Assembly: GCA_026225295.1 (NCBI GenBank)
Contig: JAMFSN010000012.1
Location: forward strand, 1-41,318
Reading direction: 5' to 3'
Length of the DNA: 41,318 nucleotides
From: Frankia alni
GTDB lineage: Bacteria; Actinomycetota; Actinomycetes; Frankiales; Frankiaceae
In this document: piece after piece, positions 1-41,318 of the stretch
Numbering within the stretch: position 1 is the stretch's first letter
How the letters are laid out: each line of letters begins with the position of its first letter
Position numbers and translations under genes: made by a program
The notes under the pieces: generated by a model
What the model saw: the letters and a program-made list of their open reading frames with translations, nothing else
Told to the model about the DNA's origin: nothing
Database searches by the model: none

Positions 1-27
1 CCCGGTTTCCCTCCCCAGGTATAACCG

Positions 28-45
28 GCCCCCCCGCCGGGGGGC
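28..45 (-). terminator. GC hairpin downstream of katG
   Basis: A G plus C-run (28-34) pairs with a G-run plus C (39-45) around a 4-nt loop, giving a 7-bp all-GC stem about 70 nt past the katG stop. There is no T tract, so a factor-independent terminator of the actinobacterial type is inferred only from position and stability. Confidence 0.35.
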
Positions 46-113
46 GGCGTAACCCCACCACCCTCGTCCCCCCAACCCGCCCCACGACCCGGCCAGGCCG
101 GCCGCCGCGCGGA

Positions 114-3050
<2,937 letters not shown>

Positions 3051-3068
3051 TCACCGTGGGTGTCGACG

Positions 3069-3099
3069 ATCCGATATCAGAGCTATCCGACATCAGAGC
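3069..3099. repeat. 15-bp direct repeat, possible operator pair
   Basis: ATCCGATATCAGAGC and ATCCGACATCAGAGC lie 16 bp apart start to start with one mismatch. Such spacing would put two identical half-sites about one and a half helical turns apart. No adjacent promoter is convincing, so a regulatory role is only a possibility. Confidence 0.55.
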
Positions 3100-3761
3100 C
3101 AAATCGGACCACTCGCCGACTCGTGACTTTCAGTGTTTGCCGACCCGACAAGCCCGCCGGATGGGGCATCTATAGCGCCCGAAGTACGTTTATCCTTGGT
3201 CCGGTGTGTCCGAGATAACACAACTCTATGTAGCCGCCGATGATGGTCAACCAGGGACTGAACGTAGTCGGCCCAGCCCTCCGCGTTGCGCTTCTCACCA
3301 AAGGCCGGACCGCTGGTCGCTGTCCGCGACAAATTCCAGGCCACCTCACGCCGCGAATCTTCCGGACAACGGTTACTGGGCGTAGGCGACTCGGCTCCCG
3401 ACCCAGAGATCCACCTCCCAGAGCAACAGCCCGGCGCCAGCCGGTGAATTCTTTGCCGTCCATTTCCGACATCCTGCCGGCCGCGCACCCGAGGGCGCTG
3501 GTGGCTGAGGAATGCCGCCCACCCCGGGCTCGGCGGGGTTAACGGCGGCACCGAGCGAATGTTACGGTCGGTGGCGTAGAAACAAATGCTTCGCTGATCG
3601 GGTCCGGGCCCCCGAAAGATTCGGGGCCGCGGTGACGGTGAACGTCCCCGCCCAGACTGACCTTCGGCGGACTACCCGAACTCATCAATGCGGACCCCGG
3701 CGACCCCGGGCCGTCCCTGCGTGAGTTTCCCCGGAACCGCCGACCGGCATCAGGAGCGAAG

Positions 3762-4247
3762 ATGAGTCGTCGCCACACCGTCCCGACCGCCCTTGCGGTA
3801 TTCGTGATCGCACTGTTCCTGGCCATCGCCAACGTGACGTCGGCGTCCGCATCGACCAGCGACCCGCGACCCAACCAGGCCTGGCTCAACAGCCAGGACA
3901 CCCACGCCCGCTCCCCCGCCCAGGCCGAGGCCTGGGCCATGAAGCACCTGGGTCAGCGCGGTTGGAACCAGTGGTGCGAACTGTTCACCGAAACTGCCTA
4001 CGGACGTCACGCCTATACCAGCGCCATTGCCCACTTCATGGTCGAGCGGGCCCACCATCGCATCGGGATCCATGCTGCGCCGCGCGGAGCGTTCGTGTTC
4101 TTCCAAGGCTCAAACCCTAAGGTCGGACACGTTGAGATAGCCGTCGGAAACGGTACCTACATCACCACCGACACCCGAATTCGGATTGTCAATCTGGCCT
4201 GGGGCGGAAAGTCTCTCGGCTGGAGCACCCATCCCTACCCGAACTAG
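3762..4247 (+). CDS. Secreted CHAP/NlpC-like cysteine hydrolase
   Basis: 161-residue exported protein. Residues 1-30 form a Sec signal peptide (MSRRH, hydrophobic core AVFVIALFLAIA, cleavage near SASA). The mature part resembles papain-fold peptidoglycan amidases of the CHAP or NlpC/P60 group: a cysteine in NQWCELF (C72) and a histidine in the GHVEIAVGNG strand (H123) are the likely catalytic pair, with the AFVFF strand between them as in the CHAP fold. It would act on cell-wall peptide stems or another extracellular amide. The start has AGGAG five bases upstream. It is monocistronic and convergent with the SRPBCC gene. The fold assignment rests on motif pattern; the substrate is unknown. Confidence 0.75.
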   Translation: MSRRHTVPTALAVFVIALFLAIANVTSASASTSDPRPNQAWLNSQDTHARSPAQAEAWAMKHLGQRGWNQWCELFTETAYGRHAYTSAIAHFMVERAHHRIGIHAAPRGAFVFFQGSNPKVGHVEIAVGNGTYITTDTRIRIVNLAWGGKSLGWSTHPYPN

Positions 4248-4256
4248 AGAGCAAGA

Positions 4257-4301
4257 GCGGCGTGATCAGATTTCTCTCGCGCCGCCGGAAGCCATGATCA
4301 C
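4257..4301. terminator. Candidate bidirectional terminator between convergent genes
   Basis: Two overlapping inverted repeats lie between the converging stops: GCGGCG (4257-4262) with CGCCGC (4280-4285), and GTGATCA (4262-4268) with TGATCAC (4295-4301). The second overlaps the SRPBCC stop codon. Neither has a T tract. Confidence 0.3.
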
Positions 4302-4852
4302 TGGTCACTGACGGGAAGCGGCGGCCCGGTAATCGGCTCGCGGTCGGCTTCCGGCTGGACAACGTCCGGTAGGTCGATCGAGGCACGGACGACGTCGTCC
4401 CGGCAGCCGGCGGCAAAGCCCCGGATCCGGCGCCGGATGTCCCGCCCCAGCACCCAACGACCGACGCGGTGCGTGACCGGGCGCAGGAACGCCGGCCGGC
4501 ACCGGAAGCTGTACCGCCAGGTGGCCACCGTGTGAGCGCCGTCGGCCCCGGGTGTGAAGCGCCAGCCGCCGGCGAACACCTCGAAGAACCAGGGTCCTTC
4601 GATCATCTTCATACCGACGTGGCTGGGTGGCGCGTAGGACACGTACTCGCTGGTCATGCTCAGCCCGTGCCAGGACCGAGTGAACGTGCGAACGCCCCTG
4701 CCCGGCTGGCGGGCCCCCGCGAGGAAGTGCTGCCGACGGATGAACGGGTCCCAGCGAAGGCGCACCTCGCCGGTCGTCTGGGACACCGCGAACGCGACGT
4801 CCGGCGGGACCGGGACGACGACCTGCGCCTGTACGACTGGCACGTGGTCCAT
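4298..4852 (-). CDS. SRPBCC (START/Bet v1-like) family protein
   Basis: 184 residues with a helix-grip pattern typical of the SRPBCC superfamily: an N-terminal strand VVVPVPPDVAFAV, then TTGEVRLRWDPFI, then alternating strands (KMIEGPWFFEVFAGGWRF, HTVATWRYSFRCRP) and a long C-terminal helix rich in Arg (VGRWVLGRDIRRRIRGFAAG). Such proteins bind hydrophobic ligands or act as cyclases/aromatases; nothing in the sequence says which. Starts at ATG 4852 with GGAG nine bases upstream. It is divergent from RNase J, sharing the 164-bp intergenic region that contains the 23-bp repeats. Confidence 0.8.
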   Translation of the reverse strand: MDHVPVVQAQVVVPVPPDVAFAVSQTTGEVRLRWDPFIRRQHFLAGARQPGRGVRTFTRSWHGLSMTSEYVSYAPPSHVGMKMIEGPWFFEVFAGGWRFTPGADGAHTVATWRYSFRCRPAFLRPVTHRVGRWVLGRDIRRRIRGFAAGCRDDVVRASIDLPDVVQPEADREPITGPPLPVSDQ

Positions 4853-4920
4853 TGTCGGCCGCTCCGGCTGGCGGCGTCTACCGCCTGCCGGACCCGCCCG
4901 CGTGGGCCACTGTTGCGGGC

Positions 4921-4982
4921 GGTGGGTAGGTCGGACCGCGGGCGGTGGGTGGGTCGGACGATCGCCGGTGGGTGGGTCGGAC
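4921..4982. repeat. Three 23-bp-period repeats upstream of RNase J
   Basis: The 16-bp core GGTGGGTNGGTCGGAC occurs at 4921-4936, 4944-4959 and 4967-4982 with exact 23-bp spacing and only one variable base (A, G, G). The array ends 22 bp before the putative -10 element of the RNase J gene. Spacing of about two helical turns puts all cores on the same DNA face, which suits cooperative protein binding. Confidence 0.88.
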
Positions 4983-5004
4983 GATGGCCGGCCGGGGTTT
5001 CCCG

Positions 5005-5010
5005 TAACGT
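5005..5010 (+). promoter_or_regulatory. Putative leaderless -10 element of RNase J
   Basis: TAACGT followed by six bases and then GTG 5017. There is no Shine-Dalgarno sequence before this GTG, so transcription probably starts at or next to the start codon. No clear -35 is seen, but the 23-bp repeats lie just upstream. Confidence 0.45.
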
Positions 5011-5016
5011 GCGAGT

Positions 5017-6702
5017 GTGAAATCTGCTGTCCACGTGTCGACTCCTCCGCCCGCTCTGCCGCCCGGTGCTCTTCGGATCACCGCGCTCGGCGGCCTGGGG
5101 GAGATCGGCCGGAACATGACCGTCCTGGAAATTGCGGGCAAGCTGCTCATCGTCGACTGCGGGGTCCTGTTCCCCGAGGAGCACCACCCCGGCGTGGACG
5201 TGATCCTGCCGGACTGGAGTTCGGTCCGGGACCGGCTGTCCGACGTGGTCGCGATCGTGCTGACCCACGGGCACGAGGACCACATCGGCGGGGTGCCGTA
5301 CCTGCTGCGGGAACGGGCCGACATCCCGTTGATCGGCTCGAAGCTGACGCTGAGCTTCATCGCCGCGAAGCTCACCGAGCACCGCATCAAGCCGAAGCTG
5401 ATCGAGGTCCGCGAGGGCGAGAGCCTGACCCGCGGCCCCTTCGACCTGGAGTTCCTCGCGGTCAACCACTCCATCCCGGACGGCCTGGCGGTTGCCGTCC
5501 GCACGGACGCCGGCCTGGTGCTGCACACCGGCGACTTCAAGATGGACCAGTTCCCGCTGGACAAGCGGATCACCGACCTGCGCGGGTTCGCCCGCCTCGG
5601 CGAGGAAGGGGTCGATCTGTTCCTGGTCGACTCCACCAACGCGGAGGTCCCGGGGTTCACCACCGCCGAGAAGGATCTCGCCCCGGCCATCGAGACGGTG
5701 TTCCGCACGGCGCCCCGGCGGGTCATCGTGTCGAGCTTCGCCAGCCACGTGCACCGGATCCAGCAGGTCCTCGACGCCGCCCACGCCCACGGCCGCAAGG
5801 TCGCGTTCGTCGGTCGTTCGATGGTCCGCAACATGGGTCTGGCCGCCGAACTGGGCTACCTGCGGGTCCCGGACGGCCTGATCGTCGACTACAAGACCCT
5901 CGACCGGCTGCCGCCGACCAAGGTGGCCATCGTCTGCACCGGCTCCCAGGGCGAGCCGATGGCCGCCCTGTCCCGGATGGCCGCCGGGGACCACAAGATC
6001 CGCGTCGGCCCGGGCGACACCGTCCTGCTGGCCAGCTCCCTGATCCCCGGCAACGAGAACGCCATCTACCGGGTCATCAACGGGCTCACCGAGCTGGGCG
6101 CGAACGTCGTGCACAAGGGCAACGCGAAGGTCCACGTGTCCGGGCACGCCACCGCCGGCGAGCTCGTGTACTGCTACAACATCGTGCAGCCCTCGAACGT
6201 CCTGCCCGTGCACGGCGAGGCCCGCCACCTGCACGCCAACGCCCAGCTGGCCACCAGCACGGGCGTCGACCCGGACCGGGTGATCATCGCGGCCAACGGG
6301 CACGTCATCGACCTGCACCACGGCCGGGCCGCGATCACCGGCCGCGTGGAGGTGCACAGCGTCTACGTGGACGGCGACACCGTCGGCACCGTCACCGAAG
6401 CCTCCCTGGCCGAGCGCCGCACGCTGGGCGAAGAGGGCGTACTGACGGTCGTCGCGATCATCGACGCCGACACCGGCCGGTTGGCCGAGGAGCCCGACTT
6501 CATCCTGCGGGGCGCGGCCTACGACGCCTCCATGGTCAACTCGGCCATCCCGGCGCTGGAGAAGGCCCTCGCGGCGGCGGCCGAACAGAACATCACCGGG
6601 GCCGACCGGCTCGAGGAGCTGATCGGGCGCGAGATCCAGAAGTGGGCCTTCCGGAGCTTCCGGCGCCGCCCCATGGTCATCGCGGTCGTCATCGACGCCT
6701 GA
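5017..6702 (+). CDS. rnj: Ribonuclease J
   Basis: 561-residue metallo-beta-lactamase/beta-CASP ribonuclease with 5'-3' exonuclease and endonuclease activity in RNA maturation and decay. The two-metal motif HGHEDH (H84, H86, D88, H89) follows the N-terminal strand ITALGGLGEIGRNM. Later motifs are HSIPDG, LHTGDFKMD, the beta-CASP blocks LVDSTNAEVPGFT, SSFASHVHRIQQ and TGSQGEPMAAL, the metal histidine HVSGHA, and PVHGE. A C-terminal domain ends in RRRPMVIAVVIDA. Length and order match actinobacterial RNase J. The GTG 5017 start is supported by the TAACGT element six bases upstream and the absence of any ribosome site. In many actinobacteria rnj follows dapA; here it follows a divergent SRPBCC gene instead. 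Confidence 0.96.
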   Translation: MKSAVHVSTPPPALPPGALRITALGGLGEIGRNMTVLEIAGKLLIVDCGVLFPEEHHPGVDVILPDWSSVRDRLSDVVAIVLTHGHEDHIGGVPYLLRERADIPLIGSKLTLSFIAAKLTEHRIKPKLIEVREGESLTRGPFDLEFLAVNHSIPDGLAVAVRTDAGLVLHTGDFKMDQFPLDKRITDLRGFARLGEEGVDLFLVDSTNAEVPGFTTAEKDLAPAIETVFRTAPRRVIVSSFASHVHRIQQVLDAAHAHGRKVAFVGRSMVRNMGLAAELGYLRVPDGLIVDYKTLDRLPPTKVAIVCTGSQGEPMAALSRMAAGDHKIRVGPGDTVLLASSLIPGNENAIYRVINGLTELGANVVHKGNAKVHVSGHATAGELVYCYNIVQPSNVLPVHGEARHLHANAQLATSTGVDPDRVIIAANGHVIDLHHGRAAITGRVEVHSVYVDGDTVGTVTEASLAERRTLGEEGVLTVVAIIDADTGRLAEEPDFILRGAAYDASMVNSAIPALEKALAAAAEQNITGADRLEELIGREIQKWAFRSFRRRPMVIAVVIDA

Positions 6703-6721
6703 GGTCCGGCATCGGCTCCAG

Positions 6722-6813
6722 CAACGGAGATCCACTGTCCGGTCACGATGACGGTTACCGCCCAGGCTGGCTGCGGTTGGGATAGTCAGCGGACGCTCCA
6801 ACGCCCGCTGACC
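6722..6813. repeat. GTCAGCG-family intergenic repeat, copy A
   Basis: The first 11 bases (CAACGGAGATC) are identical to 41231-41241 and the last 29 bases match the window end at 24 of 29 positions, with GATGAC and ACCGCC blocks conserved between. It ends in a perfect 8-bp inverted repeat GTCAGCGG (6785-6792) / CCGCTGAC (6805-6812) around a 12-nt loop. Confidence 0.75.
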
Positions 6814-7018
6814 ACGAGGCTTGGCCCCCGGTCCGGGCCGCCGTCAACGCTGGCCGACATCCCATGGGCTTAGGCGTCGAACGGGCCGGCGCCGTGGGTC
6901 CAAACGGTCGCCGCTGGTCCGGTGGCGCTGACGGGCGCCCGACAACTGCGCCGCGCGTCCGCGTCCGTCCGATTGCCCGCTGACGCCGACGCCCAGCTGG
7001 TCTCCCCGAACCGGCCGG

Positions 7019-7047
7019 GTCAACGGACGCTGGAGCACCCGTCGACC
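7019..7047. repeat. GTCAGCG-family repeat, degenerate copy
   Basis: GTCAACGGACGCT followed by GAGCACCCGTCGACC; 22 of 29 positions agree with the 6785-6813 core. It is followed by ATGACC, as in sister copies. Confidence 0.55.
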
Positions 7048-7102
7048 ATGACCTCTGCCCACGGAACATCCACCCCGCCCAGGTCGCCGCGGACCGGGCC
7101 CC

Positions 7103-7131
7103 GTCAATGCACCTCCTAGCGTCCGCCGACC
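7103..7131. repeat. GTCAGCG-family repeat, degenerate copy
   Basis: GTCAATGCACCTCC followed by AGCGTCCGCCGACC; 19 of 29 positions agree with the 6785-6813 core. CCATGAC follows, as at 7042. Confidence 0.45.
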
Positions 7132-7246
7132 ATGACGCCCGCGCCAGACCGCGCTACCCACCTCCTGGATCCGGACTGGCAGTGTCCACGGGGGCTGGAA
7201 CGGCCGTTTGCGCTGACGCACCATGGGTCCGCCGAGCTCTGGTCGG

Positions 7247-7275
7247 GTCAACGCACGCTTGCGAGGCCGCCGACG
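7247..7275. repeat. GTCAGCG-family repeat, degenerate copy
   Basis: GTCAACGCACGCTTGCG followed by GCCGCCGACG. It keeps the left half of the palindrome and a weaker right half. Confidence 0.4.
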
Positions 7276-7403
7276 AGGACATCTGTCCACGGAGCATTCG
7301 CGCTGCCGAGCCAGCCACGGGTTGGCATGGCCGGCGCGCCGCCGGCGGTGCGCTGACAGCTCACACCCCGGCACCCGCTTCCAGGAAACCCGACAGTGGC
7401 ATT

Positions 7404-7435
7404 GTCAACGGTCCCCGACGCCCGTTCCCCCTGAC
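7404..7435. repeat. GTCAGCG-family repeat, degenerate copy
   Basis: GTCAACGGTCCCCGACGCCC followed by GTTCCCCCTGAC. It has the same left half, the CCGACGCCCG block also seen at the window end, and a CTGAC right boundary. Confidence 0.45.
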
Positions 7436-7947
7436 TACCACTCACGAACGGCGCGCAGTGCGCACGCCGGGCCGTGCGATAGCGCTGACGCCCGGCTGGC
7501 CACCGCCGGGACCGGTGGCACATGGCCGGCCGGCGCGGTCGTTAGTGCCGTCGCTCATCTTCCGGCCGCCCGGCGTGAACGGCCCAGCCCTTGAATTTGG
7601 GGCACTTTATGGCACTTTCAATCCGGATGACATACTTTCCTCGATTGAGCCCTACGGGGGTTGGGCTGTCGGTTCAGAGTCGGAAGGCGGTGCGCTCCCC
7701 CGGGCGGCGACGATGACCATGGCGATCTATACGGCCGGCGCGACAGTCACCGCCCGCTAGCGGGACCGCCACCCCACGGTCGGCGTCGGACGTGTGTTGT
7801 TCATAACATTCGGATGCGCCGGCCAGGCCGGCAGCCGATGAATGGGTACCGCCGACGCGGCCATCGCCATCCGCGAGCAGCTCGGTTTCCGCAGGCCCGG
7901 ACGCTTAACTTTGTGAAAATTCTCATTTGCGGTCATGGAGTCGACAG

Positions 7948-9174
7948 ATGTCGGGAAGAAGGCTGCTCGCGGCGGCCTGCGTGTTCGTGGTCGGCGCGAC
8001 GGTGCTGCTGACGAGTTGCGACAGCACCTCGATCGCGACGGGATCAGGCAATGGTTGCCCGACCGCGCCGGGCGTCACCCCCACGAGCCTGAATTTCGGG
8101 GTTCTTTACCCGACGACCGGCGTCGACACCACCACCTTCACTCCGTATCGCGCCGGAATCGACGCCCGCCTCGGCCTGGCCAACAGCGAGGGCGGGGTGC
8201 AGGGGCGCCAGATCCAGTACACCTGGGCGGACGATGGTGCCGACCCCCGGAACAATCTGGTCCAGGCCCAGCACCTGGTGGACTACAGCAAGGTCTTCGC
8301 CGTCCAGGAATTCAGCTCCTCACCGCAGGGGTCGGCGGCGTGGCTCCACAGCCAGGCCATACCCGTCGTCGGGACATCCGACGACGCCGTCTGGGCGCAG
8401 TACGGCAACATGTTCAGCTATTTCAATCTGATCACCGCCAGCGGGGGCTCCATCAGCACCTGGGGTCAGTACGCCAAGGCTCAGCGCACGACCAAGGTCG
8501 CCGTCCTCGTCGCCCAACTGTCCCCGAGATCCGAGGCCTTCGGCGCGGAAATGGCCGCCAGTATGCGGGCCGAGGGAATACAGGTCGAGACGATCGACTT
8601 TGACAGCGTCAACCTGAATATGTCCGCCCTGGTTGATCGGATCCGGAGTTCGGGCGCCGACATGATTACCGGCGTCTTCGACGCCACGGAGTTCATCAAG
8701 GTCGGCCTGCAGGTGAGAGCGGCCGTGCCGACCATGAAAATTCTGTCGGCGAGCGGTTACGACCAGGGTGTCCTGACGGTCGGAAAACAACTGGCCGGCA
8801 TGAGTGTGTTCACCGCGTTCCTGCCGTTCGAGACCCCGATCCCGGCTCAGAAGACGTTCCTCGCCGCCATGACGAGGTTCTCCCCGCAGCAGGAGCAACC
8901 AGCGAACGAGATCGCGCTGACCGGTTGGATAGACACCGACATCATGCTCCGTGGTCTGCAGGCCGCCGGCCGGTGCCCGACCCGTCAATCATTCATCACC
9001 AATATGCGCAACGTTACCGGCTACACGGCCGGTGGCCTGCTGCCCCAACCGGTTGACATGAAGAGCACGTTCGGAAAACTGACCGTGTGCTACTCGTTCC
9101 TGCAGATCAGTTCGAACGGAAAGCGATTCGTTCCGGTCGGTCCGAGATCTCTGTGCGGCACCCCCGTCCGGTAG
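7948..9174 (+). CDS. Branched-chain amino acid-type ABC substrate-binding lipoprotein
   Basis: 408-residue lipoprotein of the periplasmic-binding-protein type I group (LivJ/LivK-like). A signal peptide ends in the lipobox LLTSC with lipidated C24, so the protein should sit on the outer face of the membrane. The mature part follows the family pattern: NFGVLYPTTG, GIDARLGLANSEGGVQGRQI, TWADDGADPRNN, then AVQEFSSSP, VVGTSDDAVW and the second-lobe strands TTKVAVLVAQLS and ADMITGVFDATEF. ATG 7948 is chosen because GGAG lies seven bases upstream and the signal peptide then has normal length. No permease or ATPase gene is adjacent, so it is an orphan receptor here; the ligand could be an amino acid, amide or aromatic compound. 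Confidence 0.86.
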   Translation: MSGRRLLAAACVFVVGATVLLTSCDSTSIATGSGNGCPTAPGVTPTSLNFGVLYPTTGVDTTTFTPYRAGIDARLGLANSEGGVQGRQIQYTWADDGADPRNNLVQAQHLVDYSKVFAVQEFSSSPQGSAAWLHSQAIPVVGTSDDAVWAQYGNMFSYFNLITASGGSISTWGQYAKAQRTTKVAVLVAQLSPRSEAFGAEMAASMRAEGIQVETIDFDSVNLNMSALVDRIRSSGADMITGVFDATEFIKVGLQVRAAVPTMKILSASGYDQGVLTVGKQLAGMSVFTAFLPFETPIPAQKTFLAAMTRFSPQQEQPANEIALTGWIDTDIMLRGLQAAGRCPTRQSFITNMRNVTGYTAGGLLPQPVDMKSTFGKLTVCYSFLQISSNGKRFVPVGPRSLCGTPVR

Positions 9175-9183
9175 TAACGAGCG

Positions 9184-9218
9184 GGCGGTCGGGGCACCGG
9201 CGGCAGCCCCGCCCCGCC
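9184..9218. terminator. Strong GC hairpin between convergent genes
   Basis: GGCGGTCGGGGC (9184-9195) pairs with GCCCCGCCCCGCC (9206-9218), apart from one bulge, around a 10-nt loop. It fills the gap between the lipoprotein stop and the converging flavin monooxygenase stop, so a bidirectional terminator is likely. There is no T tract. Confidence 0.5.
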
Positions 9219-9220
9219 GA

Positions 9221-10369
9221 TCAGCGCCGGTCCCATTCCTCGGCCAGCAGTGCGTAGGAGCGCACCCGGTCGGCATGGTCGTGGGTGATCGTGGTGACGA
9301 TCAGCTCGTCGGCGCCGGTCGCGTCGCGCAGCTGCTCGAGCTGGTCGGCGACCTGGGTCGGGGAACCCACGAACTGGGTGGCGATCCGGTCCGCGACGAG
9401 GGCCCGGTCGTCGTCGCTCCAGGCGTACGCGCGCGCCTCGGCCGGGGTGGGGAACGGGATCGCGCCCTGGGCGGTGCGGATGCTGAGGACCCACGGTCCG
9501 TAGCCGGCCGCGAGTTCCCGCGCCGTTGCTTCGTCGGGCGCCACGACCACGTCGGCCGACACACTGACGTAGGGCCGGTCGAGCTCGGTGGACGGTCGGA
9601 ACGCGGCGCGGTAGCCGGCCACCGCTTCCAGCACGGTGGCCGGGCTGACGTGGTAGTTCGCGGCGAACCGCAGGCCGTTACGGCCGGCCACGGTCGCGCT
9701 CTCGCCGCCGCTGCTGCCCAGGATCCAGACCTCGATCCCGGCGCCCTCCCCGGGTATGACGTGGGCCGGCTCGCCCTCGGCCGATACGTAGGTGCCGGCC
9801 AGCAGGGCCAGGACGTCGCCGACCTGCTCGGTGTAGTTCTGCGGCGGGGCGGCAGACGGCTGCAGCAGGGTCTTCTGCAGCGCGAACCGGGGCGACGCGA
9901 TCAGGTGCGCGAAGGAGAACGGCGGCGGGATCTTCAGCCCGTTCGGAGCCCGCCCGTCCACCACCGCCGTCGTCGCGACGGCCGCCGTCGTCCCGACCAG
10001 GGCCGGTTCCGGCGCCGGAGCCGGGGGTTTCCCGCCCGAGCGACCCAGACCGAGGTCCAGCCGCCCCGGGTGCAGCGCGTCGACCAGGCCGAACTCCTCG
10101 ACGGTCGACAACGCGGTCCGGTGGCCCATCTGGACCGCGCCGGAACCGATCCGGATCGTGGAGGTCGCGGCCGCGGTCAACGCGAGCACGACGGCCGGCG
10201 ACGTCCCGGCCACGCCCGGATTGAGATGGTGCTCGGCGAACCAGTAGCGGGCGTAGCCGAGCCGCTCGGCCTGCCGGGCCAGATCGATGCTGTTGCGAAG
10301 GGCCTGGGTCGCGGTCGAGCCGGAAGAGATCGGGACCAGGTCCAGGACGGCGAGCGGGGTGGATGCCAC
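9221..10369 (-). CDS. LLM-class flavin-dependent oxidoreductase (MsnO8-like)
   Basis: 382-residue bacterial-luciferase-fold enzyme using reduced flavin and oxygen. Family signatures are the N-terminal LAVLDLVPISSG, ERLGYARYWFAEHHL, the strand IRIGSGAVQMGH, the block DALHPGRLDLGLGRSGG, and the C-terminal IWILG-like segment EVWILGSSGG. The substrate is not evident. GTG 10369 is used: AAGGAG lies seven bases upstream and the encoded VASTPLAVLDL start is normal for the family; the frame is open further upstream only because it overlaps the preceding gene. It is the second gene of a two-gene operon, 14 bp after the related monooxygenase. Similar enzymes degrade sulfonates, nitrilotriacetate or alkanes, or modify antibiotics. 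Confidence 0.9.
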   Translation of the reverse strand: MASTPLAVLDLVPISSGSTATQALRNSIDLARQAERLGYARYWFAEHHLNPGVAGTSPAVVLALTAAATSTIRIGSGAVQMGHRTALSTVEEFGLVDALHPGRLDLGLGRSGGKPPAPAPEPALVGTTAAVATTAVVDGRAPNGLKIPPPFSFAHLIASPRFALQKTLLQPSAAPPQNYTEQVGDVLALLAGTYVSAEGEPAHVIPGEGAGIEVWILGSSGGESATVAGRNGLRFAANYHVSPATVLEAVAGYRAAFRPSTELDRPYVSVSADVVVAPDEATARELAAGYGPWVLSIRTAQGAIPFPTPAEARAYAWSDDDRALVADRIATQFVGSPTQVADQLEQLRDATGADELIVTTITHDHADRVRSYALLAEEWDRR

Positions 10370-10383
10370 GGCAGGTCTCCTTC

Positions 10384-11472
10384 TCAGACGGTGGGCTGCG
10401 GGGCCGTGACGGCCGGGACGCCGACCGGACCCCAGTCCCAGGGCGGATCGGGAATCTCGCGCCGCAGTACCGGGGCGATGTCGGACTGGAACAGTTCCAG
10501 CGCCGCGCGGTGCTGCCGGTCGGTCAGCCCGCCCGCGTCGGCGTGCAGGTGCAGCACGCTGTGGCCGAACCGCTCGTGATAGCGGTGGACCTTCTCGATG
10601 ATCTGCCGGGGGCTGCCGATCAGCGCGGAGCTGCGCTCGACGAAGTCGGCCAGCGTCGGAAAGACCGGTTCCAGCCCGAGCCGCCGCTGGAAAGCCAGCT
10701 GACCCTCGAACACCGGGCGGTAGGCGTTGATCGCGTCCTGGGAGTTGCGTTCGGCGTAGTAGCCGGCCGTCCCGGCCCCCACCACGGCGGCGGCCGGGTC
10801 GTGCCCATGATCGACCCACCGCTGGCGGTAGTAGCGGACCAGCTCGGCGTACGGCTCGATCGGATTGGTGACGTTCGCGGAAAACAACGGGTCGCCGTAG
10901 CGGGCGGCCAGGTCGACCGACTCCTGGCTGGTCGCGCTGCCGTGCCAGACCCGGATCGGTTGCTGGAGCGGGCGCGGCCACACCTCCGCGTCCCGCAGCG
11001 GCGGGCGGAACCGGGGCTGCGCGGTCACCACCGGGTTCCGCCAGATCTGCCGGAACAGGTCGTAGCTTTCGGCGTTGCGGTCCCACTGATCGTCCGGGGT
11101 GACCTGGAAGAGGTCCCGCTGCGCGGAACCGTTGCCCTTGCCGATGATCAGTTCCAGGCGGCCGCCGGACAGCTGATCCAGCGTCGCGTAGTCCTCGTAG
11201 GCCCGCACCGGGTCGAGCAGGCTCAGCGTCGTCACGGCCGTGAACAGCCGGATCCGGGAGGTCAGGGCGGCCAGATGGCTGAGCACGACCGGCGGCGACG
11301 AGGAGATGAACGGCCGCTCGTGACGCTCCCCGACACCGAAGCCGTCGAAGCCCAGTTCCTCGGCGAGCACCGCGTTGTCGACGACCTCCCGGAACCGTTC
11401 ACTCGTCGAGATCAGGACGCCGGTGACCGGATGGGGAGCATGCACGATCAGCGTGATGGCCAGGAATTTCAC
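10384..11472 (-). CDS. LLM-class flavin-dependent monooxygenase
   Basis: 362-residue luciferase-fold monooxygenase, distinct from its downstream partner. Signatures are ELGFDGFGVGERHERPF, SSPPVVLSHLAALTSRIRLFTAVTTLSLLDPVR, YATLDQLSGGRLELIIGKGN, and the later PIRVWHGSATS and GSPRQIIEKVHRYHERFG blocks. The GRLELIIGKGN loop is the flavin-phosphate region. The GTG 11472 start has GGGAGGT about seven bases upstream. First gene of the two-gene operon. Having two different luciferase-fold enzymes side by side suggests either a two-component oxygenase or sequential oxidation steps; which one cannot be decided. It is divergent from the PLP decarboxylase gene. Confidence 0.9.
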   Translation of the reverse strand: MKFLAITLIVHAPHPVTGVLISTSERFREVVDNAVLAEELGFDGFGVGERHERPFISSSPPVVLSHLAALTSRIRLFTAVTTLSLLDPVRAYEDYATLDQLSGGRLELIIGKGNGSAQRDLFQVTPDDQWDRNAESYDLFRQIWRNPVVTAQPRFRPPLRDAEVWPRPLQQPIRVWHGSATSQESVDLAARYGDPLFSANVTNPIEPYAELVRYYRQRWVDHGHDPAAAVVGAGTAGYYAERNSQDAINAYRPVFEGQLAFQRRLGLEPVFPTLADFVERSSALIGSPRQIIEKVHRYHERFGHSVLHLHADAGGLTDRQHRAALELFQSDIAPVLRREIPDPPWDWGPVGVPAVTAPQPTV

Positions 11473-11558
11473 GAGACGACCTCCCGCCGATCGGCGGTCC
11501 CCCCGGAGGACACCGCCCGCAGTTCAACCTGACCGCATTCTCGACTATTCCGCTAGAC

Positions 11559-12989
11559 ATGGGGCATCATCCGCTGGTGAGGGCCCTCGGCGGCCCTACC
11601 TCCCGACCCGTCGGGCCCCCCTTCGGCCCGGTTCGCCGCGGTCCGATCACGCAGGACGGAGGCGTCACGACCATCAAGCCCACCCCGCCGCCCGAATCGA
11701 CGACGCCGCCCACGGCGCTGCCCGCGAAGCCGCCCGCGAAACCGCCCACGACGCTGCCCGAGCACGGCACCGCGCCGGCCGACGTGCTGGCCCGGCTGCG
11801 CGCGAACCGCCACGACGATGCGCCGTGGCGCGCGGGTCGGATCTTCAGCCTCATCTACCACCCGGACGATCCCCTCCTGGAGGAGCTGCTCGAGGCGGTC
11901 AGCCGCGAGTACCTCGCCGAGAATGCGCTGAACCCGTTCCGCTTCCCGAGCCTCGCCCGGCTCGAGCAGGAGGCTGCCGATCTGGTCTCCGGCCTGCTCC
12001 ACGGGCCGTCCGGGACGGGCGGACTCACCTCCGGCGGCACCGAGTCGATCTTCGTGGCGGTTTCCGTGGCCCGGGCGGTCGCCCTTGAGCGCGGGATCGC
12101 CGAGCCGGAGATCGTGACCGCCCGCACCGCCCATCCGGCCTTCGCCAAGGCCTGTCACCTGTTGGGGGTGCGGCAGATCCGGGTCGAGGTGACCTCTGAC
12201 CTACGCGCCGACGCGGACGCGATCGCGGCGGCGATCGGGCCGGCCACGGCCATGGTCGTGGCCAGCGCGCCCTGCTATCCGTACGGCGTCGTCGACCCGG
12301 TGCCGGCCATCGCCGCGGCCGCCGCGGCGGCCGGGATCCTCTGCCACGTCGACGCCTGCCTCGGCGGTCTGCTGCTGCCCTTCTGGGAGAAGCTGGGCGA
12401 ACCCGTGCCGCCCTGGGACTTCCGGGTCCCCGGCGTGACCAGCATCAGCGCCGACATCCACAAGTACGGGTACAGCTTCAAGGGCGCCTCCGCCCTGCTG
12501 TGGCGGGACGGCGACCTGGCCTTCAAACGGGTCTGGTTCGACGACGGCATCTGGGGTGGCGGTCTCTACGCGACCGCGACGCCCGCCGGAACCCGCCCCG
12601 CCCCGCCGATCGCGGGGGCCTGGGCGGCGCTGCACTACCACGGCGTGGACGGCTACCTGGACAAGGCGCGGGCCGTCCGCGACGCGACGCGACGGCTGAT
12701 CGCCGGGATCGAGGCCATCGACGGACTGCGGCTCACCACCCGCCCGGACGCGGCGGTGTTCCAGTTCTCCAGCGACGACGTCGATCTGAGCGCGGTCGCC
12801 GACGTCCTGGAGGCGCGGCAGTGGTGGCTCAACCGCCAGCCCGGCGGTCTGCACCTGATGGTCTCGCCGTACCACGTCCACATCGTCGACGAGCTGCTCG
12901 ACGAACTGCGGGCCGCGGTCGAGACGGTCCGGGCCGGCCGGCGCAGCCAGGGCGTCGCCGCGACCTACGCCGGGCCCTCGGTTCTGTAG
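11559..12989 (+). CDS. PLP-dependent group II decarboxylase / S1P-lyase-like protein
   Basis: Fold-type I PLP enzyme, up to 476 residues. SGGTESIFVA binds the cofactor phosphate, HVDACLGG supplies the pyridine-N aspartate (D265) and SADIHKYGYSFKG the Schiff-base lysine (K302). This pattern is that of the glutamate/aromatic decarboxylase and sphingosine-phosphate lyase group; the HKYGYSFKG form leans to the lyase-like branch common in actinobacteria. The first 70 residues are Pro/Thr/Ala-rich, unlike the family, so the true start may lie downstream; a GGACGGAGG ribosome-site-like sequence (about 11652) precedes an ATC codon but no ATG or GTG. Substrate uncertain: amino acid or phosphorylated amino alcohol. 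Divergent from the monooxygenase operon. Confidence 0.87.
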   Translation: MGHHPLVRALGGPTSRPVGPPFGPVRRGPITQDGGVTTIKPTPPPESTTPPTALPAKPPAKPPTTLPEHGTAPADVLARLRANRHDDAPWRAGRIFSLIYHPDDPLLEELLEAVSREYLAENALNPFRFPSLARLEQEAADLVSGLLHGPSGTGGLTSGGTESIFVAVSVARAVALERGIAEPEIVTARTAHPAFAKACHLLGVRQIRVEVTSDLRADADAIAAAIGPATAMVVASAPCYPYGVVDPVPAIAAAAAAAGILCHVDACLGGLLLPFWEKLGEPVPPWDFRVPGVTSISADIHKYGYSFKGASALLWRDGDLAFKRVWFDDGIWGGGLYATATPAGTRPAPPIAGAWAALHYHGVDGYLDKARAVRDATRRLIAGIEAIDGLRLTTRPDAAVFQFSSDDVDLSAVADVLEARQWWLNRQPGGLHLMVSPYHVHIVDELLDELRAAVETVRAGRRSQGVAATYAGPSVL

Positions 12990-13034
12990 CCGGAGCCGTC
13001 GTCGTGGGCCCGGCGGGGGTGCGGGGGCGTCAGC

Positions 13035-13183
13035 GTCAGCGGGCCAAAGCTGGCATGGTCAGCGCACGTTTCACGCACGTTGACCATGCCAGCTTCCGGA
13101 AAAGCGCAGCTCGTCAGCGTCGCCGTACGTCCCTAGACGCGCCCACGACGACAGTCTCGAGCGCCCTCGCAAGTGTCATCCTC
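13035..13183. repeat. Long GTCAGCG-family element, copy 1
   Basis: Begins GTCAGCGGGCCAAAG and ends near GTCATCCTCC. Its central 13098-13144 block (GCGCAGCTCGTCAGCGTCGC, then CGTACGTCCCTAGACGCGCC) is nearly identical to 13485-13529. It contains a long hairpin: AAGCTGGCATGGTCAGCG (13047-13064) against CGTTGACCATGCCAGCTT (13078-13095), 17 Watson-Crick pairs and one G-T pair around a 13-nt loop. Confidence 0.9.
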
Positions 13184-13419
13184 CCCGCGCGCTGTAGCCG
13201 ACGCCGAACCTGCCAAATCGACGTCGACCGGCACCGACCCGGGCCTCGAACCGCCGCAGCCAAACCAGCCCGGGCCGACCCGCGGACCGACCGCGCCAAC
13301 GTACGTTCCAAGGGACGCTGACGACGACGCGACCCGGGAACGTCCCGCCCGCGGCGCCTGAGCTTGCGGTGGGCCCTCGTCCGGGACGCCCGATCGGCCG
13401 AGGCGGCCCGGACGGCGGG

Positions 13420-13557
13420 GTCAGCGGGCCAAAGTCGACCTAGTCAGCGCACGTCTCCTGCACGCTGACAAAGCCACTTGCCGGGAAAGCGCAGCTCGTC
13501 AGCGTCGCCGTACGTCCCTAGACGCGCCCCCGAGGCCCTCGCAGCTGTCATCGTCCG
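13420..13557. repeat. Long GTCAGCG-family element, copy 2
   Basis: Same orientation as copy 1: identical first 15 bases GTCAGCGGGCCAAAG, nearly identical 45-bp block at 13485-13529, and similar end GTCATCGTCC. The long hairpin has decayed but its inner core GTCAGCG (13443-13449) / CGCTGAC (13463-13469) remains perfect. Confidence 0.9.
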
Positions 13558-13582
13558 GCGTGACTAACCAGCAACCGGCCGT

Positions 13583-14440
13583 TCAGCGGGTGCTCGGGTC
13601 GGCGAACCGGTGCAGCAACCGCAGCAGGCTGTCAAAGACGATGCCCAGCACCGAGATGGCCAGGATGCCGCTCAGCACGAGGGGCGTCTGGAGGTTCACC
13701 CCCGCGTTGTTGATCACATAGCCGAGCCCGCTGGTCGCGGCGATCAGCTCGACGGCGACGATGCTGGTCCACGCGCCGCCCATGGCCAGCCGCATGCCGG
13801 TGATGATCGGCGGCAGGGCGCTGCGCAGCCGGACCGTGAGCAGCGCCCACAGCGGCGACGCGCCGAGGCTCCGGCTGGCCTGGATCAGTTCGGGCGGGAC
13901 CGCGTCGAGCGCGGCGACCGTCGCGATGATCATTACCGGGACGACCCCGACGATGATGAGGATGAACTTGGGCGTCTCGCCGATCCCGAACCAGACGATG
14001 AACAGCGGGATGAAGGCGAGCGGCGGCAGCGGCCGGGTGATCTCGATCAGCGGGTCCAGCACGTACCGCACGATCCGGATCGACGCCATCACCCCGCCGA
14101 CCACCACCCCGATCACCACTCCGGCCGCCCAGCCGGCCAGGATGCGGGCCCCGCTGACCAAAGCGTGCTGCCACAGGGTCTTGCCCTGGGCAGCGGGGTA
14201 TTTCTGGAACAGGTAATGCCAGAACGTGCTCACCGTCTTCTGGACCGACGGCAGGATCACCGGGTCGTCCTTGAGGTAGGAGACCAGCTCCCAGATCGCC
14301 GCGGCCAGGACCAGGCCCAGGAGCCCGTAGGCCAGCCGCCGCCAGGAGAACGACTGGGTCCGCCCGGCGGCCAGCGCGAGTTGCGGTGGGGCGGCGGCCG
14401 GGCCCGCGGCGCCGGTGGGGGTCTCGGAGGTGGTTGCCAT
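13583..14440 (-). CDS. ABC transporter permease, nitrate/sulfonate/taurine type
   Basis: 285-residue inner-membrane permease of the SsuC/TauC/NrtB group. A hydrophilic N-terminus is followed by about six membrane segments (first at RLAYGLLGLVLAAAIWELV, then VSGARILAGWAAGVVIGVVV). The coupling-helix region ELIQASRSLGASPLWALLTVRLRSALPPIITGMRLAMG is the typical EAA loop contacting the ATPase. The gene start ATG 14440 overlaps the upstream ATPase stop by one base (TGATG), so it is translationally coupled. Last gene of the binding protein-ATPase-permease operon. Substrate class (sulfonate, taurine, nitrate or thiamine precursor) is inferred from family resemblance only. Confidence 0.93.
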   Translation of the reverse strand: MATTSETPTGAAGPAAAPPQLALAAGRTQSFSWRRLAYGLLGLVLAAAIWELVSYLKDDPVILPSVQKTVSTFWHYLFQKYPAAQGKTLWQHALVSGARILAGWAAGVVIGVVVGGVMASIRIVRYVLDPLIEITRPLPPLAFIPLFIVWFGIGETPKFILIIVGVVPVMIIATVAALDAVPPELIQASRSLGASPLWALLTVRLRSALPPIITGMRLAMGGAWTSIVAVELIAATSGLGYVINNAGVNLQTPLVLSGILAISVLGIVFDSLLRLLHRFADPSTR

Positions 14441-15363
14441 CAGTGCGCACCTTCCCCGGCGGAGCGGTCGGCGTGGCCGACGGCGGGCCCGACGCCGGCC
14501 ACGCGGCCCGCGCCATCGCCGCCGTCGCCGCCGTCGCCGTCGTCGCCGTCGCCGTCGTGATGTTCAGCTTCGAGGGCTTCCCGGATCCGTCGTTTGAGCC
14601 GGACGAACTCCAGGGTCTCGGTGTCCGCGATGCTGCGCGGGCGGGGCAGGTCGACGTCGATGATCGCCCGGGTCCGCCCCGGGCTGCCGGACATGACGCA
14701 CACCCGGTCGCCCAGCAGGGCCGCCTCCTCGACGTCGTGGGTCACGAAGACGATCGTGGTCCGTTCCCGTTGCCACAGGTCGAGCAGGAAGCGCTGCATG
14801 GCGACGCGGGTGATCGCGTCGAGCGCCCCGAACGGCTCGTCCATCAGCAGGAGCCGCGGCCGGTTGACCAGGACCCTCGCGAACGCGGCCCGGTGGCGCA
14901 TGCCGCCGGACAGTTCGTGCGGGTAGGCCTCCCGGGCGTCGGCCAGCCCGACGGTCCCGAGCAGTTCGACGGCTCGGGCCCGGGCCTCGGCGTCGAGCTG
15001 GTGGCGGGCCCGCGGCCCGTAGAGCACGTTGTCGAGCGTGGTCAGCCACGGGAACAACATCGGCGTCTGGAACAGCACGCCCCGGTCGGGCCCGGGACCG
15101 GTGACGGGTTGGCCGTCGGCCAGCACCTGGCCGGCGTCCGGTCGCGAGAAGCCGGCCAGCATGTTCAGCAACGTCGACTTGCCGCACCCGGACGGTCCCA
15201 GCAGGCAGAGGAACTCGCCGGGGGCCACCGTGAGGTCGAAGCCGTCGAGCGCGAGCCGGCCCGGCGCGCGCCGGGAGCGACCGGCGAACTGCTTGCGAAC
15301 GCCGACGATCTCGACCGCCGGGCGGGTCGTCGGGCCCGCCTCGGCCTGCTGGGGAACGGTCAT
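14440..15363 (-). CDS. ABC transporter ATP-binding protein, SsuB/TauB type
   Basis: 307-residue ATPase. Walker A GPSGCGKST, Q-loop VLFQTPMLFPWLT, signature LSGGMRHRAAFARVL, Walker B LLLMDEPFGALD and H-loop FVTHDVEEA are all intact; the signature is LSGGM rather than LSGGQ. The MLFPWLTTLDNV stretch is characteristic of nitrate/sulfonate/taurine importers. The C-terminus carries an Asp-Gly-rich tail encoded by a run of GTC/GCC-like triplets (14521-14565, seen on the plus strand), absent from most relatives and probably disordered. Overlaps the binding-protein gene by 4 bp (ATGA) and the permease by 1 bp. Confidence 0.95.
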   Translation of the reverse strand: MTVPQQAEAGPTTRPAVEIVGVRKQFAGRSRRAPGRLALDGFDLTVAPGEFLCLLGPSGCGKSTLLNMLAGFSRPDAGQVLADGQPVTGPGPDRGVLFQTPMLFPWLTTLDNVLYGPRARHQLDAEARARAVELLGTVGLADAREAYPHELSGGMRHRAAFARVLVNRPRLLLMDEPFGALDAITRVAMQRFLLDLWQRERTTIVFVTHDVEEAALLGDRVCVMSGSPGRTRAIIDVDLPRPRSIADTETLEFVRLKRRIREALEAEHHDGDGDDGDGGDGGDGAGRVAGVGPAVGHADRSAGEGAH

Positions 15364-16445
15364 CCTGCGCAGTTGTCCTTGACGGCCTGCTCGACGTAGC
15401 TCGAGTCGAGGTGGGAGGTGATCTGGTCGATGGTCGGCACGGAGGTGACCCGGCCCTGGTCCTTGAGGAACTGGCCGGTCAGCGCGTACGCCTTGGCGAT
15501 CTGCCCGTCGGCCAGGGTCCCGCCGGAGGACTTGAACCAGGACAGCTCGTCCGTGGCCGTGACGAACGGAATGATCTTCGTGGCGGCGACGGCCTGGTCA
15601 GCCGGGGAACCCACCAGCTTGGAGGCGTTACCGATGTAGGTGTCGGCCTGGGGGCCGGCGCTGATCGCCTGCGCGTGCATGGTCTGGCAGACGAACTGCT
15701 GGACGACGTCCTTGTGCGCGGCCGCGAAGGCGTCGGTCACGGCCAGGACGTTGAGCGACGGGAAGCCGAGCCTGGCGATCTGCTGGGCGGTCACGACCTG
15801 CCGACCACTGTTGTTCTTCTCCAGGTCGAGGGCCTGGGCGATCTCGACGTAGGCCCCGTCGATGCGGTGGGCCTTGAACGCGGCCTCGACGGCCGCCTCG
15901 CTCGGGAAGCCGACCACCTTCGTCTTGCCGGTCAGGCCCTGCTTGGACAGCCAGCCGCGGATCTCGAAGTCCTCCGACGAGCCCTGCAGGTCGCCCACCG
16001 TCTTGCCGGCCAGGTCGCTGTTGGCCTTGATCTTCGGGCCGACGATCAGCTGGGCGGCGTCGAAGTACTCGGCGTAGATGACCTTGAGCTTGGTGTTGTT
16101 GGCGATCGCGCCCACGACCGGCGGGTTGCCGACGCCCGAGACGAACGGGAACGCGCCGCCCCGCAGCTCGGCCAGGCCCTCCACGCCGGAGTCGATCGGC
16201 TTGAGCTTGATCTTCCCGTTGATCTTGGAGGCGAGGTCGCTGTTGCCGGCGATCAGCACCTCGGGGCCGATCGTCGCACTCTGGAAGTAGCCCACCCCGA
16301 CCGAGGTGCTGGCTCCGGAGGCCGACGAGCTGGTCGGGCCGGCCGCTGCCGACGACCCGGACGAACCGGATGATGACGACCCGCAGGCCGCCACGGTGAG
16401 AGCGGCGGCGACGCCGAGGGACATACCGAGCAAGGTCTTGCGCAT
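15360..16445 (-). CDS. ABC substrate-binding lipoprotein, sulfonate/taurine/nitrate type
   Basis: 361-residue lipoprotein: signal peptide MRKTLLGMSLGVAAAL, lipobox LTVAAC with lipidated C21, then a Ser/Gly/Ala linker. The mature domain matches the NMT1/TauA-like two-lobe fold: VGVGYFQSATIGPEVLIAG, a GGAFPFVSGVGNPPVV ligand-loop region, LKVIYAEYFDAAQLIV, DLAGKTVGDLQGSSEDF and RIDGAYVEIAQALDLE. The YAEYFDAAQLIV and aromatic-poor pocket recall taurine or sulfonate receptors. First gene of the operon, ATG 16445 with AGGAG eleven bases upstream, overlapping the ATPase gene by ATGA. Confidence 0.93.
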   Translation of the reverse strand: MRKTLLGMSLGVAAALTVAACGSSSSGSSGSSAAAGPTSSSASGASTSVGVGYFQSATIGPEVLIAGNSDLASKINGKIKLKPIDSGVEGLAELRGGAFPFVSGVGNPPVVGAIANNTKLKVIYAEYFDAAQLIVGPKIKANSDLAGKTVGDLQGSSEDFEIRGWLSKQGLTGKTKVVGFPSEAAVEAAFKAHRIDGAYVEIAQALDLEKNNSGRQVVTAQQIARLGFPSLNVLAVTDAFAAAHKDVVQQFVCQTMHAQAISAGPQADTYIGNASKLVGSPADQAVAATKIIPFVTATDELSWFKSSGGTLADGQIAKAYALTGQFLKDQGRVTSVPTIDQITSHLDSSYVEQAVKDNCAG

Positions 16446-16851
16446 AGCGGACGGTTCTCCTGATGGGACCAGGTCGGCCGCGGCCGGAGCCGGAGCGGAC
16501 TGTGCGAGAGGCGAGCCAGGGACCCTGGGTCACCGTCGGGCGGCCCGCGCGGGTTGCGACGGCGGGCAGCCGGAGTGCGGCGTATCAGCGCCGGGCGGCG
16601 CAACACATCATGTTCGTGACGCGCCCGAGATCCACATGACGCCGACGCGTCCCTCTGAACCCGGTCATCACAACCACACCATCTAGATAGGAATAGTGTG
16701 TGTCAAATCCGTGCTGACCTGGACATGTCCGCCGAGGGGTCGCGGGCCCCGTCTCCGGGGTCGGCTGGGGACCCGGCGGATCGCTGACCGCCCCGAGCGG
16801 GGCCGAGCCGGGCCGGGGCGAGGTGGACCGGCCTCCGGCCCGGCGGCCCGA
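16446..16851. other. Upstream region of the ABC operon
   Basis: 406 bp without a credible gene. It should hold the promoter of the ABC importer operon. The only AT-rich patch is around 16675-16710, with an imperfect palindrome (listed separately). The rest is GC-rich with no clear structure. Confidence 0.5.
16675..16700 (-). promoter_or_regulatory. Imperfect palindrome, possible operator/promoter of ABC operon
   Basis: CACACCAT at the left and ATAGTGTG at the right end form an imperfect 26-bp dyad around an AT-rich centre containing CTAGATAG, 230 nt before the binding-protein start. On the minus strand the centre offers a TATCTAGAT-like -10. Weak evidence: composition and symmetry only. Confidence 0.28.
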
Positions 16852-17442
16852 TCAGGGCGTGGCGGCACCGTCCGGCCGCGTGTCCCAGCCGTGAAACAGC
16901 GAGCGGTCCCCCGCGACCCAGGCTTCGCGGAGACCCGGGGTGCCCAGGTCCCAGTCCGGGCGGATCTCACTCGTGGCCGCCCGCAGATCACGCCACAGGT
17001 CGTCGATCGACGGGCGACCCCAGAACCAGTAGCCGTTGTAGAGGCTGTGAATGACCCGTCCCGGTTTGAGCACCAGCGTGTGCGGGATCATCGGGTCGTT
17101 GTCGGGGTCGGTGTACTCCTGGATATCGAGGTCTTTCTGGATCGTGCGCCCGGGATCGGACAGGAAGGGCCACTGCGCGCCGACCGACGCCCGGAATTCC
17201 TGCAGCGTGTGGTGCTCATCGGTGGCAATCGTGACCAGCTGGGTGTACGCCACCGCTATTTTCGGCTGGAACGCCGCCAGTTCGAGGTGCTGCTGGTGCT
17301 CTTTCGGGCAGTAGTGGCCGCGCGAGAGCAGGAGGATCAGCGGATCGCGGCCCTGCAGTTCGCTGAGCGTACGGACGGTGCCGGTGTGGTCGGGCAGCGC
17401 GTAGTCCGGGAAGACGCCGCCGGGGGTGATATCGGAACGCAT
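16852..17442 (-). CDS. Redoxin-domain (AhpC/TSA-type) protein
   Basis: 196 residues with the thioredoxin-fold peroxiredoxin layout: GGVFPDYALPDHTGTVRTLSEL, the strand DPLILLLSRGHYCPKEHQQHL, VTIATDEHHTLQEF and WPFLSDPGRTIQKDLDIQEYT. The cysteine in RGHYCPKEHQQ sits where the peroxidatic cysteine lies in AhpC/TSA members, but the usual PxxTxxC context is replaced, so peroxidase activity is not assured. HTLVLKPGRVIHSLYNGYWFWGRPS follows the redoxin pattern, and the C-terminal 45 residues are family-specific. The GAGGCGG ribosome site lies about nine bases before ATG 17442. Monocistronic, divergent from the SnoaL gene. Confidence 0.82.
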   Translation of the reverse strand: MRSDITPGGVFPDYALPDHTGTVRTLSELQGRDPLILLLSRGHYCPKEHQQHLELAAFQPKIAVAYTQLVTIATDEHHTLQEFRASVGAQWPFLSDPGRTIQKDLDIQEYTDPDNDPMIPHTLVLKPGRVIHSLYNGYWFWGRPSIDDLWRDLRAATSEIRPDWDLGTPGLREAWVAGDRSLFHGWDTRPDGAATP

Positions 17443-17580
17443 GGGATGACCGCCTCTCGCGTGGCATCGTGGGCGCGACCCGCGCGGTGCTCGGTCGGCG
17501 GGGCCGCATCAGAGTAAGCGCGGCCCGGGGGAACGCGGCGGTCGGCCGGAAGACGGTCGGGTCGGGAGATGGGGGTTGGG

Positions 17581-18405
17581 ATGCCGTGGTTTCCGGACTT
17601 CGTCAATGCCGTGGAGCTGGCCCGCAGCCAGACCCGGACCGCGGGTCGGGCCGACCCGGTGGGGCGGTACTTCAGCGCGCTGATCAAGGGTGACGTCCAC
17701 GCTCTGGAGGCCGTGTGGCCGGGCGAGGTGGTGGTCTACGACCCCCGCGCCGGCGAGGTCCGCGGCCACCGGCCGCTGCGGCGGTTCATCCTGGCCAATC
17801 AGGCCTGGCTGGCCGAGCGCCACACCCGGATCGAGACGGTGGCCTCCACGTGTGCCGGCGGCCGGGCCGTGGTCGAGCTGCTGGCCCATCTCGACGACGA
17901 CGGGCGGGAACTGGCGTGGCCGGTGGCGGTGGTCGCCGAATCCCCCGACGATCGGTCGGTGGTGTTCCGCACGTACTGCAGCCAGTGGCCGGTCGACGGC
18001 CGGCGCCACCTTCGACCGCCGATCCTCAGGTCCGGCCCGGTCGGCGCCGGCGAGGTCATCGGCCGCTATCAGGCCGCGCTGGAGGCCGGTGACGTCGACG
18101 CGCTAGTGGCCACCTTCGCCACGGACGGGTACTTCCGGGAGCCGTTCGGCCCCCACGACACCCACCGCGGACCCGATGAGCTGCGCGCATTTTTCACCAG
18201 GCGTTTCGGGGCCGGCGGCGGCATCGGGCTGGAGCACTGCGCCGTGACCGACGACGGCGTGCGTTATGCACTGGAATACAACTGCGTCCGCTGGGGCGAC
18301 CGGGACCTCGCGCCCCAGGCGGGCATCGCCATTTATGAACGCGACCCGGACGGACTGCTGGCCGCGGCCCGCGTCTACGACGACGTCGAACCACCCGCCG
18401 GATAG
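17581..18405 (+). CDS. Protein with two SnoaL-like (NTF2-fold) domains
   Basis: 274 residues made of two tandem cone-shaped NTF2-like domains. The first (about 25-140) begins DPVGRYFSALIKGDVHALEAVW and the second (about 150-270) begins GAGEVIGRYQAALEAGDVDALVATF; each continues with the family pattern of a strand (VVVYDPRAGEVRGH; GYFREPFGPHDTHRG), a helix (LRRFI; LRAFFTRRF) and further strands. Such proteins are ligand-binding or isomerase-like; the internal duplication is the notable feature. ATG 17581 is taken, with GGGAG and GGGGGTTGGG upstream; ATG 17569 in the same frame is possible. Function unknown. Confidence 0.77.
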   Translation: MPWFPDFVNAVELARSQTRTAGRADPVGRYFSALIKGDVHALEAVWPGEVVVYDPRAGEVRGHRPLRRFILANQAWLAERHTRIETVASTCAGGRAVVELLAHLDDDGRELAWPVAVVAESPDDRSVVFRTYCSQWPVDGRRHLRPPILRSGPVGAGEVIGRYQAALEAGDVDALVATFATDGYFREPFGPHDTHRGPDELRAFFTRRFGAGGGIGLEHCAVTDDGVRYALEYNCVRWGDRDLAPQAGIAIYERDPDGLLAAARVYDDVEPPAG

Positions 18406-18509
18406 GTACAGCCCCGGCCGGGCCGGGCCGCAAGCCTCTCCCGCGGGCTCGGTATCCCCACCAGAACTGACAGTGCGAAAAAGCCGCACGAGGACAGGAG
18501 CCCCAGGTC

Positions 18510-19118
18510 GTGGACATGAAACTCGAGGTTGTGGTGGTGCCGGTCGCCGACGTGGACCGGGCCAAGAACTTCTACCTCGCGCTCGGCTGGCGGGAGGATG
18601 CCGACTTCGCCACCGGCGCGGACTTCCGGGTCGTGCAGCTGACCCCGCCGGGCTCGCCGTGCTCGGTCATCTTCGGCACCGCGGTCACCACGGCCGTCCC
18701 CGGCTCGGCGGAGGGCCTGCAGCTGGTGGTGGATGACGTCGAGGCGGCCCGCGCCGAACTGGCCAGCCACGGCGCACCGGTCAGCGAGGTCTTCCACGAC
18801 GCGGGCGGGGTCTTCCACCACGGCGGCACCGCCGGGCGGGTGGCGGGGCCGGCCGCGGACCGCCAGAGCTACGGCTCGTTCGCCTCGTTCAGCGACCCGG
18901 ACGGCAACACCTGGTTCGTCCAGGAGGTCACCACCCGCCTGCCGGGCCGCGTCACGCCCGCGCCGGCGGCCTACGACTCCGCCGCCGACCTGGCCGGGGC
19001 GCTGCGCCGCGCGGCCGCCGCGCACGGCAAGCACGAAGAGGAAACCGGCCAGGCCGACGCGAACTGGCCGGACTGGTACGCGCAGTACCTGGTCGACGAT
19101 CGGACGGGGGGCGCATGA
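18510..19118 (+). CDS. VOC/glyoxalase-fold protein
   Basis: 202 residues. A vicinal-oxygen-chelate domain (about 1-140) shows paired beta-alpha-beta-beta-beta modules: LEVVVVPVADVDRAKNFYLALGWRED, then LQLVVDDVEAARAELASHGAPVSEV and SFASFSDPDGNTWFVQEV. The C-terminal tail HGKHEEETGQADANWPDWYAQYLV is typical of a group of actinobacterial VOC proteins. The reaction is unknown (isomerase, dioxygenase or resistance-type binding protein). The GTG 18510 start has AGGAG about eleven bases upstream; ATG 18516 is an alternative. Its stop TGA overlaps the ATG of the first of three tandem micro-ORFs (ATGA at 19115-19118), which lead on to the FAD oxidoreductase gene. Confidence 0.87.
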   Translation: MDMKLEVVVVPVADVDRAKNFYLALGWREDADFATGADFRVVQLTPPGSPCSVIFGTAVTTAVPGSAEGLQLVVDDVEAARAELASHGAPVSEVFHDAGGVFHHGGTAGRVAGPAADRQSYGSFASFSDPDGNTWFVQEVTTRLPGRVTPAPAAYDSAADLAGALRRAAAAHGKHEEETGQADANWPDWYAQYLVDDRTGGA

Positions 19119-19210
19119 GCGGGCGGCGGGAGCGAGCGGGGTGCCGGCCGAGGAACGAGGTCGGCGCCGAAGTCGAGCGGGTCGCCGAGCCGCGAACGGA
19201 GGGCATATGA
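19115..19210 (+). CDS. Micro-ORF 1 of tandem repeat, 31 residues
   Basis: Encodes a basic, Arg/Glu-rich peptide beginning MSGRRERAGCRPRNEVG and ending EPRTEGI. The ATG overlaps the stop of the VOC gene and the TGA overlaps the ATG of micro-ORF 2, so translation could pass along by termination-reinitiation. No similarity to known domains. It may be translated only to keep ribosomes moving through the operon. Confidence 0.4.
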   Translation: MSGRRERAGCRPRNEVGAEVERVAEPRTEGI

Positions 19211-19302
19211 GCGGGCGGCGGGAGCGAGCGGGGTGCCGGCCGAGGAACGAGGCCGGCGCCGAAGTCGAGCGGGTCGCCGAGCCGCGAACGGAGGGCATAT
19301 GA
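19207..19302 (+). CDS. Micro-ORF 2 of tandem repeat, 31 residues
   Basis: Same length as micro-ORF 1, differing by a single Val-to-Ala change (RPRNEAG). Starts on the ATGA that ends copy 1 and ends on the ATGA that starts copy 3 (ATATGA). Confidence 0.4.
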   Translation: MSGRRERAGCRPRNEAGAEVERVAEPRTEGI

Positions 19303-19394
19303 GCGGGCGGCGGGAGCGAGCGGGGTGGCGACCGAGGAACGAGGCCGGCGCCCGAGTCGAGCGGGTCGCCGAGCCGCGAACGGGGGGCATGTGA
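19299..19394 (+). CDS. Micro-ORF 3 of tandem repeat, 31 residues
   Basis: Diverged copy with Trp for Cys at position 10 (MSGRRERAGWRPRNEAG), Arg for Glu in the middle and ending EPRTGGM. The frame has stayed open despite these changes. Its TGA (19392-19394) overlaps the GTG start (19391) of the FAD oxidoreductase as GTGA. Confidence 0.4.
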   Translation: MSGRRERAGWRPRNEAGARVERVAEPRTGGM

Positions 19395-20752
19395 CCGGCG
19401 GCAACTACGACGTGATCGTCGTCGGGGCCGGCTCGCCGGGCGAACACTGCGCCGGGGAGCTGGCCGGCGGCGGCCTGCGGGTCGCCGTGGTCGAGAAGGA
19501 ACTGGTGGGCGGCGAGTGCTCGTACTGGGCGTGCATTCCGTCCAAGACGCTGCTGCGCCCCGGCGAGGTGGTTCAGCAGGCCCGGGAGGTGGGGGCGACC
19601 GCCCAGGTGGACGTCGCGGCCGCACTGGCCTACCGCGACTTCATGGTCTCCGACCACTCCGACGCCGGCCAGGAGACGTGGCTGGCCGAGCACGGTATCG
19701 ACCTGATCCGCGGCACCGGCCGGCTGGCCGGACCGGGCGTCGTCGAGGTGGGCGGCGTTCGGCACACCGCCGCGCACGTCGTGCTGGCCACCGGTTCCGA
19801 TCCGGTCGTGCCACCGGTCCCGGGCCTGCGCGAACTGACCGGCCTCTGGACCAACCGCGAGGTCACCGGGATGAAGGAGGTGCCCCGGCGCCTGCTGATT
19901 CTGGGCGGCGGACCGGTCGGCGTCGAGATGGCCCAGGCCGTCCGGCGGCTGGGCGGCGAGGTGGCGCTCGTGGAGGGCGCCGACCACGTGCTGGCCCACG
20001 AGCCGGCGCCGCTCGGCGAGGCGCTGGGCGAGATCCTGCGCCGCGACGGCGTCGAACTGGTCCTCGGGACCCACGCGACCGCCGCGCGCCGCGCCGACGG
20101 CGCGAGCGGGGACGGCGGGGACTACGTGCTGACCCTCGAGGACGGCCGTGAGCTGCGCGGCGACCGGCTGCTGGTCGCCACCGGCCGGCGTCCCCGGGTC
20201 GCCGACCTCGGTCTGGAGACGGTCGGGGTCGAGGCCGACCCGCACGGCGTGGCGGTCGACGCGCACCTGCGGGTCGGTGAGCGGTTGTGGGCGATCGGCG
20301 ACGTGACCGGGGTGCGGCTGCTGACCCACGTCGGCAAGTACCAGGGCGAGATCGTCGCCGCGAACATCCTCGGCGAGCCGCGCGAGGCCCACTACGAGGC
20401 GGTGCCGGACGTGGTCTACACCGACCCCCAGGCGGCCGCGGTGGGCGCCGGCGAGGCCCGGTTCAGCGCGACCGCGCGGCTGGCGGACGTGGCCAAGACG
20501 GCGACCTACACCCACGCCTACGCCGAGTCGAACGGCTTCCTGACCCTGCTGTCCGACGGCGACCGGCTGACCGGCGCCTACGCGGTCGGCCCGGAGGCGG
20601 GTGAGTGGCTGCAGCAGGCCACGTTGGCCATCCGGGCCCGCGTGCCGCTCGAGGTGCTGCGCGACGTCATCCAGCCGTTCCCCACCTTCTCGGAGATCTA
20701 CGTCGGCGCGCTGAAGGCACTGCACGCCGAGATCCGGGCGGAGGCGCCGTGA
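19391..20752 (+). CDS. FAD-dependent disulfide-reductase-like oxidoreductase
   Basis: 453-residue flavoprotein of the dihydrolipoamide dehydrogenase/mercuric reductase family. N-terminal FAD fold VIVVGAGSPGEHCAGELA; redox motif GGECSYWACIPSK with C43 and C48 in the CxxxxC spacing; NAD(P) fold RRLLILGGGPVGVEMAQAVRRLGG around residue 170; second FAD motif RLWAIGDVTGV; C-terminal dimer domain. The catalytic His-Glu dyad (HPTxxE) is not intact: the segment reads QPFPTFSEIY, with Phe in place of His, so classical lipoamide reduction is doubtful. GTG 19391 is chosen because it overlaps the micro-ORF 3 stop (GTGA). Part of a coupled chain with the VOC gene; followed at once by a dehydrogenase remnant. 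Confidence 0.92.
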   Translation: MTGGNYDVIVVGAGSPGEHCAGELAGGGLRVAVVEKELVGGECSYWACIPSKTLLRPGEVVQQAREVGATAQVDVAAALAYRDFMVSDHSDAGQETWLAEHGIDLIRGTGRLAGPGVVEVGGVRHTAAHVVLATGSDPVVPPVPGLRELTGLWTNREVTGMKEVPRRLLILGGGPVGVEMAQAVRRLGGEVALVEGADHVLAHEPAPLGEALGEILRRDGVELVLGTHATAARRADGASGDGGDYVLTLEDGRELRGDRLLVATGRRPRVADLGLETVGVEADPHGVAVDAHLRVGERLWAIGDVTGVRLLTHVGKYQGEIVAANILGEPREAHYEAVPDVVYTDPQAAAVGAGEARFSATARLADVAKTATYTHAYAESNGFLTLLSDGDRLTGAYAVGPEAGEWLQQATLAIRARVPLEVLRDVIQPFPTFSEIYVGALKALHAEIRAEAP

Positions 20753-20753
20753 G

Positions 20754-20894
20754 CGCCGGGCCGAGGTGGCCCCGATCCGGGTCAATTGCATCGCCGACGT
20801 CGCCGCGCTCGCCGTGCACCTCATGACCAATACCGCGATCACCGGCGCGACCCACGACATCGACGGCGGCCAGCAACTGGTGCCCGGCCGGTGA
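20754..20894 (+). pseudogene. Remnant of a short-chain dehydrogenase/reductase gene
   Basis: Reading from 20754, the frame gives RAEVAPIRVNCIADVAALAV followed by HLMTNTAITGATHDIDGGQQ and LVPGR-stop. The second half is the conserved C-terminus of an SDR protein (HLMTN..TGATxDIDGGQQLV) and the first residues match the PIRVN strand that normally lies about 40-50 residues earlier, so an internal stretch and the whole N-terminal Rossmann part are missing. There is no start codon in a sensible place other than GTG 20766. Its stop overlaps the next gene's GTG (GTGA). A decayed gene kept between two coding regions is the simplest view. Confidence 0.72.
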
Positions 20895-22666
20895 TCGCGG
20901 CGAACGACCTGCTCACCCCGGATGGAGCCGGCGGTCCGACGCTGCTGTCGGTGAACGTCGGGATGCCGCGCGACGTGGCGTGGCAGGGCCGGACCGTCCA
21001 CACCGGCGTCTGGAAACACCCGGTCGAGGGATCGACGATGGCCCGGCGGCTCAACCTCGACGGGGACGGTCAGGGCGACACCGCCGGGCACGGCGGCGAG
21101 CAGCGGGCGGTGCTCGTCTACCAGATCGAGTCCTACCGGCACTGGCAGCGACATTTCGGCTGGGAAGACCTCAGCTACGGCCAGTTCGGGGAGAACCTGA
21201 CGGTCGACGGCCTGCCGGACGACGAGGTCTGCATCGGGGACCGGTACCGGATCGGCGAGGCCGAGTTCGAGGTCACCCAGCCGCGGGTCACCTGCTACCG
21301 GGTCGGCCTGCGGGTCGGCGAGCCGGCACTGCCGGCCCTGCTGGTCAGCCACCACCGTCCGGGCTTCTACATGCGGGTCGTCGCCGAAGGCGGCATTCAG
21401 GCCGGCGACCGGATCGTCAAAACCCGGGGCGGTCCCGGCGCGCTGACCGTGGCCGACACCGACGCGCTGCTCTACCTGCCCGACCGGGACCCGGCCAGGT
21501 TGCGCCGCGCGCTGGGGATCCCGGCTCTGAGCCCGGGCTGGCAGGGCTCGTTCCGCGACCTGGTCGGCGCCGCCGACCGGGCCACCGCGGGCCCCGGGCC
21601 GACCGAGCCGGCCTGGGCCGGGTTCCGGCCGCTGCGCGTGACGAAGGTGGTTCCCGAGACCCCGACCGTGTCCTCCGTCTACCTCACCGCCGGGGCCGGG
21701 GGCCCGCTCCCGGCCGCCCGGGCCGGCCAGTACCTGACCCTGCGGGTCCCCGGCGCCGGCCAGCCCGCGCCGGTCCGCAGCTACTCGCTGTCCTCAGCAC
21801 CCGGCGCCCCTACCTACCGGATCAGCGTCAAGCACGAGCCCCACGGCGCCGTCAGCACCTACCTGAACCGCACCCTGCAACCCGGAGCGGTCCTCGACGG
21901 CGCGGCGCCGCGCGGCGATTTCGTCCTCGAGGCCGGGACCGGGCCGGTGCTCCTGATCTCCGCCGGCATCGGTGTCACCCCGGTGCTGTCCATGCTGCAC
22001 GAACTGGCCGCCGGCCCCAGCGAGCGCGACGTCTGGTGGATCCACGGCGCCCGCCGGCCGGCCGAACATCCGCTGGCCGCCGAGGCCCACACCCTGCTCG
22101 CCGCCCTGCCGCACGCCCACGAGCACGTGTTCTACAGCGCGGCGACCCCCGCCGAACGCGACCGGGCCCACGCCCGGCCCGGACGCCTCACCACCGACAC
22201 GCTCGCCGCGTTGGCCGTTCCCGCCGACGCGACCGCCTACGTGTGCGGACCGGCCGCCTTCATGGCCGGGACAGGGGACGCCCTCGCCGCGATCGGTGTC
22301 CACCCCGACCGGATCCGCGCCGAGCTGTTCGGGGCGCTACCGTCGATCACCCCGGGGCTGATCGCGGCGCATCGCCGGCCGCCCCACGAGCCGCCCGGTC
22401 CGCCCGGCACCGGGCCGCTGGTGACCTTCGCGCGCAGCGGCATCTCCGCGCCCTTCCGCACGGACACCCGCAGCGTGCTGGAGCTGGCCGACGCCTGCGA
22501 CGTCTCCACCCGGTGGAGCTGCCGGTCCGGCGTCTGCCACACCTGCACCACCCCGCTGCTGGCCGGCGAGGTCGCCTACTCCCCCGCCCCGCTGGAGCCG
22601 CCGGCCGCCGGCGAGGTCCTCATCTGCTGCGCCCGGCCCGGCACCGACATCGTGCTGGACATGTGA
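20891..22666 (+). CDS. MOSC domain / ferredoxin reductase / 2Fe-2S ferredoxin fusion
   Basis: 591 residues in three parts. An N-terminal MOSC domain (about 15-180) resembles YiiM, with GQGDTAGHGGEQRAVLVY, FGENLTVDGL and the conserved cysteine in TQPRVTCYRVG (C135); such domains bind molybdenum-cofactor sulfur chemistry. A middle FAD/NAD(P) reductase (about 245-480) has PVRSYSLSSAP for FAD, GTGPVLLISAGIGVTPVLSML and YVCGPAAFM for NAD(P). A C-terminal plant-type ferredoxin (about 500-591) has WSCRSGVCHTC and ICCARP, the four cluster cysteines. It likely passes electrons from NAD(P)H to an N-hydroxylated or similar substrate. GTG 20891 overlaps the SDR remnant stop. The full fusion is known in actinobacteria, but its substrate is not clear from sequence. 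Confidence 0.91.
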   Translation: MIAANDLLTPDGAGGPTLLSVNVGMPRDVAWQGRTVHTGVWKHPVEGSTMARRLNLDGDGQGDTAGHGGEQRAVLVYQIESYRHWQRHFGWEDLSYGQFGENLTVDGLPDDEVCIGDRYRIGEAEFEVTQPRVTCYRVGLRVGEPALPALLVSHHRPGFYMRVVAEGGIQAGDRIVKTRGGPGALTVADTDALLYLPDRDPARLRRALGIPALSPGWQGSFRDLVGAADRATAGPGPTEPAWAGFRPLRVTKVVPETPTVSSVYLTAGAGGPLPAARAGQYLTLRVPGAGQPAPVRSYSLSSAPGAPTYRISVKHEPHGAVSTYLNRTLQPGAVLDGAAPRGDFVLEAGTGPVLLISAGIGVTPVLSMLHELAAGPSERDVWWIHGARRPAEHPLAAEAHTLLAALPHAHEHVFYSAATPAERDRAHARPGRLTTDTLAALAVPADATAYVCGPAAFMAGTGDALAAIGVHPDRIRAELFGALPSITPGLIAAHRRPPHEPPGPPGTGPLVTFARSGISAPFRTDTRSVLELADACDVSTRWSCRSGVCHTCTTPLLAGEVAYSPAPLEPPAAGEVLICCARPGTDIVLDM

Positions 22667-22758
22667 GAAGCGCGTCGAAGAAACCTGCGGGGCGCGCCGG
22701 CCCGGCTTTCCCGGCTAAGAAGGCACCTGGCCCGGGCGGGGCCGCGGCGGCGCAGTAG
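22663..22758 (+). CDS. Possible 31-residue Lys/Pro/Ala peptide
   Basis: GTG 22663 overlaps the stop of the fusion gene as GTGA and the frame runs to TAG 22756-22758: VRSASKKPAGRAGPAF, then AKKAPGPGG. The length equals that of the tandem micro-ORFs, but the sequence is unrelated. It may be chance; the TAG also forms part of a putative TerD promoter element. Confidence 0.25.
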   Translation: MRSASKKPAGRAGPAFPAKKAPGPGGAAAAQ

Positions 22759-22761
22759 CGT
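22756..22761 (+). promoter_or_regulatory. Putative leaderless -10 element of terD-like gene
   Basis: TAGCGT eight bases before GTG 22770; no ribosome site precedes that GTG. No -35 is recognisable. Confidence 0.3.
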
Positions 22762-22769
22762 ACGGCGGC

Positions 22770-23519
22770 GTGGTGGACCTCGTCCGTGGGCAGCGGGTCG
22801 CGCTGGCCGCGCTGGCCGGGGGCGAACCCGCGCAGCTGTACCTCGGCGTGCGGCTCGATGCGGGCGGGGCGACCGGGCTCGACGTCATCGGTTTCGGCCT
22901 GGACGCGGACGGGCGGCTGTCCGACGACCGGTGGTTCGTCTTCTACAACCAGCCCGCGTCCCCCGACGGCGCCGTCCGACTGGTGGACGGGACGGACGGC
23001 GACTCGGCCGCGCTCCTGCTCCAGCTCGACCGGATACCGGAGGCCATCGGCCGGATCATGGTCACCATCTCGGTCGACCCGCCGGCCACCATGGGCGAGG
23101 TCGCGGCCGGCCGGTTGCGACTGGTCGGCGACGGCCGGGAGCTGGCCACCTACGCCTTTGCCCGCTCCGATTTCTCCAGCGAGCGGGCGGTCATCCTCGG
23201 CGAGGTGTACCGACGCGGAGGCTGGCGGATGACGTCGACCGGCCAGGGCTTCGACGGCGGGCTCGCCGCCCTGATCGAAGCCTTCGGCGGCGCGGTCGAC
23301 GACGAGCCGCCTCCGGCCGCCGCGCCGCCCCCCGCCCCGGCACCGCCTCCGCCTCCGGCGCCCTCGCTCGGGCCGAAAACCCCGCCCGCGGGCCCGGCCC
23401 GGCCGGGCCCGACGCCGCGGCCGGTCGCGGCCGGCGCGCCCAGCCCGTGGGGAACGCCGCGGCCGGTCGCCCACCCGTCGTTCACCGACCGCCCCGTCTG
23501 GGGCGTCCCGGTACGGTGA
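22770..23519 (+). CDS. TerD-family protein with proline-rich tail
   Basis: 249 residues. The N-terminal TerD domain (about 1-165) shows LYLGVRLDA, GLDVIGFGLDADGRLSDDRWFVFYNQPASPDGAV, LQLDRIPEAIGRIMVTISVD, then ELATYAFARSDFSSERAVILGEVYRRGGWRM: the family pattern, including the calcium-binding DxDG-type acidic loop and the GEVYRR..W block. A roughly 80-residue tail is almost entirely Pro, Ala and Gly and ends SFTDRPVWGVPVR. TerD proteins belong to stress and tellurite-resistance systems and are often membrane-associated via partners. AIM24 follows 25 bp later, which suggests co-transcription. GTG 22770 and GTG 22773 are both possible starts. Confidence 0.9.
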   Translation: MVDLVRGQRVALAALAGGEPAQLYLGVRLDAGGATGLDVIGFGLDADGRLSDDRWFVFYNQPASPDGAVRLVDGTDGDSAALLLQLDRIPEAIGRIMVTISVDPPATMGEVAAGRLRLVGDGRELATYAFARSDFSSERAVILGEVYRRGGWRMTSTGQGFDGGLAALIEAFGGAVDDEPPPAAAPPPAPAPPPPPAPSLGPKTPPAGPARPGPTPRPVAAGAPSPWGTPRPVAHPSFTDRPVWGVPVR

Positions 23520-23544
23520 GCCCGCGCTGAATCAGGAGGTCACT

Positions 23545-24225
23545 GTGCAAATCGACGTGTCCCACCCAGGATCGTTCGCGGTCGCCACGCTGCGGTTGGC
23601 CCCACACGAGTCAGCGCGCGCCGAAGGCGGCGCGATGGTGGCCATGAGCACTGACATGCGGATCGAGACCAAGGCCCAGGGCGGACTGCTGCGGTCACTC
23701 GGGCGCTCGGCGCTGGGCGGTGAATCGTTCTTCCTCAACACCTTCACGGCCGGCACCGGTGGCGGTCTGCTGCAGCTCGCGCCGAACCTGCCGGGCGATG
23801 TCACCGTGCTGAACCCGAGCACCGTCGGCGCCTACCTCGTGCATTCGGGCAGCTACCTCGGTAGCGACACCGACGTCGAGGTGAAGACGAAATGGGGAGG
23901 CGCCCGGGGCTTCTTCGCCTCCCACGACCTGGTCCTGCTGCACTGCTCGGGCGGCAACCAGCTGGTCGTGTCGTCCTACGGCGCGATCGACCACTTCGCG
24001 CTCGGGCCCGGCGAATCCGTCACCATCGACACCGGTCACGTCGTCGCGTTCAGCGAAAGCATCGGCTACTCGACCCGCAGGGTCGGCGGCCTCAAGTCCA
24101 CCATCTTGTCCGGCGAGGGCCTGGTCTGCGATTTCCGGGGGCCGGGCGAGGTTCTCATGCAGACCCGCAATCTCGGCGCGCTCGCCGAATGGGTCCGCGA
24201 GCAGGTCCCCACCCAGCGTCACTAG
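23545..24225 (+). CDS. AIM24-family protein
   Basis: 226 residues covering the whole AIM24 (former DUF124/TIGR00266) beta-prism fold: VARAEGGAMVAMS-like start (SARAEGGAMVAMSTDMRIE), GLLRSLGRSALGGESFFLNTFTA, VHSGSYLGSDTDVEVKTKWGGARGFFAS, LHCSGGNQLVVSSYGAIDHFALGPGESVTIDTGHVVAF and STRRVGGLKSTILSGEGLVCDFRGPG. Function of bacterial members is poorly known; TerD neighbours point to stress or envelope roles. GTG 23545 is preceded by AGGAGGT with good spacing. It is convergent with the GAF-ANTAR operon, and only 30 bp separate the stops. Confidence 0.92.
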   Translation: MQIDVSHPGSFAVATLRLAPHESARAEGGAMVAMSTDMRIETKAQGGLLRSLGRSALGGESFFLNTFTAGTGGGLLQLAPNLPGDVTVLNPSTVGAYLVHSGSYLGSDTDVEVKTKWGGARGFFASHDLVLLHCSGGNQLVVSSYGAIDHFALGPGESVTIDTGHVVAFSESIGYSTRRVGGLKSTILSGEGLVCDFRGPGEVLMQTRNLGALAEWVREQVPTQRH

Positions 24226-24229
24226 TGGC

Positions 24230-24255
24230 CCGGTGACCAGTCCGGGGACCACCGG
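24230..24255. terminator. Small hairpin between convergent genes
   Basis: CCGGTG (24230-24235) pairs with CACCGG (24250-24255), with possible extra pairs inside (GACC/GGAC). It fills the 30-bp gap between the AIM24 and GAF-ANTAR stops. No T tract. Confidence 0.3.
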
Positions 24256-25041
24256 TCAGCGGGGGGCCGATCCGGGTCGGGTGCCGCGAGGCGCCCGCGC
24301 CGCCTTGGCGGTGGCGTGGGCCATGACGCTCTGAGCAGGCAGCTCGCGGGCGACGATCGCCTGGGCAACGTGGGTGAGCCGCTCGTTGTGGTCGCGGGAG
24401 TAGAGACGCAGCTGCGCGAACGCCTCGTCCATGTTCAGTCCGCCGTGCTGGGCGAGGAAGCCTTTGGCCTGTTCGAGCACCACCCGGCTGGTCAGCGCGT
24501 GCTGCAACTGCTCGTTGATGGCCGTCTGGTCGGCGGCGGCCTTGTCCTGGACGAGCGCGACACTCGCGACGTGGGCCAGCGCCTGGGCGAGGTTCAGGTC
24601 GTCTTCGGTGAGCTTCCCGGTCCGGGTTCCGAACAGACCCAGGGTGCCGAGCACCCGGTCGCGCAGCCGCATGGGAACCGCGTGGACCGAGGCGAACCCG
24701 GCCTCCGTCGCGGCGGCCGCGAACAACGGCCAGCGGACCGCCGCGGCCGACAGGTCCACCACGCTGACGGGACCGCCCTGCCGATAGCAGTCCAGGCACG
24801 GGCCCTGATCCCGCTGCAGCTGGAACAGTTCCAGGTTGCGCATCAGCTCTGATGACGCGGCCACCACGTGCAGCACGCCCCGCCCGTCCGCCAGGAGCAG
24901 CCCGGCCGACTCGACGTCGAGCAGATGCGCGCAGTCCGCCGCCAGCCCGTCGAGCAGATCAACCACGTCGAATCCGTCGACCAGGCTGTTGGCCAGCGAA
25001 ACGAAAGCCTGGGTGATCTCCCGTTCCCGGTCCGAACTCAT
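24256..25041 (-). CDS. GAF-ANTAR regulator (second of pair)
   Basis: 261 residues. A GAF sensor domain (about 15-165: LLDGLAADCAHLLDVESAGLLLADG, FQLQRDQGPCLDCYRQGGPV, FASVHAVPMRLRDRVLGTLGLFG) is followed by an ANTAR RNA-binding helical domain (about 185-245: LQHALTSRVVLEQAKGFLAQHGGLNMDEAFAQLRLYSRDHNERLTHVAQAIV). ANTAR proteins act by dimerising on twin RNA hairpins to prevent termination. The DQGPCLDCYRQG loop with two cysteines is a usual feature of this group. ATG 25041 overlaps the stop of the preceding GAF-ANTAR gene (ATGA), confirming the start. Confidence 0.92.
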   Translation of the reverse strand: MSSDREREITQAFVSLANSLVDGFDVVDLLDGLAADCAHLLDVESAGLLLADGRGVLHVVAASSELMRNLELFQLQRDQGPCLDCYRQGGPVSVVDLSAAAVRWPLFAAAATEAGFASVHAVPMRLRDRVLGTLGLFGTRTGKLTEDDLNLAQALAHVASVALVQDKAAADQTAINEQLQHALTSRVVLEQAKGFLAQHGGLNMDEAFAQLRLYSRDHNERLTHVAQAIVARELPAQSVMAHATAKAARAPRGTRPGSAPR

Positions 25042-25817
25042 GAGATCGCCACCCCGTCGGGCCCCGGCCCGGGCCAGCGACTGTGCCCGTCGAAAGCTAC
25101 GTCGCGCCGGATCACGGCCCACGCCACCTCACTCGCGGTCCGATCACACGCGAACGCGAACGCCCGGAGCCGGACCAACGCTTCGCTCGGGCCCATGTCG
25201 CACTGCGCCATGATCATTCCGGTGGCCTGGTAGACCTCGACCCGCTCCAACGAGGCCAGGTCCGGTAGCCCGGCGCCCCCTTCGCCGGCGGCCTCCCAAT
25301 CCACATCCGCCGTCATCAGGTCGAGCAGGGGTAACGCCGCGAGCCGCGCGGCGAACAATCCGCCCACCAGATCGTCGTGGCCCAACGCGCCCGGGGCGCT
25401 CCGGAAAAGGTCGAGCGCGCCGACCCACGTCCCGCTGTACACCACCGGCAGCGCGAACACGGCCCGCACCCCGGTGGCCAGCACCGCCCGCGCGAACACC
25501 GGCCAACGGACCTCGCCCGGCAGCATCAGATCGGCCGCCAGCACCGGCTGGCCATGCCGCACGGCGTCCAGGCACGGCCCCTCCCCGAACGTGAACTGGA
25601 ACTCGTCCAGCCGGCGGCTGAGCTCCCCGCTGGAGCCGAATGTGCCCACCGACGCGCCGTCCCGGAGCACCGACACCGCGGCGCCGTCCACGTTCAGAAG
25701 CTCGACGCAGGCCCGGCACAACCCGTCGGCGGACGCCAGGCCGCCGGGGGCCGCGGCCACCGCCGCACCCAGCCCGGCCCGTACGCGTTCCCCAGACGTG
25801 ACGACCTCCCACCACAC
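25038..25817 (-). CDS. GAF-ANTAR regulator (first of pair)
   Basis: About 259 residues: GAF domain (about 10-160: GLCRACVELLNVDGAAVSVL, FQFTFGEGPCLDAVRHGQPV, AVFALPVVYSGTWVGALDLF) and C-terminal ANTAR (VEVYQATGMIMAQCDMGPSEALVRLRAFAFACDRTASEVAWAVI). It is more diverged than its partner and lacks the second cysteine of the partner's loop. Start uncertain: GTG 25817 gives a normal GAF N-terminus but has no well-spaced ribosome site; GTG 25913 in the same frame adds 32 residues. Stop overlaps the next gene's ATG, so the two are made together and might heterodimerise. Confidence 0.88.
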   Translation of the reverse strand: MWWEVVTSGERVRAGLGAAVAAAPGGLASADGLCRACVELLNVDGAAVSVLRDGASVGTFGSSGELSRRLDEFQFTFGEGPCLDAVRHGQPVLAADLMLPGEVRWPVFARAVLATGVRAVFALPVVYSGTWVGALDLFRSAPGALGHDDLVGGLFAARLAALPLLDLMTADVDWEAAGEGGAGLPDLASLERVEVYQATGMIMAQCDMGPSEALVRLRAFAFACDRTASEVAWAVIRRDVAFDGHSRWPGPGPDGVAIS

Positions 25818-26191
25818 TCCCTGATCAAGACCATCCTGGCGGTACCGCGGGCCCGGGCGACAAAGCGCCACTCCCGCTACCAGTGGTATCCGTGGGTTCC
25901 CGACCAGAATCACACCGACTGAGGTGGGTGACGCCCCTCATCCTACGGACCGGCGACCCGGCGGCCGGCACGGTGCCGCTGCTCCAGGTGGCCCGGGCGG
26001 CCCCCGCCAACGGCCGCTGAACGCTGGCCGGCGGCTGAAGCTGGCCGTCGGCGGGGCGGTGTCGATTTCCGTCGGGCTCGGTGCCGGGCGGCTCAGGCGA
26101 CCGGCGATCCGTCCTCGGGAAGCGCGGCGAAATCACGCCTTACTTTCTTTCTTTGCTCGAAGGTCGGACCCGTCGACCGCGTCCCCGCCGG

Positions 26192-26590
26192 TCAGGCCTG
26201 CGCGATGCGCACGAGGTTCCCCGAGGGGTCGCGGAACGCGCAGTCGCGGGCGCCCCAGGGCTGCGACACCGGCTCCTGGAGGACCTCGGCGCCCGACGCC
26301 CGGACCTTCTCGAACGTGGTGTCGAGGTCGTCGGACCGGAAGATCGCCGCCTGCAGCGACCCCTGGGTCACAAGGGACAGCAGGGCGTCGCCCTCGGTCC
26401 GCGAACGACCGCCGTGCGGCTGGGACAGGACGATGTCCAGGTCCTGCCCCGGGGCGCCGACGGTGACCCAGCGGAAGCCGTCGGACGCGACGTCGTTACG
26501 GACCTCGAGGCCGAGCGCGTCGCGGTAGAAGCCGAGCGCGGCGTCGGGGTCGTGAACGGGGATGAACATTGCGGAGACGTTGACAGCCAT
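26192..26590 (-). CDS. VOC/glyoxalase-family protein
   Basis: 132-residue single vicinal-oxygen-chelate protein with the two repeated modules: VSAMFIPVHDPDAALGFYRDALGLEVRND and RSDDLDTTFEKVRASGAEVLQEP, ending CAFRDPSGNLVRIAQ. Reaction unknown. ATG 26590 lacks a ribosome site but TACGGT lies six bases upstream on the same strand, so a leaderless transcript is likely. The AraC-type gene 73 bp upstream on the same strand is a probable regulator; AraC-VOC pairs of this kind are common in actinobacteria. Confidence 0.88.
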   Translation of the reverse strand: MAVNVSAMFIPVHDPDAALGFYRDALGLEVRNDVASDGFRWVTVGAPGQDLDIVLSQPHGGRSRTEGDALLSLVTQGSLQAAIFRSDDLDTTFEKVRASGAEVLQEPVSQPWGARDCAFRDPSGNLVRIAQA

Positions 26591-26596
26591 GCGAAG

Positions 26597-26602
26597 ACCG
26601 TA
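26597..26602 (-). promoter_or_regulatory. Putative leaderless -10 of the VOC gene
   Basis: TACGGT on the minus strand with six bases to ATG 26590. Confidence 0.4.
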
Positions 26603-26663
26603 AGCCGACCGATCCGGGCCGCGCTTCTTCGATCCTGCTCGATGCGGGGCTGGTCAGCAGCGT

Positions 26664-27074
26664 TCAGACCGTGACCCGGGCGCGCCGCGGGCGCGTCGCG
26701 ACCTTGCTCACGCACGAAGGCACGACCTCAAGGTCCCGGTGGTCGCGCGCCCGGTACCGCGACGGCGTCTGGCCGACGATCTCGGTGAACCGCGAGCTGA
26801 AGGATCCGAGCGACGTACAACCGACGGCGACACAGGTGTCGGTGACCGACATTCCCTGCCGCAGCAGTGCCTTCGCGCGCTCGATCCGTCGCGTCATGAG
26901 GTACGAATACGGCGTCTCGCCGTACGCCGCACGGAATCGGCGCGAAAAGTGCGCGGGCGATGTGAGCGCCGCGCGCGCCATCGCCGGCACGTCGAGCGGC
27001 TGCGCGTAGTCGCGATCAATGAGGTCACGGGCCCGGCGCAGGTGCACGAGGTCGGCAATCTGCTCCGGCGTCAT
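26664..27074 (-). CDS. AraC-family helix-turn-helix regulator, short form
   Basis: 136 residues, consisting of the AraC DNA-binding domain only (about 10-110): two helix-turn-helix units, IDRDYAQPLDVPAMARAALTSPAHFSRRFRAAYGETPYSYLMTRRIERAKALL and SVTDTCVAVGCTSLGSFSSRFTEIVGQTPSRYR-type second unit. The sensor domain found in long AraC proteins is missing. The C-terminal 30 residues are basic and not conserved. ATG 27074 is preceded by TACCGT with a 7-base gap, again suggesting a leaderless message. Likely controls the adjacent VOC gene. Confidence 0.92.
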   Translation of the reverse strand: MTPEQIADLVHLRRARDLIDRDYAQPLDVPAMARAALTSPAHFSRRFRAAYGETPYSYLMTRRIERAKALLRQGMSVTDTCVAVGCTSLGSFSSRFTEIVGQTPSRYRARDHRDLEVVPSCVSKVATRPRRARVTV

Positions 27075-27081
27075 GCCGGCG

Positions 27082-27087
27082 ACGGTA
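27082..27087 (-). promoter_or_regulatory. Putative leaderless -10 of the AraC-type gene
   Basis: TACCGT on the minus strand, seven bases before ATG 27074; no Shine-Dalgarno sequence between them. Confidence 0.4.
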
Positions 27088-27208
27088 CGCGGGTCACCGG
27101 TCGCCGATCAACGGGGGGACGCGCCCCTGGCGACCGGATCCGGATCACGACCGGCCAACCGGCCCGGCTCTGGTCGGTGGCCGGCCCTGGCCCTGGCCGG
27201 TGCCGCGC

Positions 27209-27565
27209 TCAGCGGCGCAAGCTCCCGTTTCGGCGCGCGAACGCATTCCCCGCACCGCTGCTCGCGATCGCGACGAGCACCGCGGCCACGCCGATCTCGC
27301 ACAGCACGGTGAGCAGCGAACCGACGTGGAGCACGTGGCGGCCGATCAGGCTGCCGAACAACGACCCGATCCACCCGATCACCACCGTGCTGAAGATCCC
27401 GATCTCCTGGCGGCCGGGTATCACGAGACGAGCCAGGCCGCCGATGATCGCACCGACCAGCGCCGCACTCACCACCAGCCACAGCGCCCACCCGACAATC
27501 GGCAGGATCACCAGGAGTACGAGCAGAGCCACGACCAGCACGACCATGAACTCAATGTAACCCAC
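27209..27565 (-). CDS. GlsB/YeaQ/YmgE-family small membrane protein
   Basis: 118-residue integral membrane protein: hydrophobic segment FMVVLVVALLVLLVILPIVGWALWLV, then the family core ALVGAIIGGLARLVIPGRQEIGIFSTVVIGWIGSLFGSLIG, and a third hydrophobic segment VLCEIGVAAVLVAI. The ARLVIPGRQ...GWIGSLFG pattern is the transglycosylase-associated (YeaQ) signature; the N-terminal segment is longer than in most relatives. Physiological role is linked to stress but not settled. GTG 27565 taken as start; ATG 27547 (MVVLVV) is possible. Confidence 0.87.
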   Translation of the reverse strand: MGYIEFMVVLVVALLVLLVILPIVGWALWLVVSAALVGAIIGGLARLVIPGRQEIGIFSTVVIGWIGSLFGSLIGRHVLHVGSLLTVLCEIGVAAVLVAIASSGAGNAFARRNGSLRR

Positions 27566-27664
27566 GGGCCCCGCCGGTCAGGCGGTCGAGACAGGTGGGC
27601 TGGTGAACGCGCCGCTTGGAGGACGCCGACCCAGCCAACCGTTAGCTCCGAGAGGCGTAGGGGA

Positions 27665-27681
27665 CCGCGGCTGATCCGCGG
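27665..27681 (-). terminator. Small GC hairpin after the J-like gene
   Basis: CCGCGG (27665-27670) and CCGCGG (27676-27681) pair around CTGAT, directly downstream of the stop at 27685 in the minus-strand sense. This may end the Hsp70 operon. Confidence 0.3.
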
Positions 27682-27684
27682 GGC

Positions 27685-29265
27685 TCAGCTCGGCAGGCGG
27701 CGGTGGGTTCCGGCCGTGGCGACGATGAGCCGGCCGGCGCGGTCGCGGGTGCAGACGAAGACGGCGACGTCCAGCGGGCGCTGGTCAGGCGGCTGCACCC
27801 CGTGATCGATTTCGTACCGGGTGTTGGTCACCTTGCGCGATCCGACGCCGGAGGCGTCCGGGGCGGTCGGCGGCCCGGCGGAGCTCCAGGCGACGATCGT
27901 CTCGGTACAGCCGGGCGGCCAGGTCCAGCGCAGCTGGCCCGCCTCCAGGCAGAGGTCGTGGGCCCGGCCCAGCGCGTCGGCGACGTTCCCGACCGGCGTC
28001 GGCATCGGTTCCGGCGCCGGCGCCGGCCCGGGCCCGGTCTGCGACTCGGGAGCCGCTGACCGGGACCGCTCGACCTCGTCCGCCAGCGCCCGGATCGGGG
28101 GCAGCATCTCGCCCGCCGCCGCCCGCGCCGCCTCGACGTGGGCGGCGGCCTCCTCGAGCCGTCCGGCCCGCAGTGCGGCGCGGGCCCTCGACAGGTCGGC
28201 GGGCCACTGCCGGGCGCGCCGCTCGACGGCGGCGCCGTCCGTGGTGGACGGGCCGGACGGCCCCGTCGCCGAGCCGTCGGTCGTCGGCTGAAGCTCTCCG
28301 GCGAGCGCGGCGACAACCGACCGCGCCCGCGCCGGGTCCAGGCCGGCCGCCTGGGCGGCCGCGGCCAACGTCCGCTCCTCGGCCGGAAGCAGCTGGTCCT
28401 CCATGAGGATGGCCGCGGCGACCCGGGGCCGCAGAAGCGCGGCGACCTCCGTGACCAGCCCGTCCAGGTAGGCCTCGGGATCGGCGTCGATGAGCAGCCG
28501 CGTCACCGAGGCGAGCAGGTCGTCGACGAGCGCGCGCCGCCGGTCGGGGCGGCGCTGCCGGTTGCGCTGGGCCAGCTCGTCGCGGACCGCCCGGACCCGC
28601 TCCCGGGGGGCGCCGGGGGTCAGGCCCAGCAGGTCGAACAAGCTCCGCGGCGCGGGCGAGCCGGAGACCCGGCCCAGCTCGGCGAGGTCGGCGCGCACCT
28701 GGCGCAGCACCTCCGGGGACACCGCGGCCCGGCCGGCCCGCTCCGGCGCGCCCGCCGGCCGGACCCGCCACCGCCGGAGCCGTCCCGCGAGGTCAGCCTC
28801 GTCGATGCCCTGGGCGGCGGCGAGCGATCGCAGGCCGGCGAGCTTGTCCTCGGGAAGGCCGCCGAACCGCTCGACCAGGCGCTTGACCGCCACGTCGAGG
28901 TCCGCGAAACGGCCGTCGTCGCGGGCCGCGCGCGCGATCCGGGTGCGTTCGGCCCATTCCTCGCGCGACGACCGGTCGGTCACCACCGCGGACAGCTCGG
29001 CGTGCCAGGCCAGCAACCCGAGGATCGTTCCCCGGTAACGCGGATGGTCGCGGTTGCGCTGCCAGAACGCCCACACCGCCTCGACCTGGGCCGCGACCGC
29101 CGCGTCGGTGAGCCGGTCGCTGGTCTCCACCGGCAGGTCGTAGATCTCGAACGGATCGCTCTCCTCGGCGCCGCCGCGCGCGTGCACGGCGGCCAGGACC
29201 CGCCGCCGGTAGTCGTCGGAGTCGAAGCGCCGGGCGTCGGCCGGCCGGTTCATGTCGAAAGGCAT
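27685..29265 (-). CDS. Hsp70-associated protein with degenerate J-like segment
   Basis: 526 residues, no full family recognised. The N-terminal helical part (1-165) contains DPFEIYDLPVETSDRL and VEAVWAFWQRNRDHPRYRG. Residues 208-270 (LFDLLGLTPGAPRERVRAVR, then RRPDRRR, LLASVTRLLIDADPEAYLDGL) follow the layout of a J-domain, but the essential His-Pro-Asp is RPD (R239-D241). A helical middle and an Ala-rich linker (350-420) lead to a C-terminal beta-rich, FnIII-like module (LRWTWPPGCTETIVAWSS ... RYEIDHG ... LDVAVFVCTRD). Starts 17 bp after the Hsp70 stop, so co-transcribed. I infer an Hsp70 partner or client adaptor; the J-like reading is from pattern only. Confidence 0.78.
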   Translation of the reverse strand: MPFDMNRPADARRFDSDDYRRRVLAAVHARGGAEESDPFEIYDLPVETSDRLTDAAVAAQVEAVWAFWQRNRDHPRYRGTILGLLAWHAELSAVVTDRSSREEWAERTRIARAARDDGRFADLDVAVKRLVERFGGLPEDKLAGLRSLAAAQGIDEADLAGRLRRWRVRPAGAPERAGRAAVSPEVLRQVRADLAELGRVSGSPAPRSLFDLLGLTPGAPRERVRAVRDELAQRNRQRRPDRRRALVDDLLASVTRLLIDADPEAYLDGLVTEVAALLRPRVAAAILMEDQLLPAEERTLAAAAQAAGLDPARARSVVAALAGELQPTTDGSATGPSGPSTTDGAAVERRARQWPADLSRARAALRAGRLEEAAAHVEAARAAAGEMLPPIRALADEVERSRSAAPESQTGPGPAPAPEPMPTPVGNVADALGRAHDLCLEAGQLRWTWPPGCTETIVAWSSAGPPTAPDASGVGSRKVTNTRYEIDHGVQPPDQRPLDVAVFVCTRDRAGRLIVATAGTHRRLPS

Positions 29266-29282
29266 CTGCGCCGGGCCGCCCG

Positions 29283-31043
29283 TCAGCCCGCCGCGGGCGG
29301 GTCGCCGAAGCCCGGCCGGTCGGACGCCCGCCGGGCGCGCCGCGCGCGCGCCACCTGGTCCCGTTCGCGCGCCACGTCGGCCTGGCTGAGCGCGGCGGAC
29401 GTCTCGACCCGAACGGTGAGCGGCCGGTCGGCCGCACCCTCGTGGGTCGCGGTGACCTCCAGGATGCCGTCGAAGCCCATCCGGAAGGTGATCGCGATCT
29501 CCGTGCCCGCTGGGTGACCGGCCGGGATGTCCGTGAACTCCGCCTGGGCGATGATCTTGTTGTCGTCGACGCGCGGGGATTCGGTACCGCCGGACTGCTC
29601 CACCACGGACACGGTCACCGTCTCCTGGTCGTCGACGACGGTGCCGAAGCCCCGGCGGACAGCGACCGGCAGCCGGTCGTCCCGGTGGACCAGGAACACC
29701 GCGTTGCGCTCACCGAGCCCGTTGAGCGCCAAGACGCCGAATCCGCGGGACAGGACGTTGACGACCTGCACCTCCACGGTCCGCCGGACCCGCCCCGGGG
29801 AAAGGTCGAGGGCGGTCGCGAGCCGCCCGCAGGCCGCGTCGAGATCGGCCGGCTGGGCCGCGTCCAACGACGCCCCGTCGGTCAACTGGCCGCGGGTCAC
29901 CAGGTCGGCGACGATCAGCCGCTCGAACGACTTCTTCTCCCCGTAGATCGCCGCGCCCCGGGCGACGGCCAGGTCCGGATCGGTCAGCTCGACCGGCACG
30001 CCGAACTCGGCCGACAGCCGCCGTTCGACCGCCGGCATCCGCGAGGCCCCGCCGACCAGCAGGATCCGGTCGATGCCCCGCGCCCCGCGCGCCGTCGCCG
30101 CGTCCCGGGCCGCGCGGGTCAATGAGATCGTCCGGTCCAGCAGCCCGCCGGTGAGCCGCTCCAGCTCCGCGCGGGTCAGCTCGATGTCGACCGACTGCCC
30201 GCCGTGGGCGACGGTGACGGTCGTCGAGGTGACGTCGGTCAGCTCCCGGCGGGCCTGCTCGGCGGCCAGCAGCAGGGCCTGCGACGACGCGCCGCTGTCG
30301 AGGGGGTCGCCGCGGTCGGGGTGGGCCGCCAGGAAGCGGTCGGCGAGGAACAGCACGACCTTTTCATCCCAGTCGGCCCCGCCGAGCTGGTGGTCACCGT
30401 CGATCGCGACGACCGAAACCCGCCGGTCGGCCAGCTCGACGACGGTCACGTCGAACGTTCCGCCGCCCAGGTCGTAGACGAGAGCGACCTCCTCGACGGC
30501 GGCCCCGGGCCCGGCGAGGGTGCGCCGGGCGCCGACCTCGAAACGCGCGAACCCGTAGGACAGCGCGGCCGCGGTCGGCTCGTTGATGACGTCGACGACG
30601 TTGAGCCCGGCGTATTCGCCGGCCAGCACGGTGGCCCGCCGCTCCTCGTCGCCGAAGTAGGCCGGAACCGTGAGGACCACGTCGTCGACGGAATCGCCGG
30701 TCGTCAGCTCCACGTCGGAGACCAGCGCCTTGAGGATGAGGCCGCTGACCGCCGGCGCCGACCAGGCCGCCCCCCGGGTGATGAAACGCCACTCGCCGTC
30801 GCCCATCCGCCGCTTGACCAGGGCGCAGACGTCGTCGGGCCGGGCCCGGGCCAGTTCCCGGGCCGGCCGCCCGGTGAGGTAGTCGTCGGCGCCGACGAAC
30901 AGCACGACGCTGGGCAGGGTCTGCGAGCCGTCGAACAACGCCACGACCTCGGCGTCCCCGGACGCCCCCATCCGGGCCAGGCAGCTGAAGGTCGTGCCCA
31001 GATCGATCCCGTAGACCGTGCCGCGGCCCGCTCCCATCCTCAC
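29283..31043 (-). CDS. Hsp70-family chaperone (DnaK-like, short)
   Basis: 586-residue actin-fold ATPase chaperone. Phosphate-1 motif YGIDLGTTFSCLARM, INEPTAAALSYGFARF, phosphate-2 VYDLGGGTFDVTVVEL, QLGGADWDEKVV and adenosine motif RILLVGGASRMPAVERRL are intact, so it should bind ATP. After a 60-residue insertion-like segment the beta substrate-binding domain (VEVQVVNVLSRGFGVLAL, FLVHRDDRLPV, IPAGHPAGTEIAITFRMGFDGILEVTA) is present, but the helical lid is short. It lacks the standard dnaK-grpE-dnaJ context, so it is a specialised paralogue. GTG 31043 is preferred because TAGGTT lies seven bases upstream (leaderless); ATG 31037 is the alternative. Confidence 0.93.
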   Translation of the reverse strand: MRMGAGRGTVYGIDLGTTFSCLARMGASGDAEVVALFDGSQTLPSVVLFVGADDYLTGRPARELARARPDDVCALVKRRMGDGEWRFITRGAAWSAPAVSGLILKALVSDVELTTGDSVDDVVLTVPAYFGDEERRATVLAGEYAGLNVVDVINEPTAAALSYGFARFEVGARRTLAGPGAAVEEVALVYDLGGGTFDVTVVELADRRVSVVAIDGDHQLGGADWDEKVVLFLADRFLAAHPDRGDPLDSGASSQALLLAAEQARRELTDVTSTTVTVAHGGQSVDIELTRAELERLTGGLLDRTISLTRAARDAATARGARGIDRILLVGGASRMPAVERRLSAEFGVPVELTDPDLAVARGAAIYGEKKSFERLIVADLVTRGQLTDGASLDAAQPADLDAACGRLATALDLSPGRVRRTVEVQVVNVLSRGFGVLALNGLGERNAVFLVHRDDRLPVAVRRGFGTVVDDQETVTVSVVEQSGGTESPRVDDNKIIAQAEFTDIPAGHPAGTEIAITFRMGFDGILEVTATHEGAADRPLTVRVETSAALSQADVARERDQVARARRARRASDRPGFGDPPAAG

Positions 31044-31050
31044 GAAAGTG

Positions 31051-31056
31051 AACCTA
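31051..31056 (-). promoter_or_regulatory. Putative leaderless -10 of the Hsp70 gene
   Basis: TAGGTT on the minus strand, seven bases before GTG 31043; no ribosome site is present. Confidence 0.4.
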
Positions 31057-31159
31057 GCGGGGGCCGAACCGATCAGGGCAGTGCGGGACGGACAGTCCGG
31101 GACGGACACCGGGGACAACCGGGCCGATCAGTCTCCAGGACCGATCAGTTCACGGGCAG

Positions 31160-31621
31160 TCAGTTCACGGGCAGGTCGACGGAGCCGTCGATGACCTCGT
31201 GCGTGCCCGCGTCGACCGCGTGCACGCTCATGATCTGGTCGATGCCCTGGTCGGGGGCTTTGCTCATCGCCTTCAACCCGGTGGCGTCGGCCGTCACGTC
31301 CTGGCTGAAGAACGGGACGCCGTTGTCGGCCAGGGTGACCGCCCAGACGTGACCCGCCGGAGTCGTGATCTCAAACTCCTCACCGGCGACGAGGCCGGGG
31401 CCGTCGTCGTCGTGCTGCGACTTCAACGTCCACGGGCTGCCGAGCGAGCCGACCCCACTGGTCGAGACGGGCGGCCCGAGCCGGCGACCGCCGCCGCTTC
31501 CGTCGCCGCCTCCCCCGCCCCCGCCGGACGCCAGCGCGGCGGGCGCCGACAACAGACTGAGCGTCATCGCCGCGGCCGCCGCCGCCGTGAGCGTGCTGAT
31601 CGAGGACCTTTTCAGTCGCAC
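31160..31621 (-). CDS. Small secreted protein, unknown family
   Basis: 153 residues. Residues 1-32 form a signal peptide (VRLKRSS, core AAAAAAMTLSLLSAPAALA), cleaved before a glycine-run linker. The rest (about 55-150) is a small acidic, beta-looking domain: SLGSPWTLKSQHDDDG, EFEITTPAGHVWAVTLADNG, SQDVTADATGLKAMSKAPDQG, HEVIDGSVDLPVN. Many short aspartate-containing turns suggest metal or ligand binding, but I do not recognise it. GTG 31621 is supported by GGAG seven bases upstream; the longer open frame to 31945 is not. Confidence 0.65.
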   Translation of the reverse strand: MRLKRSSISTLTAAAAAAMTLSLLSAPAALASGGGGGGGDGSGGGRRLGPPVSTSGVGSLGSPWTLKSQHDDDGPGLVAGEEFEITTPAGHVWAVTLADNGVPFFSQDVTADATGLKAMSKAPDQGIDQIMSVHAVDAGTHEVIDGSVDLPVN

Positions 31622-31835
31622 CGGTGTTCTCCATTTCCGAAACGGATCCCGACCCCTTTTCCGCGGGCCAGGCTGACACCAGGAGATAGGGTCGCCGGTT
31701 ACAGTTGCGGCGTCCGGTCGGCGATGGTCAGCGCTTTTCCGCGGTCCGCCGGCCCGGCCGGTACCGTCACGGGGCCACCACGACGGTACCGAGCATGAAC
31801 GGGTGAATCGAGCAGCGGCCGACCCGAATATCGAG

Positions 31836-32528
31836 TCAGACGGCTTTCGGTGGGGCGTAGACCTGCACGAGCCCGTCGGCCTCCCGGACCTCAAGTTCCG
31901 GCAGCTTCGGTGGTGACGGCCGCAGTTGGGACCGGAAAACGTCACCGGTCATCGCAAAGACGGTCCGGTGGCACGGGCAGTTGAGCCGCCGCACGGCCGG
32001 GTCCAACGCCAGGTGGCAGCCCTGGTGGGTGCAGACTCCGGACACGGCGCGGACCCGGCCTCCCGAACGCTCGACGAATCCGGTGACGCTGCCGAGGTCA
32101 AACCCCCGTATCCCACCTTCCGGGAGATCCACGCTCTGCGTCACCGTCCACCACACGCCGGCATTCGGCCGCAGCGGGCCGGTCGCCGTGGGCCCGACGC
32201 GGGTCGACGGCCGGCCGAATGCCCAGAGGCGGTCGAGGCCGGCGCCCACCGCCGCCGCTCCGGCGGCCACCGACGTCACCAGGACGAAGCGGCGCCGGGT
32301 GCCGGCCGCGGCCGGCGCCGGCCGTGGGTCGGTCGTCCCGTCGTGCCGCGACGCCAGGCGATCGTGCAGCCGGGCGACGAATTCGTCGTCGGGCGTGCCC
32401 TCCCCCGGCCGCGCCGCACTCAGCCTGATCGCCGTCCGCAGGGTCTCGACGTCGGTCGGCCGGGCCCGGAACCCGCGCGGCCGTCGGCCGGCCAGCAGGT
32501 CATCGACAAACCGCCGCACGCCGCGCAT
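31836..32528 (-). CDS. Membrane-anchored Rieske 2Fe-2S protein
   Basis: 230 residues in three parts: a cytoplasmic N-terminal segment (1-78, including FVDDLLAGRRPRGFRA and DDEFVARLHDRLAS), one membrane helix (about 81-102, preceded by TRRR) and a Rieske domain (120-230). Cluster ligands are C166 and H168 in CTHQGC and C184 and H187 in CPCHRT; C171 and C186 could form the disulfide of high-potential Rieske proteins. The ATG starts one base after the sigma-factor stop (TGAGATG), so it is translated together with an ECF sigma factor. No cytochrome b gene is nearby, which argues against a bc1 complex. A redox-sensing partner of the sigma factor is a plausible inference. Confidence 0.92.
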   Translation of the reverse strand: MRGVRRFVDDLLAGRRPRGFRARPTDVETLRTAIRLSAARPGEGTPDDEFVARLHDRLASRHDGTTDPRPAPAAAGTRRRFVLVTSVAAGAAAVGAGLDRLWAFGRPSTRVGPTATGPLRPNAGVWWTVTQSVDLPEGGIRGFDLGSVTGFVERSGGRVRAVSGVCTHQGCHLALDPAVRRLNCPCHRTVFAMTGDVFRSQLRPSPPKLPELEVREADGLVQVYAPPKAV

Positions 32529-32529
32529 C

Positions 32530-33099
32530 TCAGGTCTCCTTCCGCGACGGCCCCGAACGCTGGCCCGCCCCCGCCGGTTGGGCCGTACCGGCCGCCTGGC
32601 GCAACGCCCGATGCTGGAGGACTTTCGCGTTCCCCACGCTCACGCCCAGTTCGTCGGCTGTCTCGCGGACCGACCGACCCTCCAGGAACCGCAACCGCAG
32701 AACCCGCTCGTACCGGGCCGGCAACGCCGCCAGAATTGTCTCCGCCCGAGCCACCGCCCCCGCGCCGCCCCCCGGTTCGACCTCGCCGACCGGGCCGATT
32801 TCGCCGACCGGGTCGGCGAACACCGTCGCCACCCGTTCCTCGTCGAGATCGGTGACCTGCAGCCCGAGGCGGCGCCGCCAGTAGCCGGCCAGGACCGTCC
32901 GCGCCGTGGCCAGCAGATAGGCCCGCACCTCACCGACACTCGCGGACACCCGCAGCGGCCCGAGCGCCGCCATGAACACCTCGGCGGTCAGATCCTCGGC
33001 GTCGGCCCGGTTGCCGACCTTCGCGAACATCAGCCCGTACAGCCGACCGACGTTGTCCCGGTACACCTCTTCCCACCCCGGATACCGGTCGTCGGACAC
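32530..33099 (-). CDS. ECF-type RNA polymerase sigma factor
   Basis: 189 residues. Sigma-2 region: WEEVYRDNVGRLYGLMFAKVGNRADAEDLTAEVFMAALG, with the AEDLTAEVF core. The linker is Gly/Glu-rich. Sigma-4 region: ILAALPARYERVLRLRFLEGRSVRETADELGVSVGNAKVLQHRALRQAA, a clear helix-turn-helix. GTG 33099 (VSDDRYPGW) gives the normal ECF length; the frame stays open to 33675, but that extension is Arg/Gly/Ser-rich without similarity. Coupled to the downstream membrane Rieske gene, in the place where an anti-sigma factor is usually found. Confidence 0.93.
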   Translation of the reverse strand: MSDDRYPGWEEVYRDNVGRLYGLMFAKVGNRADAEDLTAEVFMAALGPLRVSASVGEVRAYLLATARTVLAGYWRRRLGLQVTDLDEERVATVFADPVGEIGPVGEVEPGGGAGAVARAETILAALPARYERVLRLRFLEGRSVRETADELGVSVGNAKVLQHRALRQAAGTAQPAGAGQRSGPSRKET

Positions 33100-33329
33100 G
33101 ACCCGCAGGTGGGGACCGCCGGGCGAGCCGTCTTCACCGGCCGGCTCCGACGAGCCCGGGCGAACCGACCGCGAGGCACCCACCGACCGGCGCGAAAACA
33201 ACGACCGGCCCTCGGCCACGAACAACCACCGCCCAGCATTCCGCCACCGCACACGTTGCGGCACCCACCTACCAATAGCCGGCCGGGTTACAGCCCCGCG
33301 CGCCCGTCGATGGCCAGGCGCCCGATGCT

Positions 33330-33352
33330 CAGTCTGATCGTCGGTCAGACTG
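33330..33352. promoter_or_regulatory. Perfect inverted repeat, operator candidate
   Basis: CAGTCTGA (33330-33337) and TCAGACTG (33345-33352) around TCGTCGG. Arm length and 15-bp centre spacing fit a dimeric repressor. Upstream of the sigma factor gene. Confidence 0.4.
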
Positions 33353-33747
33353 CCGCGGCCCGCGGCACCTACGGGAAGGCGGGGGTTCACGGTCGGCTCG
33401 CCGCCCCCGCTCCGGACGATCACCGCCCCGGGCAGAGACACCGCGCGCCGGCCATCGAGCCGGGCGGCACCGCCGGGACCGGAGGTGAACGCGGCGAAGA
33501 AGATCCGCACGACCCCGGCAGTCGCCTCCCGAGCGGCAGCCGCGGCCCGGCTCCGCGCGTGGGCGCTCCGCGGGTCGTCGGCGAAGGCCTTTCCCGCGCC
33601 GTCCGCGTGGCCTTTGGGTGGGCCCGATTCCTGACCAGGCCCGATTTTTCTAAAATGACCGATCTCCGAGCGCACCGGTGGCTCCCCACGCCTGGCGCCG
33701 GCTTCTTGTGAAGCAATTCAGCCCGGCATACCGGCGACGAAGCATAT

Positions 33748-33766
33748 TGATGACTAGCTTTCATCA
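33748..33766. promoter_or_regulatory. Perfect inverted repeat, operator candidate
   Basis: TGATGA (33748-33753) and TCATCA (33761-33766) around CTAGCTT, in an AT-rich patch. Confidence 0.3.
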
Positions 33767-33849
33767 GGGGCCCGTCGACGGTTAGATATACCGCCCCCGC
33801 TACGCTGAGCAGGAACTTTGCGGCGGCAATCGACGAGGACCTTTCCAAG

Positions 33850-33880
33850 CCGTCAAGTTCACGTGTTGGAAACTTGACGG
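33850..33880. promoter_or_regulatory. Perfect 10-bp inverted repeat overlapping a -35 element
   Basis: CCGTCAAGTT (33850-33859) and AACTTGACGG (33871-33880) around an 11-nt spacer with CACGTG at its left. The right arm contains TTGACG, the -35 of the promoter at 33874-33902, so a bound protein would block or assist polymerase. Confidence 0.55.
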
Positions 33881-33902
33881 AGTCCGTACGATGACATAGC
33901 GT
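33874..33902 (+). promoter_or_regulatory. Sigma-70-type promoter toward the polysaccharide genes
   Basis: TTGACG (33874-33879), 17-bp spacer, TAGCGT (33897-33902). Spacing is ideal and both hexamers fit the main actinobacterial consensus. The first gene begins 330 nt downstream, so this gives a long leader or a separate small RNA. Confidence 0.5.
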
Positions 33903-34229
33903 GACGGACGTCGAGATGTGGCAAGGGGGGATTGCGCAGGCCCGACCAGAGTCTTTCTGCTGAACCAGCCCCGCAGCGCGGGCCGGCCCGCCTTGACGAC
34001 TGTCTCCGTGACGCGCGTCGGCGGCGGCATCGAGAAATAATCTCAACCGGTGGGCGAACCACAATGTGGTGGATCGCGCGCGTCATCGTTCGATAAAGAT
34101 AGCTGGGTACAAGGTTTACGGACTAACGGCGCCGGGGTGAGCCTCCGGCCCGACCTGCCACGGAGTTTGCAGCGTCGAGCGGTCCATTCCGCGCGTCGTC
34201 GATTCGAGGCGTCTTAGTTTCGCCACGGG

Positions 34230-34556
34230 ATGAGCCGGCTGTTCGCCCGCTCATTCGATACTCATTGCCGGTCCGACCGGCTTTTGTCGTGGCCAGCTAT
34301 GTGGGGGGTGGGCTTTGTGTATTATTTTGCGAGCGCTGGTGCGTTGACCTCGGTGGCCGGCGCCAGCCGACTGCCAGCCGGCGGTGTGTTCTGGCTGTCC
34401 GCGCGTGCCTTGTTGGACAGCGCCGGCGGCCTGTTCTTTCTGTATCTGCTGACGGCGTGCACGGTGTCATTGGTGGGCCGGGTGATGCGCCGGCGTCGGC
34501 GCCGGGCCGCACCGACCACCGCCCCGGCCGCGGGCGCCGGTGGGGTCCGGACGTGA
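34230..34556 (+). CDS. Small membrane protein of the polysaccharide locus
   Basis: 108 residues with two to three hydrophobic segments (MWGVGFVYYFASAGALTSVA; GGLFFLYLLTACTVSLVG) and a polyarginine stretch RRRRRR after the last, which keeps the C-terminus in the cytoplasm. No family recognised. Its stop overlaps the GTG of the glycosyltransferase fusion (GTGA at 34553-34556), the strongest reason to accept it as a gene. There is no clear ribosome site before ATG 34230; TAGTTT nine bases upstream might be a -10. Confidence 0.62.
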   Translation: MSRLFARSFDTHCRSDRLLSWPAMWGVGFVYYFASAGALTSVAGASRLPAGGVFWLSARALLDSAGGLFFLYLLTACTVSLVGRVMRRRRRRAAPTTAPAAGAGGVRT

Positions 34557-37030
34557 GACGCCCGCACCGCGCCCGGCCCCGGCCCCGGCCCCGGCCGGTG
34601 CCGGCCGACCGACCGGTGCCGCCTGACCGACGGGCGCGGGCCGGACTGTCTACAGCCCCGCTCATCACGGTCGCGCTCACGACGTCGTTCGTCGCGGCGG
34701 CGGCCGTCGGGCCGGCCGCCGGCGCGACGAACGCCGGGCCCGACCCGGCGGCCGCAGCCTCAGCCCGGACCGGGCTGACGGCGTTCCGGGTCGATGTGTC
34801 GCGCTACCCCCGGATCGGCCTGGTGGTGACGATTCCGGCCGGGCCGCACCGGTCCGCCCGCGACTTCACCGTCCGGGCCGGTAACCGGTCGGTGCACCCG
34901 AGCGCCATCTCCCTGACGGGCCGCGACCTGCAGGTCGTCCTCGCGCCGGACACCGGGACGGGCCCCGCGGTCCGGACCGCCGAACAGGCCGCCACCGCGC
35001 GCTTCCTGATCGATCTCCCGCCCGGTGGGGCGACCGGGATCGTCGATCCGAGCGGTCCCCCGCTGCTGACGCCACACCTGGACCGGGATCCGGTCGCGGC
35101 GGAGTACGACCTGACCAGGCTGGGGAGCGCGGCCCGGCCGGCGGCGCAACGACTCACGGAAGCCCTGGCCGGATTTTCGGGGGGACCCACGGCGCGACGC
35201 ACGGTGGTGCTGGTCGCCGGCCGGGACGAGTCCCTGAGCCCGTCCGTCGCCGACCTTCTGCGCCGCCGACTGGTCGCCAGCGGCACGGCTGTCTACCTGC
35301 TCGACCTGTCGCCCCACGGCCTGGCCGGGCTGGCCGCGTTGGCCACCGGGAGCGGCGGCTTCGTTGCCCGGCTCGGTAGCCGGCCGACCGCGAGCACCTT
35401 CGACGCCGCGTTCAGCCAGGTCCTCGGCGACCTCGGGAACCAGTACTACCTGCGGTTCAGCAGCCCGGTAGCGCTACCCGGAGCGGTCGACGTCGCGGTC
35501 CGCACCCCGGCCGGAACCCGGGTCGGCCCGGTTTACCTGCCGGCCACCAACCCGGTCGCGCCCGCGCTGCCGCCCGCGGTCTGGCCCCGCCCCCGCCCGG
35601 TCCGGTGGGATTTACCGCTGGTCGGGCTGTCCATGCTGCTGGTCGTTTTCGGGCTGCTGTACGGGATGGTCATGCTCGTGGCCTCCCGGCGGGAGCCGGG
35701 GTCCCGGCGGATCGCTGGGCCGGGGGGCGCGCATCGCGCGTCAGTTTCCCGCCGTTCGACGGCGACCGCCGTCCCGGCCGGGGCGACACCGCCGGTCAAC
35801 AGTGACGACCCGTTCTTCGTTTTCCTGCTCCCGTGCCTGAACGAAGAGACGGTCATTCTGGCCAGCCTGGAACGGCTCCTGTCGATTCCGGGGGACAACT
35901 TCGTCGTCGTGGCCATCGACGACGGTTCCGACGACGGCACCGCGGCGGTGGTTTCCAGCGTGGTCGGTGACCGGGTCTGGCTGGTGCGGCGCATCGCGCC
36001 CGAGGCCCGGCAGGGAAAGGGCGAGGCGTTGAACGCCGCCGTTCGCACGTTGCTGTCGCAGCCGCGGGTCGCCGACCGGGATCCGGACCGGGTGGTGGTC
36101 GTCGTCGTGGACGCGGACGGGCGGTTGGATCCGCAGGCCGTCGCGGCCGTGACCCCGTACTTCGACGATCCGCGGGTCGGCGCGGTCCAGATCGGCGTCC
36201 GCATCAACAACCGCCAGCACAGCTGGCTGGCCCGGATGCAGGACATGGAATTCGTCATTTACACCGAGGTCTTCCAACGCGGCCGCCGCCACCTGGGCAG
36301 CGTCGGCCTCGGCGGAAACGGCCAGTTCATGCGGCTCTCGGCGCTGCAGTCGCTGGGACCGGCACCGTGGACCCGCAGCCTGACCGACGATCTCGACCTG
36401 GGCGTGCGCTTTCTCACCGCCGGGTGGAGCAACGACTACTGCTCGAGTGTGGCGGTGCACCAGCAGGGCGTGGTTGAGCTCCGCCGGCTGATCCGGCAAC
36501 GCTCGCGCTGGTTCCAGGGCCATCTGCAGTCCTGGAAGCTGATCCCGATCGTGCTGCGCAGCGCGCCCCGCCGGGCCCGCGCCGACCTGCTGTACCACCT
36601 GACGAGCCCGGCTCTCCTGCTGATCGCGTCGCTGCTCTCGATGTCCTTCCTGCTCTCCCTGATCGACAGCGCCTTCGTCGTGGCGACCGGCGGCGACCCG
36701 TTCGGCTGGTGGGTCGTGTCCTCCTACCTGCTGACCTTCGGACCGGCGCTGGCCTTCGGCTACGTGTACTGGACGCGGGAGCGCGCCACCGGAATGCCGC
36801 TGGCCCGGGCCGGGCTGCTGGCCCACTGCTACGTCGGTTACGGCCTGATCTGGTACGCGTCGGGCTGGTGGGCGGTCGGCCGGACCCTGCGCGGCCGCAC
36901 CGGCTGGGCCAAGACCGACCGCGTTGCCGAGGCCACCCCGTCGGCCGCGGTGGACCCGAACGGCCAGGTGGAACCGAACGGGCAGGTGGACCCGGACGGG
37001 CAGGGGGCGGAGCCGGTGGTCAGGCGATGA
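34553..37030 (+). CDS. VWFA-like / processive glycosyltransferase-2 fusion
   Basis: 825-residue membrane protein. Residues 1-60 are an Arg/Pro-rich tail and an export/anchor segment (LITVALTTSFVAAAAVG). Residues 75-330 resemble VWFA-related exported domains (FRVDVSRYPRIGLVVTIPAG; RRTVVLVAGRDESLSPSV; TAVYLLDLSPHG; LGNQYYLRFSSP), but the metal-site DxSxS is absent. A membrane helix (353-376) leads to a GT2 domain (415-660) with IDDGSDD, the DxD motif VVDADG (D520, D522), GGNGQFMR, TDDLDLG (D612-D613) and QRSRW (Q649-W653), the signature of processive beta-glycosyl polymerases such as cellulose, hyaluronan or poly-GlcNAc synthases. Three C-terminal membrane helices (683-775) follow, then a repeat tail. 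It probably polymerises a hexosamine and exports it. Confidence 0.91.
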   Translation: MRRPHRARPRPRPRPVPADRPVPPDRRARAGLSTAPLITVALTTSFVAAAAVGPAAGATNAGPDPAAAASARTGLTAFRVDVSRYPRIGLVVTIPAGPHRSARDFTVRAGNRSVHPSAISLTGRDLQVVLAPDTGTGPAVRTAEQAATARFLIDLPPGGATGIVDPSGPPLLTPHLDRDPVAAEYDLTRLGSAARPAAQRLTEALAGFSGGPTARRTVVLVAGRDESLSPSVADLLRRRLVASGTAVYLLDLSPHGLAGLAALATGSGGFVARLGSRPTASTFDAAFSQVLGDLGNQYYLRFSSPVALPGAVDVAVRTPAGTRVGPVYLPATNPVAPALPPAVWPRPRPVRWDLPLVGLSMLLVVFGLLYGMVMLVASRREPGSRRIAGPGGAHRASVSRRSTATAVPAGATPPVNSDDPFFVFLLPCLNEETVILASLERLLSIPGDNFVVVAIDDGSDDGTAAVVSSVVGDRVWLVRRIAPEARQGKGEALNAAVRTLLSQPRVADRDPDRVVVVVVDADGRLDPQAVAAVTPYFDDPRVGAVQIGVRINNRQHSWLARMQDMEFVIYTEVFQRGRRHLGSVGLGGNGQFMRLSALQSLGPAPWTRSLTDDLDLGVRFLTAGWSNDYCSSVAVHQQGVVELRRLIRQRSRWFQGHLQSWKLIPIVLRSAPRRARADLLYHLTSPALLLIASLLSMSFLLSLIDSAFVVATGGDPFGWWVVSSYLLTFGPALAFGYVYWTRERATGMPLARAGLLAHCYVGYGLIWYASGWWAVGRTLRGRTGWAKTDRVAEATPSAAVDPNGQVEPNGQVDPDGQGAEPVVRR
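36950..37003 (+). repeat. 18-bp in-frame tandem repeat, three copies
   Basis: Copies at 36950, 36968 and 36986 encode VDPNGQ, VEPNGQ and VDPDGQ at the C-terminus of the glycosyltransferase fusion. In-frame repeats of this kind vary in number between strains and here would change only the cytoplasmic tail. Confidence 0.9.
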
Positions 37031-37761
37031 CCGCGCCGGGTGAGTCGCCCCGCCGCGACCGCCGCGCGCGGCGCCACGGGCGCCGAGGGATCGTCGCCGG
37101 CCTGATCGTCGTCGCGGCCCTGGTCGGCACCGGGACAACGGTGGCCGTGGACCGGTACCGGGCCCACGAGCCGTGGCGCGACGGGTCGCGGCACGGCGCG
37201 TGGCGTTCGGCCTTCGCCGGCTACGGCACCATCACCGCGACCGGGTCGGGCGCCGGCCGGGCCATCACGCTGGCCCCGGCCCGGACCGCCAACCGGAACG
37301 AGACCCATGCCGCTCTGGTCACGACGGCCCGGAACTACGGCGACTTCGTCGCCACGGTGCGCGTGCGCACGGTCGCGCAACTGCGACAAGGCGCGGCGGG
37401 CCGCCCCAATCCGTGGGAGGTCGGCTGGGTCACCTGGCACTACACCTCCAACGACCATTTCTACGCGCTGACTCTGGCCCCCATCGGCTGGACGCTGTCC
37501 AAACAGGACCCGAGCCATCGGGGCAGCGAACGGTTTCTCGCCACCGGCACCTCACCCCGGTTTCCGGTCGGTGTCGACCACACCGTCGGAATCGTGCAGA
37601 TCGGTAATCGCATCACGGTCTCGGGCGACGGCCACCCGCTCACCCAGATCACCGACTCCCAAAATCCGTACCTCGTGGGCGCGGTCGGCCTCTACACCGA
37701 GGACGCGAAAGCCCGGTTCGGACCCATCCACCTGAATCCGCTACCCGACCCCCGTCGATAA
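37027..37761 (+). CDS. Membrane-anchored concanavalin/LamG-like protein
   Basis: 244 residues. A basic N-terminus (RRDRRARRHGRRG) and one membrane helix (about 21-40, IVAGLIVVAALVGTGTTVAV) anchor an extracellular beta-sandwich. The pattern (TITATGSGAGRAITLAPA, GDFVATVRVRTVAQL, WEVGWVTWHYTSNDHFYALTLAPIGWTLSKQD, HTVGIVQIGNRITVSGDG, LVGAVGLYTEDAKARFGPIHL) resembles the concanavalin-like DUF1080/LamG group that binds or hydrolyses sugars; no catalytic carboxylates stand out. ATG overlaps the glycosyltransferase stop (ATGA). Likely binds or modifies the polysaccharide as it leaves the synthase. Confidence 0.77.
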   Translation: MTAPGESPRRDRRARRHGRRGIVAGLIVVAALVGTGTTVAVDRYRAHEPWRDGSRHGAWRSAFAGYGTITATGSGAGRAITLAPARTANRNETHAALVTTARNYGDFVATVRVRTVAQLRQGAAGRPNPWEVGWVTWHYTSNDHFYALTLAPIGWTLSKQDPSHRGSERFLATGTSPRFPVGVDHTVGIVQIGNRITVSGDGHPLTQITDSQNPYLVGAVGLYTEDAKARFGPIHLNPLPDPRR

Positions 37762-37804
37762 CCCGTCGGGTCGGGCCTGAGCGCAGAAACGGAGATGAAC
37801 TGCA

Positions 37805-39076
37805 ATGCCCCCTGCAGCAAACCTGATAACGACGGGAAGAGCTCCGAACCGACACATCATGGTCATCTACGGAACTCGCCCCGAGGCGGTCAAGCTCGCC
37901 CCGCTCATACTGGCTCTGCGCGAATCACCGCATTTCGAACCACGGGTGCTGGTCACCGGCCAGCACCGGTCGATGCTCGACCAGGTGAACAAGGTCTTCG
38001 GGATCACCCCCGACTTCGACCTGGACATTCACGAGCCCGGGCAGTCCCTCGCCGACATCACCAGCCGCGCCCTGCACGGGGTGCAGCGGCTCCTCGCCCA
38101 GGAACGGCCCGACGCGGTCCTCGTCCAGGGCGACACGACGTCGGTGTTCACCGCCGCGCTGGCTGCTTTCTACGAACAGATCCCGGTGGTGCACCTGGAA
38201 GCCGGGTTGCGGACCGGAGACCCCTATTCGCCGTTTCCGGAGGAACTCAACCGGCGACTCACGACCCAACTCACCACCCTGCATCTGAGTCCGACCACCA
38301 CGAGCCGGGACAACCTGGTGGCCGAGAACGTGGACCGGCGCGACATCGTCGTCACCGGCAACACGGTCATCGACGCGCTCCTGTGGACGGTCGGCCGCGG
38401 CCTCGACTATGAGGATCCCGCGCTCAGCCGGCTCGACCGGACTGACGCGCCCGTGCTGCTGGTCACCGCCCACCGGCGCGAATCGTGGGGTGAGCCCCTG
38501 CGGGCCGTCGGGCGGGCGCTGGCCTATCTGGCCCGGGCCCATCCCGAGCTGGTGATCGTCTTTCCCGCGCACCGCAACCCGGTCGTGCGCGACGCGATCC
38601 TGCCTGGCCTGCGCCACCAGCCGAACGTCATCGTGACCGAACCGGTCGCCTACGGCGGATTCGCCCGGCTGCTCGAGCGGGCCACCGTCATCCTCACCGA
38701 CAGCGGCGGCATCCAGGAGGAAGGCCCCAGCCTGGGCAAACCGGTGCTGGTCATGCGGGACACCACCGAACGGCCGGAGGCGGTCGAGGCGGGCACGGTC
38801 GCGCTGGTCGGCACGGACGAGACGACCATCGTCACGGCGGTCGAGCGACTGCTGAACGATCCGGTGGCGTACGCCGCGATGGCGAACACGGTCAACCCGT
38901 ACGGCGACGGGGCCGCGGCCCGCCGCTCGGTGGCGGCCCTGGCCCACCATTTCCGGGTCGGCCCGCCCGCCGACGAATTCGACCCTCGGCCGACCGGGCT
39001 TCCCGACCTCCCGCGGCAGACCCGGTCCCGCCCGGCCCCGCGGGTCCCGGTTCCGACCGACCGCCCGCGGCGGTGA
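37805..39076 (+). CDS. wecB: UDP-N-acetylglucosamine 2-epimerase (non-hydrolysing)
   Basis: 423 residues, making UDP-ManNAc from UDP-GlcNAc in the cytoplasm. Family motifs: IYGTRPEAVKLAPL, VTGQHRSMLDQV, VQGDTTSVFTAAL, HLEAGLRTGDPYSPFPEELNRRL, VTGNTVIDALLW, LVTAHRRESWGEP, ILTDSGGIQEEGPSLGKPVLVMRDTTERPEAVEAG; the catalytic acids and the HRRE loop are intact. About 40 extra residues at the C-terminus are Pro/Arg-rich and probably disordered. GGAG nine bases before ATG 37805. In this locus it suggests that ManNAc, or a GlcNAc/ManNAc mixture, is a building block of the polymer. Confidence 0.96.
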   Translation: MPPAANLITTGRAPNRHIMVIYGTRPEAVKLAPLILALRESPHFEPRVLVTGQHRSMLDQVNKVFGITPDFDLDIHEPGQSLADITSRALHGVQRLLAQERPDAVLVQGDTTSVFTAALAAFYEQIPVVHLEAGLRTGDPYSPFPEELNRRLTTQLTTLHLSPTTTSRDNLVAENVDRRDIVVTGNTVIDALLWTVGRGLDYEDPALSRLDRTDAPVLLVTAHRRESWGEPLRAVGRALAYLARAHPELVIVFPAHRNPVVRDAILPGLRHQPNVIVTEPVAYGGFARLLERATVILTDSGGIQEEGPSLGKPVLVMRDTTERPEAVEAGTVALVGTDETTIVTAVERLLNDPVAYAAMANTVNPYGDGAAARRSVAALAHHFRVGPPADEFDPRPTGLPDLPRQTRSRPAPRVPVPTDRPRR

Positions 39077-39132
39077 CCCGGCGGTCCCACCCCGATGTCC
39101 GATCACGATCACGATCAAAGGAGAAGGAAATA

Positions 39133-41031
39133 GTGAGTCGATCCAGTCGGCGGTTCCTCGTGGCGACCGCCGCGGCGACCGCGCTCGTGGTGCCGCTCGT
39201 CGCGGGGGGCGCCCCGGCCTCGGCGGCGTCGAAAAGACACGGTCATCTCGGTCACGGGATCACCGCCGGTCGCGGAACGACCGCGAGACTGCCCGCCCCG
39301 CCCCGACCGCCGAAGGGCCGTCCCACCCAACGGGCCGGCTACGTCCCGCCGACCGCCCTGGTGAAGCCGCCCGGCCCGCGCGCCGGCGCCCACGCAGCCG
39401 CGGCCGCGACCCCGGCGGTGGCCGCTCCGCCGCAGGCCCGGGCCTGGGGGCCGACCAGCACCACGACGACGCTCGTGGTCTACGACAGCACGGGCTCCTG
39501 GGGCTGGCTCGGCGAGCTCTACGCGGTGGCCGGCGGCAACCTGGCCAGCCACTTCGGGCGGATCACGGCCGAGCCGGTCGCCAACTACGTTTCCGGCCAG
39601 GTTGGCGGCTTCACCTCGACGATCTATCTGGGCTCGACATACAACGAGCCCATCCCGACCGCGTTCCTCAACGATGTCCTGACCACCACCCACCCGGTGG
39701 TGTGGGCCGCCGACAACGTGTGGCAGTTGTCGGGGGCCGCCGGCGGCGCGGCCGACACGGCGTTCCAGGCGAAGTACGGCTGGGACCCGTCCACCTCGTA
39801 CTTCGACACGACGGACACCGTGGCGACGGTGAGCTACAAGGGCCAGACCTTCAGCCGGGCCGCCGCCAACGGGGACAACATCCTCGCCCCGCACATCGTC
39901 ACGCCGAGCACGGTGACCTCGCTGGCCCAGGCGAACTGCACCACGACCGCCGGGGCGGCGGTGGCGTGCGCGTCGATCGCCCAGTCCTCGGGGACGAGCT
40001 TTCCCTGGGCGATCCGGTCGTCCAACCTGACGTTCATCGGTGAGGTTCCCTTCTCCTACATCACCGAGTCGGACCGCTACATCATCTTCGCGGACCTGCT
40101 CTACGCGGCCCTGGCCCCGACGGCGACACCCAGCCACCAGGCGCTGGTCCGGCTGGAGGATGTGAATCCCACCTCTGACCCGACGGTGCTGCGGCAATTC
40201 GCCGACTACCTGTCCGGTCAGGGGGTTCCGTTCAGCGTCGGCGTCGTACCTGAGTACACCGACCCGAACGGTACCTACAACAATGGGGTCGCCCAGACGA
40301 TCACGCTGGCCCAGGCACCAGCCGTGGTGGCGGCCCTGACCTACCTGAAGTCCAAGGGCGGCACGCTCATCCAGCACGGGTTCACCCACCAGTTCTCCAC
40401 CGTGGCGAACCCCTACAACGGGGTGAGCGTCGACGACGCCGAGTTCTACCGGGCGCAGTGCGCGACCACCCAGAATCCGCCGTACACCTTCGATGCGCCC
40501 TGCCAGAACACCGACTGGGTCACCTGGACCGGGCCGGTGCCCGGCGATTCCACCGCCTGGGCGACCAACCGGGTCACCACCGGTCGGAATCTGTTCACGG
40601 CGGCGGGGCTGACGGCGCCGACCATCTGGGAGACCCCGCACTACTTCGCCTCCCCCGCCGACTACGCCGGCATCGACAGCGTCTACAGCACCCGGTACGA
40701 GCGGGAACTGTTCGTCGGCGGCCAGCTCAGCGGAGCGGCGTTGAACTACAGCCACACCTTCGGGCAGTTCTTCCCGTACGTCGTGCACGACGTCTACGGG
40801 GAAAAGATCATTCCCGAGAATCTGGGGAACTACGAACCGGCGGTGGCCAACAACAACCCGCCGCGCCTGCCGGCCGACATCATCCACAATGCCCAGGTCA
40901 ATCTCGCGGTTACCCAGGGCGTCGCGAGCTTCTTCTTCCACCCCGACTACCCGCTCGCGCAGCTTCAGCAGATCGTCGCCGGGATCAAGGGGCTCGGCTA
41001 CACCTTCGTCGCGCCAACGTCGGTTAACTGA
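39133..41031 (+). CDS. Secreted DUF2334 polysaccharide-deacetylase-like protein
   Basis: 632 residues. A signal peptide (RRFLVATAAATALVVPLVAGGAPASA) is followed by a Pro/Ala linker to about residue 115. An Ig/Rossmann-like middle (LVVYDSTGSWGWLGELYAV ... ITAEPVANYVSGQVGG ... VVWAADNVWQL) precedes the DUF2334 catalytic region (about 360-630): LVRLEDVNPTSDP, FSVGVVPEYTDP, IQHGFTHQFST with its HxxxH metal motif (HGFTH), TIWETPHYFAS, FFFHPDYPL. DUF2334 proteins belong to the carbohydrate-esterase/deacetylase superfamily. It likely removes acetyl groups from the exported polymer. GTG 39133 with AAAGGAGAAGG just upstream; TGATCACGATCACGATCA-type short repeats lie before it. Confidence 0.87.
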   Translation: MSRSSRRFLVATAAATALVVPLVAGGAPASAASKRHGHLGHGITAGRGTTARLPAPPRPPKGRPTQRAGYVPPTALVKPPGPRAGAHAAAAATPAVAAPPQARAWGPTSTTTTLVVYDSTGSWGWLGELYAVAGGNLASHFGRITAEPVANYVSGQVGGFTSTIYLGSTYNEPIPTAFLNDVLTTTHPVVWAADNVWQLSGAAGGAADTAFQAKYGWDPSTSYFDTTDTVATVSYKGQTFSRAAANGDNILAPHIVTPSTVTSLAQANCTTTAGAAVACASIAQSSGTSFPWAIRSSNLTFIGEVPFSYITESDRYIIFADLLYAALAPTATPSHQALVRLEDVNPTSDPTVLRQFADYLSGQGVPFSVGVVPEYTDPNGTYNNGVAQTITLAQAPAVVAALTYLKSKGGTLIQHGFTHQFSTVANPYNGVSVDDAEFYRAQCATTQNPPYTFDAPCQNTDWVTWTGPVPGDSTAWATNRVTTGRNLFTAAGLTAPTIWETPHYFASPADYAGIDSVYSTRYERELFVGGQLSGAALNYSHTFGQFFPYVVHDVYGEKIIPENLGNYEPAVANNNPPRLPADIIHNAQVNLAVTQGVASFFFHPDYPLAQLQQIVAGIKGLGYTFVAPTSVN

Positions 41032-41072
41032 GCCGATCGGTGAACTGAAGCCGACGGCGGGCTGCGCCGACC

Positions 41073-41113
41073 GGTGGCATCCGCGCCGCGGAAGCGGCGA
41101 CGCGGATGCCACC
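41073..41113 (+). terminator. Long hairpin after the polysaccharide locus
   Basis: GGTGGCATCCGCG (41073-41085) pairs perfectly with CGCGGATGCCACC (41101-41113); with one mismatch the stem extends to 17 positions around a 7-nt loop. It lies 42 nt past the last stop. No T tract follows. Confidence 0.5.
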
Positions 41114-41230
41114 GCCGGCTCCGGCCGCGTCGGCCTGCGCCACACGCCGGACGCGTGAACCGGCGCCGGAAGGTGCGCGGGCACTGACGCCCGACCGCCC
41201 ACCACCGCCAGGCCGGGAAACTGGCCGCAT

Positions 41231-41318
41231 CAACGGAGATCAAGAGCGCATTGACGATGACTACCGCCGCCCAGACCGCGACCGGCATCGTCAACAGCCT
41301 CTCCGACGCCCGCTGACC
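41231..41318. repeat. GTCAGCG-family intergenic repeat, copy at window end
   Basis: Shares CAACGGAGATC (41231-41241), GACGATGAC-like and ACCGCC blocks and the closing CGACGCCCGCTGACC with 6722-6813 (24 of 29 identical over the last block). Probably continues beyond the window. Confidence 0.7.

Follow-up and report, generated by a model that had tools for sequence, protein, structure and literature searches.

What occupies the space between the VOC/glyoxalase-family gene and the FAD/pyridine-nucleotide oxidoreductase gene of this Frankia alni contig, and why does each short reading frame within it end on the start codon of the next? In the window (the whole stretch of 41,318 nucleotides that was analyzed), the VOC gene lies at 18510..19118 on the + strand (ORF; Pfam Glyoxalase, PF00903) and the 453-aa oxidoreductase gene at 19391..20752 on the + strand, with a GTG start at 19391 (ORF walk; Pfam PF07992 (Pyr_redox_2) and PF02852). 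The gap between them is filled exactly by three head-to-tail 92-bp units (19115-19390), a point on which the sequence itself, Tandem Repeats Finder (period 92, 94% match, score 514), and the ORF walk concur. The VOC gene TGA (19116-19118) falls within the ATGA at 19115-19118 that opens unit 1. Unit 1 (19115..19206, + strand) carries the ORF MSGRRERAGCRPRNEVGAEVERVAEPRTEGI, whose stop overlaps the unit 2 ATG; the 31-aa ORF of unit 2 (19207..19298, + strand) ends over the unit 3 ATG, and that of unit 3 (19299..19390, + strand), also 31 aa, over the oxidoreductase GTG. From the ATG at 19115, the ORF walk ran through 31, 31, and 31 codons and then the 453-codon oxidoreductase, the junctions reading in order ATGA/ATGA/ATGA/GTGA, with each micro-ORF stop overlapping the next start in the -4 (NTGA) arrangement. 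The chain of 31-codon frames described in the initial annotation was recovered for 3/3 units, and its reading of these as separate ORFs, with no single fused frame, agrees with the period of 92. Units 1 and 2 differ at a single base; unit 3, which had been called divergent yet intact, is 93% identical to unit 2 and keeps its frame and junctions.

A Shine-Dalgarno-like GGAGGG, read from the sequence at 19198..19203 (+ strand), 3 nt 5' of the unit 2 ATG, recurs at 19290-19295, and GGGGGG stands at 19382-19387 ahead of the oxidoreductase GTG; the GGAGGG motifs are putative ribosome-binding sites. Elsewhere in the window, a short-chain dehydrogenase C-terminus remnant (VNCIADVAALAVHLMTNTAITGATHDIDGGQQLVPGR) with GTGA at both ends sits at 20753-20894 between the oxidoreductase gene and a MOSC/reductase-like gene, and a 23-bp unit (CGGTGGGTGGGTCGGACGATGGC) forms 3.1 tandem repeats at 4920-4991 (Tandem Repeats Finder).

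When unit 2 was used as a query, copies were found on nine other contigs of the same genome (G000) at E < 1e-7, and the expectation for the 31-base core match was 0 in shuffled sequence. A covariance model built on these copies (R1) detected 18 copies in this genome, including the three window units, that is, about 15 further ones, where the initial annotation had named a unit unique to this site as the finding that would count against its reading. Most copies lie between co-directional genes. The element starts with RTGAGCGGGC, in which the TGA usually doubles as the stop codon of the gene before it, and in at least 8 further copies in this genome the frame ends precisely where the following gene has its start codon. 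These coupled loci include gene pairs that we take, from translated sequence rather than database matches, to be nrnA-like/truB, an ArsA-like pair, argC/argJ, prenyl-synthase/squalene-cyclase, and TetR/glycerol-3-phosphate dehydrogenase (GlpD-like), among others. Start-to-start distances of 92, 92, 95, 134, 131, 92, 128, and 191, and of 41 in a short form, are all 2 mod 3, which is kept at the coupled loci despite indels and nested insertions. In two copies the frame continues into the following gene, which encodes an ABC ATPase in one case and a HAD hydrolase in the other, and another copy (L081) lies between rplB and rpsS. At L008, a decayed second copy start (AGAGCGGGCCGGGGGAGC) follows directly after the first copy, fused into a HAD hydrolase gene. 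The earlier description of the window units holds, although it overlooked that their core is one base shorter than that of the dispersed copies (GCGG-GG versus GCGGAGG); after this one-base loss, the window units use another frame and specify another peptide than the dispersed copies, and are still open and coupled.

Since DNA BLAST against 58 relatives returned chance-level coding matches only, a covariance model was needed to follow the element among the Frankiaceae. A strict pattern searched in 394 genomes matched the own genome only, a pattern scan of genome contigs detected the element in Frankia nepalensis and Pseudofrankia only, and Rfam held no family matching the repeat. In the largely open-access literature that was searched, no Frankiaceae element of like design is described. 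R2, a covariance model whose training was extended with newly found copies, identified 8-72 copies in 7/8 Pseudofrankia genomes (genus g6) and 1-3 copies in 4/5 genomes of the putatively Protofrankia-like genus g3 (range 0-3), with genomes of g5 (putatively Frankia) and g2 nearly copy-free. The Pseudofrankia copies mostly have a start-to-start length of 90 bp and are joined in frame to the gene that follows. Pseudofrankia also carries an intergenic subclass (ggtcgccggagcgcccGTGAGCGGAGGAGGACG...) away from the coupled junctions, in which no open frame is kept (L123, L124, L126, L164-L166, L169, and L170, in genomes G005, G010, and G022); here the hairpin may be put to a distinct, extragenic use.

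Several filled junctions have repeat-free counterparts in relatives. At the window pair, the end of the VOC gene and the start of the oxidoreductase gene overlap at ATGA in G016 ('GGCGTATGAACGGC'), and the junction reads 'GGCGGATGACCGGC' in G002, where the VOC gene has decayed; both are repeat-free, giving 0 versus 3 copies between genera. The aroC-aroK junction reads 'ctctcGTGAGCG' in one Pseudofrankia versus GTGAGCG, element, and GTGAGCG in another. It is empty in G010 ('ctctcGTGAGCGGCGTCCGGCCG') and in Pseudofrankia inefficax EuI1c (G005), filled in Pseudofrankia sp. BMG5.36 (G026), where 'ctctcGTGAGCG' is followed by the remainder of the 90-bp element and then 'GTGAGCGATGTCCGGCCG', reduced to a shortened remnant in G022, and empty in the other genomes. 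The argJ start is empty in G005, G028, and G026 ('GTGAGCGTCACC' in G005 and G028), the element is present at the argJ start codon in G014, and nrnA-truB is filled in the own genome only. These empty and filled sites show that insertion took place at the junction and that species within one genus differ in it. The earlier proposals that the repeat inserts within operons and that further copies lie at ATGA junctions of unrelated operons were thus borne out, the former by the repeat-free junctions of the same gene pairs in relatives and the latter in both the own genome and relatives.

GTGAGCG occurs once at aroC-aroK when the site is empty and twice when it is filled, and the element may carry one of these copies itself. 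Longer flank repeats are present at tal-pgi and rplE-rpsN, those at tal-pgi, such as GGAGGCGGCGAAGTGACGAGCGA, carrying a ribosome-binding site and the NTGA. Such flank repeats look like target duplications, which are clear at some sites only. The array could also have arisen from an ordinary intergenic spacer that was duplicated locally in tandem and whose frames are open by chance, as G+C-rich frames often are and as the antisense frames here are too; this account sits poorly with dispersed homologues, empty sites, and junctions preserved at differing lengths. The dispersed copies and the empty and filled aroC-aroK sites refute it, and we give it practically no credence.

Two outcomes recur at the filled sites, namely a coupled micro-ORF (length 2 mod 3) and an in-frame N-terminal extension (90 bp). 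The proposal that this is a MIRU-like element was supported, although the second, in-frame-fusion mode in relatives had been overlooked. Finding an NTGA at a TGA stop means little in itself, whereas homology support for its NTG as the start of the following gene is not trivial. In a control that took in all copies beginning with NTGA (n = 76), 61/76 were coupled or fused in the true frame, compared to 26/76 and 21/76 in the two shifted frames; about a fifth of the copies were neither coupled nor fused, the intergenic subclass among them, which counts against the coupled design as a general rule. Frames broken elsewhere, a second outcome that had been set against the initial reading, did not emerge as the pattern, most sites either closing on the next start or fusing in frame. 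Simple mod-3 binomial tests were weakly significant (p = 0.006 and 0.02), and our argument therefore rests on the empty sites, the homology-fixed starts, and the shifted-frame control. Junction preservation and tandem growth, like insertion and the two frame outcomes, are visible in the sequences compared. Taken together, the dispersed copies, the empty sites, the frame control, the tandem coupled arrays in other families, and the lack of selection on the peptide (both described below) indicate that the array is very probably a tandemly amplified, short, non-autonomous mobile repeat that inserts at operon NTGA start/stop junctions or start codons.

The unit shared by these copies is real, as initially annotated, but its conserved part, which had been missed, is a hairpin rather than the peptide. 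In unit 1, fold and family covariation place a hairpin with 10-bp arms and loop GAGGAACGA at 19140..19168 (+ strand), and the same evidence places those of units 2 and 3 at 19232-19260 and 19324-19352 (+ strand). The family hairpin (10 bp, loop GAGGNACGA) is conserved: 97.5% of cells are paired and 35 are double-changed, the covariation score is 0.515 versus 0.177 shuffled, 0/500 shuffles scored as high on paired cells or covariation, and slid controls scored far lower. Because single-sequence folding was unexceptional (z = -1.8), the claim for the hairpin rests on covariation. Its conservation is compatible with a hairpin that acts in RNA and equally with one that serves mobility as DNA. Two further structures were observed around it. 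At L115, L118, L133, L134, and L156 in Pseudofrankia (G014 and Frankia nepalensis CN7, G025), the hairpin loop itself contains a ~40-bp palindromic repeat (CGGACCTCCCAGATCGGC...GCCGATCCGGCAGGGACCCCGG), as if insertions landed there. In both genera, a further hairpin block (GGGGTCCCCG...GGGGGGGCGATGAGT or similar) closely follows the element hairpin on its 3' side (L011, L012, and L082 in the own genome; L143-L145, L151, L152, and L154 in Pseudofrankia), where the element frame remains open or coupled.

If the 31-residue peptide were instead a functional small protein under selection, its frame should be open, as it is in all window units and nearly all copies, but third-position changes should also be in excess, and they are not: differences at codon positions 1/2/3 number 44/39/44, and synonymous to nonsynonymous ratios are similar in all three frames. 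The one-base deletion moreover gives the window units a different peptide, and no Pfam match was found for it. The even spread of changes over codon positions, together with the altered frame of the window units, led us to reject peptide function, which we hold to be very improbable; judged by these substitution patterns, the hairpin is conserved and the peptide is not.

The conserved hairpin, shortness, and many copies would equally suit a REP-type element spread by a Y1 (RAYT/TnpA-REP) transposase. However, the Y1 domain PF01797 is absent from the own genome and from 7/7 element-rich Pseudofrankia tested, while it is present in 4/5 element-free Frankia/Parafrankia tested (G009, G017, G029, and G001, but not G004), and the copies lie at coding junctions rather than in extragenic sequence. 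This distribution contradicts a RAYT/REP origin, short of an unrecognised Y1 relative, and we consider such an origin very improbable.

How could a mobile repeat enter operons at their coupling sites? The element brings its own RTGAGC start codon, and the frame opened there is stop-free. With a second NTGA at its end in the -1 frame (2 mod 3), the micro-ORF closes on the next start; an alternative end in frame (90 or 93 bp) would add ~30 residues to the next protein. We propose that, in the window, a ribosome terminating the VOC gene at ATGA would restart at the overlapping ATG, read 31 codons while opening the hairpin, end on the next ATGA, and restart, for three rounds, such that the chain would still deliver ribosomes to the oxidoreductase. 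Such termination-reinitiation coupling would mainly limit damage, with the repeat spreading in operons and the distal genes not cut off; movement itself would presumably require a mobility enzyme. The repeats might alternatively be retained as regulators, with downstream versus upstream enzyme output set by the hairpins or by the number of restarts in the chain (one, two, or three). The GGAGGG that closes units 1 and 2 does match a Shine-Dalgarno sequence better than the GGGGGG ahead of the oxidoreductase, hairpin covariation is strong, and arrays of 2-4 units are common in relatives; yet the genes at the sites are unrelated (argJ, truB, aroK, trpA, ribosomal proteins), and relatives get by with the sites empty. 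Any such regulatory use seems unlikely.

The R2 model, trained on Frankiaceae only, produced matches of E about 1e-6 in a few genomes outside the family, and inspection revealed the same architecture, often in tandem. R3, a covariance model whose training included some of these matches, detected the element in 38/394 genomes of the class, in families f1, f9, f17, and f19, the distant members (f9, f17, and f19) resting on covariance-model scores with which the architecture agrees. In one genome, three 95-bp units of identical sequence separate gltB from gltD, and their 32-codon frames link up at ATGA. Other sites carry one 95-bp unit (tal-pgi), two 100-bp units (trpB-trpA), three 95-bp units (an ABC ATPase/permease pair), or two 93-bp units in frame (another permease). 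Homology across families is no more than probable, since R3 had been trained on some of the matches. We somewhat favor the broader view that these repeats belong to a superfamily of transposase-less mobile repeats in several actinomycete families, of which MIRU would be either a part or a parallel. Translation-coupling sites would be its targets, and its design (own start, stop-free frame, hairpin, duplicated NTGA) would admit it even to essential operons (aroC-aroK, rplB-rpsS, trpB-trpA), with translation uncut, via a coupled micro-ORF or an in-frame extension.

The spread and operon location of MIRU-type repeats are little understood. Here a related design is seen beyond the mycobacteria, and cultured Pseudofrankia species offer filled as well as empty sites, so that target choice, duplication, and translational cost can be tested directly. 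The sites also form a natural series of 0-4 coupled micro-ORFs ahead of known enzymes, and they carry a warning for annotation in that many Pseudofrankia proteins may owe ~30 residues at the N-terminus to the repeat.

Among known systems, REP/RAYT and MITE elements are likewise short, repeated, hairpin-bearing, and non-autonomous, but differ in that the present element has a coding location and, unlike REP/RAYT, lacks the Y1 transposase in the Frankiaceae carriers tested. No MITE-type terminal inverted repeats of at least 12 bp span the window unit, and no transposase with matching ends was found. Rickettsia palindromic elements (RPE) are short mobile repeats that enter gene bodies in frame in protein genes and keep a conserved peptide (PMC10969869). 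Their in-frame insertion resembles the 90-bp Pseudofrankia mode, a feature that many Pseudofrankia relatives share; unlike RPE, the element inserts at start/stop junctions, its peptide is not conserved, and the window copies are separate ORFs. Mycobacterial interspersed repetitive units (MIRU), reportedly described by Supply et al. in 1997 (PMID 9426136), are the basis of tuberculosis strain typing. Like MIRU, the element is a short interspersed repeat (92 bp), single or in tandem between co-directional genes, its own ORF overlaps the flanking ORFs (-4 nt) in 3/3 window units and at least 8 other loci, and it inserts at NTGA or start codons, as repeat-free junctions in relatives attest for the window pair, argJ, and aroC-aroK. 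The 1997 abstract is said to describe MIRU as being without dyad symmetry, in contrast with the covarying 10-bp hairpin of the Frankiaceae element, which, along with the in-frame-fusion mode in Pseudofrankia and the wide actinomycete spread (four families of the class, Frankiaceae being one), sets the element apart from MIRU. The senX3-regX3 MIRU measure 77 and 53 bp (PMC4213456). MIRU are thought to insert at start codons with their own ORF coupled at -4 nt, which limits harm to host genes (Brown and Wade 2025, PMC12548453), coupling being most efficient at spacings of -4 to +3 nt (PMC12548453). The Frankiaceae repeat is thus a real MIRU-like element family outside mycobacteria, likened to MIRU by design and not by sequence.
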